From positions 496,001-560,000 of the forward strand of contig NZ_JBBIAB010000001.1 in the NCBI RefSeq assembly GCF_039634785.1: 64,000 nucleotides of DNA. The letters are read 5' to 3'. Shown here piece by piece: positions 1-64,000 of the stretch (positions are counted from its first letter, which is position 1; every line of letters begins with the position of its first letter). A model generated the notes under the pieces. That model was not told the DNA's origin. It worked only from the letters and a program-made list of their open reading frames with translations, and made no database searches. Made by a program: the position numbers and the translations under genes. This DNA comes from Tistrella mobilis. GTDB lineage: Bacteria; Pseudomonadota; Alphaproteobacteria; Tistrellales; Tistrellaceae.

Positions 1-80
1 GGCTCCGGCCGATCGACCTGCCCGAGGGCGTGGCACCCGGGCGCTATCACCTCTATCTCAGGGTCGAGGTGCCGGAATGA
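1..80 (+). CDS. C-terminal end of an unidentified protein (partial)
   Basis: Only the last 25 codons are in the window, read from base 3 and ending at TGA 78-80. The visible tail is hydrophilic and has alternating hydrophobic residues (GRYHLYLRVEV), as in a beta-strand-rich domain. The stop overlaps the regB start (ATGA), so the two genes are probably translationally coupled. There is too little sequence to name a family. Confidence 0.6.
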   Translation, partial: LRPIDLPEGVAPGRYHLYLRVEVPE

Positions 81-1426
81 GTGCGGCCGGCCCCACGCTT
101 CCGCCGGCCGGCAGCCTGCCGCCGGGCATGGGATCCCCCGATGGCGGGCGGGTGCGTGCCCATACCCTGGTCACCATCCGCTGGCTGGCGATCGCCGGGC
201 AGCTGGCGGCGATCATGCTGGTGTCGCAGGGGCTCCGCTTCCCGCTGCCTTTGCTGGAATGCGTGGCCGCGGTGGGGGCCTCGGCCCTGCTCAACCTTGC
301 CACCACCCTGGCGCGGCCGGCGAATGCCCGGCTGACCGACGGCCAGGCGGCGCTGTTCCTGGCCTTCGACGTCTGTCAGCTGGCGGTGCTGCTGCAGCTC
401 ACCGGCGGTCTGGCCAATCCCTTCTCGGTGCTGGTGCTGGCCCCGGCCACGATCAGTGCGACCATCCTGTCGGTGCGCTCTACCGTGGTGCTGGCCGGCA
501 TGTCGCTGATTGCGGTGACCATGCTGGCGGTCTGGCATCATCCGCTGCCCTGGGACGGCGAGGGCGGACCTCTCGCCCTGCCACCGCTTTATGTCGCCGG
601 GGTCTGGGCGGCGCTGGTCCTGAGCCTGCTGTTCCTGACCGTCTATGCCGCCCGGGTCGCGGCCGAGGCCCGGCGGATGTCGGATGCGCTTTCCGCCACC
701 CAGATCGCCCTGTCGCGGGAGCAGCAGCTTTCGGCGGTGGGGGCGCTTGCGGCGGCGGCGGCCCATGAACTCGGCACGCCGCTCGGCACCATCGCCATCG
801 TCGCCCGCGAACTGGAGCGCGATCTGGGCCCCGACGGTCCGCAGGCCGAGGATCTGGCGCTGCTGGTTTCGGAAAGCGCCCGCTGTCGCGAGATCCTGGC
901 CCGGCTGGCGCGGGCCCCCGAACAGGCGAGCCCCGCCTTCAAGCGCCTGGGCCTGCCGGAACTGCTGGAGAGTGCGGCAGCACCCTATCGGCGCAGTTCC
1001 GGCCCCGAGATCGTGGTCGAGATCGACCCCGGATCCGATCGTGCGCAGATGCCCGATGCGGCGCCCGTGCCCGAACTGCTCCACGGCCTGGGCAATCTGG
1101 TCGAGAACGCCTCTCAGTTCGCCGCCGGCCGGGTAACGCTTTGGCTGGGCTGGGATCCGCGCTATATCACGATCGAGGTGCGCGACGACGGCCCGGGCTT
1201 CCCGGCGGATCTGCTGCCCTGGATCGGCGAGCCCTACATGTCCACCCGCCGCGAGGCGGGGCGCATGGGGCTCGGCGTGTTCATCGCCAAGACCCTGCTG
1301 GCCCGCACCGGCGCCGATGTCCGTTTCGCCAACCGGCCCGAGGGCGGAGCCGTGGTCAGCCTGCGCTGGTCGCGTTCTGCCCTGGCGGGCGGCGGCAAGG
1401 GTGCCGCCAGACCGGTGTCGTTCTGA
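77..1426 (+). CDS. regB: Redox-sensing histidine kinase, RegB/PrrB/ActS family
   Basis: A 449-residue membrane sensor kinase that would phosphorylate the RegA-type regulator encoded just downstream. The N-terminal part (about residues 30-190) is a run of hydrophobic membrane segments holding GGLANPF at residues 110-116, the motif tied to ubiquinone sensing in RegB. The H-box is HELGTPLGTI with the phospho-accepting histidine at about residue 230. A cysteine lies exactly 40 residues later (RCREIL, about C270), the same spacing as H225 and the redox-active C265 of Rhodobacter capsulatus RegB. N and G boxes of the ATPase domain follow (LVENA, DDGPGF, MGLGVFI). The start overlaps the previous stop (ATGA). 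Family assignment is strong; the signals sensed and genes controlled are inferred from relatives. Confidence 0.93.
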   Translation: MSAAGPTLPPAGSLPPGMGSPDGGRVRAHTLVTIRWLAIAGQLAAIMLVSQGLRFPLPLLECVAAVGASALLNLATTLARPANARLTDGQAALFLAFDVCQLAVLLQLTGGLANPFSVLVLAPATISATILSVRSTVVLAGMSLIAVTMLAVWHHPLPWDGEGGPLALPPLYVAGVWAALVLSLLFLTVYAARVAAEARRMSDALSATQIALSREQQLSAVGALAAAAAHELGTPLGTIAIVARELERDLGPDGPQAEDLALLVSESARCREILARLARAPEQASPAFKRLGLPELLESAAAPYRRSSGPEIVVEIDPGSDRAQMPDAAPVPELLHGLGNLVENASQFAAGRVTLWLGWDPRYITIEVRDDGPGFPADLLPWIGEPYMSTRREAGRMGLGVFIAKTLLARTGADVRFANRPEGGAVVSLRWSRSALAGGGKGAARPVSF

Positions 1427-1477
1427 ATGCAGCCTGCCGCTGCTGCGGGTCCGTATCGCAAGAGGAAATGCCGTCCC

Positions 1478-2068
1478 ATGTCCACGCCGCCACATGTCGA
1501 TGCGGAAGATGCCGATCTGATCGACCTCGCCGCCGCAGCCCCCGAAGACCGCGTGCTGATGATCCTGGATGACGATGCGCCGTTCCGGCAGCGCCTGGCC
1601 CGGGCGATGGAGCGCCGCGGTTTCGACGTCCATGCCGCCGGCTCGGTCGCCGAGGCGCGCGACCTGCTCACCAGCCTGCGGCCCGCCTTTGCCGTGCTCG
1701 ACATGCGCCTGGACGATGGCAGCGGCCTGGATCTGGTGCCGGCCCTGCGGGACCGGCGCGAGGACGCCCGGATCGTGATGCTGACCGGCTATGGCAACAT
1801 CGCGACCGCGGTGGCGGCGGTGAAGGCCGGTGCGCTCGACTATCTGGCCAAACCCGCCGATCCGGACGATCTGGAGCGGGCGCTGCTGTCGCGGTCGGGG
1901 GTTCTGCCGCCGCCGCCCGAGCATCCGATGTCGGCCGATCGCGTGCGGTGGGAGCATATCCAGCGGGTGTTCGAGCAGTGCGACCGCAACGTCTCCGAGA
2001 CCGCCCGGCGGCTGAACATGCATCGCCGGACCCTGCAGCGCATCCTGGCCAAGCGCTCGCCGCAATAG
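1478..2068 (+). CDS. regA: Response regulator, RegA/PrrA/ActR family
   Basis: Partner of RegB, predicted to bind DNA and control respiratory, carbon and redox genes. The receiver domain has the acidic pocket ILDDD near residue 30, the phosphorylation site in VLDMRLDDGSG (about D75) and the lysine in YLAKPAD. The last 40 residues are the Fis-type helix-turn-helix that is nearly invariant in this family (DRNVSETARRLNMHRRTLQR). I chose ATG 1478, giving 196 residues, because AAGAGGA lies at a suitable distance upstream. An in-frame ATG at 1427 abuts the regB stop but would add an unconserved tail. A proline run (LPPPPEHP) links the two domains, as in relatives. Confidence 0.92.
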   Translation: MSTPPHVDAEDADLIDLAAAAPEDRVLMILDDDAPFRQRLARAMERRGFDVHAAGSVAEARDLLTSLRPAFAVLDMRLDDGSGLDLVPALRDRREDARIVMLTGYGNIATAVAAVKAGALDYLAKPADPDDLERALLSRSGVLPPPPEHPMSADRVRWEHIQRVFEQCDRNVSETARRLNMHRRTLQRILAKRSPQ

Positions 2069-2206
2069 GCCCTTTGACCGCCGGACCCTGGCGGCGCCGG
2101 ATTGTGATGCGGGCTGGCCGCCCGGATCGGTAAGCGATAGTCTTTGGGGCATGGATCAATTCCGGCGCGAATCTGTCGCCGGCCTGCCCCGAAGGCCGCC
2201 ATCGCC

Positions 2207-2731
2207 ATGACCACGTCCGAGACCCTGCCGCCCTATACGGCCGATGACCTGCTGATCGATACCGTGCCGCCGCCGACCGATCCGGCAGCCATCGGCCCCG
2301 GTGCCGGTCGCTTCCGGCTCTGGATCCCCGAGCGTATCCGCTTCGGCGAGACCGATATGCTGGGGCATGTGAACAACGCGGTCTATGCCCGCTGGCTGGA
2401 GCTGGGGCGCACCCGGCTGTTCGATCTTTGCGGTCTCGCCACCCGCTATGATCAGGATGCCCCGACGGTGATGGTCCAGGCCGAGCTTCGGATCGGCTAC
2501 AAGGCCGAGCTGCGCTATCCGGGGCTGGTGATGATCGCGACCGGGGTTCAGCGCATCGGCCGCAGCTCGATCGCCATTCCGCAGGCGCTTTATGCCGGCG
2601 GCGTGCTGATCGCCGACAGCGACAGCATCTGTGTCGCCATCGATCGCGACAGCCGGCGCCCCGCAGAAGTGCCGGCGGATCTGCGCCGGGCGCTGGAGCG
2701 CTATGCGACCCGCGAGCCTGCGGCGGGATGA
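2207..2731 (+). CDS. Acyl-CoA thioesterase, hotdog fold (4-hydroxybenzoyl-CoA thioesterase type)
   Basis: A 174-residue cytoplasmic protein. After about 35 variable residues comes the hotdog core: an RFGETDMLGHVNNAVYARWLE motif, with the catalytic aspartate in ETD and HVNN typical of the 4HBT/YbgC group, then a second strand region (VQAELRIGYKAEL). It should hydrolyse an acyl-CoA thioester; the acyl group cannot be told from sequence. ATG 2207 is preferred over an upstream in-frame ATG at 2144 because the extra 21 residues look like untranslated sequence. It lies 138 bases after regA on the same strand, and converges on the response regulator gene, with a hairpin between them. Confidence 0.82.
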   Translation: MTTSETLPPYTADDLLIDTVPPPTDPAAIGPGAGRFRLWIPERIRFGETDMLGHVNNAVYARWLELGRTRLFDLCGLATRYDQDAPTVMVQAELRIGYKAELRYPGLVMIATGVQRIGRSSIAIPQALYAGGVLIADSDSICVAIDRDSRRPAEVPADLRRALERYATREPAAG

Positions 2732-2739
2732 CGGGTGAC

Positions 2740-2759
2740 GGCCGGCCTCAGCGCCGGCC
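2740..2759. terminator. Hairpin between convergent genes
   Basis: Inverted repeat with 7-bp arms GGCCGGC / GCCGGCC and a 6-base loop, in the 16-base gap between the thioesterase and response regulator stops and covering the latter's stop. The T tract is weak, so the terminator role is inferred from position. Confidence 0.45.
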
Positions 2760-3662
2760 TTCCGCCTCGCGCCGCCCTTCTGCTTCGCGACGGCTTTCCT
2801 CGAATTCGCGCAGGGCCAGCGGCTCGAACGGTCCGGTGCCGTTCTCGGCCTCGCCGGCTTCGCGGCGGCCGGCGGTGCGACCGGATTTGAAGGTGCGCTC
2901 GTTGACATATTCGACCAGCGCCGAAATCAGCTTGTCGCCCTGGGCCTTGTCGACGATGCCGGTATCGCGCAGTGCCGCGCGGAGATATTCGTCGAAGCGC
3001 CGTTTCACCTCGGGCATGCGCTGAGCCCAGAACTCGACCGAGCCGGTGAGATAGCCCAGCATGAAGACCTGATCGGCATGGCTGTTGCCGAAATCCGGGC
3101 TGGCGAGTGCGCGGGCGAGGGCGACGATCCGGCTCACCTTCAGCAGAACGTCGTCGTTCTGAATGGTTGGCGCCGAGCCCTCGGCCAGCTTCAGCTGCCG
3201 GGTGGCGAGCTCGGCCTGCGGCTTCGCCAGCGCGTCGCGCGCACTGGTCAGCACCTCGCGGCGACGCTCGCGGGCATGGGGCGTTTTCGGGCGGGTCCAG
3301 AACTCCACCCGTTCCACCAGCTTGGCGAGACTTTCCGACTTGATGATGTAGTCGTCGCCGCCCGCTTCCAGGCAGGCCCGCACGGTTTCGCGCGTGTCGA
3401 GCGAGGACAGGAAGATGATCGGCACGGCCGAGCCCAGGATCCGGCGGATCCGCCCGCAGGCCTCGATGCCGTCCATGCCCGGCATCATGATGTCGAGCAC
3501 GACCAGTTTGGGCGTGTTCGAGGTGCACAGCTGGATGGCCTGCTCGCCGTTATTGGCGGTAAAAACCGAAAAGCCATGCGCCTCCAGCACGTCTCGGTAG
3601 AGCTTGCGGAGACTGTCCTGATCCTCGGCGAGGACGATGAGACCACGGCTGGTGACGGTCAT
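2748..3662 (-). CDS. Response regulator with an uncharacterised C-terminal region
   Basis: A 304-residue protein. Residues 1-125 form a receiver domain: acidic residues in LAEDQD, phospho-acceptor in VVLDIMMPGMDG, switch residues in FLSS, and a lysine in YIIKSE. No known output domain follows. Residues 130-260 are predominantly helical and charged, and the tail has a duplicated RREAEG motif. It may signal through protein contact rather than DNA. The start ATG (3662-3660) begins directly before the receiver core; the frame is open for another 98 codons upstream but that part lacks a conserved domain. It is divergent from argD across 293 bases, and no kinase gene is adjacent. Confidence 0.75.
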   Translation of the reverse strand: MTVTSRGLIVLAEDQDSLRKLYRDVLEAHGFSVFTANNGEQAIQLCTSNTPKLVVLDIMMPGMDGIEACGRIRRILGSAVPIIFLSSLDTRETVRACLEAGGDDYIIKSESLAKLVERVEFWTRPKTPHARERRREVLTSARDALAKPQAELATRQLKLAEGSAPTIQNDDVLLKVSRIVALARALASPDFGNSHADQVFMLGYLTGSVEFWAQRMPEVKRRFDEYLRAALRDTGIVDKAQGDKLISALVEYVNERTFKSGRTAGRREAGEAENGTGPFEPLALREFEESRREAEGRREAEGRR

Positions 3663-3955
3663 GTTCTGCCTGTACGCGGGCCGACCCGTTGCCGGGTGGT
3701 CATCTGACGTCCGGAGCGGACGCGGGCCATTGAATTCCGACGGGGGCGGTGCCGCCGTCACGGGAATCCATACCCGTCGGATACGCCTCCGAAGGTACAC
3801 CGGGCCGCAGGCGCACACCAAGGAAATCCGCCGCTTGCCGCCTGTGCTGCGCGATTGACAGCACAGGTTCCACACCGGATACTCGCCCCTTTCCAGCGTG
3901 TCCGTCGCCGTTATGACGGGTGCGGACACCCAACCGCCACGAGGAGCGAGGGACA

Positions 3956-5155
3956 ATGATCCCGGCCGTGATGCCGACCTATGCGCGGACCGATCTGACG
4001 TTCGACAAGGGCGAAGGCGCGTATCTGTATACGGCGGACGGGCGACGATTCCTCGATTTCGCCAGCGGCATCGCCGTGAATGCCCTCGGGCATTCCCACC
4101 CCCATCTGGTCTCTGCGCTGACGGAGCAGGTGGGGAAGCTCTGGCACGTGTCGAACCTGTATCAGAGCCCGGGCCAGGAAAAGGCGGCGGAACGGCTGGT
4201 GGCCGCCACCTTCGCCGATACCGTGTTCTTCTCCAATTCGGGCGCCGAGGCGATCGAATGCGGCATCAAGATGGTGCGGCGCTATTTCGATCTGTCGGAC
4301 CAGCCCGGCCGCTATCGCATCATCACCGTCCAGGGCGCCTTTCACGGCCGCACGCTGGCGACGCTCGCCGCCGCCGGTAACAAGAAGTACCTGGACGGCT
4401 ATGATCCGGTGGTCGACGGGTTCGATCACGTACCCTTCGGCGACCTTGCGGCCGCCGAGGCGGCGGTGACTGAGGAAACCGCGGCGATCCTGATCGAGCC
4501 GGTTCAGGGCGAAGGCGGCATGCGACCGGCGGCGCTCGACTATCTGCGCGGCCTGCGCAAGCTCTGCGATCAGCATGGCCTGCTTCTGTTCCTGGACGAG
4601 GTTCAGTGCGGCTTCGGCCGGACCGGCCGGCTGTTCGCCCATGAATGGGCGGGCATCACCCCGGACATCATGGCGGTCGCCAAGGGCATCGGCTCGGGCT
4701 TCCCCATGGGCGCCTGCCTTGCGACCGAAAAGGTGGCGGCGGTGATGGGGCCGGGTACCCATGGCTCCACCTTCGGCGGCAATGCGCTCGCCATGGCGGC
4801 GTGCAATGCGGTGCTGGACGTGATGCTCGAAGACGGTTTTCTCGACCGGGTCCGCCAGGCGTCCGAACGGCTGTGGGGGGAGCTGTCGCAGCTGATCCCC
4901 AACTATCCGGGCGTGCTGGAAGAGATCCGCGGCGCCGGGCTGATGCTGGGATTGAAATGCGTGGTGGCCAACGGGCGCATGGTCGATGCCTTCCGGGCAA
5001 ACGGCCTGTTGACCGTTCCTGCGGGCGACAATGTGGTGCGTCTGCTGCCGCCGCTGATCATCGGTGATGCCGAGATCGACCAAGCCATCGACGCGATCCG
5101 TCGGGCCTGCGACAGCGTCGCATCCGAGATCGCCACAGAGGAGGCCGCCGGATGA
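3956..5155 (+). CDS. argD: Acetylornithine aminotransferase
   Basis: A PLP-dependent class III aminotransferase (399 residues) converting N-acetylglutamate semialdehyde to N-acetylornithine in arginine synthesis. It may also act on succinyldiaminopimelate in lysine synthesis, as family members do. Seen in the sequence: [10 protein letters not shown] (phosphate binding), HGRTLATL, the cofactor aspartate in [13 protein letters not shown], the Schiff-base lysine in AVAKGIGSG (about K243) and HGSTFGGN. The ATG at 3956 is preceded by GAGGAGCGAGGGA, a strong ribosome site. The stop overlaps the argF start (ATGA), placing it first in an argD-argF-hslO operon. Confidence 0.95.
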
Positions 5156-6126
5156 CGGCCCTGGACCTGACCATCGACGCGCCGCTCACTGCGGCGCGGA
5201 CGCCCCGCCATTTCCTGGATCTGGACGCGCTGCCGACGGCTGAGCTGCGGCGCATTCTGGATTTCGCCCATGCGCTGAAGGCCCGTCGTGCGGCAGGTGA
5301 GCGCCCGCCGCTGCTTGGCGGCCGGACGCTGGCGATGATCTTCGAGAAGCCGTCGACCCGGACCCGCGTGTCGTTCGAGGTGGGCATGAACGAGCTGGGC
5401 GGCTCGGCACTGATCCTGAACCCGCAGGACAGCCAGCTGGGCCGCGGCGAAACCATCGCCGACACGGCCCGCGTCCTGTCGCGCTATGTCGACGCGATCA
5501 TGATCCGCTGCCACGCGCACGAGACCCTGACCGAACTGGCGGCCCATGCCAGCGTGCCGGTGATCAACGGCCTGACCCGCCGCTCGCATCCCTGCCAGCT
5601 GATGGCCGACCTCATGACCCTGGAAGAGCAGTGGGGGCCGGGCAATCTGGCTGGCCGTCGCATCGCCTGGGTCGGTGACGGCAACAATATGTGCGTGACC
5701 TTCGTACAGGCGGCCGTGCATTTCGGTTTCGACCTGGCGATCGCCTGTCCTGCGGCCTATCAGCCGGATCCCGACGCGGTGGCGGCGGCCCTGGCGGCCG
5801 GCGCCCGTGTGACGGTGGGCGAGGATGTCGGTGCCGCCGTGGCCGGCGCCGATTGCGTGGTGACCGACACCTGGGTGTCGATGGACAGCAAGGACGCCGA
5901 AGCCCGCCAGCGCGATTTCCCGGCCTATCAGGTGAATGATGCGGTGATGGCGAAGGCGGCACCCGGGGCGGTGTTCATGCATTGCCTGCCGGCCCATCGC
6001 GGCGAGGAAGTCACCGACGCGGTCATGGACGGTCCGGCCTCCGTCGTGTTCGACGAGGCGGAGAACCGGCTTCATGCCCAGAAGGCGGTGCTCGCCTGGT
6101 GCCTGGGTGTCATGGAGACCAAGTGA
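5152..6126 (+). CDS. argF: Ornithine carbamoyltransferase
   Basis: A 324-residue cytoplasmic enzyme that makes citrulline from ornithine and carbamoyl phosphate. The carbamoyl-phosphate loop STRTR lies at about residues 68-72, a second phosphate and substrate site is in RCHAHETL, the ornithine loop is VTDTWVSM, and the catalytic HCLPAHRG carries cysteine at about residue 278. Length and motif order are normal for the family. It overlaps argD by four bases and shares its stop with the hslO start, so the three genes are almost certainly co-transcribed. Confidence 0.96.
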
Positions 6127-7109
6127 TGACGACGACGCCGACCCACGGCGCCGGAACCCCTGCCGAGCGGTCGACCCTGGTCGACCGCTCGTTGCCGTTC
6201 CGGCTCCCCTGGGCCGAGGCTCGCGGCCGTGTTGCGCGGCTGGGCCCGGCGCTGGACGAGATCCTGGGGCGCCATGCCTATCCGGCGGCGGTCTCTGCCG
6301 TGCTGGCCGAGACGGTGACGCTGGCCGCCATGGTCGCCCATTCGCTGAAGACCGACGGTGTGTTTACGGTGCAGATCCGCGGTGACGGCCCGGTCTCGCT
6401 GATGGTCGCCGATGCGACCGCGTCGGGCGCATTGCGGGGCTATGCCCAGTTCGATGCCGATGCCGTGGCGGCGCTGGACACGGCCGTTGCCGGCGTGCGC
6501 CATCAGGGCGCGCCCTCGATGCCGCGCCTGTTCGGCCGGGCCTATCTGGCGCTGACGCTGGACCCGGGTCAGGGCATGGAGCGCTATCAGGGCATCGTCG
6601 AACTCGATGGCGAGCGTCTGGCCGATGCGGTTCATGCCTATTTCCGGATGTCGGAGCAGATCGAAAGCGCCGTGCGGTTTGCGGTGACGCCGCCCGAGGG
6701 CGACCGGGGCTGGCGGGCCGGCGGGCTGCTGCTTCAGCGCATGCCGGCCGAGGGCGGTACGGCGACCGCGGCCGAGGATGCCGAGGACGGCTGGCACCGT
6801 GCGGTGGTGCTGGCCTCCAGCGTCCGCGACCAGGAGCTGACCGACCCGGATCTGCCGCTCGAGACCCTGCTGCTTCGCCTCTATCACGAGGATGGCGCCA
6901 TCGCCTATGAGGCGCTGCCGCTCGGTTTCGCCTGCCGCTGCTCGCCCGAGCGTGTCGAGGGGCTGATCCGCAGCCTGCCCGGCGACGATCTGGCCGAGCT
7001 GACCGTCGACGGCCAAGTCGACGTGGTTTGCGAGTTCTGCGGCACATCCTATGTCTATGACGATGCAGACATCGCCCGGCTGCGGGCGAATGATGACCAC
7101 CGGCACTGA
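6126..7109 (+). CDS. hslO: Redox-regulated holdase chaperone Hsp33
   Basis: A 327-residue Hsp33-type chaperone that binds unfolding proteins during oxidative stress. The zinc-binding redox switch is intact at the C terminus: CxC at about residues 270/272 (FACRCSPERV) and CxxC at about 302/305 (CEFCGTSY). The N-terminal domain carries the usual MVAHSLKTDGVFTVQ region. ATG at 6126 overlaps the argF TGA. This placement after argF is common in alphaproteobacteria and need not reflect a role in arginine synthesis. Confidence 0.94.
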   Translation: MTTTPTHGAGTPAERSTLVDRSLPFRLPWAEARGRVARLGPALDEILGRHAYPAAVSAVLAETVTLAAMVAHSLKTDGVFTVQIRGDGPVSLMVADATASGALRGYAQFDADAVAALDTAVAGVRHQGAPSMPRLFGRAYLALTLDPGQGMERYQGIVELDGERLADAVHAYFRMSEQIESAVRFAVTPPEGDRGWRAGGLLLQRMPAEGGTATAAEDAEDGWHRAVVLASSVRDQELTDPDLPLETLLLRLYHEDGAIAYEALPLGFACRCSPERVEGLIRSLPGDDLAELTVDGQVDVVCEFCGTSYVYDDADIARLRANDDHRH

Positions 7110-7164
7110 CGGGCCGCCGGATCACGTCGAGGACGCCGGCCATATCGAGGGAGACTGACCGACG

Positions 7165-7821
7165 ATGACCACCTCCCCGTTCCATCCGACGCGCCCCCGT
7201 GCGATGCACCCCTATACGGGCATCGGACCCACCCGTCGCCGGGTGCTGGGCCTGGCCGCAGGTCTTGCCGCTGCAGGCCTTCTGGCCGGCTGCGCCTCGG
7301 AGCCGCTGCCCGAGGGGCCGAAGCCGATCCGGTTCGACGACAAGCCGAAATTCCGGCTGAACGTGGCCCGGGTGCAGCTGCTGGACAATTACCAGCCGCC
7401 ACGCAAGGCCCCCAATGTCGAGCATCTTTTCCCGACCTCACCGGCCCGGGCCGCCGGCGACTGGGCGCGGGACCGGCTGGAGGCGGCGGGTGTGTCGGGG
7501 ACGGCACGTCTCGTTATCCGTGACGCGAGTGTGATTGAGAAGCCGCTCCCCCAGACCGGCGGCATTCGCGGCACGTTCACCCAGGAACCGACCGACGAAT
7601 ATGCCGCGACGCTGATCGCGACGCTCGAGATCCTGTCGGAGACCGGCGAGCGGCAGGCCTATGTCGATGTCGAATCGCGCCTGGTGCGCGCCATCGATGC
7701 CAGTGGCTCTCCGCTTGCCCGTGAGGTCGCCTTCGATCGCATGACCCGCGACCTGCTCGCGGGCTTCGATCAAAGGTTGAGTGAAAATCTGAATACAACC
7801 CTCAAGGACTATGTTCTCTGA
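7165..7821 (+). CDS. Putative lipoprotein of unknown function
   Basis: A 218-residue protein with an arginine-rich N-terminus (TRRRVLG), a short hydrophobic segment and a lipobox ending LLAGC near residue 46, so export and lipid attachment are predicted. The mature part has no domain I recognise; it contains mixed alpha/beta-looking sequence and ends with a helix. An alternative start at 7204 would leave a more typical signal-peptide length. GAGGGAGA lies upstream of 7165. It begins 55 bases after hslO on the same strand and may be the last gene of that operon. Confidence 0.7.
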   Translation: MTTSPFHPTRPRAMHPYTGIGPTRRRVLGLAAGLAAAGLLAGCASEPLPEGPKPIRFDDKPKFRLNVARVQLLDNYQPPRKAPNVEHLFPTSPARAAGDWARDRLEAAGVSGTARLVIRDASVIEKPLPQTGGIRGTFTQEPTDEYAATLIATLEILSETGERQAYVDVESRLVRAIDASGSPLAREVAFDRMTRDLLAGFDQRLSENLNTTLKDYVL

Positions 7822-7880
7822 TGGCTCGCGTCTGATCGCCGCAGACCTCCTCTTTCGGCTTAAGCAAAACCCATGGTGGT

Positions 7881-7909
7881 TTGACAGGGGTCATCATATC
7901 GCCTAGGTT
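7881..7909 (+). promoter_or_regulatory. Candidate sigma-70 promoter for the IclR gene
   Basis: TTGACA at 7881-7886, 17 bases, then TAGGTT at 7904-7909. The -35 is perfect and the -10 keeps the three most conserved bases. It would give a leader of about 50 bases before the ATG at 7965 and argues against any start upstream of that. Confidence 0.55.
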
Positions 7910-7964
7910 CTTCCGACCGTCGGCCGCGATTGCGCGGGCTGCGGTCGGAATGGAGGACCGGGGC

Positions 7965-8870
7965 ATGAGCCGGATGTCGGGTGTCGAGGAGCTGCCGCGG
8001 GTTGCCCGCGGCGAGGGTGGCCATCGGGGGGACGCGGCGCCGGCGGTGCGACGTTCGACCGATGCTGGCAATGTGCAGAGTGTGGCGCGTGCCGCGGCAA
8101 TCCTCCGCGTTCTCGCCGGCCATGTGGGCGAAGGGGCGCGGCTGTCCGAGATTGCAGCCGCAACCGGGCTGCACAAAGCGACGGCCCACCGGCTGCTCGC
8201 GGCCCTGAAGGAGCAGGGTCTGGTCGACAAGGCCGCCGATACCCACCGCTACCATCTGGGGCTCGAGCTGTTTCTGCTCGGCTCGTCGGCATCGAACCGT
8301 TTCAGCATTCGTGACATTGCCCGTCCCTCGCTGCAGCGTCTGGCGGAGCAGACCGGCGATACGGTCTATCTGTTCGTGCGCAGCGGCATGGATGCGCTGT
8401 GCGTCGACCGCGTGGAAGGGGCCTTTCCCATCCGCACCCTCAGCCTTGATGTCGGCGGTCGGCGGCCCCTGGGCGTTTCGGCGGGGTCACTTGCCCTGCT
8501 TGCAGCGCTGGGCGATGAGGAGGTCGGCCAGGTGATTGCGGCCAATGCCGAGCGCTTCGCCCGCTTCGACTGTGCCCCTGAGGAGGTCGGCCGGATGGTC
8601 GAGGCCACGCGGCGGGCCGGCCATGCCGTCAGCGATGGCATGATCGTGCCCGGCATGTGCGCCGTGGCGGTACCGATCAATGATCGCACGGGGATGCCGG
8701 TGGCAGCGATCAGCATCGGTGCGATCAGTCAGCGCATGGACGCGACGCGTCGTGCCCGCATCGTGGGCCTGATGGCCGCCGAGGCTCGGCGGATCGAGCA
8801 GGGCCTGCAGCCGGCCGCCACCCCCGGCCGGCGCCGGCGCAGTGCGCGCAGCGCCGGCGCATCGGCCTGA
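7965..8870 (+). CDS. IclR-family transcriptional regulator
   Basis: A 301-residue regulator. A winged helix-turn-helix at about residues 35-95 (RAAAILRVLAGH, LSEIAAATGLHKATAHRLL) is followed by an IclR effector domain with the typical HLGLELF and VRSGMDALCVDRVEG stretches. ATG 7965 is chosen because GGAGGA sits seven bases upstream and a promoter fits it. The gene converges on the enolase-superfamily gene with a 7-base gap, so that neighbour is a likely target, probably through the palindrome at 10045. The effector is unknown. The tail is arginine-rich (GRRRRSARS). Confidence 0.85.
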   Translation: MSRMSGVEELPRVARGEGGHRGDAAPAVRRSTDAGNVQSVARAAAILRVLAGHVGEGARLSEIAAATGLHKATAHRLLAALKEQGLVDKAADTHRYHLGLELFLLGSSASNRFSIRDIARPSLQRLAEQTGDTVYLFVRSGMDALCVDRVEGAFPIRTLSLDVGGRRPLGVSAGSLALLAALGDEEVGQVIAANAERFARFDCAPEEVGRMVEATRRAGHAVSDGMIVPGMCAVAVPINDRTGMPVAAISIGAISQRMDATRRARIVGLMAAEARRIEQGLQPAATPGRRRRSARSAGASA

Positions 8871-8877
8871 TCGGCCC

Positions 8878-9987
8878 TCAGGCCCCGATCCTCAGAATCC
8901 GGGTCGTGACCCGGGCGAGCTGCACCGGGTCCGGTTCGGTGCCGAGGCCCGGCGCATCCAGCGGAGCGACCAGCCCCCGCCCGGTCAACTCGACCGGAAG
9001 GGTGGTGATGTCGGGGGCGAAATAGCGGGCGCTTTCTGCGACATCCGACGGATAGGTCATGCCGGGCAGGGTGGCGAGCGCGATATTCGTCCAGCGGCCG
9101 ATGCCGGTCTCGAATTTGGCCCCGGTGAAACAGCCGATACCCTCTGCCGCAAGCCGGTCGTGGATCGCCCTTGCCCGGATCAGCCCCCCGACCCGGCCGA
9201 CTTTGATGTTGACGGCGCGGGCCGCGCGACGTTCCAGCAGCTCGTCGACGTCCTCCATCGTGTGGATGCTTTCGTCCAGACAGACCGTGGTGTCCAGTCG
9301 GGACTGAAGGGCTGCATAGGCCTTCCAGTTGTGCGCGGCCATCGGCTGTTCCAGCAGCATCAGCCCGAAACGGTCGAAGCCGGTCAGATGATCCAGATCC
9401 TCAGGCCCATAGGCGCCGTTTGCATCAGCCAGCACCGGCATATGGGGCAGTTCGGTGCGCAGCGCCGACAGCGGCTCCACATCCCAGCCGGGTTTGATCT
9501 TCACCTTGATCCGGTGATAGCCGCCATCTTCCGCCCGCCGGGCCGCCGCCAGCAGATCGGCGACGCTTCCGGTCACGCCGATCGTGGCGCTGGCCTTCAC
9601 CGGTCTGATGGCGCCGCCGATACGCACCGCCAGTGCCACGCCATCGCGGCGGGCCAGCAGGTCGTGCAACGCCACTTCCAGCGCTGCAATGGTCTCGACA
9701 TGGCCGGCGACGTCGCGGAACCGGTTGAGCATGTCTTCCGGTCCGTCCACGTCGCTGCCGACCAGCAGCGGCGCCAGGTGCCGCTCGATGATGTGCCAGG
9801 CGGTCTCGATCGTTTCGTAATGGTAGAAGGGCGACTCCATGGCCGTGCATTCGCCCCAGCCCGACAGCCCGTCGGACCGGATCTCGACGATCAGCTTGGT
9901 CCAGCGTTCCATGCGCTGCCAGCGATTGGCGAAGGGCGCCACCATCTTCGGCGTCACGAAACGCAGCACGATCTCGTCGATCCGCAT
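8878..9987 (-). CDS. Enolase-superfamily enzyme, o-succinylbenzoate synthase / N-acylamino-acid racemase type
   Basis: A 369-residue protein of the muconate-lactonizing subgroup. It has the catalytic lysine motif KVKIKPGWD, metal ligands in ADANGAY, LLEQPM and CLDES, and the second lysine in NIKVGRVGG. The KIKPGWD form is characteristic of the OSBS/N-succinylamino-acid racemase branch rather than mandelate racemase. No menaquinone genes are nearby, so racemisation of an N-acyl amino acid or a related reaction is more likely than menaquinone synthesis. That choice is an inference. ATG 9987 follows AGGGAGA; an upstream ATG at 10038 lacks support. Confidence 0.82.
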   Translation of the reverse strand: MRIDEIVLRFVTPKMVAPFANRWQRMERWTKLIVEIRSDGLSGWGECTAMESPFYHYETIETAWHIIERHLAPLLVGSDVDGPEDMLNRFRDVAGHVETIAALEVALHDLLARRDGVALAVRIGGAIRPVKASATIGVTGSVADLLAAARRAEDGGYHRIKVKIKPGWDVEPLSALRTELPHMPVLADANGAYGPEDLDHLTGFDRFGLMLLEQPMAAHNWKAYAALQSRLDTTVCLDESIHTMEDVDELLERRAARAVNIKVGRVGGLIRARAIHDRLAAEGIGCFTGAKFETGIGRWTNIALATLPGMTYPSDVAESARYFAPDITTLPVELTGRGLVAPLDAPGLGTEPDPVQLARVTTRILRIGA

Positions 9988-10044
9988 CGGGGAGTCTCCC
10001 TGGGGTTGAGATGATCCAGGGATGATAGCGACAGGCAAATATCA

Positions 10045-10058
10045 ATCCAACGTTGAAT
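10045..10058. promoter_or_regulatory. Candidate operator: 14-bp near-palindrome
   Basis: ATCCAACGTTGAAT contains the perfect palindrome CAACGTTG and is symmetric except at one pair. It lies 58 bases upstream of the enolase-superfamily start, in an AT-rich patch, and is a plausible binding site for the adjacent IclR regulator. Confidence 0.4.
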
Positions 10059-10074
10059 ATCGAGGTAAGGAAGA

Positions 10075-10098
10075 CCGCGGGGCCCAAGGGCACCGCGG
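10075..10098 (-). terminator. Hairpin downstream of the serine hydrolase gene
   Basis: CCGCGG...CCGCGG outer arms and a GCC/GGC inner stem with one mismatch, 10 bases past the stop of the minus-strand hydrolase. The following minus-strand sequence is TCTTCCTT, so termination is plausible but the T tract is interrupted. Confidence 0.45.
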
Positions 10099-10107
10099 CC
10101 TCGCGGT

Positions 10108-11415
10108 TCAGCGTGTCATGGCACCATAGACGCCCTGGCGAACGATCAGCCGATAAGGTTCACGTTGCGAGACGCTCTGCATCATGTAGACCACCAGCAG
10201 CTTCTCGCGCGGGTCGATCCAGAAATAGGTGCCGGCATAGCCGCCCCAATAGAGATCGCCGGTGCTGCCCGGCCAGGCACCGTCCTCGCCCCGACGCACG
10301 GCGAAGCCCAGGCCGAAACCATAGCCCAGGGGGCCCAGCCCGCCGGTATCGATCTCGGGCGTCAGATGATCGGCGGTCATCAGCCGCACGCTGGCCGGGC
10401 TCAGGATCCGGGTGCCCTCCAGCTCGCCGCCATTCAGGATCATGCGCAGGAAGCGCAGATAGTCGCGGGTGCTGCCGTACATGCCGCCGCCGCCCGAAAG
10501 GAAGGTATCGGGGTGCGCAGGGTCGAGCAGCTCGGGCGGCTTGTTGCCGAAAGCGGCCTCGGGGTCGGCGGCCGCCACCCGGCTGCGCAGGGCCTCGGGC
10601 ACGTGGAAGAAAGTCTCGGTCATACCAAGCGGCTTCAGCACCAGCCCGGCCACGACCTCATCCAGCGGTTTGCCGGCGGCGACTTCCAGCACCCGGCCAA
10701 GCAGGTCCGTCGAGCGGCCATATTCCCAAAGCGTGCCCGGTTCCGCCACCAGGGGCAGCTTCGCCAGCCTGGCTGCATACTGTTCGTTGGTATCGGTCCA
10801 GAGATGGGTGCCGGCTGCCAGATAGCGGCTCTTGATCGCCGACTTGCCGAACACGCCATAGGTCAGGCCGCTGGTGTGGCGCAGAAGATCACGCACCGTC
10901 ATCTTGTGTGTGGCGGGGGTGGTCTCGACCGTCGGCTTGCCATCGGCACCGGCGACCTCGCGGCCGACCTCCAGCCTGGCGAAATCCGGCAGATAGGCCG
11001 AGACGGGGGCCGCCAGCAGCAGCCGCCCGTCTTCGATCAGGCGCATGGCCGCGACCGATACGATCGGTTTGGTCATGGAATAGAGCCGGAACAGGCTGTC
11101 TTCGGTCATTTTCGTGCCGGCAGCCCGATCCTGCCACCCGACGGCACGCAGTGTGACCAGCTGCCCGTCACGTTCGACGGCAAGCACGGCGCCCGGAATG
11201 CGGCCGGCTTCGGCATCTGCTGCCAGCCGGTCGCCAAGGGCGGTGAGCCGGGCGGCATCGAAGCCCGCGCCCGCGGCATCCGCGACAGTGGTTTCCGCAG
11301 CCCGGGCAGCCGGAAGGCCGGGTATCGTCGTCAGCAGGGCTGCGGCCAGAAGGGCGGCGTGCAACGACCGGCGTCGGCCGACCGCCGATCCGGCAAGGGA
11401 TGTGAGACAGATCAT
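10108..11415 (-). CDS. Secreted serine hydrolase, class C beta-lactamase / family VIII esterase fold
   Basis: A 435-residue protein with a signal peptide of about 38 residues ending in PAARA-A, so a periplasmic location is expected. The penicillin-binding-protein-like core has the SxxK nucleophile motif SMTKP and a tyrosine motif in YGRSTDLLG. The third motif appears as WGGYAGTYF instead of the KTG of true beta-lactamases. That pattern fits family VIII carboxylesterases or D-aminopeptidase-like enzymes better than antibiotic resistance. The natural substrate is unknown. It is transcribed towards the enolase-superfamily gene but separated from it by a hairpin. Confidence 0.82.
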   Translation of the reverse strand: MICLTSLAGSAVGRRRSLHAALLAAALLTTIPGLPAARAAETTVADAAGAGFDAARLTALGDRLAADAEAGRIPGAVLAVERDGQLVTLRAVGWQDRAAGTKMTEDSLFRLYSMTKPIVSVAAMRLIEDGRLLLAAPVSAYLPDFARLEVGREVAGADGKPTVETTPATHKMTVRDLLRHTSGLTYGVFGKSAIKSRYLAAGTHLWTDTNEQYAARLAKLPLVAEPGTLWEYGRSTDLLGRVLEVAAGKPLDEVVAGLVLKPLGMTETFFHVPEALRSRVAAADPEAAFGNKPPELLDPAHPDTFLSGGGGMYGSTRDYLRFLRMILNGGELEGTRILSPASVRLMTADHLTPEIDTGGLGPLGYGFGLGFAVRRGEDGAWPGSTGDLYWGGYAGTYFWIDPREKLLVVYMMQSVSQREPYRLIVRQGVYGAMTR

Positions 11416-11574
11416 CTGGGTCTTCCTCCCTCCGTCGCCCGATGCGTTGCCGGGCGATCATGGTCGGCCCGGATGCGACATCCGGACCTTGCATGATCAG
11501 GCGGGGCCGACGGACGGCTGTCAACGTGGGCGGGAGGAAAATCCGCCATGCGAAACCCACCGCCCTGGCAGCCG

Positions 11575-12024
11575 TTATCCCGGGCGGGTGGCTGCCACCA
11601 GGTCTGCAACATCGCGGCAGAGTGGCTGGGGCAGATTGTCGGGGTCGGCCCAGATCGCGTCGCAGGCGTCGTCAGCCGCCTGCAGCCCGGCGGATCCGGT
11701 CACGGCAAGACGGATGGCCACCAGCACGAAATGATGATCCGGCCGATCGGCGGCACCTTCCGCGACCTCCAGCACCGCAACAGGTTCCGGTGCGGGCGAG
11801 GCGTCGGCCCGGGCCTCAAGGCCGGTTTCCTCTGCCAGCTCACGGATGGCGGCGTCGACCAGCCCCTCCCCCCAATGTACCCGGCCGCCGGGGAAGCCCC
11901 AGTGACCGGCCTGGGGCGGATTGGCGCGCAGCACCAGAGCGACACGGTCGTCATGCCACGCGATGGCGATGACGCCGACCCCCGGCATGGCCGGATGCGG
12001 ACGGGCGGGGTCTGTCTCGGTCAC
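11575..12024 (-). CDS. Nudix hydrolase
   Basis: A 149-residue cytoplasmic pyrophosphohydrolase. The full Nudix box is present at about residues 45-68: GGRVHWGEG, then AIRELAEETGL, matching Gx5Ex7REUxEExGU. The short length and simple fold resemble ADP-ribose pyrophosphatase or MutT-type house-cleaning enzymes. The substrate cannot be decided. The reading frame begins with GTG at 12024, preceded by GGAG; the first ATG (11985) would give 136 residues and still keep the whole domain. It lies 36 bases after the TetR gene on the same strand, so they may be co-transcribed. Confidence 0.85.
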   Translation of the reverse strand: MTETDPARPHPAMPGVGVIAIAWHDDRVALVLRANPPQAGHWGFPGGRVHWGEGLVDAAIRELAEETGLEARADASPAPEPVAVLEVAEGAADRPDHHFVLVAIRLAVTGSAGLQAADDACDAIWADPDNLPQPLCRDVADLVAATRPG

Positions 12025-12060
12025 GGGCGGGGGCTCCGGTCAGGGCCGCCCGGCTGCCGG

Positions 12061-12747
12061 TCAATGCGGTGCGAGGCGGCGGAGCAGGTCGGCGGTGTAG
12101 CGGTCGAGCATGGCTTCAGCATTGCTGCCGAGCGAGCCCAGCCGATGGGTGCAATCGCAGATCAGCAGGCCCATCAGATAGCTGAACACCTGACAGAGTT
12201 CCATACGCCGGGCTTCCGCGTCCAGTCCGGCATAGGCGGCGAGCGCGTCTCCGATGACGTCCAGCGCCTGAGAGAGCTTGCGGTTGAGCCGGCGGTCGAG
12301 TTCGGGTGTCAGCCCTGCAGGCTTCAGCCCGTGATAGAGATAGAGCCCGAGGCTCATCTCGTCCGGCCGGCTGCGGTAGTAGGTAAAATAGCTGCGCAGG
12401 ACGATTTCTACCCGTGCGCGCGGATCGGTGGTGCCGCTGGCTGCAGTGGCCAGGTGCTCGTGCAGGCATGTCAGCCCGTCAGAGAGCACTGCGGCATATA
12501 GTTCTTCCTTGTTGCGGAAATAGGGATAGATCGCACCGGTCGTGCAGCCGGCGGCGGCGGCGATGCCGCGCATTGATGCCGCCTCGAGGCCCATGTCGGC
12601 AAAGATAGACCGCGCGGCGTCGACGATGATCTGGCGTTTCAGGGCACGAACCGCCTGGTCGCGCGCCATGCGCGGCCTCACGGCCGGTGCAGGGCCTCGG
12701 GCGGGCAGTTGGGTCGCGGTGGTGGTCTGCGTATGGCTGAGCATCAT
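12061..12747 (-). CDS. TetR-family transcriptional regulator
   Basis: A 228-residue protein. After an unstructured N-terminal stretch of about 30 residues, the helix-turn-helix runs from about residue 38 to 85 (IIVDAARSIFADMG, MRGIAAAAGCTTGAIYPYF, KEELYAAVL). The C-terminal ligand domain is helical and not specific. Two consecutive ATG codons begin at 12747, preceded by GGGGGAT. It is divergent from the Crp-type gene across a 456-base region and upstream of the Nudix gene. Neither the ligand nor the targets can be read from sequence. Confidence 0.85.
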   Translation of the reverse strand: MMLSHTQTTTATQLPARGPAPAVRPRMARDQAVRALKRQIIVDAARSIFADMGLEAASMRGIAAAAGCTTGAIYPYFRNKEELYAAVLSDGLTCLHEHLATAASGTTDPRARVEIVLRSYFTYYRSRPDEMSLGLYLYHGLKPAGLTPELDRRLNRKLSQALDVIGDALAAYAGLDAEARRMELCQVFSYLMGLLICDCTHRLGSLGSNAEAMLDRYTADLLRRLAPH

Positions 12748-13203
12748 GGTCAGGATCCCCCCTGTGCCGCCCGGACCAGTGTCTGGCGGACGGCCGCGGA
12801 CCCGGAAATTGGCGGGCATGGTTGGCCCATGCTCCGTCCGGGGCGCATGTTCTCGGCATGGCGCCGTAGATGGTCGAGCCCCCTTTCTCGCGGATGCGAC
12901 ACAGATCCGGCACGCCGGATCCCGCAGGCTCGTTCCGATATGAGGAAAAGCCTAACCGAATCGCAATTTTCTGTTCCTCGGTGCGTTGACAGATGGTGCG
13001 ACGTGAATCATGCTATCTTAGCGGAATTCTAGGGACATCTCTTTGTGCAGCCCGCCGCAGGCAGTGAAGGCCGGATGACCGTTGCGATCCTCTGCCTGTA
13101 CCGGATGGCGATCAGCCGGGACAGCCGCCAACGCCGGAGTTATCTTTGATGGGTAAGTCAACGGCCGGCCGGCCGACCGATGCTCCACCGGACAAGGGAT
13201 GCC
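12748..13203. other. 456-base divergent intergenic region
   Basis: Separates the TetR gene (minus) from the Crp-type gene (plus). No convincing gene is present. Bases 12940-13025 are clearly more AT-rich than the surroundings. They hold TTGACA at 12986-12991 and an extended -10-like TGCTATCTT at 13011-13019; the spacing between them (22) is too long for a classical promoter, so an activator or the extended -10 alone may be used. A TTGA-N8-TCAA inverted repeat lies at 13146-13161, a looser version of a Crp/Fnr half-site pair. Confidence 0.4.
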
Positions 13204-13884
13204 ATGCTCTCTGAAGCGAAGTTCATGACCGTCGCTCACTGGGCAAAGGATCTGAATGAGGAGGATCGCGAACTCGCCCGGCGCAACATGACCGAGAAGC
13301 TGCTGCCCAAAGGCGCCTACCTGCTTCACGAGCACGACCATGTCGACGCCTGGTTCGGTGTCATCGACGGATTGCTCAAGATCAGTGTGGTGGCTGAAAG
13401 CGGTGAAATGGTCAGTCTGGCCGGCATCTCCAGCAGCGGTTGGGTTGGCGAAGGTTCGGTGATCAAGAACGAACCCCGGCGCTATGATGTCGTGGCGCTG
13501 CGCGATACCAGCATAGCCCTGCTCAATGGCCGCACCTTCCGCTGGCTGATGGACAACAGCCCCCCCTTCAACAAATTTCTGGTCCGGCAACTGAATGAGC
13601 GCCTGGGCCAGTACATTGCGTTCGTGGGCTATGGCCGTCTGCTGGATCCGACCGCCCGGCTCGCCCGGTCGATCGCCTGGATGTTCAACCCGGTTCTCAG
13701 CCCGAACAACCAGCTTCAGCTCGGGATCTCGCAGGAAGAAATCGGCCTGCTCTCGGGCATGTCGCGCCAGACCGCAAGCAAGGCGCTGCGCCAGCTTCAG
13801 GCAGAGGGATTGCTCAGGCTGCAACACGGGCAGATCGAGATCCTCAATCTGGAGCGGCTCAGCCGTTACGGCACCAAGCTTTGA
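13204..13884 (+). CDS. Crp/Fnr-family transcriptional regulator
   Basis: A 226-residue regulator with an N-terminal cyclic-nucleotide-binding-type beta barrel (about residues 15-120, with GAYLLHEHDH and GWVGEGSVI) and a C-terminal winged helix (ISQEEIGLLSGMSRQTASKAL). It has no cysteine at all, so it cannot be an Fe-S Fnr. The effector may be a nucleotide or another ligand. ATG 13204 is preceded by AAGGGA; an earlier ATG at 13180 has no ribosome site. The gene is followed after 84 bases by the halohydrin-dehalogenase-like gene on the same strand and may be co-transcribed with it. Confidence 0.85.
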   Translation: MLSEAKFMTVAHWAKDLNEEDRELARRNMTEKLLPKGAYLLHEHDHVDAWFGVIDGLLKISVVAESGEMVSLAGISSSGWVGEGSVIKNEPRRYDVVALRDTSIALLNGRTFRWLMDNSPPFNKFLVRQLNERLGQYIAFVGYGRLLDPTARLARSIAWMFNPVLSPNNQLQLGISQEEIGLLSGMSRQTASKALRQLQAEGLLRLQHGQIEILNLERLSRYGTKL

Positions 13885-13968
13885 ACCCTGCCTGGAACCG
13901 GGTCAATCAGCCTTGAGCCTGCCAGCACCAGAAGCAGGCCCGGCAGTTACGAGGATGGAAACGCACCC

Positions 13969-14715
13969 ATGCCTGTCACCGACACGGCGCCCCGCGTGGC
14001 GCTGGTTACCAATGCGATCAAATATGCCGGCGCCCCCACGGTGGCGGCGCTTGCCAGCCAGGGCTGGCAGATCATCGCCCATGACGCATCCTTCACCGAC
14101 GTGGCGGCCCGCGCCGCCTGGGAGGCGGAAAATCAGGGCATGACCGCCGCCGAGGCTCAGGATCCGGCAGGGTTGATCGCCGAAGTGCTCGACCGGATGG
14201 GCGGGCTGCACGGCATCGTCTCCAACGACGCCTATCCCGCGATCCGTCGCCGCATCGAAGAGACCGAGGCGGAGGCGCTGCGCGAGATGCTTGAGGCGCT
14301 GACCGTCTTCCCCTTCGCGCTTGCCTCGGCGGCGACCCCGCATCTGAAGGCGCAGGGCGCCGGTGCCATCGTGATGGTCACCTCCGCCTCGCCGCGCCGT
14401 CCCTATCCGGGCTTCGCGATGTACGCGACCGCCCGTTCGGCCTCGACCGGACTTGCCAAGGCACTGGCGAACGAGCTGGCCCCCCATGGCGTCCGGGTGA
14501 ATGCCGTGGCGCCGAACTTCCTCTACAGCGAAACCTATTACCCGCGTGCCAAATGGATCGACGATCCCGCCGGCGCCGCCCGGGTGCGCGAGATGGTGCC
14601 GCTCGGTCGTCTGGGCCGGCCCGAGGAGATCGGCGAGCTGATCGCTTTCCTGCTGTCCGACAAGGCCGGCTTCGTGGTCGGCGAGACCGTGGGCTTCACC
14701 GGCGGGTGGCCGTGA
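13969..14715 (+). CDS. Halohydrin dehalogenase-like protein (SDR fold)
   Basis: A 248-residue protein with a short-chain dehydrogenase fold but not a normal SDR. The nucleotide-binding TGxxxGxG is missing. In its place is T14-x4-Y19-x-G21 (TNAIKYAG), the halide-pocket signature T-x4-F/Y-x-G of halohydrin dehalogenases. The catalytic triad is S139-x12-Y152-x3-R156, with Arg where SDRs have Lys, exactly the spacing in the HheC enzyme. HDASF and the terminal TGGWP also match that family. Known members convert vicinal haloalcohols to epoxides and open epoxides with halide, cyanide or azide. Activity here is inferred from motifs; a non-dehalogenating relative cannot be excluded. It ends at a strong terminator. 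Confidence 0.82.
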   Translation: MPVTDTAPRVALVTNAIKYAGAPTVAALASQGWQIIAHDASFTDVAARAAWEAENQGMTAAEAQDPAGLIAEVLDRMGGLHGIVSNDAYPAIRRRIEETEAEALREMLEALTVFPFALASAATPHLKAQGAGAIVMVTSASPRRPYPGFAMYATARSASTGLAKALANELAPHGVRVNAVAPNFLYSETYYPRAKWIDDPAGAARVREMVPLGRLGRPEEIGELIAFLLSDKAGFVVGETVGFTGGWP

Positions 14716-14743
14716 GGCGGCGCTGACAAGGCAGCAGACATGA

Positions 14744-14776
14744 AAAAGCGGCCTGCACCGGGTGCAGGCCGCTTTT
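14744..14776. terminator. Strong bidirectional intrinsic terminator
   Basis: Perfect 15-bp stem (AAAAGCGGCCTGCAC and its complement) with a 3-base loop, giving T runs on both strands. It lies 28 bases after the dehalogenase-like gene and 6 bases past the 3' end of tRNA-Thr, so it serves both. Confidence 0.88.
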
Positions 14777-14782
14777 CAAATC

Positions 14783-14857
<75 letters not shown>

Positions 14858-14928
14858 GCGGTGCGGAGACGGGCGAGCCTCTCCGGACGGCGCGGACGAT
14901 AGCGCCGGAAGCCGGGTTTGGCAAGCGG

Positions 14929-16401
14929 TTAAGCTGCGGCCGCAAAGCCGGCTGCCGCCGCGGCTGCGGCAAGCAGAAGGGCGATCGCCACGGGCAGCGG
15001 AGTGGCCGCCCGGCGGATGGCCGATTCGTCGGCGGGATGTGCGCCGGCAAGGGCTGCGGCCATGGCGAGGCGCATGGGGGAGATCATGGTCGCGATACCG
15101 CCTGCGGCCAGCAGCGCGGCGGTGATGCCAAGCGGCAGGGGCCCAGTGGTCGCGGCGGCATCGAGCCCGGGCAGGGCGCCGATGAGCGGTGCGATCATGG
15201 CTGCGACCGCGACATTGCTGCCGGTCAGGAAGCCCGCAATCCCGGCCAGTGGCGGGACGATGGCCGGGGCGGCTGCCCCGGCCGTGCCGGCCCAGGCCTG
15301 GGCCAGGAGTGCAGGCGCGCCGCCTGCGGCCCAGAGCCCCGCCAGCAGCACGAAGGCGAAGGTGGCTGCGGCCGGGCGCAGGCTGCGCAGAAAGCCGGTG
15401 CGCGCCGCGCCGATGATACCCTTGCGGCGGGCATGGAGGGCGACGCCGAAACCGGTCGCGAGCAGCCAGAGGGAGGGATGATGCAGCGGTGCCCAGCCCG
15501 GCAGGTCGGCGAAGGGCCGGATCATCGGTCCGCGGAGCAGCCCGGCCAGCGGGTCGATCAGCCGCGTGGCGAGCAGCACCAGGGTCAGCACCAGATAGGG
15601 GGCAAGTGCCGTGATGGTGGCGTTCTGCCCGCCCGACTGCCGCCGGCGAAGCAGCAGATCGACGGCGATCGGCAGGCCGAGTGCTGCGAGTGCCGCCGTT
15701 TCGGGCCCGATCAGCAGATTGGCGCCGGCAAGCAGCAGGATGGTGAGGGCGATCAGCAGTGGATCGGTCAACCGGTCACGCCCCCGCGGGCGGATGCCGG
15801 ACGCCGCAGCCTGAAGGCGCAGCAATATCAGTGCGCCGGCATAGACCGGGGCGGAGAGCAGCGCTGTAGCGGCGCCCAGCAGATGCGGGTCGTGGTCGAG
15901 CAGGGCGGCCGTGACCTGGGTTCCGATGGCGAGTGCACCCCAGGGCACCAGCAACTGGCTCAACAGCGACAGCACCGCGACCCGGATCGGCGGCAGCCCT
16001 TCAAGGCGGAGCAGGGCGGCCGTCACCACGGCACCGACGCCGAAGCCGGTGGCGCTTTCGGCGAAGGGGCCGATCAGCATGCAGGCGGTGAAGATGCGGC
16101 GATAGCGCGCCGGATCGGCGGTGACCGTGCGCTCCCCGCCAAGGGCGGCGGCAGGCGAGGCCACGGCATCGAAAACCAGCCCGGCGAGGATGACCGAAAC
16201 GGCCGTCCAGGCGATCCAGCCGGCGCGGAGCCCGGCATCGATCAGGGAGGCGACATCCACCCCGCTGCCGAGCGCGATCAGCACCGCCACCCCGGCACCG
16301 GCGAGCCCTGCTTCCAGGGAACTGCGTCGCAGTGCCAGCAGGACCATGGCGAGCAGAACCGGCAGCGGAGCGAGCAACAGGGCGGGGGCAGAGGGCGACA
16401 T
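14929..16401 (-). CDS. L-lactate permease family transporter (LctP/LldP type)
   Basis: An integral membrane protein of 490 residues from ATG 16401, with at least twelve hydrophobic segments spread over the whole length. The order of motifs follows the lactate permease family: GPFAESATGFGVGAVVTAALL near residue 130, a second conserved loop with LVPWGALAIGTQV, and GIAGFLTGSNVAVAAMIAPL near residue 390. Substrates in the family are lactate and glycolate with proton symport. It is shorter than E. coli LldP, mostly in loops. Alternative starts at 16449 and further upstream reach the 17-bp tRNA-derived repeat. It stands alone between that repeat and the tRNA gene. Confidence 0.85.
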   Translation of the reverse strand: MSPSAPALLLAPLPVLLAMVLLALRRSSLEAGLAGAGVAVLIALGSGVDVASLIDAGLRAGWIAWTAVSVILAGLVFDAVASPAAALGGERTVTADPARYRRIFTACMLIGPFAESATGFGVGAVVTAALLRLEGLPPIRVAVLSLLSQLLVPWGALAIGTQVTAALLDHDPHLLGAATALLSAPVYAGALILLRLQAAASGIRPRGRDRLTDPLLIALTILLLAGANLLIGPETAALAALGLPIAVDLLLRRRQSGGQNATITALAPYLVLTLVLLATRLIDPLAGLLRGPMIRPFADLPGWAPLHHPSLWLLATGFGVALHARRKGIIGAARTGFLRSLRPAAATFAFVLLAGLWAAGGAPALLAQAWAGTAGAAAPAIVPPLAGIAGFLTGSNVAVAAMIAPLIGALPGLDAAATTGPLPLGITAALLAAGGIATMISPMRLAMAAALAGAHPADESAIRRAATPLPVAIALLLAAAAAAAGFAAAA

Positions 16402-16463
16402 CAGCGTTCCGGTTGCAAAGGAAAGGGCCCGCGCATCACAGCCGACCATCCCCCATTGCGGCA

Positions 16464-16480
16464 ACTGATTACGAATCAGT
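16464..16480. repeat. 17-bp repeat, second copy of the tRNA-Thr anticodon arm
   Basis: Identical over 17 bases to 14816-14832, with no identity on either flank. It can form a 7-bp hairpin (ACTGATT/AATCAGT, loop ACG). It lies in the upstream region of the permease gene. A chance match of this length and AT content in a GC-rich sequence is very unlikely. Confidence 0.85.
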
Positions 16481-16591
16481 GGGGCCAGGAATCACGGGCC
16501 ATGATATTGCCACGGGGGCGGGCTTGACCTGCCATGATCCCCGTGGCCGACTGTCGGTCGACCGCATCTGCCAGACGGATATGACCTGCCC

Positions 16592-18049
16592 ATGACCTTG
16601 TGCCCATCTGCCCGCCGGCTTGCGGTTCTGGCCATGCTGTTGCCTGCGGGGGGCTGTGCACCGCTGCTGCAACCGCTGGTGCCGCCCCGTTACGGGTTGA
16701 TGGCTGAATGGCAGTCTCCGGTGCGGATCGACTGGCCGGCGCTGCAGCGCCAGCCGTCGCGCTTCGTGGTTCAGCCCTACGGCATCTACGACCGGGCGAT
16801 TGCCGATTACGGCGACCTTTATGGCGCTGTGCCACGGGGGCAGGTGCGTCTGCAACGCCTGACACCCGAAAGCCGGTCAGCGTTGCTGGCACCGCCGCCT
16901 GTTGCCCCGGAGGAGAAGGCGGCCGCAGATGCAGGCCCCAGGGCCAGCGGGGCCGTGGCCGAGGCGGCGCTGTCTGGGCAGCCGGCAGCCCCTACCGTGA
17001 AAACGTCGGAAGGTCAGCCTGCCACCGTTCCGGTGCGGGCGGCCGATCCGCGCCTGGCCGGACTGGACCTCTCGGCACCTGCTGGAGATGAGGCGGACGG
17101 CGAGGTCGATCCCGCGGGCGCCAAAGCGTTTTCGGTGGTGAGCGGGCTTCTGAACGGGGTCGGAGGTGGTGGCAACCGTACCGCTGAACCGACCGTCATG
17201 TCTGCGGCGCCCGCCCCGGAAAATGCAGCAGGATCCGATGGGCCACCGGACCCCGTGGCGGCACTCGAAGAGGCGCTGCCGCTTTATTTCCAGCGCTTCG
17301 CCTATACGGTGGGCAGCGGCGGCAGTCTGGATGTGGCGTTGAATGACGGGCCGCGCGCGCGGCTGGACTGGGTGCGGGCGGAAACGGCGAATGCGCATTG
17401 CGTTCTGTTTGCGACCAGCCTGCCCGACCAGTCATTGATCGATGCCGCGGCCGAAGCCGATGCCCGGGCCGCAGCGGACCAGGTCGCCGGGGTCGATGCG
17501 GTGAAAACGACGCCGGCACCGGCACGGGGCCGGCGCGCGCCGGAGGCCGATGCGCCGCCGGTCGTCGATACCGCGATCGGCGAGATCGACGGCGACACCG
17601 GCATCGGTGCGGCGTTCGCCGGGATCGGGCGCTGGTTCGACAGCCAGGCTGACGACGCGCCAACCGCCGAGCCGCCCGCCCCGAAGGCCGTGCCGGCAGA
17701 ACCGGTCGATCAGGCGCCGGCCGAAGCCGAAGCGCCTGCCGAAGAGCAGGGGGATCCCGTGGGTGCCTTCTTCTCGCGGCTGTTCGGAGGGGATGAGACC
17801 GCGGAGCCCGAGGCGGTGCCTGCCCCCGAACCGGAGGCCCAGCCCGAGCAACCCGCGGCAAAGCCCGCAGCCGGGCCTCAGCCGCAGGCGGCACCGCGGT
17901 CCGAACCGGTCTCCGCACCTGCAAAGCCGGCGCCGCTGCCCGCCAGCCTCAGCTCCATCCGCCTCGACGGCCATATCTGCGTGGCCTTGGACGAGCCGCT
18001 CGATCAGGCGCGGATCGTGGATCTGCTGAACCGCATCCGGGTGAAATGA
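16592..18049 (+). CDS. Large acidic Ala/Pro-rich lipoprotein, function unknown
   Basis: A 485-residue protein with a short signal sequence and a lipobox ending PAGGC at about residue 22. Much of the chain (about 90-210 and 290-450) is low-complexity, rich in Ala, Pro and Glu, and probably disordered. Two islands look folded: one near residues 225-285 (LPLYFQRFAYTVGSGG and ANAHCVLFATSLP) and the last 35 residues (LDGHICVALDEPLDQARIVDLL), each with one cysteine that could form a disulfide. I recognise no family. The gene converges on fumC with a hairpin between. Confidence 0.65.
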   Translation: MTLCPSARRLAVLAMLLPAGGCAPLLQPLVPPRYGLMAEWQSPVRIDWPALQRQPSRFVVQPYGIYDRAIADYGDLYGAVPRGQVRLQRLTPESRSALLAPPPVAPEEKAAADAGPRASGAVAEAALSGQPAAPTVKTSEGQPATVPVRAADPRLAGLDLSAPAGDEADGEVDPAGAKAFSVVSGLLNGVGGGGNRTAEPTVMSAAPAPENAAGSDGPPDPVAALEEALPLYFQRFAYTVGSGGSLDVALNDGPRARLDWVRAETANAHCVLFATSLPDQSLIDAAAEADARAAADQVAGVDAVKTTPAPARGRRAPEADAPPVVDTAIGEIDGDTGIGAAFAGIGRWFDSQADDAPTAEPPAPKAVPAEPVDQAPAEAEAPAEEQGDPVGAFFSRLFGGDETAEPEAVPAPEPEAQPEQPAAKPAAGPQPQAAPRSEPVSAPAKPAPLPASLSSIRLDGHICVALDEPLDQARIVDLLNRIRVK

Positions 18050-18084
18050 TGGGCCGCTCCTGAAGGCCCGGGCCGGATACACGA

Positions 18085-18114
18085 CGGGCGGCATCGGAGA
18101 TCCGATGCCGCCCG
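18085..18114. terminator. Terminator-like hairpin between convergent genes
   Basis: 13-bp perfect stem (CGGGCGGCATCGG and complement) with a 4-base loop, midway between the lipoprotein and fumC stops. It has only a short T run (GTTTCC), so termination strength is uncertain. Confidence 0.55.
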
Positions 18115-18162
18115 TGGCGTTTCCTCCCGCCTGCCGACGGGGTCGTTCCACTGCGTGATGGC

Positions 18163-19569
18163 TCAGGCGCTGGGGCCGATCATCAGCTTCGGATCGACAT
18201 AGCGATCGAACTCGTCCTCGGTGAGCAGGCCGAGCTTGACCACCGCTTCCTTGAGGCTGGTGCCTTCCTTATGGGCGGTCTTGGCCGCCTTGGCGGCGTT
18301 GTCATAGCCGATATAGGGGTTCAGCGCCGTCACCAGCATCAGCGAGTTGCGCATCAGCTCGTCGATGCGGCGGGTGTTCGCCTCGATGCCGACCACGCAG
18401 TTGTCGGCGAAGCTGACCGCGGCGTCGCCCAGCAGACGGATCGACTGCAGGACGTTGTAGATGATGACCGGCTTGAAGACGTTCAGCTCGAAATGGCCGT
18501 TCGAGCCGGCGACCGTCACCGTCACGTGGTTGCCCATCACCTGGGCGGCGACCATGGTCAGCGCCTCGCACTGGGTGGGGTTCACCTTGCCCGGCATGAT
18601 CGACGAGCCGGGCTCGTTCTCGGGCAGCAGCAGCTCACCCAGGCCCGAGCGCGGGCCCGAGCCCAGGAAGCGGATGTCGTTGGCGATCTTCATCACGCTG
18701 GCGGCAAGCACGTTCAGCGCGCCCGACAGCTCGACCAGCGCGTCGTTCGCGGCCAGCGCCTCGAACTTGTTCGGCGCGGTGATGAAGGGCAGGCCGGTGA
18801 TCTTCGCCACCTCGTCGGCGAAGGCCTCGGCGAAGCCGATCTTGGCATTCAGGCCGGTGCCGACCGCGGTGCCGCCCTGGGCCAGCTCGTAAACGCGGGC
18901 CAGCGACGCCTCGACCCGGGCGATGCCGTATTCGATCTGGCGGGCATAGCCGCCGAATTCCTGGCCGAGGGTCAGCGGCGTCGCATCCTGGGTGTGGGTG
19001 CGGCCGATCTTGATGATCTCGGCAAAGGCCTCGGCCTTGTCGGCCAGCGCCTTGTGCAGGTGGCGCAGGCTCGGGATCAGATGGCCGGTCGCTTCCACCG
19101 CGGCCGCGATATGCATCACGGTCGGGAAGGTGTCGTTCGACGACTGGCCGCAGTTCACGTGATCGTTCGGATGAACCGGGCTCTTCGAGCCGATCTCGCC
19201 ACCGAGCATCTCGATCGCGCGGTTCGAGATCACCTCGTTGGCGTTCATGTTGGTCTGGGTGCCCGAGCCGGTCTGCCAGACCACCAGCGGGAAGTGATCG
19301 TCGAGCTTGCCGTCGGCAACCTCGCGGGCGGCGGCGACGATGGCCTCACCGACCTTCGCGTCCAGCGCGCCCAGCGCCATGTTCACCCGGGCCGCGGCCA
19401 GCTTCTGCACGCCCAGTGCGCGCACCAGCGGCACCGGCATCTTCTCGCCGCCGATCTTGAAGTTCTGCAGCGACCGCTGGGTCTGGGCACCCCAGTAGCG
19501 GTCGGCTGGCACGTCGAGCGACCCCATCGTGTCCTTCTCGACGCGCGTCTTCGGCGTGGTCTCGGTCAT
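18163..19569 (-). CDS. fumC: Fumarate hydratase, class II
   Basis: A 468-residue Fe-S-independent fumarase interconverting fumarate and malate in the TCA cycle; active as a tetramer in the family. Clear signatures include the N-terminal [11 protein letters not shown], the substrate site GSGTQTNMN with [12 protein letters not shown], the catalytic histidine in [12 protein letters not shown] and the superfamily signature [11 protein letters not shown]. Length is normal. It would take the C4 acid produced by the ethylmalonyl-CoA pathway downstream in the window. Transcribed alone; hemY ends 173 bases beyond its start. Confidence 0.97.
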
Positions 19570-19742
19570 CGCGTCCTAGGCTCCATCGGCAAGTGGTCCG
19601 CGGGAGGGCCGGAGATGGCACGGCCGCCCGCGTCCGGGCTTATCCATCCGCCCGGTATATGCGCCCCTCGCGGCGTCCGCGTCAAACATTCCGGGGGGTT
19701 GACCGACCTTGGTCGCGAGGTTGCAGCCCCCGGGGCCCGTGC

Positions 19743-21140
19743 TCAGGCCGCAGCGGGTGGTCGACCTGGGGCGGCGGGATCCATCGGCGCGGTCGCGGCG
19801 GCGCTGCCGACCACCGGTGCCGGACCGGTGGTTGCGGGCATGGCGGCGGGGACCGTGGCGGGGCGGCTCCAGCTGACGGTGTCGAAGCTGCCGCAGCTGC
19901 CGCAGACGGCGTGCCAGCGGGTGTGCACCGTGTTGCAACGGCTGCAGATCCAGCCCGGCGCCGGGCGGGCATCCGCGGCGCGGTGCCAAGCCTGGGCGGC
20001 GGACTGCCAGTCGCCATCGGCTTCGGCGGCCCGGGCGGCAATGCGCTCCGCACGGGTGTCGCGATCGGCGACCGCGATCTTGTTGGCCGAGTCGCGGGCG
20101 ACCCCCAGGATGCCGGCTTCAAGCGCGGTTTCCGCGACCAGCAGCCGGCTTTCGGCCTGGGTTGGCGCGATCTGGGCCAGGTCGCGGGCGCGCTGCACCC
20201 GTTCGGTCGGCGTGGTGTTGCCGCCGAGCAGGGTGACATAAAGCCGCCCCAGCTCCGGATGGGCCGCAGCACCCCAGTTCTGTTCGATCAGCTTGCGGGC
20301 GACCGGCAGCTTGCCGGCCGCGATCGCGACCTCGACCTGGGTGATGGCGGCCTCGGGCCGGCCGGGGGCCAGCTTGACCGCGGTGCGCGCACGGGTGGTG
20401 GCGTCATCGTGATGGCCGGCCGCGCTGTCGGCGCGGGCACGTTCGATCTCCAGCGCCGATTGCCGGCGCCGGCTTTCCTCGCGGTCCAGATGCTTGTGGC
20501 GTTCAAGCGCGGTCAATGCGGCTTCGGCCTCGGCCCAGTCGCCTTCGGCAAGCTTCACTTCGAACACCGTTTCCAGCGCCCAGCGGGTGCCGGGGCGCTT
20601 CGCCAGCGCCTCGCGGGCGCGGGCGACCGCGGCGGCACCGTCGCCCTGGCGGCGGGCCATCACCGCCAGGCCGCGCAGGCCCAGTTCGGCAGTTTCTTCA
20701 TGCTCCAGCATCCGGGTCCAGCGGCGCTCGGCCTCGGCCGGATCCTCGGCCAGCTGGGCCGACTGGGCGGCGAGCATATCGGCGAGCGGCTGGGCATCGA
20801 GCAGGCGTTCCGCCCGGGCCGACAGCTTGCGGGCGTCGCGGGCATCGCCGGCGGCGACTGCGGCGAGACCGCGGGTCATGGCCTCCAGCCCCCGGCGGCG
20901 GCGGCGTTCGGCGCGACGGCGCAGGAAGCTTTTCGGGCCGGTCACGAGGCCCGAGAGCAGGCGGACGACGATCGCGAGCGCCACCAGCCCCACCACCAGC
21001 ACGGCGAGCGCCACGGCGAAGCTGGTCTCCACCCGCCAGCCCAGCCAGTCGACCGAGAAGCTGCCGGGATGGTCGGCGATCCAGGCGCCGCCCAGGCTGA
21101 GGGCAATGATGACCAGGACGAGCAGGATGACGCGGATCAT
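19743..21140 (-). CDS. hemY: HemY-like TPR membrane protein
   Basis: A 465-residue protein. Two N-terminal transmembrane helices (residues 3-23 and 41-64) flank a short SFSVDWLGWRVETS loop, the HemY N-domain. A long alpha-helical tetratricopeptide-type region follows (repeated W/A/L pattern such as AERRWTRMLEHEETAELGLRGLA). The last 60 residues carry CSRCNTVHTRWHAVCGSCGSF, a four-cysteine zinc-ribbon-like motif. HemY of enterobacteria is an inner-membrane protein of the haem operon with no proven catalytic role; it is not the protoporphyrinogen oxidase of the same name. ATG overlaps the previous stop by four bases. Confidence 0.88.
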   Translation of the reverse strand: MIRVILLVLVIIALSLGGAWIADHPGSFSVDWLGWRVETSFAVALAVLVVGLVALAIVVRLLSGLVTGPKSFLRRRAERRRRRGLEAMTRGLAAVAAGDARDARKLSARAERLLDAQPLADMLAAQSAQLAEDPAEAERRWTRMLEHEETAELGLRGLAVMARRQGDGAAAVARAREALAKRPGTRWALETVFEVKLAEGDWAEAEAALTALERHKHLDREESRRRQSALEIERARADSAAGHHDDATTRARTAVKLAPGRPEAAITQVEVAIAAGKLPVARKLIEQNWGAAAHPELGRLYVTLLGGNTTPTERVQRARDLAQIAPTQAESRLLVAETALEAGILGVARDSANKIAVADRDTRAERIAARAAEADGDWQSAAQAWHRAADARPAPGWICSRCNTVHTRWHAVCGSCGSFDTVSWSRPATVPAAMPATTGPAPVVGSAAATAPMDPAAPGRPPAAA

Positions 21141-22627
21141 TGGGCGGCCTCACCAGCATTCCGGGAACCGGCCTCGCCGGCGGCGGGGACGGCGGCAGTC
21201 TCGCGGGCGCCGGCCTCGAAACGGGCGGCGACCGCATCACCGAGGGCTGCGGCGGCCTGCTCCACCGCAAGCCGCGCCCTGGCGGCTTCGGTCCAGGCGG
21301 CGGCACGCTCTGCGGCGGCCGGCGGCAGTTCTTCCGCCCGGGCGACGGCACCGGCGAGGTCACCCGCCTTCAGCCGCCGCTCGATCGCGGCTACGGTCAG
21401 GTCGGCATCACCTTCGGGCGCACCGGCGGCCGGCGTGGTCTGTTCCTGGCCGGTGCGCCGCACCGTCACCAGGCCGCGCAGTTCGGCCAGCACCCCGCCC
21501 ACCACGTCGCCTTCGGCGGGTTTGGTCTCCGCAGCCTGCAGGATGGTCGGCACCAGGGCCTGGAAGCGCGCGATCAGTTCGTCGCGCGTCGGCACGCCGT
21601 CGGCGGCATGCGGTGCCAGCTGCCCGACCGCGTTGGTGATTTCGCCATCGCCGCGGCCCAGGGCGCGGATCGCGCCCAGCGGGCCTTCGAAGCTGCGGCC
21701 GGCATCCAGCGCGTCCGAGAGCTGGGCATCGGCCAGCGCCAGCGCGGTCAGGCGCATGGCATCGGCGGTGGGGGTATCCGCCAGCCGGCTTTCGGCGATC
21801 GCGGCGCGATCCGAAAGGTTGCGGGCCGCACCTTCGACATTGGCCAGCCGGTTCTCCAGCGGCCCGATCCGCGCCACGGTCTCGTTGGTGCGTGACAGCT
21901 CCGCTTCCAGCTTCGACACGGTTTCGGTCAGGGCTTCGAGCCGGGCGACCGCATCTTCCAGGGCGCCGATGCGCTCTCCCAGCCGGTCGTCTTCCAGGCT
22001 GCCGAGGCCGCTTTCGACGGCACCCAGCCGCCGCTCGATTTCGGCGGTGTCGGGCGGGCCCTGGTCGAGCCGCTGCTCCAGCGCCGCGATACGGTCCGAG
22101 AGGGCGGGTTCGACGGTGGCCGGGGCGGCACCCAGCATGGTCCGGACCCTGTCGGGGGCCGCGGTGACCACCACGCCGCCCACCACCACCAGCACCAGCG
22201 CCAGGATCGAGACGCCGAGCGCGGCGCGGCCGATCCGGTCGCGTGGCTGGGCGCGATGGTCGGTGGGGGTAACGATGCGGGCAGCCGGCGGGGCGTCGTC
22301 GGCGGCCGGTGCAGCCTTGGGTTTTGCAGGCTCCGCCTTCGGGATGTCTGCCTTCGGTGCGTCTGCCTTCGGGGGGGTGGCCTTCGAAGGCGCAGCCTTT
22401 GCAGGCTCGGGCTTCGGCGCCCCGGCCTTGCCGGCGGCATCCGCGCCTCCGGCAGGTGAGGACGTGGCGTCGTCGGCGCCGGTCCGGGCAGCAGGCGTCG
22501 GCTCCGCAGGCGTCGACGCCGCACCCTTCGGTGCGGCGGTGCCTTCGGTTTCGGCCGTGGCAGCGTCGGGCCGACCGGCCTCGGGGCCGGTCTTCTTCCC
22601 GGAGGGCGGCGTCCGGCTTTCGGTCAT
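21137..22627 (-). CDS. Mitofilin-like (COG4223) inner-membrane coiled-coil protein
   Basis: A 496-residue protein. Residues 1-130 are low-complexity (Ala, Pro, Lys, with repeated PKAE/PKAD motifs) and presumably cytoplasmic. One transmembrane helix follows (about 140-165), then a long coiled coil with regular EQRLD, ERRLGAVESGL and LEDAVARLEALTETVSKLEAEL heptads, and a C-terminal helical domain. This layout and the place between hemD and hemY are those of alphaproteobacterial homologues of mitochondrial Mic60/mitofilin. Those proteins shape intracytoplasmic membranes in some species. ATG 22627 follows GGAG at good spacing. Whether it bends membranes here is inference. Confidence 0.83.
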   Translation of the reverse strand: MTESRTPPSGKKTGPEAGRPDAATAETEGTAAPKGAASTPAEPTPAARTGADDATSSPAGGADAAGKAGAPKPEPAKAAPSKATPPKADAPKADIPKAEPAKPKAAPAADDAPPAARIVTPTDHRAQPRDRIGRAALGVSILALVLVVVGGVVVTAAPDRVRTMLGAAPATVEPALSDRIAALEQRLDQGPPDTAEIERRLGAVESGLGSLEDDRLGERIGALEDAVARLEALTETVSKLEAELSRTNETVARIGPLENRLANVEGAARNLSDRAAIAESRLADTPTADAMRLTALALADAQLSDALDAGRSFEGPLGAIRALGRGDGEITNAVGQLAPHAADGVPTRDELIARFQALVPTILQAAETKPAEGDVVGGVLAELRGLVTVRRTGQEQTTPAAGAPEGDADLTVAAIERRLKAGDLAGAVARAEELPPAAAERAAAWTEAARARLAVEQAAAALGDAVAARFEAGARETAAVPAAGEAGSRNAGEAAQ

Positions 22628-22746
22628 CGGGCGGTCTCCGTCTGGTCGGCTTGCACCCTTTGTCGCCCATCGGGCACCCATAGGCAAGCCGCGAGGGGCC
22701 GACGGTGTTCCCGCCCGACGCGTTGTTCCCCCGTTTCGCGAGACGG

Positions 22747-23523
22747 TCAGCCCTGCGGCGTGGCGGATTGAGGGGGCGTGGCCTGCGGGTTGGGCGCCTG
22801 AGAATTGGGGCCGGCCTGATCGAGCAGCGCCAGCATCGCATCCCCTGCGGGTTCGGCGGCGACCAGCAGCCGCCGCCAGGGCAGGCCGGCGGCCATCTCT
22901 GCCACGGCCGGGCTCAGGCACAGCGCATCGATGCGACAGAAGGACGCGCCGATGCCCAGGCGTTCGATCTCGTCCAGGAACAGCCGGGCCGTGCGGGGCG
23001 AGAACAGCATCACCACCGGCAGCTGGCCCTGTGCCAGCCCCTCTGCAACCGGCGGCGGCAGCTCGCCGATCGCCGCGGCATCATAGCCGACCCGGCGCTC
23101 GACGGTGAAGCCCAGCGCGCCCAGCTGCTCTCCCAGCCGCCCGGTGACCACGCTGCCGGCGATATGGGCAAGCGGGCCGTCTTCGGGCCTGTAGGAATTG
23201 GCGCAGAGTTCGGCCAGCCGGTCGGCGTCGCCGCCGGCGACATCGATGCGGGTGAAGCCGGCACGCTTCGCCGCCTCGGCGGTGGCGCGGCCGACGGTGG
23301 CCAGTTTCAGGTCGCGACGGTCGGTCGCCCGTGACAGCGCCCGGGCGCCGTTGGCGCTGGTCAGCAGCACCCGCTGCGCCCGGTCCAGCACCCGTTCAAG
23401 ATCGGGGATCGGTCGGTAGCGGACGGTCATCAGGGGTGCGATCACCGCCTGGTGTCCCAGGCGATGCAACTGTTCCGCGAGCGTCTGTGCGTCGTCTATC
23501 GGACGGGTCACCAGGATGCGCAT
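22747..23523 (-). CDS. hemD: Uroporphyrinogen-III synthase
   Basis: A 258-residue enzyme that closes hydroxymethylbilane into uroporphyrinogen III. The sequence is poorly conserved in this family, but the opening ILVTRPIDDAQTLAEQLHRLGH, the LLTSANGARAL segment, the domain linker and the late LFSPRTARLF stretch are recognisable. It follows hemC by 60 bases, which secures the assignment. Its product feeds both haem and vitamin B12; the window also holds a B12-dependent mutase. The C terminus (about 20 residues) is Asn/Pro/Gln-rich and variable. Confidence 0.9.
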   Translation of the reverse strand: MRILVTRPIDDAQTLAEQLHRLGHQAVIAPLMTVRYRPIPDLERVLDRAQRVLLTSANGARALSRATDRRDLKLATVGRATAEAAKRAGFTRIDVAGGDADRLAELCANSYRPEDGPLAHIAGSVVTGRLGEQLGALGFTVERRVGYDAAAIGELPPPVAEGLAQGQLPVVMLFSPRTARLFLDEIERLGIGASFCRIDALCLSPAVAEMAAGLPWRRLLVAAEPAGDAMLALLDQAGPNSQAPNPQATPPQSATPQG

Positions 23524-23583
23524 GGCGGGGCGGGCTCCGATCTCGGGCGGAAGGGCAGGCGACGATGTGGGCGGCGGGGCGTG

Positions 23584-24573
23584 TCAGGTGGCGCCGGGGA
23601 CCCATTGACCGGTCACCCCGGCGGCCCAGCGGGCGATGTCTTCTCCCGCCCGCTCTCGCAGGGCCGTGCCGACCCGGCGGCCCAGGGCCTCGGCGGTGGC
23701 ACGGTCTGCCGCACCGACATCGGCCATGCCGGCCTCTTCCAGCAGCGTGCCGCCATCCGGGCTGGCAACCCGGCCGGTCAGGGCCAGGCGGCCGCCGTCG
23801 TCGCGGCGGGCGAGGGCTGCGATCGGCGTGCGGCAGGATCCGTCGAGCACCGCGAGCAGCGCCCGCTCGGCGATCACCGCCAGGGCGGTTTCGCCGTCGT
23901 CGAGCGCGCCCACCCAGGCATTGGTGCGGTCGTCGGCGCTGCGCGTCTCGATGCCGATGGCGCCCTGGGCCACCGCCGGCAGCATCACCGCCGGATCGAT
24001 CGGGCTGCGGTCGACCTCGGTCAGTTTCAGCCGGTTGAGCCCGGCCATTGCAAGCAGGGTGGCGTCGATCCGCCCCTCGCGCAGCCGCGACAGCCGGGTC
24101 TGAACATTGCCGCGCAGCGGCACGACCGTCAGGTCGGGGCGGGCGGCGAGCAGCTGGGCCTGACGGCGCAGGCTGGCGGTGCCGATCACGGCCCCGGCCG
24201 GCAGGTCGTCGAGGCGGCGGGCCTTGAGCGACAGGAAGGCGTCGCGCGGATCCTCGCGCGGCAGCAGGGCGGTGATCGCCAGCCCTTCGGGCAGCTCGGT
24301 CGGCATGTCCTTCATGGAATGGACCGCCAGATCGATGGCGCCGGTGATCAGCGCCTCTTCGATCTCTTTGGTGAACAGGCCCTTGCCGCCCAGTTCGACC
24401 AGGGTCCGGTCCTGGACCTGATCGCCGGTGGTGCGGATGATGACGATCTCGACCGCGCCGGCTGCGGCGAGGGCCGGATCGAGTGCAGCCAGCCGTCCGC
24501 GAACCTCGTTCGCCTGTGCGAGGGCGAGCGGGCTGCCACGGGTGCCGATGCGGAGGAGCGGATGCGTGACCAT
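23584..24573 (-). CDS. hemC: Hydroxymethylbilane synthase (porphobilinogen deaminase)
   Basis: A 329-residue enzyme that joins four porphobilinogens. The opening RIGTRGSPLALAQ, the catalytic aspartate region DLAVHSMKDMPTELP, the arginine-rich GTASLRRQAQL and the dipyrromethane-attachment cysteine in LDGSCRTPI (about C247) are all intact. First gene of the minus-strand operon hemC-hemD-mitofilin-hemY and divergent from tsaD across 105 bases, an arrangement found widely in alphaproteobacteria. Confidence 0.96.
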   Translation of the reverse strand: MVTHPLLRIGTRGSPLALAQANEVRGRLAALDPALAAAGAVEIVIIRTTGDQVQDRTLVELGGKGLFTKEIEEALITGAIDLAVHSMKDMPTELPEGLAITALLPREDPRDAFLSLKARRLDDLPAGAVIGTASLRRQAQLLAARPDLTVVPLRGNVQTRLSRLREGRIDATLLAMAGLNRLKLTEVDRSPIDPAVMLPAVAQGAIGIETRSADDRTNAWVGALDDGETALAVIAERALLAVLDGSCRTPIAALARRDDGGRLALTGRVASPDGGTLLEEAGMADVGAADRATAEALGRRVGTALRERAGEDIARWAAGVTGQWVPGAT

Positions 24574-24678
24574 GATGGCCCTGTGTTAGTGCCTGACGTG
24601 CGGTTTGGGAAGTGGTAATCGGCGGCCCGAGCCGCTACCTCTTGCCGCGGTCCCACCCGCGAACCGGAACCCTGCCCG

Positions 24679-25836
24679 ATGACCGCGTCCGCCGCCAGCC
24701 TTTCCGATCCCGCCGCTGCCCGACGTCCCCGCATCTGTCTCGGTATCGAGACCAGCTGCGACGAGACGGCGGCGGCCGTGGTCGTGTCCGATCCGGCCGC
24801 GCAGCCGGGGCAGGGGCGGCCGCTCGGCACCATCCGCGCCCATCTGGTGCTCTCGCAGATCGACGAGCATCAGGGCTTCGGCGGGGTGGTGCCAGAGATC
24901 GCGGCACGCGCCCATATCGACCATCTGGACCGGCTGGTCGCGGCGACGCTGGACGAGGCGAAGCTGGGGCTGGGCGATCTGGATGCCATCGCCGTCACCT
25001 CGGGCCCGGGGCTGATCGGCGGGGTGATGGTCGGTCTGATGACCGCCAAGGGGCTGGCGCTGGGCGCGGGCGTGCCGCTGCTCGGCATCAATCATCTGGA
25101 GGCGCATGCCTTGACCGCCCGCCTCACCCATGGCGTCGCCTTTCCCTTCCTGCTGCTGCTGGTCTCGGGCGGCCATTGCCTGATCGCCGAGGTCACCGGC
25201 CTCGGGCAGTATCGCCGCCTGGGCGCCACCATCGACGATGCGGTGGGCGAGGCCTTCGACAAGACCGCCCGCCTGCTGGGCCTCGGCTATCCCGGCGGGC
25301 CGGCGGTCGAAGCGGCCGCCCGCGACGGCGATCCCGCCCGTTTTGCCTTTCCGCGGCCGATGATCGGCCGGCCGGATTGCGACTTCTCGTTCTCGGGCCT
25401 CAAGACCGCGGTCCGTCAGGAGGCGGAGCGGATCCGGGTGCTGAGCCGGCAGGACGTCGCCGATCTGGCGGCAAGCTTTCAGGCCGCGGTGTCCGACAGC
25501 GTCGCCGACCGGGTCGGCCGCGCGGCCAAGGCATTCGTGGCCAGCCATGGCCGCGGCCATGCGCTGGTGGTGGCCGGCGGTGTCGCCGCGAACACCGCGC
25601 TGCGCACCCGGCTGGGCGATGTCGCCACCCGGCGCGGCCTGCATCTGGTGGCACCGCCGGTCAGGCTGTGCACCGACAACGGGGCGATGATCGCCTGGGC
25701 CGGTCTGGAGCATCTGGCGGCGGGGGGCGACCTGTCCGCCGATGACGGCCTGGCCCTGATCCCCCGCGCCCGCTGGCCGCTCGACCCCCATGCCGAGCAG
25801 ATCGTGGCCGGTGGCCGGGGACGGCATCGGGGCTAG
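24679..25836 (+). CDS. tsaD: tRNA N6-threonylcarbamoyladenosine transferase TsaD
   Basis: A 385-residue ASKHA-fold protein that, with TsaB and TsaE, places the threonylcarbamoyl group on A37 of tRNAs reading ANN codons. It has the N-terminal [14 protein letters not shown], the metal-binding histidines in INHLEAHA, the nucleotide loop GGHCLIAEV, and a late aspartate in [10 protein letters not shown]. About 30 residues longer than E. coli TsaD, mostly at the N-terminus. It ends 11 bases before the convergent sulfotransferase gene. Confidence 0.96.
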
Positions 25837-25847
25837 GACGCCAGCGC

Positions 25848-26894
25848 TCAGACGGGATAGCCCAACGCCTCCAGCCCCGGCCGGCAGGCGTCGGTGAGGG
25901 CGGTATAGACGTCCGGCGGCAGGTCGGCGGCGCGGGAGCGGGCGGGGCGCGGGATGGCCGAGACCTCGTCGAGCCAGGCCGGATCGTCGAGGCCGGGATC
26001 GATGAAGTGGATCATGGCCTGAAGCTGTTCGCGGGGCGCGCGCTGAACGTCTTCGAAGGCGACGGTCAGCAGGCGGTCGGGCGGCAGCGGGTCCAGAACC
26101 TCGCGGGCGAGGCCGATCATCAGGCTCCAGAAGGCGCCGAGTTCGGGCAGGGTGACGCCCTCCGCCAGCCGGCGGGCATTGATGAACGGGAAGATCATCC
26201 GCTGGGAGAGGACATCGAGCTGCCGGCCCCGATCGCGGGTGAATTCGCGGGTCGCATCCACGCCCAGGCGGCGGGCCGCCTTCATCGCACCGACCAGTAC
26301 CTTGAAATTGTGATGCTTCTCCATCGACATTGCGGTGTCGCGGCCGTCGCGATGGACATGGATCACGCGGGCGTCGGGGAAGAGGCGGAGCAGCTTGGCC
26401 GCCAGCATCAGCGACCCGCCGGAACGCTCGATCCAGACCCTGCGGCCAAGGCGGCCGGCGAGGTCTTCGAAGAGGGCCCGGTACTGATCGGCAATCGGCA
26501 TCGCCGGCCGCGCCCGCACCACGGGTTCCAGCGCATCGTAGAGCGCTTCGGGGGCGTCGGTCAGATGCGGCAGGGTGACCATCATCATCGGCGGCAGATC
26601 CGCCAGGCCGTAGCGCATGCCCGGCTGATCATAGGGGTAGAGCATTTCGTCGACGACGATGCCGTCGCGGAGCATGGCGCGGAGCGCCGGGCTCTGGCGG
26701 GAGAGGATCCGCCAGAAGCCGTCGCCGCCGATGCTGTCATGGGCGAAGGCCTCGGGGCCGAGCGGCACGAAGAATTCCGACAGGCTGAGCACAGCCGGAT
26801 GGCGGGAGAGCAGGTCCGAGATCATGGTGGACCCGCATCGCCCGGTGCTCAGCACCAGCACCGGCGGGATGTCGGTGGTCCGGGTCACGGTCAC
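25848..26894 (-). CDS. Sulfotransferase-family protein
   Basis: A 348-residue P-loop protein. The PAPS 5'-phosphosulfate loop is at the N-terminus (LVLSTGRCGSTMISDLL, about residues 12-28), and the 3'-phosphate motif near residue 190 (VIHVHRDGRDTAMS). It should transfer sulfate from PAPS to a hydroxyl or amine on an unknown acceptor. The start is GTG at 26894, overlapping the stop of the upstream oxygenase-like gene (GTGA), so the genes are translationally coupled. A downstream in-frame GTG at 26888 is possible. The coupling to two MpaB/Lcp-type proteins suggests that oxidation and sulfation act on one substrate. Confidence 0.82.
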   Translation of the reverse strand: MTVTRTTDIPPVLVLSTGRCGSTMISDLLSRHPAVLSLSEFFVPLGPEAFAHDSIGGDGFWRILSRQSPALRAMLRDGIVVDEMLYPYDQPGMRYGLADLPPMMMVTLPHLTDAPEALYDALEPVVRARPAMPIADQYRALFEDLAGRLGRRVWIERSGGSLMLAAKLLRLFPDARVIHVHRDGRDTAMSMEKHHNFKVLVGAMKAARRLGVDATREFTRDRGRQLDVLSQRMIFPFINARRLAEGVTLPELGAFWSLMIGLAREVLDPLPPDRLLTVAFEDVQRAPREQLQAMIHFIDPGLDDPAWLDEVSAIPRPARSRAADLPPDVYTALTDACRPGLEALGYPV

Positions 26895-28063
26895 GACGGG
26901 CGGTCCTTTTCGGCATGGAGATGGGCGGGCATGCGGTAGTCGTTGCCGGCCCCGTCCGAAAAGGAGAGGTCGATCATCTGCGCGAACTGGAAGGCGCGGC
27001 GGCGGCGATCCCAGGCCGGGACGTGGCGGCGCAGCACCCGGTCGGCCCGGTTGCGCAGGCGCAGGGCCGCCAGGGCACCGAAATTGCGTGCGGGCGGGTA
27101 GTTCAGCGCATCGGCCATCTGATCGCCGATCATGCCCCGCGACACCGAATAGATCAGGCGGACCAGCTTGCGGCGCTCGCCCGCATCGGTGATGCCGGCG
27201 ACCACCGGTGCCGAATTGATCAGACCGTTGGCGAGCAGGATCGCCTCCAGATCCGGCGGTGGCTCCGCCGCCATGCCCAGGCGGAAGAGATGCATGGCGG
27301 CGGCTTCGTCTGCCGCCTGCAGCTCGGGCGCCACCCCCATCAGATGGCCGGAATAGCGCCAGATCATCATGAAGGAGCGGCGCTCGTCCTCGGTGGGCTC
27401 GACGCCGAGTTTGCGGGCGCGATCGAGCAATCCGCCCGAGAAGGCGGCGGTGGCGAAAGCGATATGGGCGGAGCTGAGCGGCACGCCCCAGGCCGGGCCG
27501 TCCCATTCCTCCGCCGTCGCCAGCAAGACGCGCAGCCGGGCATGCATCAGCCGGATGCGGACCGACATCTTCCAGCCATCGCCATGACGGTCGAGCCCGC
27601 CGGGCAGAAAAATCTCCGAGATGTGGCGGTTGTTCTGTTTCAGCCGCCGCACGCCCTGATCCACCAGCCGGCCGGTGATGGAGAACGACTTGCTGATCAG
27701 GGTGGAGAAGCCCTCGACCAGCACGGCGCCCACGAAGGCCGCGATGAACATCTCGGAATTACCATGGAAAGCCCGGCAGCCCGGGCCGGTGAAGCCGGGA
27801 TCGAACCAGTCGGGCACCCGCTCGGTTTCGGCCAGGAAATCCCGCCAGGCGGCAGGGGCATCGGCCACGGCCGTCGGGCCGCCATCCATGCCCCGGTGCA
27901 TCCAGTCGCGCTGAACCGGAGCCGGTACGTCACGGAAGGCCGCCATCACCGCATCTGCCAGAGGATCGCCGATCATGGTATGACGGAGATATGTTTCGGT
28001 CAGTGCAGGATCGATGCGGCGGGCACGGGCCATGCCGTCCTGGTAGGCACTCGGGATCTGCAT
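26891..28063 (-). CDS. Oxygenase MpaB/Lcp family protein (DUF2236), copy 2
   Basis: A 390-residue all-helical soluble protein of the MpaB / latex-clearing-protein family, whose studied members are haem b enzymes that cleave isoprenoid chains with O2. The conserved core includes CRAFHGNSEMF, SISKSF-like ISKSFSITGRLVDQG, EIFLPGGL and RIRLMHARLR, whose histidine is the likely haem ligand. Later come AHIAF, LANGLINSAP and RNRADRVLRRH. There is no signal peptide, unlike secreted rubber oxygenases. It is a paralogue of the gene 24 bases upstream and overlaps the sulfotransferase downstream. Substrate unknown; haem content is family-based inference. Confidence 0.78.
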   Translation of the reverse strand: MQIPSAYQDGMARARRIDPALTETYLRHTMIGDPLADAVMAAFRDVPAPVQRDWMHRGMDGGPTAVADAPAAWRDFLAETERVPDWFDPGFTGPGCRAFHGNSEMFIAAFVGAVLVEGFSTLISKSFSITGRLVDQGVRRLKQNNRHISEIFLPGGLDRHGDGWKMSVRIRLMHARLRVLLATAEEWDGPAWGVPLSSAHIAFATAAFSGGLLDRARKLGVEPTEDERRSFMMIWRYSGHLMGVAPELQAADEAAAMHLFRLGMAAEPPPDLEAILLANGLINSAPVVAGITDAGERRKLVRLIYSVSRGMIGDQMADALNYPPARNFGALAALRLRNRADRVLRRHVPAWDRRRRAFQFAQMIDLSFSDGAGNDYRMPAHLHAEKDRPS

Positions 28064-28087
28064 GCGTGGCTCCGGGCAGGCGTCAGG

Positions 28088-29251
28088 TCAGGCGGGGAGT
28101 TCGTCCTCCGCCGCCGCTTGGGGAAGGCCGGTGTCCAGCCCCTCGAAGGAGAGATCGAGCAGCTGGGTGAACTGACCGGCACGGCGGCGGCGGTCATAGA
28201 AACCGATATGCCGGCGCAGCAGCAGATCGGCCCGGTTGCGCAGCCGGATCGCGGTCAGGGTATCCATGCCGCGGGTCTCGGGGAAGTGCAGGGCGGTTGC
28301 GAGATCGCCACCGATTAACCCGCGCGAGATGCCGTAGAGTTGTCGTACCAGCTTGCGGCGCAGGTCGGGATCATCGACCCCGGCGGCCATCGGGGCGGAA
28401 TTGATCAGCCCGTTGGCGAGCACGATGCCTTCGATCTCGGGCGGCGGTTCCATCATCCGGCCGATCCGGAACAGCTGCTGGGCCTCGATTTCATGGCGCG
28501 GCAGCAGCTCGGCCGGCACGCCGGTCAGATGGCCGGCCATGCGCCAGATCATCATGAAGGCGCGGCGCTCTTCGGGGAACAGCTCCACACCCAGCACCCG
28601 GGCGCGTTCCAGCAGGCGGCCCGACAGAGCGGCATTCATGAAGGCGATATGGGCGGCGCTGAGCGGCGTGCCCCAGTCTTCATGGTTCCAGTCGGCGGAG
28701 CGCGCGGTCAGCAGGCGCAGGCGGGCATGCATCAGCCGGATGCGCAGCGCCATCTTCCAGCCTTCGCCGAATTCGCCGAGCCCGCCCGGCAGGAAGATCT
28801 CGGACAGCAGCTGGTTGTTCTGGCGGAAGCGCCGGCCGGCCTGATCCCCCAGCCGGCCGCTGGTGATGAAGGCCTTGGCGATCAGGGTCGAATAGGCTTC
28901 GACCAGCGAGCCCGCGACGAAGGCCGCGAGAAACATGCGTGAATTGCCGTGAAAGGCCCTGCAGCCGGGCAGGGTCCGGCTTTGGGTGAACCAGTAGGGC
29001 ACGTCCGTGGCATGCGCGAAGAGGTCGCGCAACGCCTGCGGCGCGTCACCCAGCCCGGCCAGACCTTCGTCCAGTCCGATCCGGATCCACGGGCGTTGTC
29101 GCGCGGTGGCGGCAGCCGCAACCGCCGCATCGGCAAGCGGGTCGCCCAGGCTCAGATGACGGGCATAACGCTCCGCCAGCCCGGCATCGAGAAGCCGGGC
29201 ACGGGCGAAGCCGTCCCGAAAGGCGGCGGGTATGTCCACGACCTGGGTCAT
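28088..29251 (-). CDS. Oxygenase MpaB/Lcp family protein (DUF2236), copy 1
   Basis: A 387-residue paralogue of the next gene, collinear over its whole length. Shared blocks are CRAFHGNS, TLIAKAF, GRLGDQAGRRFRQNNQ, EIFLPGGL, RIRLMHARLR, PLSAAHIAF, LANGLINSAP, RRKLVRQLYGISRGLIG and RNRADLLLRRH. The loops differ enough that this is an old duplication, so the two proteins may form a heteromer or act on different substrates. First gene of the minus-strand trio with copy 2 and the sulfotransferase. The start ATG 29251 gives the same N-terminal layout (IPAAFRDGFARARLLD) as copy 2. Confidence 0.78.
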   Translation of the reverse strand: MTQVVDIPAAFRDGFARARLLDAGLAERYARHLSLGDPLADAAVAAAATARQRPWIRIGLDEGLAGLGDAPQALRDLFAHATDVPYWFTQSRTLPGCRAFHGNSRMFLAAFVAGSLVEAYSTLIAKAFITSGRLGDQAGRRFRQNNQLLSEIFLPGGLGEFGEGWKMALRIRLMHARLRLLTARSADWNHEDWGTPLSAAHIAFMNAALSGRLLERARVLGVELFPEERRAFMMIWRMAGHLTGVPAELLPRHEIEAQQLFRIGRMMEPPPEIEGIVLANGLINSAPMAAGVDDPDLRRKLVRQLYGISRGLIGGDLATALHFPETRGMDTLTAIRLRNRADLLLRRHIGFYDRRRRAGQFTQLLDLSFEGLDTGLPQAAAEDELPA

Positions 29252-29368
29252 GTAGCGGCAGAGGCTCCCGTGACCTGCGGGCTGGATCGGGCTGCGGAAT
29301 CTTAGGCGCAGCCGACCCGTCGGGTCCAGGGGCGCAAAGCCCTGCCGCTCATGAACGTATCCGGTGGG

Positions 29369-30208
29369 TCACTCCGTGGCAGGGATTTCTGCGCTGACGG
29401 CCGCCGGCGGCGGTGCCGCATCGGCGCGGTATTCGGTCCAGGCCAGGCGCGCCGAAAGCGCCAGACAGGTGCAGACCAGCAGCGGTTTCACGATCCGGGT
29501 GCCGCGGGCGATCACCAGGGCGGCCCCGATGCGGGCGCCGATGATCGCACCCGTGGCCATCACCGCCCCCAGCATCCAGTCGATATGGCCGCCGAGTGCG
29601 AAGACGGCGAGGGCCGAGAGATTGCTGGTCAGGTTGAGCAGCTTGGTCTCGGCCACCGCCCGGCGCATGCCGCGGCCATCGAGGGCGACCAGCGCCAGCA
29701 TGAAGAAGGAGCCGGTCCCGGGCCCGAAGAAGCCGTCATAGAAGCCGATCAGCGGCGCCACGATCCAGCCGGTGACCCAGCCCGGCACGCGGGCCTCGGC
29801 ATCGATATCGCCCACCCGTGGCGAGAGCAGGAAATAGGCGGCCATCACACCCAGCAGCACCGGCAGGATGCGGCCCAGTGCCGAGGGGTCGATCGACTGG
29901 ACGGCAAGCGACCCCAGGGCCGCGCCGGCCAGCACGGTCAGGATCCGCGGCACCACCTCGCGCACACGCACCTGGCCCGAGCGGACATAGGTGATCGCCG
30001 CCATGGCCGTGCCCATCGAGGACTGCACCTTGTTGGTGGCGATCGCGGTGGCAGGCGCCACGCCGGCTGCGAGCATGGCGGGCAGGGTGATCAGCCCGCC
30101 GCCGCCGGCGATGGCGTCGATGGCGGCGGCTACGACCGCGGCTGCGAACAGGGCCAGCAGCAGCTCCGGACCGACGGGATGGGTGAGAAAGGCCGACAGG
30201 ATGTCCAT
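29369..30208 (-). CDS. TauE/SafE-family membrane permease
   Basis: A 279-residue integral membrane protein with about eight hydrophobic segments. Typical family motifs are the inverted-repeat loops AAAIDAIAGGGGLITLPAML with TNKVQSSMGT near the N-terminus and GFYDGFFGPGTGSFFMLALV in the middle. Members export sulfite, sulfoacetate or related organosulfur anions, though many are uncharacterised. It is 117 bases upstream of the MpaB/sulfotransferase trio on the same strand. A link to sulfur handling with that trio is possible but unproven. Confidence 0.86.
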   Translation of the reverse strand: MDILSAFLTHPVGPELLLALFAAAVVAAAIDAIAGGGGLITLPAMLAAGVAPATAIATNKVQSSMGTAMAAITYVRSGQVRVREVVPRILTVLAGAALGSLAVQSIDPSALGRILPVLLGVMAAYFLLSPRVGDIDAEARVPGWVTGWIVAPLIGFYDGFFGPGTGSFFMLALVALDGRGMRRAVAETKLLNLTSNLSALAVFALGGHIDWMLGAVMATGAIIGARIGAALVIARGTRIVKPLLVCTCLALSARLAWTEYRADAAPPPAAVSAEIPATE

Positions 30209-30338
30209 GACGCGCAGATGCCGGGATGGGGGCGGGGGTGCCTTGGGGTGTACGCCCCGCCCGCCTGCCGGTCACCCGAATTTCCCTCGCGCCCGACGCA
30301 GGGCCGCCCTGCATCTGCCGTCAGTTCAGCATCTGCCA

Positions 30339-31322
30339 TCAACCCTGGGCCGGGCGCACATCCTGTGCATGGGCGGCCATGGTGGCCGCAATCGCGCGCT
30401 CGGGCGCCGTCGGCCGGAAATCGGGCACCAGCACCTGAAGACGATTGCCGGTGAGCACGACCGGATCGTCGAACAGATAGCGCAGCTCCAGCAGCTCGCG
30501 GGCGACCGGATCGGTCAGGGCCGCCAGGCGCAGCAGCCACCAGGGCAGGCGCTTCGGGCCGAGCCGGGGGTGGCCTGCGGCAGCCGCCGCCATCTCCATG
30601 AAGCGGCGCTGCGTGTCGAACAGCTGCGCCGCCAGATGAACATGCTCCACGGGGGCCAGGCGTTCCGGCGCCTCGAGAAGGTCGGCGGTGAGCCGGGCGA
30701 GGTCGGGCACGAAGCACCACTGGTGCGGCAGGTCCAGCGGCCCCGGCCAGCGCGGCGCCTGTCCCTTCGCCAGCCTGGCGAAGATCATGTCGGTCAGCCC
30801 GTTGCGCACCGTGGGGCCGTAGAAATCGCCGGCGCGCAGGATCAAGACCGGTGCCGCGCCCTCGCGGCCCAGCGTCTCGATGGCGGTCTCGAGATCGGCG
30901 CGCAGCCGGCCCTTGACCGTATCGGGGCGGCGCTCCGCCTCTTCATGCAGCGGCCGGGCATCCTGGCGGCCGAAGGCATAGACATTGCCGGGGAAGACCA
31001 GGCGGGCACCGCTTGCGCGGGCACCTTCGATCGCGGCCGCGGTGATGCGGCGCATCGCCGGGTCCCATTGCGGATAGGGCAGGTTCACGGCATGGACGAT
31101 CGCATCCATGCCCTGCGCGGCATGGGCGACGAGCGCCGGGTCGCGGGCGTCGCCGACCACGATATCGGCGTCTTCCGGCAGGCCCAGCCGGCCGAGCCGG
31201 GCCGGATCGCGGACCAGAAGCCGCAGATACCAGCCGCGCCGGCCCAGCTCCTGCGCCATCGCGCCGCCGAACCCGCCCGCCGCCCCAAGGATCAGGGCCT
31301 GCCTGTTGCCGCTGTCGACCAT
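30339..31322 (-). CDS. NAD(P)-binding epimerase/reductase-like protein (extended SDR)
   Basis: A 327-residue Rossmann protein. The dinucleotide loop GAAGGFGGAMAQEL is at residues 13-26, followed by VVGDARD and IHAVNLPYPQW. In place of the usual YxxxK catalytic pair the chain has FPGNVYAFG, so a classical dehydratase or epimerase reaction is doubtful. Such proteins often act as NADPH-binding reductases or sensors (NmrA-like). Substrate unknown. Monocistronic as far as visible, with 258 bases to the divergent YciI gene. Confidence 0.72.
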   Translation of the reverse strand: MVDSGNRQALILGAAGGFGGAMAQELGRRGWYLRLLVRDPARLGRLGLPEDADIVVGDARDPALVAHAAQGMDAIVHAVNLPYPQWDPAMRRITAAAIEGARASGARLVFPGNVYAFGRQDARPLHEEAERRPDTVKGRLRADLETAIETLGREGAAPVLILRAGDFYGPTVRNGLTDMIFARLAKGQAPRWPGPLDLPHQWCFVPDLARLTADLLEAPERLAPVEHVHLAAQLFDTQRRFMEMAAAAAGHPRLGPKRLPWWLLRLAALTDPVARELLELRYLFDDPVVLTGNRLQVLVPDFRPTAPERAIAATMAAHAQDVRPAQG

Positions 31323-31580
31323 GCGCGTCTCCCGCTCCGGACCGATATCGCCAAAGGTAGGGGGCGCGGGGCCGGCCTGCCAATGTCATGATGTGTGAAG
31401 GACAACCGACGGCAACCATGGCGCGTTCCGCGGGCCACCGCTCCGGGGAGGGAGAGGGTGGAAGGCCCCCCTCGGAACGCGGTCCTGGCGGTCGCGGCCG
31501 TCCCGGACTTGCCGCACAGGACGTCATCGGCGCAGAATGGCGACGCCCGAACCATCCTGCTGCCGAGGAGTAAGGCCCCC

Positions 31581-31865
31581 ATGCTGTTCGCCATCATCTG
31601 TATCGACAAGCCCGGCCACGAGGCCGTACGCCTTGAGAACCGCCCCGACCATGTGGCCTTTCTCAAGGAAGAGGGCGAACAGGTGGTCTTGGCCGGACCT
31701 TTCCTCTCCGACGACGGTGCCACGATGATCGGCAGCCTGCTGATCTATGACGCCGAAACGCTGGAGGAGGCGAAGGAGTTCGCCGCCGGTGATCCTTATG
31801 CAAAGGCCGGGCTGTTCGAGAGCGTCACGATCCGTCCGTGGCGCAAGGTTTTCGACAATCGCTGA
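31581..31865 (+). CDS. YciI-family protein
   Basis: A 94-residue cytoplasmic protein of the YciI/YCII fold (ferredoxin-like dimer). The conserved pattern includes the N-terminal LFAIICIDKPG, RPDHVAFL with its histidine, the aspartate in SDDG and DPYAKAGLFESV. The active-site His/Asp pair is kept; the only enzyme studied well in the group is a dechlorinating hydrolase-like protein, and general function is uncertain. ATG 31581 matches the domain start; GAGGAG and AAGG lie upstream. First of three closely packed plus-strand genes. Confidence 0.85.
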   Translation: MLFAIICIDKPGHEAVRLENRPDHVAFLKEEGEQVVLAGPFLSDDGATMIGSLLIYDAETLEEAKEFAAGDPYAKAGLFESVTIRPWRKVFDNR

Positions 31866-31886
31866 CCGGCCGGGAGACGCGACGCG

Positions 31887-32306
31887 ATGGCCCGCTGGCT
31901 GGTGAAATCGGAACCGTTCAAGTATTCCTGGGACCGGATGGTCGCGGATGGCCGTACCCATTGGGATGGCGTGCGCAATCATCAGGCCTCGGCCAATCTG
32001 AAGGCGATGAAGACCGGCGATCGCGCCTTCTTCTATCATTCGAACGAAGGCAAGGAGATCGTGGGCGTCGTAGAGATCGTCCGCGAATATTATCCGGATC
32101 CGTCGGACGAAAAGGGTCGTTTCGGCATGGTCGATGTGGCACCGGTAGCGGCGGTCAAGCGGCCGGTGACGCTGGCCGAGATCAAGGCCGATCCGGCGCT
32201 GGAAGGCATTGCGCTGGTGCGCCAGTCCCGGCTGTCGGTGATGCCGGTCTCGGACGAGCACTGGGACCATATCTGCCGTCTGGCCGGCATCGAGCCCGGT
32301 GTCTGA
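31887..32306 (+). CDS. EVE-domain protein
   Basis: A 139-residue protein made entirely of an EVE (PUA-like) domain: WLVKSEPFKYSWD at the start, WDGVRNHQASANL, and FYHSNEGKEIVGVVEIVREYYPDP. EVE domains bind modified bases in DNA or RNA; stand-alone bacterial members (thymocyte nuclear protein 1 homologues) are widespread and their exact ligand is unknown. It starts 21 bases after the YciI gene and ends touching the Rieske gene, so all three are probably one operon. Confidence 0.9.
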   Translation: MARWLVKSEPFKYSWDRMVADGRTHWDGVRNHQASANLKAMKTGDRAFFYHSNEGKEIVGVVEIVREYYPDPSDEKGRFGMVDVAPVAAVKRPVTLAEIKADPALEGIALVRQSRLSVMPVSDEHWDHICRLAGIEPGV

Positions 32307-32307
32307 G

Positions 32308-32667
32308 ATGCAGGATGACGGGGGGCGCCGGCTGCGGCTCTGCCCGGCGGCAGAGGTGCCGGAAGGTGGCGGCCGGGGCTTTGTGTTCGGGCGCATGCCC
32401 GAGGAATTCCGGGTCTTCGTGATCCGCTGGCAGGGGGAACTTCGGGCGTATGAGAATGCCTGCCCCCATGCCGGCGTCTCGCTGGACTGGACACCTGACC
32501 GGTTCTTCGACCGGACGGGCGACCTGCTGATCTGCGCGCTCCACGGCGCGCGGTTCCGTCCCGATGACGGGCTCTGTGTCGCCGGCCCCTGCCGGGGGCT
32601 GCGGCTGCCGGCGCTGGCGCTGGAGTGCGACGGGGACGGGGTGTTGCATGCAATCCGGCCGGACTGA
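32308..32667 (+). CDS. Small Rieske [2Fe-2S] protein
   Basis: A 119-residue soluble ferredoxin-like protein. The two cluster-binding loops are CPHAG and CALHGA, about 40 residues apart. The spacing is longer than in bacterial Rieske ferredoxins, with a WTPDRFFDRTGD insert. It lacks a membrane anchor, so it is an electron carrier or a protein partner rather than part of bc1. The ATG at 32308 follows the EVE stop by one base; an in-frame GTG at 32299 would overlap it. The oxygenase it serves is not obvious in the operon. Confidence 0.83.
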   Translation: MQDDGGRRLRLCPAAEVPEGGGRGFVFGRMPEEFRVFVIRWQGELRAYENACPHAGVSLDWTPDRFFDRTGDLLICALHGARFRPDDGLCVAGPCRGLRLPALALECDGDGVLHAIRPD

Positions 32668-32779
32668 CGGCCGCGTTGCCACGTGTAAGTGTGACGTCCG
32701 GATTTCAACCGGGCGCTGAGTGACGCTGCCGCGCCTGACCGCGGCCGCGAGGGATCCGACCGAGGGGGAAACCCAGCCC

Positions 32780-34738
32780 ATGTCAGACGACAAGACCGCA
32801 GAGCCGAAGACGCTCTATCCCGTTCCGGAGGCCTTCGCGCGTGAGGCCCTGATCGACAAGGCCCGCTACGACGAGATGTACGCGCGCTCGATTTCGGATC
32901 CGGAAGGCTTCTGGGCCGAGCAGGCCGAAGCACTGGACTGGATCAGGCGCTGGGACCGGGTCAAGAACACCGACTTTACCGGCGATGTGTCGATCCGCTG
33001 GTTCGAGGGCGGGCAGATCAACGTGGCCTGGAACTGCCTGGACCGCCACGAGGCGACCCGCGGCGCCAAGACGGCGATCATCTGGGAGCCGGATGATCCG
33101 AAGGCGCCGAACCGCCTGATCTCCTATGCCGAACTGGCCGCCGACGTCCGCCGCTTCGCCAATGTGCTGAAGGCACAGGGCGTGAAGAAGGGCGACCGGG
33201 TGACGATCTATCTGCCGATGATCCCGGAAGCCGCGGTGGCGATGCTCGCCTGTGCCCGGATCGGGGCAGTCCATTCGGTGGTCTTTGCCGGTTTCTCACC
33301 CGACAGCCTGGCCGGCCGCATCGAGGATTGCGGTTCCACCGTGCTGATCACGGCCGACGAGGGCCTGCGCGGCGGCCGGAAGGTGCCGCTGAAGGCCAAT
33401 GCCGACAAGGCGCTGGACCATGCGGGCGGTGTCGGCACCGTGATCGTCGTCCGCCATACCGGCGGCAACGTCGCCATGAAGGACGGCCGCGACGTCTGGT
33501 GGCATGAAGCGGTGGCCGAGGTTTCCGATGATTGCCCGCCGGAGCCGATGGAGTCCGAGGACCCGCTGTTCATCCTCTACACCTCGGGATCGACCGGCAA
33601 GCCCAAGGGCGTGCTGCACACCACCGCCGGCTATCTGCTCTACGCCTCGCTGACCCACAAGACCGTCTTCGATCTGAAGGAGGATGATGTCTACTGGTGC
33701 ACGGCCGATGTGGGCTGGGTGACCGGGCATTCCTACATCCTCTACGGGCCGCTCGCCAACGGCGCCACCACGCTGATGTTCGAGGGCGTGCCCACCTGGC
33801 CCGATGCCGGCCGCCACTGGGAGGTGGTCGACAAATACGGCGTCACGATCTACTACACCGCGCCCACTGCCATCCGCGCCCTGATGCGCGAGGGCGAGGC
33901 GCCGGTGAAGCGGTCGTCGCGCAAGTCGCTGCGCCTGCTGGGCTCGGTGGGTGAGCCGATCAATCCGGAAGCCTGGCGCTGGTACTATGACGTGGTCGGC
34001 GACGGCCGCTGCCCGATCACCGACACCTGGTGGCAGACCGAGACCGGTGGTCTGATGATCGCACCGCTGCCCGGCGCCACCGACCTCAAGCCGGGATCGG
34101 CGACCCTGCCGCTGTTCGGCGTGAAGCCGTTGATCGTCGATAATGAAGGCAAGCCGCTGGAAGGCGCCTGCGAGGGCAATCTCTGCATTGCCGACAGCTG
34201 GCCCGGCCAGATGCGCACGGTCTATGGCGATCACGAGCGCTTCGCCCAGACCTATTTCAGCACCTTCCCCGGCCTCTATTTCACCGGCGACGGCTGCCGG
34301 CGCGACGAGGACGGCTATTACTGGATCACCGGCCGCGTCGACGACGTGATCAACGTCTCGGGCCATCGGATGGGCACCGCCGAGATCGAGAGCGCGCTTG
34401 TCGCCCATGCCAAGGTCGCCGAGGCGGCCGTGGTCGGCTACCCGCACGAGCTGAAGGGCCAGGGCATCTATGCCTATGTCACCCTGATCGCCGGCGAGAC
34501 CCCGTCGGAAGAGCTGCGCAAGGAGCTGGTGGCCTGGGTGCGCAACGAGATCGGCCCGATCGCGACGCCGGATCTGATCCAGTGGGCGCCGGGCCTGCCC
34601 AAGACCCGCTCGGGCAAGATCATGCGCCGCATCCTGCGCAAGATCGCCGCCAACGAGCATGACGGGCTGGGCGACACCTCGACCCTGGCGGACCCGACGG
34701 TGGTCGACGATCTGGTCGGCAACCGCATGAACAAGTGA
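32780..34738 (+). CDS. acs: Acetyl-CoA synthetase
   Basis: A 652-residue AMP-forming ligase that activates acetate, feeding the TCA cycle and the ethylmalonyl-CoA pathway. Signatures: the AMP loop [51 protein letters not shown] given in pieces YFTGDG and [10 protein letters not shown], and the C-terminal [11 protein letters not shown] with the acetylation-controlled lysine at about 613. ATG 32780 lies after GAGGGGGA; an upstream ATG at 32720 would add 20 unconserved residues. It ends at a strong terminator. No acetylase or deacetylase gene is adjacent. Confidence 0.96.
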
Positions 34739-34757
34739 CGCTTGCCGGATGACGTGC

Positions 34758-34789
34758 AAGGGCCCGGCAGTCAGCTGCCGGGCCCTTTT
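34758..34789 (+). terminator. Intrinsic terminator after acs
   Basis: 13-bp perfect stem (AAGGGCCCGGCAG and complement), TCAG loop, followed by TTTT, 20 bases after the acs stop. The A run on the other side lets it also stop the convergent minus-strand gene. Confidence 0.88.
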
Positions 34790-34819
34790 CGCATGGCGGC
34801 ACATCGCCGGCCGGCTGTG

Positions 34820-35206
34820 TCAGGCTGTCCGCGGGCCGGTCGCCTTGAACACCAGCGCGATGAAGGCGAGCCCGCCCAGCAGCACGATGACGCTGCCGGC
34901 CTTGGCGAGCGGCTCTCCGGTTGCGGCATCGCCCGAGAACAGGAGGGTGAGGCCGATGGTCATCACCACCAGGCCGAGATGGGCCAGAATGGCGTGAACC
35001 TTTGCAAGGCGGGTGGCCGCCAGATCCGGGCGGTCCTTCAGCACCAGCCCGTAGATGGCGGCCGAGGCGAAGCCCAGAAGGTTGAGATGGCCGTGGGCCG
35101 GCCCGTATTCGAAGTGCTGGCTGGCGGCCATTACGATGCCTGCGACCATGCCGAGGGCGACATAGATCGCGGCGGCACGCAGATGGAAGGCGGCGAGGGC
35201 GTTCAT
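34820..35206 (-). CDS. Small haem-copper-oxidase-subunit-I-like membrane protein
   Basis: A 128-residue protein with four predicted transmembrane helices. The first two carry GMVAGIVMAASQ and the histidines of PAHGHLNLLGF, and a further histidine pair lies in KVHAILAHLG. This resembles one helical portion of cbb3 oxidase or NO reductase subunit I and belongs to a recognised group of short subunit-I-like proteins. Whether it binds haem is not known. ATG 35206 is chosen at the start of the first helix. It lies 157 bases past the DUF1674 gene on the same strand. Confidence 0.72.
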   Translation of the reverse strand: MNALAAFHLRAAAIYVALGMVAGIVMAASQHFEYGPAHGHLNLLGFASAAIYGLVLKDRPDLAATRLAKVHAILAHLGLVVMTIGLTLLFSGDAATGEPLAKAGSVIVLLGGLAFIALVFKATGPRTA

Positions 35207-35363
35207 GGACGGCCCTTTCTGTGCAGAGTGGTGTGACCCTGTCGTCGATGCGAACCGGCCGGAGGTCGGTTCCGGCCCGGCGCGGATTTCCACACCATAT
35301 CCTGCCGCCGATCAACGCCCTGCACAGGGCGGGTCGAAGGGGGGTGAACGGCCGTCAACCTCC

Positions 35364-35543
35364 TCAGAAGTCGACGCATTTCCCGTTGCGTTCCCAGTCG
35401 CCGTAACGGACCGGATCCAGCCCCTTGGGGCCGCCGATTTCGGCGGGCTTTTCCGGTGCGGGTGCCGGGGAGGCCGTGTCCGTCGCGGGGGCCGCGTCCG
35501 GGGCCCCGGCGCGGCCGGCGTCGTTCTGCGTCTTTTCGGTCAT
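35364..35543 (-). CDS. DUF1674 protein (SDHAF4-type succinate dehydrogenase assembly factor)
   Basis: A 59-residue protein. The first 35 residues are Ala/Pro-rich and variable; the last 24 are the conserved signature EIGGPKGLDPVRYGDWERNG ending in KCVDF. In mitochondria and some bacteria this family binds flavinylated SdhA and protects it during complex II assembly. The gene is divergent from htpX. Homologues beside htpX or rsmB are common in alphaproteobacteria, which supports the call despite the tiny size. Confidence 0.88.
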   Translation of the reverse strand: MTEKTQNDAGRAGAPDAAPATDTASPAPAPEKPAEIGGPKGLDPVRYGDWERNGKCVDF

Positions 35544-35699
35544 AGCCTTCGATCCTCCTGCACTGCATGACACCGATGCGGGCGGTTTCGCTTGAAGCCC
35601 CCGTGCCTGTCCATATATGTCAGGCGTTCCGGCGGCGCACCCCCGCCCGATGCGGAAGCCGTCTTCGGCCTCGTCCTCCATCCGGGCTCGACACATCCC

Positions 35700-36611
35700 A
35701 TGAACCACATCCGAACGGCAGTGCTGCTTGCGGTCATGACCGGGCTGTTCATGGTCGTGGGCTATCTGATCGGCGGCGGCGGCGGCATGATGATCGCGCT
35801 GCTGATCGCCATCGCGATGAACGGTTTCGCTTATTGGAACGCGGACAAGCTGGTGCTGCGCATGTATGGTGCGCGCGAAGTGGATCCGCGCGCGGCACCC
35901 GAACTGCACGACATGGTGGCGCGCCTTGCCGCCAATGCCGGCCTGCCGATGCCGAAGCTCTATATCGTCGAAGAGGCGCAGCCCAATGCCTTTGCCACCG
36001 GCCGCTCGCCTGAAAAGGGCGCCGTGGCGGTGACCCGCGGCCTGCTGCAGGCGCTGTCGCCTGAAGAAGTTGCCGGTGTGGTGGCCCACGAGCTTGCCCA
36101 TATCCGCAACCGCGATACCCTGATCATGACGGTGACCTCGGTCATCGCAGGCGCGATCGGCATGCTTGCCAACTTCGCCTTCTTCTTCGGCGGCGCCCGG
36201 GACGACAACGGCAATCCCAACCCGTTGGGCTTCGTGGGTGTGCTGCTGATCTCGATGCTGGCGCCCGTCGCCGCGGCTCTTGTGCAGATGGCGATCAGCC
36301 GCTCGCGCGAGTATCAGGCCGATCGCATCGGTGCCGAGATCTGCGGCCGGCCCGACTGGCTCGCCTCGGCGCTGACCCGTCTTGAGACTGCTTCCCGCCG
36401 CGTGGTCAACGGCCACGCCGAACACAACCCGGCCTCGGCCAATCTCTTCATTGTGAACCCATTGAAATCCAACGCCGTCGACAGCCTGTTCCGCACCCAT
36501 CCGACCACCGCCGACCGGGTGGCGCGCCTGCGCGCCATGACCGTGGGCACCGCCCCGGCCGGCGCGCCGGCGGGCTTTGCCCGCGGCCCGCGCCGCGGCC
36601 CCTGGGGCTGA
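35700..36611 (+). CDS. htpX: Membrane zinc metalloprotease HtpX
   Basis: A 303-residue M48 protease for quality control of inner-membrane proteins. Two N-terminal membrane helices (residues 5-45), then the zinc site HELAH in [13 protein letters not shown] with a downstream glutamate in [12 protein letters not shown], and another hydrophobic pair between. The ATG at 35700 begins just before the first helix; a longer frame from 35592 would add an unconserved 36 residues. Ends 7 bases before rsmB, so they are co-transcribed. The C-terminus is Gly/Arg-rich. Confidence 0.95.
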
Positions 36612-36618
36612 GCGCCGG

Positions 36619-38208
36619 ATGCGCCCGCCCCGCCGCCCCGAGGACGACCGCCGCAACGACCGCGGCGCCAATCCCTCTCATGATGCCAGGCCCTCTCATG
36701 ATGCCGGGCCCTCTCGTGATGCCCGTCCCGCCCGTGATCAGACCGCCGGTGACCGCCCCCGCGGCGCCCGCCCGCCCCAGGGCCGCGACCGGAGCTATCA
36801 GGGGGATCGCGACGGCCGGATCCAGGGCGGCAAGCCCCGGAACGACCGCTATCGTGCGGCCCGCGATCACGCCCATGAGCCGCGGCCCCGCGCCGGCTTC
36901 CGTGAGCCGACGCCCTCGCGGGCCATCGCGGCCGAGCTGCTGATGGATGTGCTGGATGACGGCCGGCCGCTGGACGATGCGGTCGCCACCCATCCGGGCT
37001 TCCACCGGCTGGAGCCGCGCGACCGTGCCCACGCCCGGATGCTGGTCGCGACCGTGCTGCGCCGGAAGGGCGAATTCGACCGGCTGCTCGGCCGGGTGAT
37101 GCAGCGGCCGGCACCCGAAAAGGCCATGCATGTCCTGCGCCTGGGGCTGGCCGACCTCAGGGTTCTGTCGACCCCGGATCATGCCGCGGTGGACAATGCC
37201 GTGCGCCTCGCCCAGGCGGGCGGGCTCGGCGGCCTGTCGGGGCTGGTCAATGCGGTGCTGCGCCGGCTGGCGGCCGAGGGCGACCAGATCTTCGCGGCCG
37301 CAAAGATCGATCCCAAGCGCGAAAACCTGCCCCGCTGGCTGCGTGCCTCGTGGGAGGCGGCCTATGGGGTGGAGGCGACCGACGCCATCGCCGAGGTGCT
37401 GCTGCGCGAGCCGCCGATCGATCTGTCGGTCAGAAACCCGCGTGAGGCGGCGGCCTGGGCCGAAAAGCTCGGCGGCCGTGCCGTCGGCGGCCGTACCGTC
37501 CGCCTCGATCGGGCCGAGGGTGGTGTCGACCGGCTGGAGGGCTATGACGAGGGGGCGTGGTGGGTTCAGGACCTGGCCGCCACCCTGCCGGCCATGCTGC
37601 TCGGCGATGTGAAGGGCAAGCTGGTCTACGACCTCTGCGCGGCGCCGGGCGGCAAGACCGCACAGCTGGCGGCCGCCGGGGCCCATGTCACCGCCGTCGA
37701 TCGCAGTGCCCGGCGGATGATGCGCCTGGGCGAGAACATGGCCCGGCTGGGCTTCACCGACGTCACGCCCGTGACCGCCGATCTTCTTGAATGGCGGCCC
37801 GAGGGCGCAGCCGATGCCGTGCTGCTGGATGCCCCCTGCTCGGGCACCGGCACGCTGCGCCGGCGCCCCGACCTCGCCTGGTCGAAGCGCCCGGACCAGG
37901 TGGCGGAACTGGCGGAGCTGCAGGAGAAGCTGCTCGAGGCGGCCCTGAAACTGGTGAAACCGGGCGGCCTGGTCGTCTATGCCACCTGTTCGCTGGAACC
38001 GTCGGAGGGCGAGGATCTTGTCCGCCGGGTGCTCGACCGCGGTCTTGACGCCGACCGTGTGCCGATCGGTGCCGATGAACTTCCTGCCCGGCTCGGCGTT
38101 GCGATCAATGCCGCCGGCGAACTGCGCACCACGCCCGCCCTGCTTGCCGATGCCGGCGGCATGGACGGGTTCTTCGCCGTCCGTCTGCGACGCCGCGACG
38201 CCGCCTGA
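36619..38208 (+). CDS. rsmB: 16S rRNA (cytosine-5) methyltransferase RsmB with long N-terminal extension
   Basis: A 529-residue protein. From about residue 95 it follows RsmB/Sun: a NusB-like RNA-binding domain (RAIAAELLMDVLDDG, AVATHPGF, LRLGLADL, VNAVLRRL), then a Rossmann methyltransferase with the AdoMet loop DLCAAPGGKT, the first cysteine in DAPCSGTGTLRR and the nucleophile-region cysteine in YATCSLEPSE. The first 95 residues are unusual: Arg, Asp, Pro and Gly-rich, probably disordered, and partly made of a threefold 18-bp repeat. A basic RGG-like tail could bind rRNA. ATG 36619 follows the htpX stop by seven bases. Confidence 0.93.
   Translation: MRPPRRPEDDRRNDRGANPSHDARPSHDAGPSRDARPARDQTAGDRPRGARPPQGRDRSYQGDRDGRIQGGKPRNDRYRAARDHAHEPRPRAGFREPTPSRAIAAELLMDVLDDGRPLDDAVATHPGFHRLEPRDRAHARMLVATVLRRKGEFDRLLGRVMQRPAPEKAMHVLRLGLADLRVLSTPDHAAVDNAVRLAQAGGLGGLSGLVNAVLRRLAAEGDQIFAAAKIDPKRENLPRWLRASWEAAYGVEATDAIAEVLLREPPIDLSVRNPREAAAWAEKLGGRAVGGRTVRLDRAEGGVDRLEGYDEGAWWVQDLAATLPAMLLGDVKGKLVYDLCAAPGGKTAQLAAAGAHVTAVDRSARRMMRLGENMARLGFTDVTPVTADLLEWRPEGAADAVLLDAPCSGTGTLRRRPDLAWSKRPDQVAELAELQEKLLEAALKLVKPGGLVVYATCSLEPSEGEDLVRRVLDRGLDADRVPIGADELPARLGVAINAAGELRTTPALLADAGGMDGFFAVRLRRRDAA
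36673..36726 (+). repeat. Three tandem 18-bp repeats inside the rsmB 5' end
   Basis: Units begin at 36673, 36691 and 36709, consensus CCCTCTCATGATGCCNGG, the first two differing at one base and the third more diverged. In frame with rsmB they encode repeated PSHDA/PSRDA hexapeptides in the disordered extension. Confidence 0.85.
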
Positions 38209-38259
38209 GACCACCCGTAACCAGCCGTCATGACGGCCCCGTCGGAGGCTTCCCACCCG

Positions 38260-38985
38260 ATGACCGCACCCGCCGCCAGCAGCCGCCCCGCCACCCCCAG
38301 CCCGGCACCGATCCGGATTGCGCCGTCGATCCTGTCGGCCGATTTCGCCCGGCTGGGCGATGAGGTCGCCGCCATCGATCAGGCGGGGGCCGACTACATC
38401 CATGTCGATGTCATGGACGGCCACTACGTGCCGAACCTGACCATCGGCCCGATGGTGGTGAAGGCGCTGAGGCCGTGGTCGAAGAAGGTCTTCGACGTCC
38501 ATCTGATGATCGCGCCGGTCGATCCCTACATCCCGGCCTTCGTCGAGGCCGGGGCCGACATCGTGACCGTCCATGCCGAGGCGGGGCCGCATCTGCATCG
38601 CACCGTGCAGCTGGTCAAGTCTCTGGGGGTGAAGGTGGGGGTGTCGCTCAACCCCTCCACCCCGCCCGAGGTGCTGGACTATGTGCTGCCGGATCTGGAT
38701 CTGGTGCTGGTGATGAGCGTGAACCCCGGCTTCGGCGGTCAGAGCTTCATCTCGTCCCAGCTCGACAAGATCCGCATCCTGCGGTCGAAGATCGATGCCA
38801 CCGGCCGGGCGATCGATCTTGAGGTCGACGGTGGCGTGACGCCCGAAACGGCGGCCCTGGTGGCCGCCGCCGGGGCGGATGTGCTGGTTGCAGGGTCGGC
38901 CGCCTTCAAGGGCGGTGCCGAGGCTTACGCCCCGAACATCCGGGCATTGCGCGCCGGCGCAGATCGGGGGCGCATCGGCGGCTGA
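38260..38985 (+). CDS. rpe: Ribulose-phosphate 3-epimerase
   Basis: A 241-residue TIM-barrel enzyme interconverting ribulose 5-phosphate and xylulose 5-phosphate. Conserved parts: [14 protein letters not shown], the metal-site [44 protein letters not shown] and the aspartate in [14 protein letters not shown] ten bases before ATG 38260 supports that start over the ATG at 38230. It is the third gene of the htpX-rsmB-rpe-heparinase series, 51 bases after rsmB. Confidence 0.96.
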
Positions 38986-39063
38986 TGCCGCCCTCTCCTT
39001 CCGAACCCGTCTCCGTCTACACGTCTTCCTTTTCTCCCCCCGCAATCGAGAGACCAGAGGCCC

Positions 39064-41136
39064 ATGGCCGCGATCACGCGCATGCCGCCGCCCGGAAGCC
39101 CGCTGCCCGGCGCCGGCGATCGTCTGAGAGCGCTGGCTCATCGGTGGTTCGTGGCCCCGCTGCCGGATGCGCGCGGCGGGCTGAAACGGGTGCTGGAACC
39201 CCTGCGCCCGGGCGACCCGAACCGCGGCGTGGAGATGGTCCAGGGGCATTTCCGTCTGGCGGGGCAGGTGGTGGAAGCCAGCCACAAGCTGGGCCCGGAC
39301 CCGTTTCGCCCCGACGAGGACGGGATGGCCCGGGGCGATGACGAGCCGGACATCGAACTGACCCCGGTGCCGGCGCAGCCGCCGGCCCCCGAGCCGATCC
39401 TGGACGATACCGCGCGCCCTGAAGATGCCGCCCTGCTGGAAGGCGGTGACGCGTCGGCGGACGGCGAGACGCCGGCAATGGTCTTCAACACCCCGACCCC
39501 CGCGCTGTCGCGGCCGGACTGGCTGCCCGACGAGGCCTCGGATGCCTGGCTGGTCGCCTGGCAGGGCTTTCAGTGGCTGGGCCATCTGAGAGCCGTGGCG
39601 GGGCCCCATGGCTCCCGCGCCCGGGCGCTGGCCCGCGCGCTCGTCTTTGAATGGATCGCGGCCGATCGGGCTGAATTCCAGCCCTATGTCTGGTCGCCGG
39701 GCATTGCCGGCCGCCGGCTGGCGGCGCTGTCGATGCATGCGAATTTCCTCATCGATGCCGATGACGACCGGCTGCAGGCGGCCCGCACCGATGATCGTCG
39801 CCTGATGGCGGCGCTGCGCCAGCATGCCGACCGTCTGGAGCGGATGGTCAAATGGCGTCGTCTGGACGGGATCGAGCGTATCCAGGCGCTCCGTGGTCTG
39901 TGGATGGGGCGGGCGGCGCTGGGTGCCGGCCGGCGCAGGCTCGCCCGGATCGCGAAGCTGTTGATGCAGGCGCTGGAGCGCCAGATCCTTGCCGACGGCG
40001 TGCATCAGTCCCGCTCACCGGTCTGTCAGCTCGATCTCGTCTCGGATCTGGTCGAGTTGAAGACGATCGCCGCCGCCCATGACGCCGATCTGCCGGCCGG
40101 GTTCGACGATCTGATCAGCCGGCTGGCTGCAGCACTCCGGCTGATGCGCCATCGCGACGGCGTGCTGGCCCTGTTCAACGGCACGCCTGAAATTCCCGCG
40201 GCCCGGGTCGATCAGGTGCTGGGGCATGTGCCGGCCCGCGGCATGGAACGACTGGACGGCGCCGTCGGCGGCTTCGAGCGTCTGGCCGCCCGCCGGACCA
40301 CCGTGCTGGTCGATCTGGGGCTGCCGGCACCCGTCACCGCCGGACAGGCCGGCTTTTCCGGTTTCTCGTCGTTCGAGATGTCGACCGGGCGCGAGCGGCT
40401 GGTGGTCAATTGCGGCGCCTATGTCGCAAGGCCCGGGCCGTGGATGCAGGCCGTCACCCAGGCGGCTGCACATTCCGGTGTGACGGTCGAAGATCAGGGG
40501 CCGCAGCGTGTCGAAGCCGGATCGGGGGAGCGCCGTCGCAAGGCCGGCCCGCCGGTCACCATCGATCGCCGCGACGACGAGGGGGCGCAGTGGCTGGAAT
40601 TCACCCATCACGGTTTCCGTGATCACGGCCTGATCCATGCCCGCCGCTTCTATCTTGGGCCGGATGGCGACGATCTGCGTGGCGAAGACCGCTTCATCGC
40701 CCTGCCGGGGCGTGGCGAGGTGCCGGTCCGCTTCGCGCTGCGCTTCCATCTTCATCCCGCCGTCAAGGCCTCCCCCATTCAGGGCGGCGCCGCCGTGCTG
40801 GTGCGGCCGGTCCACGGCCCCGGCTGGTATGTCCGGGCCGATGGCGCCAGCATCGCGATCGAAGAGAGTGTCCATATGGGCCATGAGGGGCGGGTGCGCC
40901 CGGCCCAGCAGGTGGTGGTGACCGGTGTCGCCGAAGGGGCGGAGACCCGGGTGCGCTGGGCGTTCCAGCAGGTCCAGCCCAGGGGTGAGGGGGATGTGCG
41001 GCCGCAGGGCGGCTTCGATGCCCGACCTGCGCGCATCGATGATCCGCGCCGCACCGCGCCCGCTGTGGCGGAGGCGCCGTCGGTGCCGCAGGGCGCCGAA
41101 CGCGACGGCATCGCGGACCCGCCTGCGACTGCGTGA
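39064..41136 (+). CDS. Heparinase II/III-family protein
   Basis: A 690-residue protein. It contains an alpha-helical toroid region (about residues 150-340, with WQGFQWLGHLRAV, FEWIAAD, YVWSPGIAGRRL) followed by a beta-sandwich lyase domain (FSSFEMSTGRERLVVNCGAY, FTHHGFRDHGLIHARRFYLG). No clear signal peptide is seen, although the family acts on acidic polysaccharides in the periplasm. This gene is commonly found beside rsmB in alphaproteobacteria, often before purH, which is absent here. The natural glycan is unknown; residues 85-150 are an acidic linker. Confidence 0.83.
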   Translation: MAAITRMPPPGSPLPGAGDRLRALAHRWFVAPLPDARGGLKRVLEPLRPGDPNRGVEMVQGHFRLAGQVVEASHKLGPDPFRPDEDGMARGDDEPDIELTPVPAQPPAPEPILDDTARPEDAALLEGGDASADGETPAMVFNTPTPALSRPDWLPDEASDAWLVAWQGFQWLGHLRAVAGPHGSRARALARALVFEWIAADRAEFQPYVWSPGIAGRRLAALSMHANFLIDADDDRLQAARTDDRRLMAALRQHADRLERMVKWRRLDGIERIQALRGLWMGRAALGAGRRRLARIAKLLMQALERQILADGVHQSRSPVCQLDLVSDLVELKTIAAAHDADLPAGFDDLISRLAAALRLMRHRDGVLALFNGTPEIPAARVDQVLGHVPARGMERLDGAVGGFERLAARRTTVLVDLGLPAPVTAGQAGFSGFSSFEMSTGRERLVVNCGAYVARPGPWMQAVTQAAAHSGVTVEDQGPQRVEAGSGERRRKAGPPVTIDRRDDEGAQWLEFTHHGFRDHGLIHARRFYLGPDGDDLRGEDRFIALPGRGEVPVRFALRFHLHPAVKASPIQGGAAVLVRPVHGPGWYVRADGASIAIEESVHMGHEGRVRPAQQVVVTGVAEGAETRVRWAFQQVQPRGEGDVRPQGGFDARPARIDDPRRTAPAVAEAPSVPQGAERDGIADPPATA

Positions 41137-41175
41137 AAGCCGCACCGCGCCTTGCGTTTTTGCCAAAGTTGGGTC

Positions 41176-41220
41176 TTGCCTTCCGGACGCCGATGACCGA
41201 TATAGGACCTGAACAGTCCT
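41176..41220 (+). promoter_or_regulatory. Candidate suf promoter and Rrf2 operator
   Basis: TTGCCT at 41176-41181 and TATAGG at 41201-41206 (19-base spacing), with GATATA two bases earlier as an alternative -10. An inverted repeat AGGAC-N7-GTCCT at 41204-41220 overlaps the -10, 66 bases before the Rrf2 start, where an autoregulator would bind. Confidence 0.45.
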
Positions 41221-41286
41221 GATTGGCACGAGGCCCCCGTGGCCCTCGTGTCCGACCGGCCCATCCGACCCGGGACAGACCGTCCG

Positions 41287-41724
41287 ATGCTGAAAATCGC
41301 CAAGCTCACCGACTATGGGATCGTGGTTCTGACCCATATCGCCAACGCCCCCGATCGGGTTCATCGGGTGACGGAGCTTGCCGAAGAGCTGGCCATTCCC
41401 GCGCCGACCGTCGCCAAACTGGCCAAGACCCTGGCGCGGGACGGTCTGCTGATTTCGCATCGCGGTGCGCATGGCGGCTATCGCCTGGCGCGGCCGGCGG
41501 CCGAGATCCGGGTGGTCGACATCGTCGAGAGCCTGGAAGGCCCGGTCGCGATCATGGAATGCATCGAACATCCCGGCACCTGCCGGCAGGAAAGCGTGTG
41601 TCAGACCCGCGGCAACTGGATCCGGATCAACCGGGCGATCAGCCGCGCACTGGAAGGGATCAGCCTCGCCGACATGGCGGCGGATGCGGCTGTACAGCCC
41701 TTCCCCGCGGCCCAGGCGGGCTGA
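41287..41724 (+). CDS. Rrf2-family regulator of the suf operon (IscR-like)
   Basis: A 145-residue DNA-binding protein. The winged helix occupies the first 75 residues (KLTDYGIVVLTHIA, LAEELAIPAPTVAKLAKTL, HGGYRLARPA). Three cysteines sit in ECIEHPGTCRQESVCQTRGNW given here as C-x7-C-x5-C, the arrangement that binds a [2Fe-2S] cluster in IscR-type proteins. It heads the suf operon and probably represses it when cluster supply is adequate. ATG 41287 is at the conserved MLKIAKLTDYG start. Confidence 0.92.
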   Translation: MLKIAKLTDYGIVVLTHIANAPDRVHRVTELAEELAIPAPTVAKLAKTLARDGLLISHRGAHGGYRLARPAAEIRVVDIVESLEGPVAIMECIEHPGTCRQESVCQTRGNWIRINRAISRALEGISLADMAADAAVQPFPAAQAG

Positions 41725-41850
41725 GCCGGACCGGAAATTTCTAGCTGGCGCGGGCGCTGTCCGGGCCGGTGACGACGAGATCAAGAGGCGACGCCCGCCG
41801 GCCCGATGGACGGGCCGTTCTTCAAAGAACGGGCGCGCGGAGGACGAGTG

Positions 41851-43296
<1,446 letters not shown>

Positions 43297-43389
43297 GCCG
43301 GCCATCCGTTTCCCGCGGCCCGCGACCCTGCCGGGCCTGACGCATTGCGGCCGCGCAAGGCCGCCGGACGATCTCATTCGAGGACCAAC

Positions 43390-44148
<759 letters not shown>

Positions 44149-44152
44149 GATC

Positions 44153-45502
44153 ATGGCGGTTCTGGATGCCACGCCCGACAAGCTGGACCTGCTGATCGCG
44201 GCCCAGGGAGCCAAGACCGGGCCGGACTGGCTGGAGGCGCTGCGGGCGGCCGGTCGGGACGGTTTCCGTGCCCTGGGCCTGCCGACCCCGCGCCAGGAGG
44301 ACTGGCGCAATCTTCGCCTGAACGCGCTCTACGGCCAGAGCTTCGCCGCCGCCGATGCGGCGGCACCACGGCTGACCTGGGCGCATCTGCAGCCGATCGT
44401 GCCCAAGGGGCTCGACTGCGACCGCATCGCCATGGTGAACGGGGTCTTCTCCGACGAGCTCTCGGCGGTGGGGGAACTGGCCGACGGGGTGGTGGTCGCC
44501 GGGCTGTCCCAGGCACTCGCCGCCGCCCCCGATCGGGTGCATGCGGTGCTGGGTCAGGTGGCGCGCGGAGATCGTGACGGCTTTGCCGCCCTCAATCAGG
44601 CGGCGCTTGCCGATGGTGCGGCGGTTCTGGTGCCGCGCGGGGTGGAACTGGCCCGGCCGGTGCACCTGCTCCATCACGCCCTCGCCCCCCGCATGCCGGT
44701 GGTCGCGCAGCCGCGGATCGTGATCGATCTGGCCGAGAATGCCCGGGCGACGGTGATCGAGCACTGGCGCGGCCTTGCCGGCGAGACCGCCTTCGTCAAT
44801 GCCACGGTGGAGATCCGCCTGGGCCGTGGGGCGAAGCTGACCCTGATCCGCCTGCAGACCAGCGGCGAGAAGGGCTTCCATATCGACCGGCTGGCGTCGT
44901 CGATTGCGGGCGATGCCGAACTCGACATGATCCAGATCGACATGGGCGGCCGGCTGTCGCGCCACACGCTGGACGTGGCCCTGGAAGGCCGCGGCGCGGC
45001 GGCGGTGCTGGACGGGCTCTTCGCCATCGGTGCCGAGCAGCAGACCGACACCCGGTCCAATGTCGAGCACCGCGCCCGCGACTGCCGCCTGTCCCAGACC
45101 TGGAAGGGTGTGGCGGGTGGCCGGGCGCGCGGCATCTTCAACGGCCGGGTCCATGTCCTTCCGGGGGCGATCGGCACCGATGCGGAGATGTCGAGCCGCA
45201 ACCTGCTTGCCTCGCGTGAGGCCGAGATCCTGCCCAAGCCCGAGCTCGAGATCCATGCCGACGAGGTGAAATGCGCCCATGGCGCAACCGTCGGTGCCAT
45301 CTCGGAGCAGGAACTGTTCTACCTGCGAAGCCGCGGACTGGATGCCGCCGAAGGCCGGCGGATCCTGACCCGGGCCTTCGCCGAGGAAATCGTCGACCGT
45401 CTGCCCTTCGAGACCTTCCGCGAGCAGGTCTCGGGCTGGGTCGACCGCCACATGGCCCAGACCGTGCTGAACGAGACGGTCGCGAAGGAGGCGACGGCGT
45501 GA
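44153..45502 (+). CDS. sufD: Fe-S cluster assembly protein SufD
   Basis: A 449-residue paralogue of SufB that pairs with it over SufC. Visible are the N-terminal helical region with PTPRQEDWRNLRLNAL, the beta-helix and the C-terminal CAHGATVGAISEQELFYLRSRG, whose histidine matches the catalytically important one of E. coli SufD. Its stop overlaps the sufS start. Sequence conservation is lower than SufB, as usual. Confidence 0.95.
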   Translation: MAVLDATPDKLDLLIAAQGAKTGPDWLEALRAAGRDGFRALGLPTPRQEDWRNLRLNALYGQSFAAADAAAPRLTWAHLQPIVPKGLDCDRIAMVNGVFSDELSAVGELADGVVVAGLSQALAAAPDRVHAVLGQVARGDRDGFAALNQAALADGAAVLVPRGVELARPVHLLHHALAPRMPVVAQPRIVIDLAENARATVIEHWRGLAGETAFVNATVEIRLGRGAKLTLIRLQTSGEKGFHIDRLASSIAGDAELDMIQIDMGGRLSRHTLDVALEGRGAAAVLDGLFAIGAEQQTDTRSNVEHRARDCRLSQTWKGVAGGRARGIFNGRVHVLPGAIGTDAEMSSRNLLASREAEILPKPELEIHADEVKCAHGATVGAISEQELFYLRSRGLDAAEGRRILTRAFAEEIVDRLPFETFREQVSGWVDRHMAQTVLNETVAKEATA

Positions 45503-46746
45503 TGACCGATCAGAAGACCCTGCCGGTTTACGACGTGGAGCGGATCCGCGCCGATTTCCCGATCCTGGCCACCCAGGTGCGCGGCAAACCGCTGGTCTAT
45601 TTCGACAATGCGGCCTCCTCGCAGAAGCCGCGCCAGGTGCTGGATGCCGAGCGGGCGGTCTATGAGACCTCTTACGCCAATGTCCATCGGGGCGTGCACT
45701 ACCTGTCGGAAAAGGCGACCTCGGCCTACGAGGCGGCGCGCGAAACCGTGCGGGCCTGGCTCAACGCCGCTTCCGAGCGGGAGATCGTCTTCACCCGCGG
45801 CACCACCGAAGGGCTTAACCTCGTCGCCTATACCTGGGGCCGGGCCAATCTGAAGCCGGGTGATGAGATCTTGATCACCCATCTGGAACATCACTCCAAC
45901 ATCGTGCCCTGGCAGATCGTGGCGGAGCAGACCGGCGCGCGGCTGGTGGTGGTGCCGGTGACCGATACCGGCGAGGTCGACCAGGATGCCTTCGACCGGA
46001 TGATCGCCGGCGGCCGGGTGAAGATCATGGCCGTGGCCCATGTCTCCAACGCGCTCGGCACCATCCTGCCGCTGCGGCGGATGATCGATGCGGCCCATGC
46101 CGCGGGGGCGATTGCGGTGATCGACGGCGCCCAGGCCCTGCCGCATATGCGGGTCGATGTCCGGGCGCTGGATGCCGATTTCTATGCGGTCTCGTCGCAC
46201 AAGGCCTATGGGCCGACCGGCTTCGGGGTGCTCTACGGCAAGCTGCCGCTGCTGGAAGCCATGCCGCCCTGGCAGGGCGGTGGCGACATGATCGAGACGG
46301 TGAGCTTCGAGAAGACCACCTATGCGCCGCCGCCGGCGAAGTTCGAGGCCGGCACGCCGCATATCGTGGGGGCGATCGCCTTTGCCGCCGCGCTCGACTA
46401 TCTGGCCGCGGTCGGCGTCGAGGCCGTGGCGGCCCACGAGCACGACCTGACCGCCTATGCCCATGAGCGGCTGCGCGAGATCAACCGGCTGAAGATCGTG
46501 GGCGAAGCGCGCGAAAAGGCGGGTGTGGTGTCCTTTGCCATCGATGGCATTCATCCGCATGATATCGGCACGATCCTGGATCAGCAGGGCATTGCGGTGC
46601 GCACCGGTCATCACTGCACCCAGCCGCTGATGGCCCGTTTCGGCCTGCCGGCAACGGCGCGTGCGTCTTTCGGCATGTACAACACCCGCGCCGAAGTCGA
46701 TGCGCTGGTCGACGGGCTGCGCAAGGTCGTGAAGTTCATGGGCTGA
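45502..46746 (+). CDS. sufS: Cysteine desulfurase SufS
   Basis: A 414-residue PLP enzyme that takes sulfur from cysteine as a persulfide. Group II features: YFDNAASSQKP, THLEHHSNIVPW, the Schiff-base lysine in SSHKAYGPTG (about K234) and the active cysteine in RTGHHCTQPL (about C372) with the short loop typical of SufS rather than IscS. No SufE is encoded beside it; the SufU-type protein next door is the likely sulfur acceptor. ATG overlaps the sufD TGA; an in-frame GTG precedes it by one codon. Confidence 0.96.
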   Translation: MTDQKTLPVYDVERIRADFPILATQVRGKPLVYFDNAASSQKPRQVLDAERAVYETSYANVHRGVHYLSEKATSAYEAARETVRAWLNAASEREIVFTRGTTEGLNLVAYTWGRANLKPGDEILITHLEHHSNIVPWQIVAEQTGARLVVVPVTDTGEVDQDAFDRMIAGGRVKIMAVAHVSNALGTILPLRRMIDAAHAAGAIAVIDGAQALPHMRVDVRALDADFYAVSSHKAYGPTGFGVLYGKLPLLEAMPPWQGGGDMIETVSFEKTTYAPPPAKFEAGTPHIVGAIAFAAALDYLAAVGVEAVAAHEHDLTAYAHERLREINRLKIVGEAREKAGVVSFAIDGIHPHDIGTILDQQGIAVRTGHHCTQPLMARFGLPATARASFGMYNTRAEVDALVDGLRKVVKFMG

Positions 46747-46757
46747 GGAGACCCGCC

Positions 46758-47261
46758 ATGCCGGCCGATACCGCCCTCGACGACGACCTCCGGTCGCTCT
46801 ATCAGCAGATCATCCTGGACCATAACCGCAACCCGCGGCATTTCGGCCGGCTGGACCCGGCCGATGCCAGCGCCCATGGGCATAACCCGCTCTGCGGCGA
46901 CGAGGTGACGGTCGATCTGAGGTTCGAGGGGGATCGGGTGGCGGAGATCGCGTTCAAGGGTCGTGGTTGCGCCATCTCGACCGCCTCGGCATCGATGATG
47001 ACCGAGGTGGTGCAGGGGCGCAGCCGGGCCGAGATCGCGGAGATGTTCACCCGGTTCCGCGATCTGGTGACCGGGGCCGATCCCCGGGCGCTGGACCATC
47101 CGGAGGTCGAGGCGACCCTGGGCGTCCTGGCGGCACTGGGGGGCGTGCGTGAATTTCCGAGCCGCGTGAAATGCGCCACCCTGCCCTGGCACACCCTGGC
47201 CCGGGCATTGGAGCATGGCGGCGACGCAGGCGGGGCCGGCGGGCCGGTTTCGACCGAGTGA
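46758..47261 (+). CDS. sufU: SufU-type sulfur acceptor / scaffold protein
   Basis: A 167-residue IscU-like protein. Three cysteines lie at the zinc or cluster positions: NPLCGDEVTV, KGRGCAIS and RVKCATLPW, with the aspartate in GDE as fourth ligand. The insertion between the second and third cysteines and the absence of the HSP-binding motif of IscU mark it as SufU. In Gram-positive bacteria SufU receives sulfur from SufS by ligand exchange; here it replaces SufE. It follows sufS by 11 bases. Confidence 0.9.
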   Translation: MPADTALDDDLRSLYQQIILDHNRNPRHFGRLDPADASAHGHNPLCGDEVTVDLRFEGDRVAEIAFKGRGCAISTASASMMTEVVQGRSRAEIAEMFTRFRDLVTGADPRALDHPEVEATLGVLAALGGVREFPSRVKCATLPWHTLARALEHGGDAGGAGGPVSTE

Positions 47262-47338
47262 CGCGGGCCCAAGGCAATCATCAGGCCCGCCCGATGCAGG
47301 CGGCCGGAGACGACGGGTTTCGAACGGAAACAGGCGAT

Positions 47339-47680
47339 ATGAGCGACAACACGAACCCACTGCCGCAGGACGATCCGGGGGATCTCGAAGCCGCCGTCAT
47401 CGACGTGCTGCGCAGCTGCTACGACCCCGAGATCCCGGTGAACATCTACGATCTGGGTCTGATCTACGAGGTGCGCGTCGATGCGGGCGACCAGGCCTAT
47501 ATCCGCATGACCCTCACCTCGCCGATGTGTCCGGTGGCCGAAAGCCTGCCGGTCGAGATCGAGACCAAGATCCGGGACATCGCCGGCATCTCCGACGTGA
47601 CCGTCGAGGTTGTCTGGGATCCGCCCTGGACCCCTGAGATGATGAGCGAGGACGCCCGGCTCGAACTCAACATGTTCTGA
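47339..47680 (+). CDS. sufT: SufT / MIP18-family (DUF59) Fe-S maturation protein
   Basis: A 113-residue protein of the DUF59 fold: CYDPEIPVNIYDLGLIYEV, the cysteine in TLTSPMCPVAE and VWDPPWTPEMMSEDARLELN. Members help move Fe-S clusters to client proteins, and sufT is a standard late gene of alphaproteobacterial suf operons. The start at 47339 coincides with the conserved region's beginning; the frame is open further upstream. Between it and sufU lie 77 bases. No SufA-type carrier follows, at least in this operon. Confidence 0.93.
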   Translation: MSDNTNPLPQDDPGDLEAAVIDVLRSCYDPEIPVNIYDLGLIYEVRVDAGDQAYIRMTLTSPMCPVAESLPVEIETKIRDIAGISDVTVEVVWDPPWTPEMMSEDARLELNMF

Positions 47681-47801
47681 GCCGGAATATGTTCCGGGCA
47701 GGCCACCTGCCCGGGATTGAACCCGTCATCCTGCTGCGTCATGCTGCCTTGAGCATGACCGGGCACGGGCACGTGCCATAAAAACGCAGAGGACGGGATC
47801 C

Positions 47802-48488
47802 ATGCATCAGATGATCGGCCTCGCCATCGGCGCGGTGCTGTTCCTCATCACCCATCTGGTGCCGGGCATCCCGGCGGTCAGACGCTATATGATCGCCTCG
47901 CTGGGGGAGGGCGCCTATCGCGCCCTGTTCTCTCTGGTGGCGCTCTTCTCTCTGGGCATTCTGATCTGGGGCTATGGGCAGGCGCCCTATGTGCCGCTCT
48001 GGGACGGCAGCGGGGCGCTGCGCCATCTCGCTTTCACCCTGATGCTGTTTGCCGTCGCCTTCGCCGTACTGGGGCTGACCCAGCGCAACCCGACCATGGC
48101 CGGGGCCGATGCCGCCGGTGCGCCCGCGCCCAAGGCGGTCGGTGTGCTCAAGATCACCCGACACCCGCTGATGTGGGGGATCATGATCTGGGCGGTGGCC
48201 CATGTTCTGGCCAATGGCGACCTGGCCACCACCATTCTGGGCGTCACGATCTTCATCGTCGCATTCGCCGGCAGCCGGCTGATCGAGATCCGCAAGCGCC
48301 GCGACATGCCGGTCTCGTGGATGCTGTTTGCCGCTGCCAGCTCGTATATCCCCTTTGCCGCCGTCTTCGCGGGCAAGGCCAAGGGTGCCTTTGCCGAGAT
48401 CGCCTGGTGGCGCTGGCTGGTGGCGCTCGTGGTTTATGGGGCCCTTTTTGCAGGCCATCGCTGGATCGCAGGCGTGCCGTTGATGTGA
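47802..48488 (+). CDS. NnrU-family membrane protein
   Basis: A 228-residue integral membrane protein with six predicted helices. The N-terminus (IGAVLFLITHLVPGIPAVRRYM) and the central KITRHPLMWGIMIWAVAHVLANGD are typical of the NnrU domain, which is related to isoprenylcysteine methyltransferase-like folds. In denitrifiers nnrU is near nitrite or NO reductase genes. None are visible here, so a role in nitrogen oxide metabolism is not supported. GAGGACGGG precedes ATG. Confidence 0.88.
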   Translation: MHQMIGLAIGAVLFLITHLVPGIPAVRRYMIASLGEGAYRALFSLVALFSLGILIWGYGQAPYVPLWDGSGALRHLAFTLMLFAVAFAVLGLTQRNPTMAGADAAGAPAPKAVGVLKITRHPLMWGIMIWAVAHVLANGDLATTILGVTIFIVAFAGSRLIEIRKRRDMPVSWMLFAAASSYIPFAAVFAGKAKGAFAEIAWWRWLVALVVYGALFAGHRWIAGVPLM

Positions 48489-48532
48489 AACAGGCCTGTC
48501 ATTCGCCCGGTGATATCGGCCGATAAAAAGAC

Positions 48533-48560
48533 TCGTATACGAGATATATGTATGCGAGAG
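48533..48560. promoter_or_regulatory. Candidate MarR operator
   Basis: A perfect 12-bp palindrome CTCGTATACGAG (48533-48544), with GTATACGAGA at 48536 repeated as GTATGCGAGA at 48551, 15 bases on. It stands immediately upstream of the MarR-type start at 48569, in the position expected for autorepression. Confidence 0.6.
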
Positions 48561-48568
48561 TTCATCTC

Positions 48569-48994
48569 ATGAACCGCATCGAAGACTGCATCAGTTTCCT
48601 GACCGGCAAGGCCGCCCAGGCCGTGACACGCGCGGCCCGCGACCGGCTGGCCCGGCATGGGGTGACCCCGGTCCAGTACGCCGTGCTCCAGCTCCTGTGG
48701 GAAGAGGACGGGCAGAGCGGTGCCGCCATCGGCACCCGCCTGGTGCTGGACAGCGCCACCATCACCGGCGTCATCGACCGTCTGGTCAAGCTGGAGCTGA
48801 TCGCACGCCGGCCATCTGCCCGGGACCGTCGGGTCAACGCCCTGCACCTGACCGATCGGGGCCGGGCGCTGCGCGGCCCGCTCCAGGCCGAGATGGATGC
48901 GCTGAATGCCGATGTCGATGCGGCCCTGGGCGGCCCGGCAGCAGAGGAGCTGAAATCACTCCTTCGCCGGATCGCAGCCGCCCCCCTCCCGTAA
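48569..48994 (+). CDS. MarR-family transcriptional regulator
   Basis: A 141-residue winged-helix repressor. Recognisable are RHGVTPVQYAVLQLLWEEDGQSG, IGTRLVLDSATITGVIDRLVKLELIARR and the wing SARDRRVNALHLTDRG. A single cysteine lies near the N-terminus (IEDCISFL), which could sense oxidants as in OhrR-type relatives, but this is speculation. I start at ATG 48569, seven codons after the first in-frame ATG at 48548, which lies inside the operator-like repeat. It precedes the DUF2000 gene by 16 bases. Confidence 0.87.
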   Translation: MNRIEDCISFLTGKAAQAVTRAARDRLARHGVTPVQYAVLQLLWEEDGQSGAAIGTRLVLDSATITGVIDRLVKLELIARRPSARDRRVNALHLTDRGRALRGPLQAEMDALNADVDAALGGPAAEELKSLLRRIAAAPLP

Positions 48995-49010
48995 GGAGCC
49001 CCCCGGAGAT

Positions 49011-49421
49011 ATGCAGTTCGAGACCAAGATCGCGCTGGTGGTGCGCGATGATCTTGCCGTGTGGCAGAAACTGAACGTCACGGCGTTTCTGATGAGCGGT
49101 GTAACCGGGGCCGCGCCTGAGATTATGGGCGAGCCCTACCGGGATGCCGCGGGCAATGCCGCATTGCCGCTGTCGGTGCAGCCGGTCATCGTGCTGGCGG
49201 CCGATGGCCCGACGCTCGCCACCATCCGCCGCCGCTGCCTGGAGCGCGAGGTGGTGCCGGCGCTCTATGTCGAAGAGATGTTCGCGACCGGCCATGACGC
49301 CGCCAACCGCGCGGTCTTTGCAGAACAGCAGCCAGAGACGGCGAAGCTGGTCGGCCTGGGCATCCGCGCCGATCGACGCGTGGTCGACCGGATCACCAAG
49401 GGCGCGCGCATGCATCCCTGA
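49011..49421 (+). CDS. DUF2000-family protein
   Basis: A 136-residue protein with a peptidyl-tRNA-hydrolase II-like fold predicted for DUF2000. Conserved features are the N-terminal FETKIALVVRDDLAVWQKLNVTAF, GEPYRDAAG and VEEMFATGHDAANR. Its function is unknown. GGAG is placed five bases before the ATG. It follows the MarR gene with a 16-base gap, so it is the likely regulated partner. Confidence 0.83.
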   Translation: MQFETKIALVVRDDLAVWQKLNVTAFLMSGVTGAAPEIMGEPYRDAAGNAALPLSVQPVIVLAADGPTLATIRRRCLEREVVPALYVEEMFATGHDAANRAVFAEQQPETAKLVGLGIRADRRVVDRITKGARMHP

Positions 49422-49458
49422 CCGGCGGAGGGGCGGGGTCGCGTGACGCGATGGCGGC

Positions 49459-50094
49459 TCAGGCGAGGGCGGCATGCAGATCCGCCCGCACGCCGTCGAT
49501 ATGGGTGGTCAATACCCTGCAGGCCGCATCGATCTCCCCCCTTCGGCAGAGGGCGATCAGCGTGCCGTGTTCCCGCTCGGCCCGGCCGGGGGACGGGGTG
49601 GTGGAGAGCTGAAGCCGGGTATAGCGATCGCAGGTCTGCAGCAGCCCGGTCACGATGCGCAGGCTGCGCGGCAGACGGGCATGGGCGTAGATCGCCAGAT
49701 GCAGTTCGGCATTCAGGGCACCCCAGCGGGCCATGTCGCTGGCGGCGACGGCGCCGATGAACAGATGATGGATGGTCTCGATCCGGGCGAAATCGGCCGC
49801 TGTCAGGGCGGGAATGGCGCGGCGCAGCAGCCGCGGCTCCAGGATCACTCTCAGGTCGAAGACGTCGTCGATCTCCTCTCGCGAGATCGACGACACCACG
49901 GCGCCGATGCCCGGCAGGATCCGCACCAGCCCTTCTGCATCCAGCTGCAGCAGGGCCGAGCGGATCAGAGCCGGATCGACCCCATGCCTTTCCGCCAGCC
50001 TGTCCTGGCGCAGTTCCGTGCCTGCCGGACAGGCCCCGTCGATGATCGCCTGACGGAGTTCGTTCAGGATGTCGGCGGCGGACGGATGAAGCAT
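49459..50094 (-). CDS. GntR-family regulator (FadR/FCD type)
   Basis: A 211-residue regulator. The winged helix is at residues 5-72 (ILNELRQAIIDGACPAGTELRQDRLAERHGVDPALIRSALLQL in parts). The C-terminal all-helical FCD domain holds metal-binding-type residues (DLRVILEP, NAELHLAIYAHA, EHGTLIALCRRG). Its ligand is typically a carboxylic acid. It lies 17 bases downstream of the BCCT transporter on the same strand and probably controls that transporter. Confidence 0.85.
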   Translation of the reverse strand: MLHPSAADILNELRQAIIDGACPAGTELRQDRLAERHGVDPALIRSALLQLDAEGLVRILPGIGAVVSSISREEIDDVFDLRVILEPRLLRRAIPALTAADFARIETIHHLFIGAVAASDMARWGALNAELHLAIYAHARLPRSLRIVTGLLQTCDRYTRLQLSTTPSPGRAEREHGTLIALCRRGEIDAACRVLTTHIDGVRADLHAALA

Positions 50095-50111
50095 GGGGCC
50101 AAAGCGCCTGC

Positions 50112-52097
50112 CTATTCGGGGGTCTGTTCCGGCGCGCCGGCGAAGAGTGCGGCACCGGGCGACTGGACCAGGGACTGGTAGTGGTCGAACTGAACCAGCA
50201 CGTCGGCGATCAGCTGATCGCGGGTCAGGCCGTAGACGTCATAGCCGCGGCTGCCGTCGCTGAACCAGGTGCGGGCCTCGTGGCGCAGATCGGGGCGGGC
50301 GGCATCCATTGCGGTCAGGGCGGGCAGCGGGTGGCTGGCCGGCTGGATGCCATAGATGAAGTTTCGCACGCCTTCGGCAGGCAGCACCAGCGAGACACCA
50401 CCCGTCGTCTCGTCGCGTTCCACCTCGGCCGGATGGCCGCGGCCGTTGAACTCAGCCGCCACCGCCCTCAGCGCATCCGTGGCGGTACCGTCCAGGAAGC
50501 GACGCACATCCTTTTCATCCGGCGTGTGCAGGATCTGACCAAGACGGCGCTTCCAGCCGGCTTCGACGGCCGGGACCCCTGTGGTCGTGACGGGGGCACC
50601 GAGCGGCCGGTGGGCAAGATCTGCGCTCATGCCGCGGAACAGGCTCCAGCACAGCAGCAGCATCACCACGGCGAAGGGCAGGGCGCTGGCGATGGTGACG
50701 GTCTGAAGCGCCGACAGACCGCCGGCCAGCAGCAGAACCGCCGCGACCACACCTTCAAGCACGCACCAGAACACCCGCTGCGGGATCGGTGTGTTGGTCG
50801 CACCGCCCGAGGCAATGGTGTCGACGACCATCGAGCCCGAATCCGACGAGGTGACGAAAAACACCGTGACCAGCATCACCGCCAGAACCGCCGTGATCGA
50901 CGAGAGCGGCAGATATTCGAGGAACTGGAACAGCGCGACCGACACATCCTCGGCGACCGCGGCGGCCAGTGCGCCATTGGCGACCTCGGTGTCGATGAAC
51001 ATGGCCGTGTTGCCGAACACGGTCATCCACAGGAAGGTGAAACCCAATGGCACGAAGAGCACCGCGATCACGAATTCCCGCACCGTCCGTCCGCGCGAAA
51101 TCCGGGCGATGAACATGCCGACGAAGGGCGACCACGAGATCCACCAGGCCCAGTAGAACAGCGTCCAGGAATAGATCCACGAGCGCGGTTCATAGGCATA
51201 GAGGTTGAAGGTCTTGAGGACGAAATTGTCGAGATAGATGCCGATGTTCTGGACGAAGGCCCGGAACAGCATCGTGGTGGGCCCCACGGCCAGCACGAAG
51301 AGCATGAGCGCTACGGCGAGCACCAGATTGGTCTCGCTCAGGATCCGCACGCCCTTGTCGAGGCCGCTGATGACCGAGATGGTGGCCACGCCGGTGACGG
51401 CGGCGATCAGCGTCACCTGCACGATCGGAGAGACTTCAAGCCCGATCAGATGATCGAGACCGGCATTGATCTGCAGAACGCCGAAGCCCAGAGAGGTGGC
51501 GAGACCGAAGACCGTGCCGCAGATCGCGAAGATGTCGACCGCATGGCCGATCGGTCCGTGGATCCGCTCTTTCAGAAGCGGGTAGAGGCCCGAGCGGATC
51601 GTCAGCGGCAGGTTGTAACGATAGCCGAAATAGGCGAGCGACAGGCCGACGATGGCATAGATCGCCCAGGCGTGGATGCCCCAGTGGAAGAAGGTGATGT
51701 TCATCGCCGAGCGCTGCGCCTCGATCGAGCGGGGCTCGACCACGGGCGGGCTCGCGAAATGGGTCATGGGCTCGCCGACCGCGAAGAACATGAGCCCGAT
51801 GCCCATGCCGGCGGCAAAGAGCATGGCCACCCAGGATCCGTAGCGGAAATCCGGTTCGGAATCGTCCGGGCCGAGTTTCAGCCGGCCGAAACGGCTGAAG
51901 CCGAGGAACAGGGCCATGCCCAGGAAGATCGCGACCACCAGGATGTAGAACCAGCCGAAGCGATGCAGGATCTCGCTTTGGACGACGGCGAATAATGCTT
52001 CCATCTGCTCGGGTATCGCGGCCCCTGCGACCACGAAGGCGAGGATGATGGAAGCGGCGCCGAAGAAGACCGGCGGGTTGATCGTCATCCTTAGCAT
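50112..52097 (-). CDS. BCCT-family transporter (choline/betaine/carnitine type)
   Basis: A 661-residue membrane transporter with twelve expected helices. Family hallmarks are [16 protein letters not shown], the tryptophan-rich [24 protein letters not shown] in pieces [12 protein letters not shown] and [10 protein letters not shown], and [15 protein letters not shown]. The tail of about 150 residues beyond the last helix resembles BetT-type choline transporters. It would import a quaternary ammonium osmolyte; which one is not clear. Two starts are possible (52097 or 52088); AGGA precedes the first. A 255-base region with several palindromes separates it from the divergent small gene. Confidence 0.9.
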
Positions 52098-52250
52098 GAT
52101 CCGGATCCTGCATTGGTGGCGCTCTGGTTCCCACGCTACAGGAAGCCGGCCGATGACGCGACGTCAGATCCAGGGCAATGTCATGGATCAAGTCATCACC
52201 CGGTGCCATCAAATGACATAACCCGTGTTCATTCCGGGGCGGACCCTGCT

Positions 52251-52296
52251 GTAACGTTACGATCGATTGACCTGATGCATCTTTCATGACGTCATG
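52251..52296. promoter_or_regulatory. Two palindromes in the BCCT/small-protein intergenic region
   Basis: GTAACGTTAC (52251-52260) and CATGACGTCATG (52285-52296) are perfect palindromes 24 bases apart. Further GTCAT/ATGAC half-sites lie at about 52180-52215. They may be operators for the divergent genes; no regulator can be assigned. Confidence 0.35.
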
Positions 52297-52352
52297 TGGT
52301 CAAGCGAAGTCGGGCGACATTCGTTGCCCCCGAAAGATACGAGGTCATACAA

Positions 52353-52496
52353 ATGAGCCGGAACGTTCTGTATCTGATTATCGGTGCTCTGCTCGTGGTC
52401 GTCGCCGTGGGTGGCTATCAGTATTACGAGGAGAGCCAGAAGAGCGGGGTCGAGGTGGAGGTCGGCAATGGCGGCCTGTCGGTCGAGACGAAGTGA
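52353..52496 (+). CDS. Small single-pass membrane protein
   Basis: A 47-residue product: a short N-terminus, one transmembrane helix (NVLYLIIGALLVVVAVGGY, residues 3-21) and an acidic soluble tail (EESQKSGVEVEVGNGGL). GAGGT is positioned before ATG 52353, and helix plus tail look like a genuine membrane microprotein rather than random translation. Similar tiny proteins are common in alphaproteobacteria with unknown role. It sits alone between a divergent transporter and the convergent DUF523 gene. Confidence 0.7.
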   Translation: MSRNVLYLIIGALLVVVAVGGYQYYEESQKSGVEVEVGNGGLSVETK

Positions 52497-52508
52497 GTCT
52501 CCGGCTGA

Positions 52509-53015
52509 TCAACCATTCGGGCGATCGATCTCGGCCAGCCGCCGGGCTGCGTTGTCGAGATCGTCGTCGGCAAACACCTCGATACCGACGGCGGCAAGAG
52601 CCTCGGCCGTCAGGCCGTCGCCCGGGATCAGCCGGCCGCTGAAGCTGCCGTCATGGATCCGCCCCACCCCGCAGGACGGGCTCCGCGCCTTGAGCAGCGC
52701 CAGGCGCACGCCATGGGCCAGCGCGGTTTCGACGGCGATGCGGGCGCCGGCTGAAAATGCCGCGGTGACATCGGCGCCGGTTGCGTCGATCACCCGGCGG
52801 CGGCTGTCGAGCTCCGCCGGCGGTCGTGGTGTCGGCAGACCGCCCGCCATCTCGGGGCAGAGCGGGATCAGCCGGCCTTCGGCGTCAAGATCGTCGATCA
52901 GCGGATGCGGTCGTGCGGCACCCCGGCCGTCGAAACGAACCGGCCTGCCCAGAAGGCAGGCCGAAATCAGAACCGGGCGGCGACCTGCCGCCCGGTTTTC
53001 GTGGCGTGCGGACAT
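52509..53015 (-). CDS. DUF523 family protein (YbbK-like)
   Basis: A 168-residue protein. DUF523 motifs are clear: VLISACLLGRPVRFDG, IPLCPEMAGGLPTPRPPAE, and LLKARSPSCGVGRIHDGSF. Three conserved cysteines suggest metal or Fe-S binding, and relatives are annotated as 2-thiouracil-desulfidase-like (TudS); no function is proven here. The ATG at 53015 shares its first base with the ecm stop (TGATG); a GTG precedes it by one codon. It is translationally coupled to the mutase gene. Confidence 0.87.
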   Translation of the reverse strand: MSARHENRAAGRRPVLISACLLGRPVRFDGRGAARPHPLIDDLDAEGRLIPLCPEMAGGLPTPRPPAELDSRRRVIDATGADVTAAFSAGARIAVETALAHGVRLALLKARSPSCGVGRIHDGSFSGRLIPGDGLTAEALAAVGIEVFADDDLDNAARRLAEIDRPNG

Positions 53016-55045
53016 CACGCCGCTTCGCGGCTGAGCCCGTCGACCAGGTCGACGATGTCGGCCATGATCTGGGTGATTTCGAAGTCCTTGGGCGTGTAGA
53101 CCCGGGCGACGCCGGCCGCCTTCAGCTTGCGGGCATCCTCGTCGGGGATGATGCCGCCCACGATCACCGGCACGTCGGTGAGCCCGGCTTCGGCCATGCG
53201 GCGCATGACATCGGCGACCAGTTCGTTGTGGCTGCCCGACAGGATCGACAGGCCCACGACATGAACGCTCTCTTCGAGGGCGGCATTGACGATCTGGGCC
53301 GGGGTCAGGCGGATGCCCTCGTAGACCACTTCCATGCCGCAGTCGCGGGCCTTCAGGGCGATCTGCTCGGCGCCGTTGGAATGGCCGTCGAGGCCGGGCT
53401 TACCGACCAGAAATTTCAGCCGGCGGCCCAGGCGGTCCGACAGGCTGTCGACCTTGGCGCGCACCGCCTCGGTCCGGTCGCGATCGCCGCGCACCTCGAC
53501 CACGCTGCCGCCGACGCCGGTGGGGGCGCGGTATTCGCCGAAGATCTGGCGCAGCGTCTCGGCCCATTCACCGGTCGTGACCCCGGCATGGGCACAGGCG
53601 ATGGAGCTTTCCATGATGTTGCGGCCTTCCTTGGCCGCACGGGCGAGTTCGGCGAGGCTCGCCTCCACCGCCGTCGCATCACGGGCCGCCTTGTGGGCCT
53701 GGAGCTTCTCGATCTGGCGGCGTTCGACGCCGGGATCGACGGTCAGAATGGCGCCGTCCTCGCCCGAGGTCAGCGGCGAGGGCGCGGTCTCGACGAATTT
53801 GTTCACGCCGATCACCGCCATCTCGCCCGATTCGATCGACGCCACGCGCCTGGCGTTGCTCTCGACCAGGCGCTGCTTCATGTAGCCGCTTTCAACCGCG
53901 GTCACCGCCCCGCCCATCTCTTCGATCCGGGCCAGTTCGGCGCGGGCGCCGGCCTTCAGCTCCTCGACCCTGGCCGCGACCACCGGCGAGCCGTCGAACA
54001 GATCACCATATTCCAGAAGGTCGGTTTCCATGGCGACGATCTGCTGCAGACGCAGCGACCACTGCTGGTCCCAGGGGCGCGGCAGGCCCAGAGCCTCGTT
54101 CCAGGCCGGCAGCTGCACGGCGCGGGCGCGGGCGTTCTTCGACAGCACCACCGCCAGCATTTCCAGCAGGATGCGATAGACGTTGTTCTCGGGCTGCTGC
54201 TCGGTCAGGCCCAGCGAGTTCACCTGCACGCCGTAGCGGAAGCGGCGGAACTTCTCTTCCGCAACGCCGTAACGGTCGCGGGTGATTTCGTCCCAAAGCT
54301 CGGTGAAGGCGCGCATCTTGCAAAGTTCGGTGACGAAGCGGATGCCGGCATTCACGAAGAAGCTGATCCGGCCCACCACCTGCGGCAGATCCGCCTCGGG
54401 CACCTGGCCGCCGGCACGCACGGTGTCCAGCACCGCCACCGCCGTCGCCAGCGCATAGGCCAGTTCCTGCTCGGGCGTCGCCCCTGCTTCCTGCAGATGG
54501 TAGGAGCAGACATTGGTCGGGTTCCACTTGGGCAGTTCCCGATAGGTGAAGGCGATGGTGTCGGCGATCAGGTTCAGGCTGGGCTTGGGCGGGAAGACAT
54601 AGGTGCCGCGCGACAGATATTCCTTGATGATGTCGTTCTGGGTCGTGCCCTGGAGCGACGCCCGCGGCGCACCCTGCTTCTCGGCCGTGGCGATGTAGAG
54701 CGACAGCAGCCAGGCCGCGGTCGCGTTGATCGTCATCGAGGTGTTCATCCGCTCGAGCGGGATGCCGTCGAAGAGCGTCATCATGTCGCCGATATGGCAG
54801 ATCGGCACGCCCACCTTGCCCACCTCTCCCCGGGCGAGGATGTGGTCGGCGTCGTAGCCGGTCTGGGTCGGCAGGTCGAAGGCGACGGAGAGACCGGTCT
54901 GACCGCGGGACAGATTTGTGCGGTACAGCTTGTTGCTCTCCTCCGCCGAGGAATGGCCGGCATAGGTGCGCATCAGCCATGGCGTATCGCGGCGCGGCAT
55001 GGCGCCGCTTGCCGCTTCTGCGGCGGAATTCGGCTGCTTCGGCAT
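53015..55045 (-). CDS. ecm: Ethylmalonyl-CoA mutase (MeaA type)
   Basis: A 676-residue single-chain B12 enzyme that rearranges (2R)-ethylmalonyl-CoA to (2S)-methylsuccinyl-CoA. The large barrel domain begins RTYAGHSSAEESNKLYR and includes LSVAFDLPTQTGYD and INATAAWLLSLY. The C-terminal cobalamin domain has the DxHxxG ligand loop in KPGLDGHSNGAEQ, followed by SILSGSHNELV and IVGGIIPDEDARKL. Size, N-terminus and the divergent ccr gene separate it from methylmalonyl-CoA mutase. ATG 55045 follows AGGACG. The cobalamin adenosyltransferase at 59 kb can supply its cofactor. Position relative to ccr supports coordinated control. Confidence 0.94.
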   Translation of the reverse strand: MPKQPNSAAEAASGAMPRRDTPWLMRTYAGHSSAEESNKLYRTNLSRGQTGLSVAFDLPTQTGYDADHILARGEVGKVGVPICHIGDMMTLFDGIPLERMNTSMTINATAAWLLSLYIATAEKQGAPRASLQGTTQNDIIKEYLSRGTYVFPPKPSLNLIADTIAFTYRELPKWNPTNVCSYHLQEAGATPEQELAYALATAVAVLDTVRAGGQVPEADLPQVVGRISFFVNAGIRFVTELCKMRAFTELWDEITRDRYGVAEEKFRRFRYGVQVNSLGLTEQQPENNVYRILLEMLAVVLSKNARARAVQLPAWNEALGLPRPWDQQWSLRLQQIVAMETDLLEYGDLFDGSPVVAARVEELKAGARAELARIEEMGGAVTAVESGYMKQRLVESNARRVASIESGEMAVIGVNKFVETAPSPLTSGEDGAILTVDPGVERRQIEKLQAHKAARDATAVEASLAELARAAKEGRNIMESSIACAHAGVTTGEWAETLRQIFGEYRAPTGVGGSVVEVRGDRDRTEAVRAKVDSLSDRLGRRLKFLVGKPGLDGHSNGAEQIALKARDCGMEVVYEGIRLTPAQIVNAALEESVHVVGLSILSGSHNELVADVMRRMAEAGLTDVPVIVGGIIPDEDARKLKAAGVARVYTPKDFEITQIMADIVDLVDGLSREAA

Positions 55046-55467
55046 CTTTTCGTCCTGTCGTGGCGGGGTTCTGTGTCGAATCTTACCCTGAGGGCGCCCC
55101 ATTGGAAATAAGGCCCTATTTTGCGCCGCAAAAAAGGGCTTGAAAATCCCTTATATCCGGAAAATCATGAACGGCAACCGGAAAGCTCCGGTCGCGATCG
55201 CGTCGCAGCATGCGACCGTACCGCGATTGATCTTCCGGGGGTTCTGGTCCCGTCGTCCCTTTGCGGACGGGACCGCCGGACCATCCGAACGATACCACCA
55301 AGAACGAACGACAAGAACCAACGCGCGAACAATACGCGCGGTTCCACGACAGTACGCCGGCCCCGGACATCGGGGCGCTGCCAGGAGGCCGCAGGATTGC
55401 GTGGTGCCCCGACCCCACCTGCGGACGCTTAAGGTCGAGAGAAGTAGAACGAGGGCACGGTCTTCCC
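55046..55467. other. 422-base divergent control region between ecm and ccr
   Basis: No convincing gene. Bases 55100-55175 are AT-rich and include the 27-bp palindrome at 55113-55139. TTGAAA at 55140-55145 with poor downstream -10 candidates (AATCAT) and TTATAT at 55151 may belong to promoters in either direction. The ccr leader of roughly 300 bases that follows is GC-rich and has no structure I could identify. Confidence 0.5.
55113..55139. promoter_or_regulatory. 27-bp palindrome, likely operator
   Basis: Arms GCCCTATTTTGCG and CGCAAAAAAGGGC around a central C, with 12 of 13 base pairs matched. The core TTTTGCG-N-CGCAAAA resembles TTTGC/GCAAA-type sites of short-chain acyl-CoA regulators in other bacteria. 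It lies 68-94 bases upstream of the ecm start. Confidence 0.6.
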
Positions 55468-56754
55468 ATGAACACTGACACCACCGCCGCCGAGACGACC
55501 CGCACCCAGCCGGTCAAGTCGCTCTACGAGGTCGGCGAGATTCCGCCGCTGGGCCATGTTCCGGATCAGATGTACGCCTGGTGCATCCGCCGGGAGCGTC
55601 ACGGCAACCCCGACACCGCCATGCAGGTCGAGGTCGTCGAAACCCCCAAGGATCTGGCGCCGGACGAAGTGCTGGTCATGGTGATGGCCGCCGGCGTCAA
55701 CTATAACGGCGTCTGGGCCTCGCTCGGCCGTCCGATCTCGCCGTTCGACGGCCATGGCGCGCCGTATCACATCGCCGGCTCCGATGCCTCGGGCATCGTC
55801 TGGGCCATCGGCTCCAAGGTGAAGCGCTTCAAGGTCGGCGACGAGGTCGTCGTCCACTGTAACCAGGACGATGGTGACGACGAGGAGTGCAACGGCGGCG
55901 ACCCGATGTTCTCGCCGTCGCAGCGCATCTGGGGCTACGAGACCCCGGACGGCTCTTTCGCCCAGTTCTGCCGCGTGCAGTCGCGCCAGCTGATGCCGCG
56001 CCCGCGCCATCTGACCTGGGAAGAGAGCGGCTGCTACATGCTGACGCTCGCCACGGCCTATCGCATGCTGTTCGGCCATCGCCCGCACATCCTGCGTCCG
56101 GGCGACAACGTTCTGGTCTGGGGCGCCGCCGGCGGTCTGGGCTCGATGGCGCTGCAGCTGATCGCCACGGCCGGTGCCAACGGCATCGCGGTCATCTCTG
56201 AGGACAACAAGCGCGACTTCGTGCTCAGCCTGGGTGCCAAGGCCGCGATCAACCGCAAGAACTTCGACTGCTGGGGCCGTCTGCCCGAGGTCGACGACGT
56301 TCAGGGCTATAACGACTACATCCGCCGCGTCCGCGCCTTCGGCAAGGCGATCTGGGACGTGACCGGCAAGGGCAACGACGTCGATTTCGTGTTCGAGCAC
56401 CCGGGTGAGCAGACCTTCCCGGTCTCGACCTATGTGGTGAAGCGCGGCGGCATGGTCGTGTTCTGCGCCGGCACCACCGGCTACAACCTGACCATGGATG
56501 CCCGCTTCGTGTGGATGCGCCAGAAGCGTATCCAGGGCAGCCATTTCGCCAATCTTAAGCAGGCCGCCCAGGCCAACCGGCTGGTGATCGAGCGTCGCAT
56601 CGACCCCTGCATGTCGGAAGTCTTCTCGTGGGACGACATCCCCGAGGCGCACATGAAGATGTTCCGCAACCAGCACAAGCCCGGCAACATGGCCGTGCTG
56701 GTCCAGGCGCCGCGCCCGGGCCTGCGGACGATCGAGGACGCCATCGACGGCTGA
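55468..56754 (+). CDS. ccr: Crotonyl-CoA carboxylase/reductase
   Basis: A 428-residue medium-chain dehydrogenase-fold enzyme that reduces and carboxylates crotonyl-CoA with NADPH and CO2 to (2S)-ethylmalonyl-CoA, the committed step of the ethylmalonyl-CoA pathway. It has the N-terminal YAWCIRRERHGNP, the CO2-pocket asparagine region GVNYNGVW, an acidic insert (CNQDDGDDEECNGGD) typical of Ccr, the NADPH loop WGAAGGLGSMALQL and FEHPGEQTFPVS with the pocket histidine. Ordinary enoyl reductases lack these features. Divergent from ecm, followed after 250 bases by mcd. Confidence 0.96.
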   Translation: MNTDTTAAETTRTQPVKSLYEVGEIPPLGHVPDQMYAWCIRRERHGNPDTAMQVEVVETPKDLAPDEVLVMVMAAGVNYNGVWASLGRPISPFDGHGAPYHIAGSDASGIVWAIGSKVKRFKVGDEVVVHCNQDDGDDEECNGGDPMFSPSQRIWGYETPDGSFAQFCRVQSRQLMPRPRHLTWEESGCYMLTLATAYRMLFGHRPHILRPGDNVLVWGAAGGLGSMALQLIATAGANGIAVISEDNKRDFVLSLGAKAAINRKNFDCWGRLPEVDDVQGYNDYIRRVRAFGKAIWDVTGKGNDVDFVFEHPGEQTFPVSTYVVKRGGMVVFCAGTTGYNLTMDARFVWMRQKRIQGSHFANLKQAAQANRLVIERRIDPCMSEVFSWDDIPEAHMKMFRNQHKPGNMAVLVQAPRPGLRTIEDAIDG

Positions 56755-57004
56755 CTGACCTGACGCGGTGAGCGACCGGGCGGCGGTGCCGCCTCGCCCG
56801 GTCCCGGCGCTGCCTGTCCCGATCCGGCCCCGCCAGGGAACCGGATCGGGCGGGCGGCGCCGCACCGTCGTCTGGATGCCGCATCGGATCGGCCGGGCCG
56901 GCGCTGGACGCCGGCCGCCTCAGGGCCATATCCGGTCCGGTATCCCGCCGTTTCCGACCTCCGCAGTGTTCGACACGTCTTCCGACCAGAGGACCATTCC
57001 TCCC

Positions 57005-58684
57005 ATGTCCGCTTCCACCGCGACCCTTTCGCCCGTGACCGACGCCCCCGTCCTGATCGACGATCTGCTCGACCGGGCCGAACGTGCCCTTGCCGCCGTC
57101 GAGGCCTATGCCGATGCCGTCCAGACCGCCGTCGGCGGGATGGTGCGCCGCGACGGCAAGGTCGATGCCGCCGTGCTCGATGCCAGCCAGCATGCCGCCC
57201 ATGGCCTTGCCTGGACGGCGACCTATGTCGAGGCCCTGCGCCAGATGCTGGGCTGGGCACGCCGGCTGGAAGCCGAGGGGCGCCTGGGCGAGACCGAGGG
57301 GCTGATGCTGCAGACCGCCTTCGGCGAGTATGTGGCGCAGCTGCAGGGCGGCCTGCCCATGTCGCAGGGCGAGATCGTCCGTCCGGCCGATTTCGGCCTG
57401 ATCGACGAGGCGGCGGCACTGTCCCAGGGTGATGCGGGGCTGTTTCTGCGTGCGGGCAACACCGCTGCGGTACGGGCCCGGCTGGCGGCGCTGATCGCCG
57501 AGGGCAATTTCGGCGAGCTGGGGCTCGAAGACGAGACCCTGCTGATGATCCGCGACCAGTTCCGCCGCTTCGTGGAGGAAAAGGTCGTCCCCTTCGCCCA
57601 TGACTGGCACAAGGCCGACGAGCTGATCCCGATCGAGGTCGTGAACCAGATGGCGGAGCTGGGCGTCTTCGGCCTGACCGTGCCCGAGGAATTCGGCGGG
57701 CTCGGCCTCTCCAAGGTCGCGATGTGCCTGGTTACCGAAGAGCTGTCGCGTGGCTATATCGGCGTCGGCTCGCTGGGAACCCGGTCCGAGATCGCGGCCG
57801 AGCTGATCCGGCTGGGCGGTACGGAAGACCAGAAGCAGAGCTGGCTGCCGCGCCTCGCCTCGGGCGAGATCCTGCCGACCGCGGTTTTCACCGAACCCGG
57901 CACCGGCTCCGACCTCGGCGGCCTCAAGACCCGCGCGACGCGCGATGGCGACGTCTATCGGGTGACCGGCAACAAGACCTGGATCACCCATGCCGCCCGC
58001 GCCGATCTGATGACTCTGCTGGTGCGCACCGATCCGGCGACGAAGAACTATTCCGGCCTGTCGATGTTCCTGGCCGAGAAGCCCCGGGGCACCGATGCCG
58101 ATCCCTTCCCGGCCGAGGGCATGAGCGGCGGCGAAATCCGCGTGCTCGGCTATCGCGGCATGAAGGAATACGAGATCGGCTTCGACGATTTCACCGTGCC
58201 GGCCGACAATCTGCTGGGCCGGACCGAGGGCCAGGGCTTCAAGCAGCTGATGGCGACCTTCGAAAGCGCCCGGATCCAGACGGCGGCCCGCGCGGTCGGC
58301 GTTGCGCAGTCGGCGCTGGAAATGGGGCTGCGCTACGCCCATGAGCGCGTGCAGTTCAACAAGCCGATCTACGCCTTCCCGCGGGTCTTCGACAAGCTGG
58401 TCTGGGCGGCAGTCGAGATCATGATCGCCCGCCAGCTGACCTATTTCTCGGCACGCGAGAAGGACAGCGACCGGCGCTGCGACCTGGAGGCCGGCATGGC
58501 CAAGCTGCTGGCGGCCCGCGTCGCCTGGGCCACGGCCGACAATGCCGTCCAGGTTCATGGCGGCAACGGCTATGCCGAGGAATATCCGATCAGCCGCGTG
58601 CTCTGTGATGCGCGCATCCTCAACGTGTTCGAGGGTGCGGCCGAGATCCAGGCACAGGTCATCGCCCGCCGCCTTCTGGGTTGA
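57005..58684 (+). CDS. mcd: (2S)-Methylsuccinyl-CoA dehydrogenase
   Basis: A 559-residue flavoprotein of the acyl-CoA dehydrogenase family that oxidises methylsuccinyl-CoA to mesaconyl-CoA, passing electrons to ETF. Compared with ordinary members (about 380 residues) it has an extra N-terminal helical region of about 165 residues, a known mark of Mcd. Core motifs follow: VPEEFGGLGLS, TEPGTGSDLGGLKTRA, WITHAARADL, and the late VQVHGGNGYAEEYP. Its place directly after ccr confirms the call. The gap of 250 bases upstream may hold its own promoter. A hairpin follows. Confidence 0.95.
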   Translation: MSASTATLSPVTDAPVLIDDLLDRAERALAAVEAYADAVQTAVGGMVRRDGKVDAAVLDASQHAAHGLAWTATYVEALRQMLGWARRLEAEGRLGETEGLMLQTAFGEYVAQLQGGLPMSQGEIVRPADFGLIDEAAALSQGDAGLFLRAGNTAAVRARLAALIAEGNFGELGLEDETLLMIRDQFRRFVEEKVVPFAHDWHKADELIPIEVVNQMAELGVFGLTVPEEFGGLGLSKVAMCLVTEELSRGYIGVGSLGTRSEIAAELIRLGGTEDQKQSWLPRLASGEILPTAVFTEPGTGSDLGGLKTRATRDGDVYRVTGNKTWITHAARADLMTLLVRTDPATKNYSGLSMFLAEKPRGTDADPFPAEGMSGGEIRVLGYRGMKEYEIGFDDFTVPADNLLGRTEGQGFKQLMATFESARIQTAARAVGVAQSALEMGLRYAHERVQFNKPIYAFPRVFDKLVWAAVEIMIARQLTYFSAREKDSDRRCDLEAGMAKLLAARVAWATADNAVQVHGGNGYAEEYPISRVLCDARILNVFEGAAEIQAQVIARRLLG

Positions 58685-58693
58685 GGGTGACGG

Positions 58694-58719
58694 GGCCGGC
58701 TTCCGCAGGGAAGCCGGCC
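58694..58719 (+). terminator. Hairpin after mcd
   Basis: 11-bp stem GGCCGGCTTCC with its complement and a GCAG loop, 10 bases after the mcd stop. The T tract is only TT, so termination is probable rather than certain. Confidence 0.55.
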
Positions 58720-58793
58720 TTCGCGCGAAAATCTCCCCCGCCGGGACCGGTTGACCCTGTCAGACCGGGCCCGGCGGGGCCATATTGCGGGCC

Positions 58794-59000
58794 ATGGATA
58801 CGATGTCAGGCGTGATGCCGGTTCTGATCGTGGTTGCGATGGTCGCCACGGCCGGTGTTCTCCTGGTGGGCGTGATGTCGATGCTCGTCGGCGGGCGCTT
58901 CAACCAGAAATACTCGAACAAGCTGATGCAGTGGCGGGTGCTGCTGCAGGCGCTGGCGATCCTGCTCGTTCTGCTGTTCCTGGCGATGACGGGCGGCTGA
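58794..59000 (+). CDS. Hig1-domain twin-transmembrane protein
   Basis: A 68-residue membrane protein with two helices (residues 8-32 and 48-66) joined by GGRFNQKYSNKLMQWRV, which is the conserved Hig1 / hypoxia-induced-protein loop. Mitochondrial relatives (Rcf1) bind respiratory supercomplexes. In alphaproteobacteria this gene is often just upstream of the cobalamin adenosyltransferase and etfBA, as here. The ATG at 58794 is preferred to an upstream TTG. Confidence 0.85.
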   Translation: MDTMSGVMPVLIVVAMVATAGVLLVGVMSMLVGGRFNQKYSNKLMQWRVLLQALAILLVLLFLAMTGG

Positions 59001-59078
59001 GCCCGCCGGCCGTGGCCCCCGCCGGCCGTGGCCATCGCCCCCTGGCTATCTTGCTTTCACCCACCGACGGAGCCCCCG

Positions 59079-59654
59079 ATGGTCCAGCTCACCCGCATCT
59101 ACACCCGCGGCGGCGATCGCGGCGAAACCTCGCTCGGCGATGGCAGCCGCCGGCCGAAGGACGACCTCCGGGTCGCCTCTTACGGCACGGTCGACGAGGC
59201 GAACGGCGTGATCGGGCTGGTGCGGCTGCATCTGGAGACCGAGAGCGAGGAAGACCGCATGCTCGCCCGGATCCAGAACGATCTGTTCGATCTGGGGGCG
59301 GACCTTGCCTGCCCCGCCGGCGACGATCCCGCGCGGGAGGCCAGGGCGCTGCGCATTCTGCCGGCCCAGGTCGACCGCCTGGAAGCCGAGATCGATGCGA
59401 TGAATGCCGGGCTTCAGCCGCTCAAATCCTTCATCCTGCCCGGAGGCACCCCGGCTGCGGCCCATCTGCATCTGGCACGGACCGTCGTCCGTCGTGCAGA
59501 GCGCGAGCTGGTCGAGCTGATGCGGGTGGAGCCGGTGAACGAGGCGGCGCTGCGCTACCTCAACCGGCTGTCCGATCATTTGTTCGTCCTGGCGCGCCAT
59601 CTGAACGACAAGGGTGCGCGCGACGTGCTCTGGGTGCCGGGCGCCAACCGCTGA
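59079..59654 (+). CDS. Cob(I)alamin adenosyltransferase, PduO/MMAB type
   Basis: A 191-residue enzyme that makes adenosylcobalamin from cob(I)alamin and ATP. Conserved ATP loop IYTRGGDRGETSLGDG at the N-terminus, GTVDEANGVIGLVR, FILPGGTPAAAHLHLART, RRAEREL and LNRLSDHLFVLAR. It provides the cofactor for B12-dependent mutases such as the Ecm in this window. It follows the Hig1-like gene by 78 bases. A GGAG precedes ATG 59079; an in-frame ATG at 59028 has no ribosome site. Confidence 0.94.
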   Translation: MVQLTRIYTRGGDRGETSLGDGSRRPKDDLRVASYGTVDEANGVIGLVRLHLETESEEDRMLARIQNDLFDLGADLACPAGDDPAREARALRILPAQVDRLEAEIDAMNAGLQPLKSFILPGGTPAAAHLHLARTVVRRAERELVELMRVEPVNEAALRYLNRLSDHLFVLARHLNDKGARDVLWVPGANR

Positions 59655-59704
59655 CGCGGCCTTAAGCCGCGGCGTTCCTTGAATTTTCGAGAGGTGCCCC
59701 GAAA

Positions 59705-59739
59705 TTGACACCGCACGTCGCAGCGCCTAATGTGCGGTG
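59705..59739 (+). promoter_or_regulatory. Candidate etfBA promoter with operator-like inverted repeat
   Basis: TTGACA (59705-59710), 17 bases, then TAATGT (59728-59733). An 8-bp inverted repeat CACCGCAC (59709-59716) / GTGCGGTG (59732-59739) brackets the spacer and overlaps both promoter elements, as a repressor site would. It lies about 209 bases upstream of etfB. Confidence 0.5.
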
Positions 59740-59947
59740 GACTCAATCGGGGAACCGGCAGTCGGGAGCCATGTGACGCAGGCCGTCGCGGTCCGCCCGG
59801 GCAGCCGGTCGCCTGTCGTCCGACAGAGAGCCGGCGCCCTGCCGTTCGCTGCCGGGCGTCCTGGTCCGGATCCGCACCCGCTGAGGGGGTCGGGGGATGC
59901 GACCGGACGACGTAGAGCCAAGAAACCCAACTGGAGTCGGGAGATCT

Positions 59948-60697
59948 ATGAAGGTACTCGTCCCCGTCAAGCGCGTGGTCGACTATAACGTCAAGGTCCG
60001 CGTCAAGGCTGACCAGACCGGCGTCGACCTCGCCAACGTCAAGATGTCGATGAACCCCTTCGACGAGATCGCGGTCGAGGAAGCCGTGCGGCTGAAGGAA
60101 GCCGGCAAGGCCACCGAGATCGTGGTCGTGTCCATCGGCCCCAAGGGTGCACAGGAACAGATCCGCACGGCGCTGGCCATGGGCGCGGATCGCGGCCTGC
60201 TGATCGAGACCGATGAAGAGGTCCAGCCGCTCGCCGTCGCCAAGCTGCTGAAGGCGGTGGCCGAGGCCGAGCAGCCGCAGCTGGTCGTTCTGGGCAAGCA
60301 GGCGATCGACGACGACTCCAACCAGACCGGCCAGATGCTGGCGGCGCTGCTGGGCTGGGCCCAGGGCACCTTCGCATCGAAGGTCACCGTCGGTGACGCC
60401 GAGGTCGAGGTGATCCGCGAGATCGACGGCGGTCTCGAGACCGTCTCGCTCAAGCTGCCCGCGATCGTCACCACCGATCTGCGTCTCAACGAGCCCCGCT
60501 ACGCTTCGCTGCCGAACATCATGAAGGCGAAGAAGAAGCCGCTCGACACCAAGACCCCCGGCGATTTCGGCGTGGACGTGGCGCCGCGTCTGAAGACGCT
60601 GAAGGTCACCGAGCCGCCGAAGCGCAAGGGCGGCATCAAGGTGCCGGATATCGCGACGCTGGTGGACAAGCTGAAGAACGAGGCGGGGGTTATCTGA
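59948..60697 (+). CDS. etfB: Electron transfer flavoprotein, beta subunit
   Basis: A 249-residue subunit that binds AMP in the ETF heterodimer. Typical features are [38 protein letters not shown], the [16 protein letters not shown] loop, and the recognition segment [21 protein letters not shown], given here as [14 protein letters not shown], which contacts acyl-CoA dehydrogenases. ETF would take electrons from Mcd and other dehydrogenases to the quinone pool. Two bases separate it from etfA. Confidence 0.97.
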
Positions 60698-60699
60698 CC

Positions 60700-61632
60700 A
60701 TGACGGTTCTCGTCATTGCCGATCACAACAACGCGTCGCTCGGCGCCGCGACCCTGAACGCCGTCACCGCCGGTGCGAAGCTGGGCGATGTGCATGTGCT
60801 GGTTGCCGGCAAGGATGCCGGTGCGGCCGCCGAGGCTGCCGCCAAGGTGCAGGGCGTCGCCAAGGTTCTGCATGCCGAGGGCGACCAGTATCAGGGTGGC
60901 CTGCCCGAGAACCTGGCCCCGCTGATCGTGGGTCTGGCCGGCGACTACAGCCACATCGTCGCCTCGTCGAGCAGCGTTGCGAAGAACGTGCTGCCGCGCG
61001 TGGCCGCTCTGCTGGACGTCGCGCAGATTTCGGACGCGATCGAGATCGTGTCGGAAGACACCTTCGTCCGCCCGATCTATGCCGGCAACGCGCTGGCGAC
61101 CGTGCAGTCCTCCGACAAGGTGAAGGTCCTCACCATCCGCGGCACCGCCTTCAAGGCGGCCGAGGCCGAGGGCGGTTCGGCCGCCGTCGAGACCATCGCC
61201 GCCGGTGAGGATGCGGGCCTCAGCCGCTTCGTCGGCCAGAGCCTGAGCAAGTCCGAGCGTCCCGAACTCGCCAGCGCGAAGATCGTGGTGTCGGGTGGCC
61301 GCGGCGTCGGCAGCTCCGACAACTTCAAGATCATCGAAGGTCTGGCGGACGCCCTGGGCGCCGCCGTCGGCGCCAGCCGCGCGGCCGTCGATGCCGGCTA
61401 TGTGCCGAACGACTACCAGGTCGGCCAGACCGGCAAGGTCGTCGCGCCGCAGCTTTATGTCGCGGTCGGCATTTCGGGTGCCATCCAGCACCTGGCCGGC
61501 ATGAAGGACAGCAAGGTGATCGTGGCGATCAACAAGGACGAAGAGGCGCCGATCTTCCAGGTCGCCGATTACGGCCTTGTGGGCGATCTGTTCAAGATCG
61601 TCCCCGAGCTGACCGAGACGCTGCAGAAGTGA
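60700..61632 (+). CDS. etfA: Electron transfer flavoprotein, alpha subunit
   Basis: A 310-residue FAD-binding partner of EtfB. The FAD domain is intact: [34 protein letters not shown] in its blocks GGRGVG and [39 protein letters not shown] (in blocks QTGKVVAP and [12 protein letters not shown]), and [15 protein letters not shown]. It closely follows etfB and comes before the 3-hydroxybutyryl-CoA dehydrogenase gene with a 134-base gap. Confidence 0.97.
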
Positions 61633-61766
61633 AGTAACATATGACCGGAACGATGCCGGTCATGTGAAAGAAAACCGAGCCCGGTGCGGGGTCTGGCGTA
61701 ACTTGTGTAAAGCAAGCGACGCCGGGCCCTGTCCCGGGCTGTCAAGTCGAAGAAGGTGCGGTCCTC

Positions 61767-62639
61767 ATGATCAGGAAGATCGGCGTCATCGGGGCAGGCC
61801 AGATGGGCCGCGGCATCGCGCATGTCTGTGCGCTCGCCGGCTACGACGTCACGATGGTCGACATTTCCGAGGCGCAGCTCGCCAAGGCGCTCGACCGGAT
61901 CGAGCAGGCGCTCGACCGTCAGGTGTCGCGCAGCGAGATCGAGCCCGCGGACAAGCCCGCCGCTCTGTCCCGGATCAGGACGCAGGTCGGTTATGCCGGC
62001 TTCGAGACGATCGACCTGGTGATCGAGGCGGCCACCGAGAGCGAAGAACTGAAGCGGAAGATCTTCGCCGAGATCCGCGACATGCTGAAGGACGAGGTGA
62101 TCGTCGCGACCAACACCTCGTCGCTGTCGATCACCCGCCTGGCTGCGACCATGCGTCACCCCGAGCGGTTCATGGGCATGCATTTCATGAACCCGGTGCC
62201 GCGCATGCAGCTGGTGGAACTGATCCGCGGCATCGCGACCGACAACCCGACCTACGAGGTGGTGCGCGAGCTGGTGTTCAAGCTCGACAAGACCCCGGCG
62301 GTGTCGGAAGACTTCCCGGCCTTCATCGTCAACCGCATCCTGCTGCCGATGATCAACGAGGCGATCTACACGCTCTACGAGGGCGTCGGCACGGTCGAGG
62401 CGATCGACACCGCCATGAAGCTGGGCGCGAACCATCCGATGGGTCCGCTGGAGCTGGCCGACTTCATCGGCCTCGATACCTGCCTGTCGATCATGCAGGT
62501 GCTCTATGATGGCCTGGCCGACAGCAAGTATCGCCCCTGCCCGCTGCTGGTGAAGTATGTCGAGGCCGGCTGGCTGGGTCGCAAGACCGATCGCGGCTTC
62601 TACGACTATCGTGGCGACGTGCCCGTCCCGACCCGCTGA
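61767..62639 (+). CDS. hbdA: 3-Hydroxybutyryl-CoA dehydrogenase
   Basis: A 290-residue NAD(P)-dependent dehydrogenase acting between acetoacetyl-CoA and (S)-3-hydroxybutyryl-CoA. The Rossmann loop is GVIGAGQMGRGIAHV, the family signature includes NTSSLSITRLA, the catalytic histidine is in GMHFMNPVPRMQLVE and a conserved asparagine is in VNRILLPMINEAI. Length matches single-domain Hbd/PaaH proteins. With Ccr nearby it may connect acetoacetyl-CoA to crotonyl-CoA if a crotonase is available elsewhere. Its stop codon lies inside an 18-bp tandem repeat. Confidence 0.94.
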   Translation: MIRKIGVIGAGQMGRGIAHVCALAGYDVTMVDISEAQLAKALDRIEQALDRQVSRSEIEPADKPAALSRIRTQVGYAGFETIDLVIEAATESEELKRKIFAEIRDMLKDEVIVATNTSSLSITRLAATMRHPERFMGMHFMNPVPRMQLVELIRGIATDNPTYEVVRELVFKLDKTPAVSEDFPAFIVNRILLPMINEAIYTLYEGVGTVEAIDTAMKLGANHPMGPLELADFIGLDTCLSIMQVLYDGLADSKYRPCPLLVKYVEAGWLGRKTDRGFYDYRGDVPVPTR

Positions 62640-62682
62640 CGCCGGCCGACCCGCTGACACCGGCCGACCCGCTGACGCGGCA
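62629..62682 (+). repeat. Three tandem 18-bp repeats spanning the hbdA stop
   Basis: Units begin at 62629, 62647 and 62665, consensus CGACCCGCTGACGCCGGC; the first contains the hbdA TGA (62637-62639) and the last is slightly diverged. A recent slippage-type expansion in the 3' untranslated region. Confidence 0.85.
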
Positions 62683-62701
62683 CAGGATCACCGAACCTTT
62701 C

Positions 62702-62724
62702 GGGGCCGCCTTCCGGGCGGCCCC
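62702..62724. terminator. Hairpin between convergent hbdA and the TlpA-type gene
   Basis: 9-bp stem GGGGCCGCC / GGCGGCCCC with a 5-base loop, 63 bases past the hbdA stop and 14 bases past the convergent thioredoxin-like gene. Short T runs on both sides. Confidence 0.5.
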
Positions 62725-62737
62725 TGCCGTTTGAACC

Positions 62738-63334
62738 TCAGCCGCCCGCCGCCGCTTTGCCGATGGCGGCGTTGATCAGGGCCAGACCTTCGGGCGCGTC
62801 CCAATGGGCGATGCCGACCAGCCGGGCGATCTCGCGGCCTTCGCGATCGATCAGCAGGGTGGTGGGCAGGCCGGCGACCCTGGTGGCGCCCAGGGTGCGC
62901 ATGGGCTTGTCGATCGCAACCTCGATCCGGTCGAGATTCAGCTTTTCGAGGAAGGGGCCGACCACGGCCGCCCCACCCTGATCGGCCGCGACCGCAAGCA
63001 CGGTGAAGTCGGCGCCGCCGAGCGAGGCCTGGAGCCGGTTCAGGGCCGGCATTTCCTCGATACAGGGTGCGCACCACGTGGCCCAGAAGTTGAGCAGCAC
63101 GACCTTGCCCCGGTAGTCGGCAAGCGTCACCGGGCTGCCGTCGAGCCTGGTCATTTCAAGCGCCGGCAGTGGAGCGGGCTGGTCCTGGACCTGAAGCTTC
63201 GCCAGACTGTCCCGTGCGAAGGAGGCATCGATCCCGCCCGGCTTGTCGGCGGGGCCGAAGCCGCGGTAGATAAGGACACCCGCCACGATGACGACGACGG
63301 CGGCGGCGAGAGCGGCGATGACCGGTTTCTTCAT
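62738..63334 (-). CDS. TlpA-family thiol:disulfide oxidoreductase
   Basis: A 198-residue membrane-anchored thioredoxin. It has an N-terminal hydrophobic segment (AALAAAVVVIVAGVLIYRGF) that acts as anchor or signal, then a periplasmic thioredoxin domain with the active site WCAPC in LNFWATWCAPCIEEMP and the cis-proline in VAGLPTTLLID. Such proteins reduce apocytochrome c or CuA centres. ATG 63334 is chosen at the anchor. It is divergent from argH across 129 bases, a widely conserved pairing. Confidence 0.93.
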   Translation of the reverse strand: MKKPVIAALAAAVVVIVAGVLIYRGFGPADKPGGIDASFARDSLAKLQVQDQPAPLPALEMTRLDGSPVTLADYRGKVVLLNFWATWCAPCIEEMPALNRLQASLGGADFTVLAVAADQGGAAVVGPFLEKLNLDRIEVAIDKPMRTLGATRVAGLPTTLLIDREGREIARLVGIAHWDAPEGLALINAAIGKAAAGG

Positions 63335-63463
63335 GCGAGGAGGATCTCCGTGTGAGGAAGGGCTGTCGCGACTATCCGCCTGCCGCGCAATCGCCGTCCC
63401 CATCCGTCGAAACCCGGGGAGACCATCCAGGTCCCCCGACCTGCCAGGAAGCCGAGGAGCGAG

Positions 63464-64000
63464 ATGACCAGCGACAGCAAGGGCGGCGCCGGCCGCGCGA
63501 GCGGCGTGAACATGTGGGGCGGCCACTTCGACAGCGCGCCCTCGGATCTGATGCAGGAGATTAACGCCTCCATCGATTTCGACAAGCGCCTCTACGCCCA
63601 GGACATCGCCGGCTCGCGCGCCCATGCCCGGATGCTGGGCGCCAGGGGGATCCTCTCGGCCGAGGATGTGGCTGCGATCGAAAACGGGCTCGATCAGGTC
63701 CTGGCCGAGATCGAGGGCGGTGACTTCCCCTTCAGCCGCGAGCTTGAAGACATCCATATGAATGTCGAAGCCCGGCTGACCGAGATCATCGGCGATGCCG
63801 GCAAGCGGCTGCACACCGGCCGGTCGCGCAACGATCAGGTCGCGACCGATTTCCGGCTGTGGCTGCGCGACATGCTCGACCGTTTCGACGGCCAGCTCCG
63901 CGATCTGCAGGCGGCCCTGATCGAGCGTGCGGAACAGCATGCCGAGACGGTGATGCCCGGCTTCACCCATCTTCAGACCGCCCAGCCGGTGACCTTCGGT
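63464..64000 (+). CDS. argH: Argininosuccinate lyase (3' end outside the window)
   Basis: The first 179 codons of a fumarase-superfamily enzyme that splits argininosuccinate into arginine and fumarate. Visible are [42 protein letters not shown], the substrate site [13 protein letters not shown] and the catalytic-histidine region [21 protein letters not shown] precedes ATG 63464. With argD and argF at the start of the window it forms part of arginine synthesis, in a separate operon. Confidence 0.96.

Follow-up and report, generated by a model that had tools for sequence, protein, structure and literature searches.

A conserved DUF2236-sulfotransferase gene unit in alphaproteobacteria and its possible role in forming a sulfated squalene-type lipid

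In a 64,000-nucleotide stretch of the Tistrella mobilis genome (contig NZ_JBBIAB010000001.1; hereafter, the window), a gene of the DUF2236/MpaB_Lcp family is coupled by overlap to a sulfotransferase (ST) gene, and the unit that is conserved beyond Tistrella consists of one DUF2236 gene and the ST gene. Our leading explanation, to which we assign a probability of about 0.5, is that the pair is a biosynthetic unit for a squalene-type lipid that is both oxygenated and sulfated: squalene, or an isoprenoid derived from it, would be the substrate of the DUF2236 protein, and the ST would add sulfate to the resulting product. If true, this would provide a destination for squalene in bacteria that produce this lipid but have no hopene cyclase, a function and likely substrate for a clade of the large and mostly uncharacterized DUF2236 family, and an added class of sulfated bacterial lipids. 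In the literature searched, mostly outside subscription journals, no title or abstract start joined DUF2236/MpaB to squalene or a sulfotransferase to a bacterial squalene lipid.

Organization of the locus

The locus and its neighbors comprise the following features.

24679..25836, plus strand: TsaD, a convergent neighbor that forms the boundary of the unit
25848..26894, minus strand: PAPS-type sulfotransferase (ST), 348 aa, GTG start, Sulfotransfer_3
26891..26894, minus strand: GTGA stop/start overlap of B with ST, 4 bases
26891..28063, minus strand: DUF2236/MpaB_Lcp paralogue B, 390 aa, ATG start; ST-coupled putative heme-type oxygenase
27530..27559, minus strand: RIRLMHARLR segment of B, residues 169-178, containing His174
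28088..29251, minus strand: DUF2236/MpaB_Lcp paralogue A, 387 aa, ATG start; long-branched duplicate
29369..30208, minus strand: TauE/SafE permease (TauE, E=1.2e-47), 117 bases upstream and outside the unit
30339-31322: NAD-epimerase, outside the unit

The genes run in the order A, B, ST. Open reading frames and Pfam agreed with the initial annotation that two DUF2236 paralogues lie 24 bases apart (28064-28087) and that the second overlaps an ST by four bases. Matches to PF09995 (B, E=2.5e-22 and 80.5 bits; A, E=2.3e-21 and 77.3 bits; curated cut-off, 23) and to Sulfotransfer_3 (E=2.9e-17; 64.1 bits; cut-off, 27) placed the proteins in these families, and NCBIfam gave no name to the window's ST or DUF2236 proteins. 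A and B are about 56-57% identical (56% over 390 columns), and the dN/dS values between the window and T. mobilis were ~0.24 for ST, ~0.10 for B, and ~0.03 for A. No sigma-70-like promoter was found at the locus, and its single terminator-like site was at chance level; the term operon is therefore based on spacing, overlap, and conservation. The GTGA overlap suggests that translation of the ST may be coupled to that of B.

Conservation across genomes

Ten near STs were identified in nine genomes. In eight cases (eight genomes, five families) a DUF2236 gene immediately precedes the ST; the remaining two STs, both in G746, are not placed in this way. Adjacency with start/stop overlap was observed in G000, G162, G273, G135, G379, G766, G768, and G260, with a 4-base overlap possible at all seven junctions read. 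The expectation that gene order would be kept in relatives was thus borne out for DUF2236-ST (eight of the nine genomes with an ST) and failed for the three-gene tandem order, as did the earlier view of the tandem paralogues coupled to an ST as the unit: outside Tistrella, a single DUF2236 gene precedes the ST, and the sister species G001 carries A without B or ST. Paralogue A was found only in Tistrella, and the A-B tandem, present only in G000 and G162 among the searched genomes, was accordingly discarded as the functional unit. The single DUF2236 copies that are coupled to an ST in other families share 57-60% identity with B (42% in G260), and the window's ST is 57-62% identical to the DUF2236-adjoining STs of those families (48% in G260; four loci compared).

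The TauE/SafE permease does lie just upstream, as first described, but it is kept in G001 without an ST and was not seen adjoining the pair in other families; it was excluded as a pathway member. The NAD-epimerase was excluded likewise, since G001 keeps this gene without an ST and it did not cluster with the neighbors of the pair in other families.

The distribution of the unit is patchy, with an ST in one of four genomes in the order of G135, one of seven in that of G273, and 4 of 36 in that of G379 (G746 included). Several observations count against our leading explanation. An ST occurs in only three of the six searched genomes of the genus comprising G379, G766, and G768; the ST-linked genes need four label changes on the DUF2236 tree, which implies repeated gain or loss of ST coupling; neither an ST nor an MMPL gene is seen at three close-clade loci (L010, L043, and L045) or at L047; and G016 and G001 possess DUF2236 and hpnCDE with no ST match. 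Two weak, partial ST matches were also recorded, in G135:C5 (4e-10) and G379 (6e-6). Among ten genomes with only distant DUF2236 matches, two were examined further.

Active site of the DUF2236 clade

The RIRLMHARLR segment, previously noted in both paralogues with a probable heme-ligand histidine, was confirmed in A and B, its His aligning with the heme-ligand His198 of LcpK30. His174 of B and Arg140, at the position of Lcp Arg164, were present in 19 of 19 rows of alignment A6, a count that left out L011 (a badly called third Tistrella DUF2236), L051 and L052 (26-27%), and the near-copies in L008. The clade resembles Lcp in its PF09995 domain, in the profile matches to 5o1m (7e-19) and 5o1l (8.7e-19), and in the retained positions His198, Arg164, Arg195, and Arg202. 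In contrast, Lcp Glu148 (aligned in a weakly conserved stretch) is replaced by Ile123, the distal Lys167 by Gln143, and Thr168 by Asn144, each in 19 of 19 rows; the available part of one Lcp study gives Thr168 in 99.6% of 495 homologues (PMC6311187). These three replacements indicate that the clade is not a rubber oxygenase, which we rejected, and that the original label "Lcp-type" was too specific. They also leave room for a reaction other than C=C cleavage, which weighs against our leading explanation. Judging from the sequence alignment on which the pocket assignment is based, the clade may be a heme oxygenase of a new active-site type, putatively with b-type heme. AlphaFold modeling of four rows returned a pLDDT of 37.6 and a pTM of 0.29.

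The clade further differs from Lcp in its pairing with an ST and in having no visible secretion signal, in agreement with the earlier remark that signal peptides are missing: by Kyte-Doolittle hydropathy only, no hydrophobic N-terminus was found in the DUF2236 proteins. A hydrophobic stretch begins near residue 105. Bacterial MpaB-family oxygenases that cleave C=C bonds were reportedly described by Purwani et al. in 2024. As far as the accessible portions of two papers state, the family members MpaB and Lcp cleave isoprenoid C=C bonds (PMC12724181, PMC6311187), and MpaB-family proteins act on C=C bonds in chains of the isoprenoid or polyene type (PMC12724181), a likeness to our clade. The genomic setting with ST and hpnCDE distinguishes the clade from MpaB/Nro1, and Nro1 has Asp and Lys where the clade has Ile and Gln (accessible portion of PMC12724181).

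Squalene genes and the missing cyclase

Squalene-synthesis genes were present in all eight genomes with the DUF2236-ST pair. At three of the eight loci, those of G379, G766, and G768 (one genus), the operon runs on into hpnC-hpnD-hpnE after a catalase-related gene; separate hpnC/D/E clusters occur in G000, G273, G135, and G260, and G162 yielded SQS_PSY and HpnD matches only. An isoprenoid substrate, as guessed initially, fits this link. Weighing against our leading explanation, the operon joined to hpnCDE is known from one genus, and the Tistrella hpnCDE genes lie on another contig (G000:C21). The family models suggest that HpnC, HpnD, and HpnE are squalene makers. The flavoproteins encoded beside hpnC/hpnD score as HpnE, above the cut-off in six of seven scanned (Tistrella's below). 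The Tistrella HpnD scored 279.5 against a cut-off of 278.6 (209.1, below it, in the genome search), and HpnC (245.7 versus 250.45) and HpnE (245.4 versus 283.05) both fell below theirs.

HpnD matches at E<=1e-40 were found in 14 of 15 genomes of the close DUF2236 clade and in 162 of the 370 remaining genomes (Fisher p=1.2e-4, the genomes not being independent), and at the curated cut-off in 10 of 15 versus 105 of 370 (p=0.003); the commonness of hpnD-like genes in the class (176/385 at E<=1e-40) counts against our leading explanation. In the 15th clade genome, G365, a squalene synthase gene lies in the DUF2236 run with an MMPL gene between. DUF2236 relatives without an ST adjoin MMPL transporters at six loci in six genomes, and the one MMPL protein scanned was HpnN-like at 94.8 of 751.85 bits, far below the cut-off.

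No squalene-hopene cyclase (PF13243) match was found in any of the eight genomes with the pair, including G273, which is 89% complete, and Tistrella is among the genera without shc in the available part of PMC12583986. This absence is not specific (cyclase in 0/8 genomes with an ST versus 4/9 with DUF2236 only, p=0.08). The lack of shc in many alphaproteobacterial genera likewise counts against our leading explanation. The setting therefore shares squalene-forming enzymes, and MMPL proteins beside the oxygenase relatives, with the hopanoid pathway (hpnCDE-shc, HpnN), from which it differs by the missing cyclase match.

Proposed pathway and alternatives

In our leading explanation, HpnC, HpnD, and HpnE would make squalene, and the DUF2236 protein, a putative cytosolic or membrane-facing b-type heme protein, would oxygenate squalene or a squalene-derived C30 isoprenoid to give a hydroxyl, either formed directly or obtained by reducing a cleavage aldehyde. 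The ST would then move sulfate from PAPS to that hydroxyl, yielding an anionic amphiphile that could take the place held elsewhere by hopanoids. The catalase-related protein in some relatives may handle a peroxide or hydroperoxide. The Tistrella oxygenase would have undergone duplication, and the persistence of copy A in the sister species, where no ST accompanies it, suggests that this copy may act at a different position. A wider proposal, that cyclase-less, squalene-making alphaproteobacteria use a new-type DUF2236 protein and its coupled ST to produce an acyclic sulfated triterpenoid as a hopanoid substitute, is offered tentatively, with the odds against it.

The ST carries LSTGRCGST and RDGRDTAMSM-like motifs, which we take to be PAPS-binding, and similar motifs occur in alignment A2 where covered (the gene call behind its L040 row used an internal start); it would use PAPS to sulfate the oxygenase product. 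The nearest precedent for this logic is CYP128/Stf3 in sulfomenaquinone formation by Mycobacterium tuberculosis, where, in the available text of PMC7404182, CYP128 hydroxylates MK-9, Stf3 sulfates it, and the genes are described as one operon. Both systems place a heme oxygenase gene beside an ST gene, and an isoprenoid lipid would be hydroxylated and then sulfated in each; the oxygenase there is a P450 acting on menaquinone, whereas here it is a DUF2236 protein with a proposed squalene product. The suggestion of an undescribed oxidize-then-sulfate pathway consequently stands for these enzymes and falls for the logic. In an operon on a Gemmobacter aquarius plasmid (L078), too, a heme oxygenase gene is immediately followed by one for a related ST (33% identical), although that oxygenase is a P450 and alpha/beta hydrolases flank it.

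The same precedent with menaquinone (PMC7404182, available text) raises the alternative that another isoprenoid, such as a ubiquinone tail or polyprenol, is the one that DUF2236 oxidizes and the ST then sulfates, and the pair is indeed not beside squalene genes in Tistrella, G273, G135, and G260; the shared operon with hpnCDE in G379, G766, and G768 and the squalene synthase near DUF2236 in G365 make it unlikely, if still worth weighing. More doubtful is a scenario in which HpnCDE squalene is destined for C30 carotenoids, which DUF2236, the catalase-related protein, and the ST would tailor or cleave. In Methylobacterium extorquens, squalene made by HpnCDE is a source of C30 carotenoids (available part of PMC10448405), and a further phytoene-synthase-like gene in an apparent pigment cluster makes carotenoids likely in G379 (L123) and G135 (L121), but the flavoproteins adjoining hpnC/hpnD score as HpnE, as given above, and no CrtN/CrtP-like gene was noticed by the pair among the neighbors scanned in part. 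Least probable is a catabolic or detoxifying pair, in which DUF2236 attacks foreign unsaturated hydrocarbons, the ST solubilizes them, and squalene genes lie nearby by chance, for although Lcp and Nro1 are degradative (available parts of PMC6311187 and PMC12724181) and the unit is patchy across orders, it is opposed by the N-terminus that is not signal-peptide-like, the common operon with squalene synthesis in one genus, and the few amino-acid changes between strains.

Catalase-related protein

The gene for a catalase-related heme-type protein comes next after the ST at five of the eight loci. Pfam gave no match for any of five such proteins tried, and NCBIfam no name for any of four. Their profile matched 3e4w (6e-8) and, insignificantly, the coral allene oxide synthase 1u5u (1.5). 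At the position aligned with Thr-His of 1u5u, presumably its distal His, one of the five operon copies has Tyr.

Conserved pairing of DUF2236 and sulfotransferase genes

The three genes described in the initial annotation as two tandem oxygenase paralogues coupled to a sulfotransferase are real, and their positions agree with that description.

25848-26894, minus strand: PAPS-type sulfotransferase (ST)
26891-28063, minus strand: DUF2236/MpaB_Lcp paralogue B
28088-29251, minus strand: DUF2236/MpaB_Lcp paralogue A
29369-30208, minus strand: TauE/SafE permease, upstream of A

The genome containing them comprises 6.16 Mb in 62 contigs, and a contig of Tistrella mobilis KA081020-065 carries the identical gene set and order, with a paralogue A 99% identical to ours. 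Against the second T. mobilis genome (G162), dN/dS was ~0.24 for ST, ~0.10 for B, and ~0.03 for A. Searching 385 genomes of the class with paralogue A (E<=1e-10) gave matches in 25, 15 with a close relative (identity >=40%) and 10 with distant ones only; a third, distant DUF2236 gene lies within the Tistrella genome itself (L011 about 9786-10409; G000:C6:239785-240408). Neighborhoods were read in the 15 close-relative genomes and two distant ones, using a simple codon-bias gene caller whose starts may be wrong. The ST profile (A2) was run on 18 chosen genomes, 398 of the phylum, and 4, 36, and 7 from the orders of G135, G379, and G273, respectively. The chosen genomes gave full-length matches in six, each adjoining DUF2236, plus two weak, partial matches, and the phylum set gave only our genome at E<=1e-40 among the best five or fewer candidates scored per genome.

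All ST profile searches together yielded 10 STs at E<=1e-40 from nine genomes, of which eight, spread over eight genomes and five families, immediately follow a DUF2236 gene. The other two, both from G746, do not; a lone related ST in that genome is ~2.1 kb from the PAPS-forming genes cysNC and cysD (L083:5653-11585). A 4-base overlap (GTGA or ATGA) is possible at all seven DUF2236-ST junctions read, and in G162 by coordinates; at the G260 junction, the called start would make the overlap 7 bases.

The tandem arrangement of A and B was found only in the two T. mobilis genomes. A, B, and a G016 homolog group together in the tree (support, 87/98), and paralogue A looks like the derived copy, given its long branch (0.81) and the shorter one of B (0.30). 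The ST-linked DUF2236 genes do not form one clade, the label needing four changes, at least two of them by well-supported branches. The sister Tistrella species (G001) retains A and the permease, and neither B nor an ST match was found in it; loss would be the simpler reading of this absence.

Altered DUF2236 pocket

The close DUF2236 clade profile matched the rubber oxygenase LcpK30 at 7e-19. All 19 close-clade rows retain the positions of Arg164, Arg195, His198, and Arg202, and all 19 replace Glu148 with Ile, Lys167 with Gln, and Thr168 with Asn. In Lcp, His198 and Lys167 are the proximal and distal heme ligands, and replacing Thr168 with Ala leaves 2% activity (PMC6311187). Judged from these kept and replaced residues, the clade likely binds heme, and its reaction may be either cleavage or hydroxylation. 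Membership in Lcp itself was rejected on the three replacements.

Association with squalene genes and a proposed route

In G379, G766, and G768, the operon order is DUF2236, ST, a catalase-related protein, HpnC, HpnD, and HpnE; all three belong to one genus, so this counts as one event, and ST occurs in three of the six genomes of that genus searched. NCBIfam scores (cut-offs) in G766 were 250.2 (250.45) for HpnC, 325.5 (278.6) for HpnD, and 348.2 (283.05) for HpnE, and the G768 scores were 258.0, 321.1, and 357.9. The HpnC gene call in G379 is broken, and hpnCDE there is read from both synthase domains and from the alignment of its genes with those of G766. The remaining five genomes with the pair have hpnCDE elsewhere, as read in G000, G273, G135, and G260 and as domain hits suggest for G162. 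In Tistrella, a single 593-aa fusion protein combines HpnC with HpnD (L118:9022-10803; G000:C21), an HpnE-like gene follows it, and the G001 fusion (L127) has the identical length.

As a caution on this association, HpnD matched at E<=1e-40 in 176 of the 385 class genomes (115 exceeding the cut-off) and in 14/15 genomes of the close DUF2236 clade (P = 1.2e-4; over the cut-off, 10/15, P = 0.003), with kinship uncorrected. Squalene-hopene cyclase (PF13243) matched in 5 of 18 genomes and in none of the eight with the DUF2236-ST pair; among DUF2236 genomes, the contrast between those with ST (0/8) and those without (4/9) was not significant (P = 0.08). A published list of genera without shc includes Tistrella (PMC12583986). 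G746, which has a cyclase match, carries a squalene synthase-like gene and, one gene on, a P450 (L125:9335-13042).

ST-less related DUF2236 genes adjoin MMPL transporters in six genomes, with LolA-like or DUF1302-like genes at four of these loci (Pfam was applied to L041 and to a single L046 protein, which scored just below its cut-off). Genes resembling the LolA-like and DUF1302 ones neighbor hpnCDE in G075, and the DUF2236 gene of G365 shares a run with one for a squalene synthase (SQS_PSY, 2.5e-54).

From these gene facts, which alone are observed, we infer a chemistry in which the DUF2236 protein would oxygenate squalene or hydroxysqualene, an HpnC product, and ST would sulfate the resulting hydroxyl, or the alcohol from a reduced aldehyde. 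The catalase-related protein may either act on a hydroperoxide or clear peroxide. Its gene is absent at the Tistrella locus, a homolog sitting on a different contig apart from the pair (L069:9314-10264), and G260 has no match to it; the G001 homolog (L071 about 9115-9847) matched only as two separate pieces.

Oxidation followed by sulfation of an isoprenoid is already known from CYP128/Stf3 (PMC7404182). The new elements are the pairing of DUF2236 with ST, the association of this pair with squalene genes where no cyclase was detected, and the predicted alteration of the DUF2236 pocket, all three unreported in the literature titles and abstract openings searched, whose coverage is partial. On a Gemmobacter aquarius plasmid, an ST 33% identical to ours lies directly behind a P450 rather than DUF2236, in a tight run of alpha/beta hydrolase, P450, ST, and a second alpha/beta hydrolase (L078:6000-9904). 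On Ketogulonicigenium and Paracoccus plasmids (L076, L077, L079), a related ST lies behind a TetR regulator, and divergently oriented to it are four genes in a run reminiscent of ole genes, for KSIII, an epimerase, an MBL hydrolase, and an F390 synthetase-related protein.
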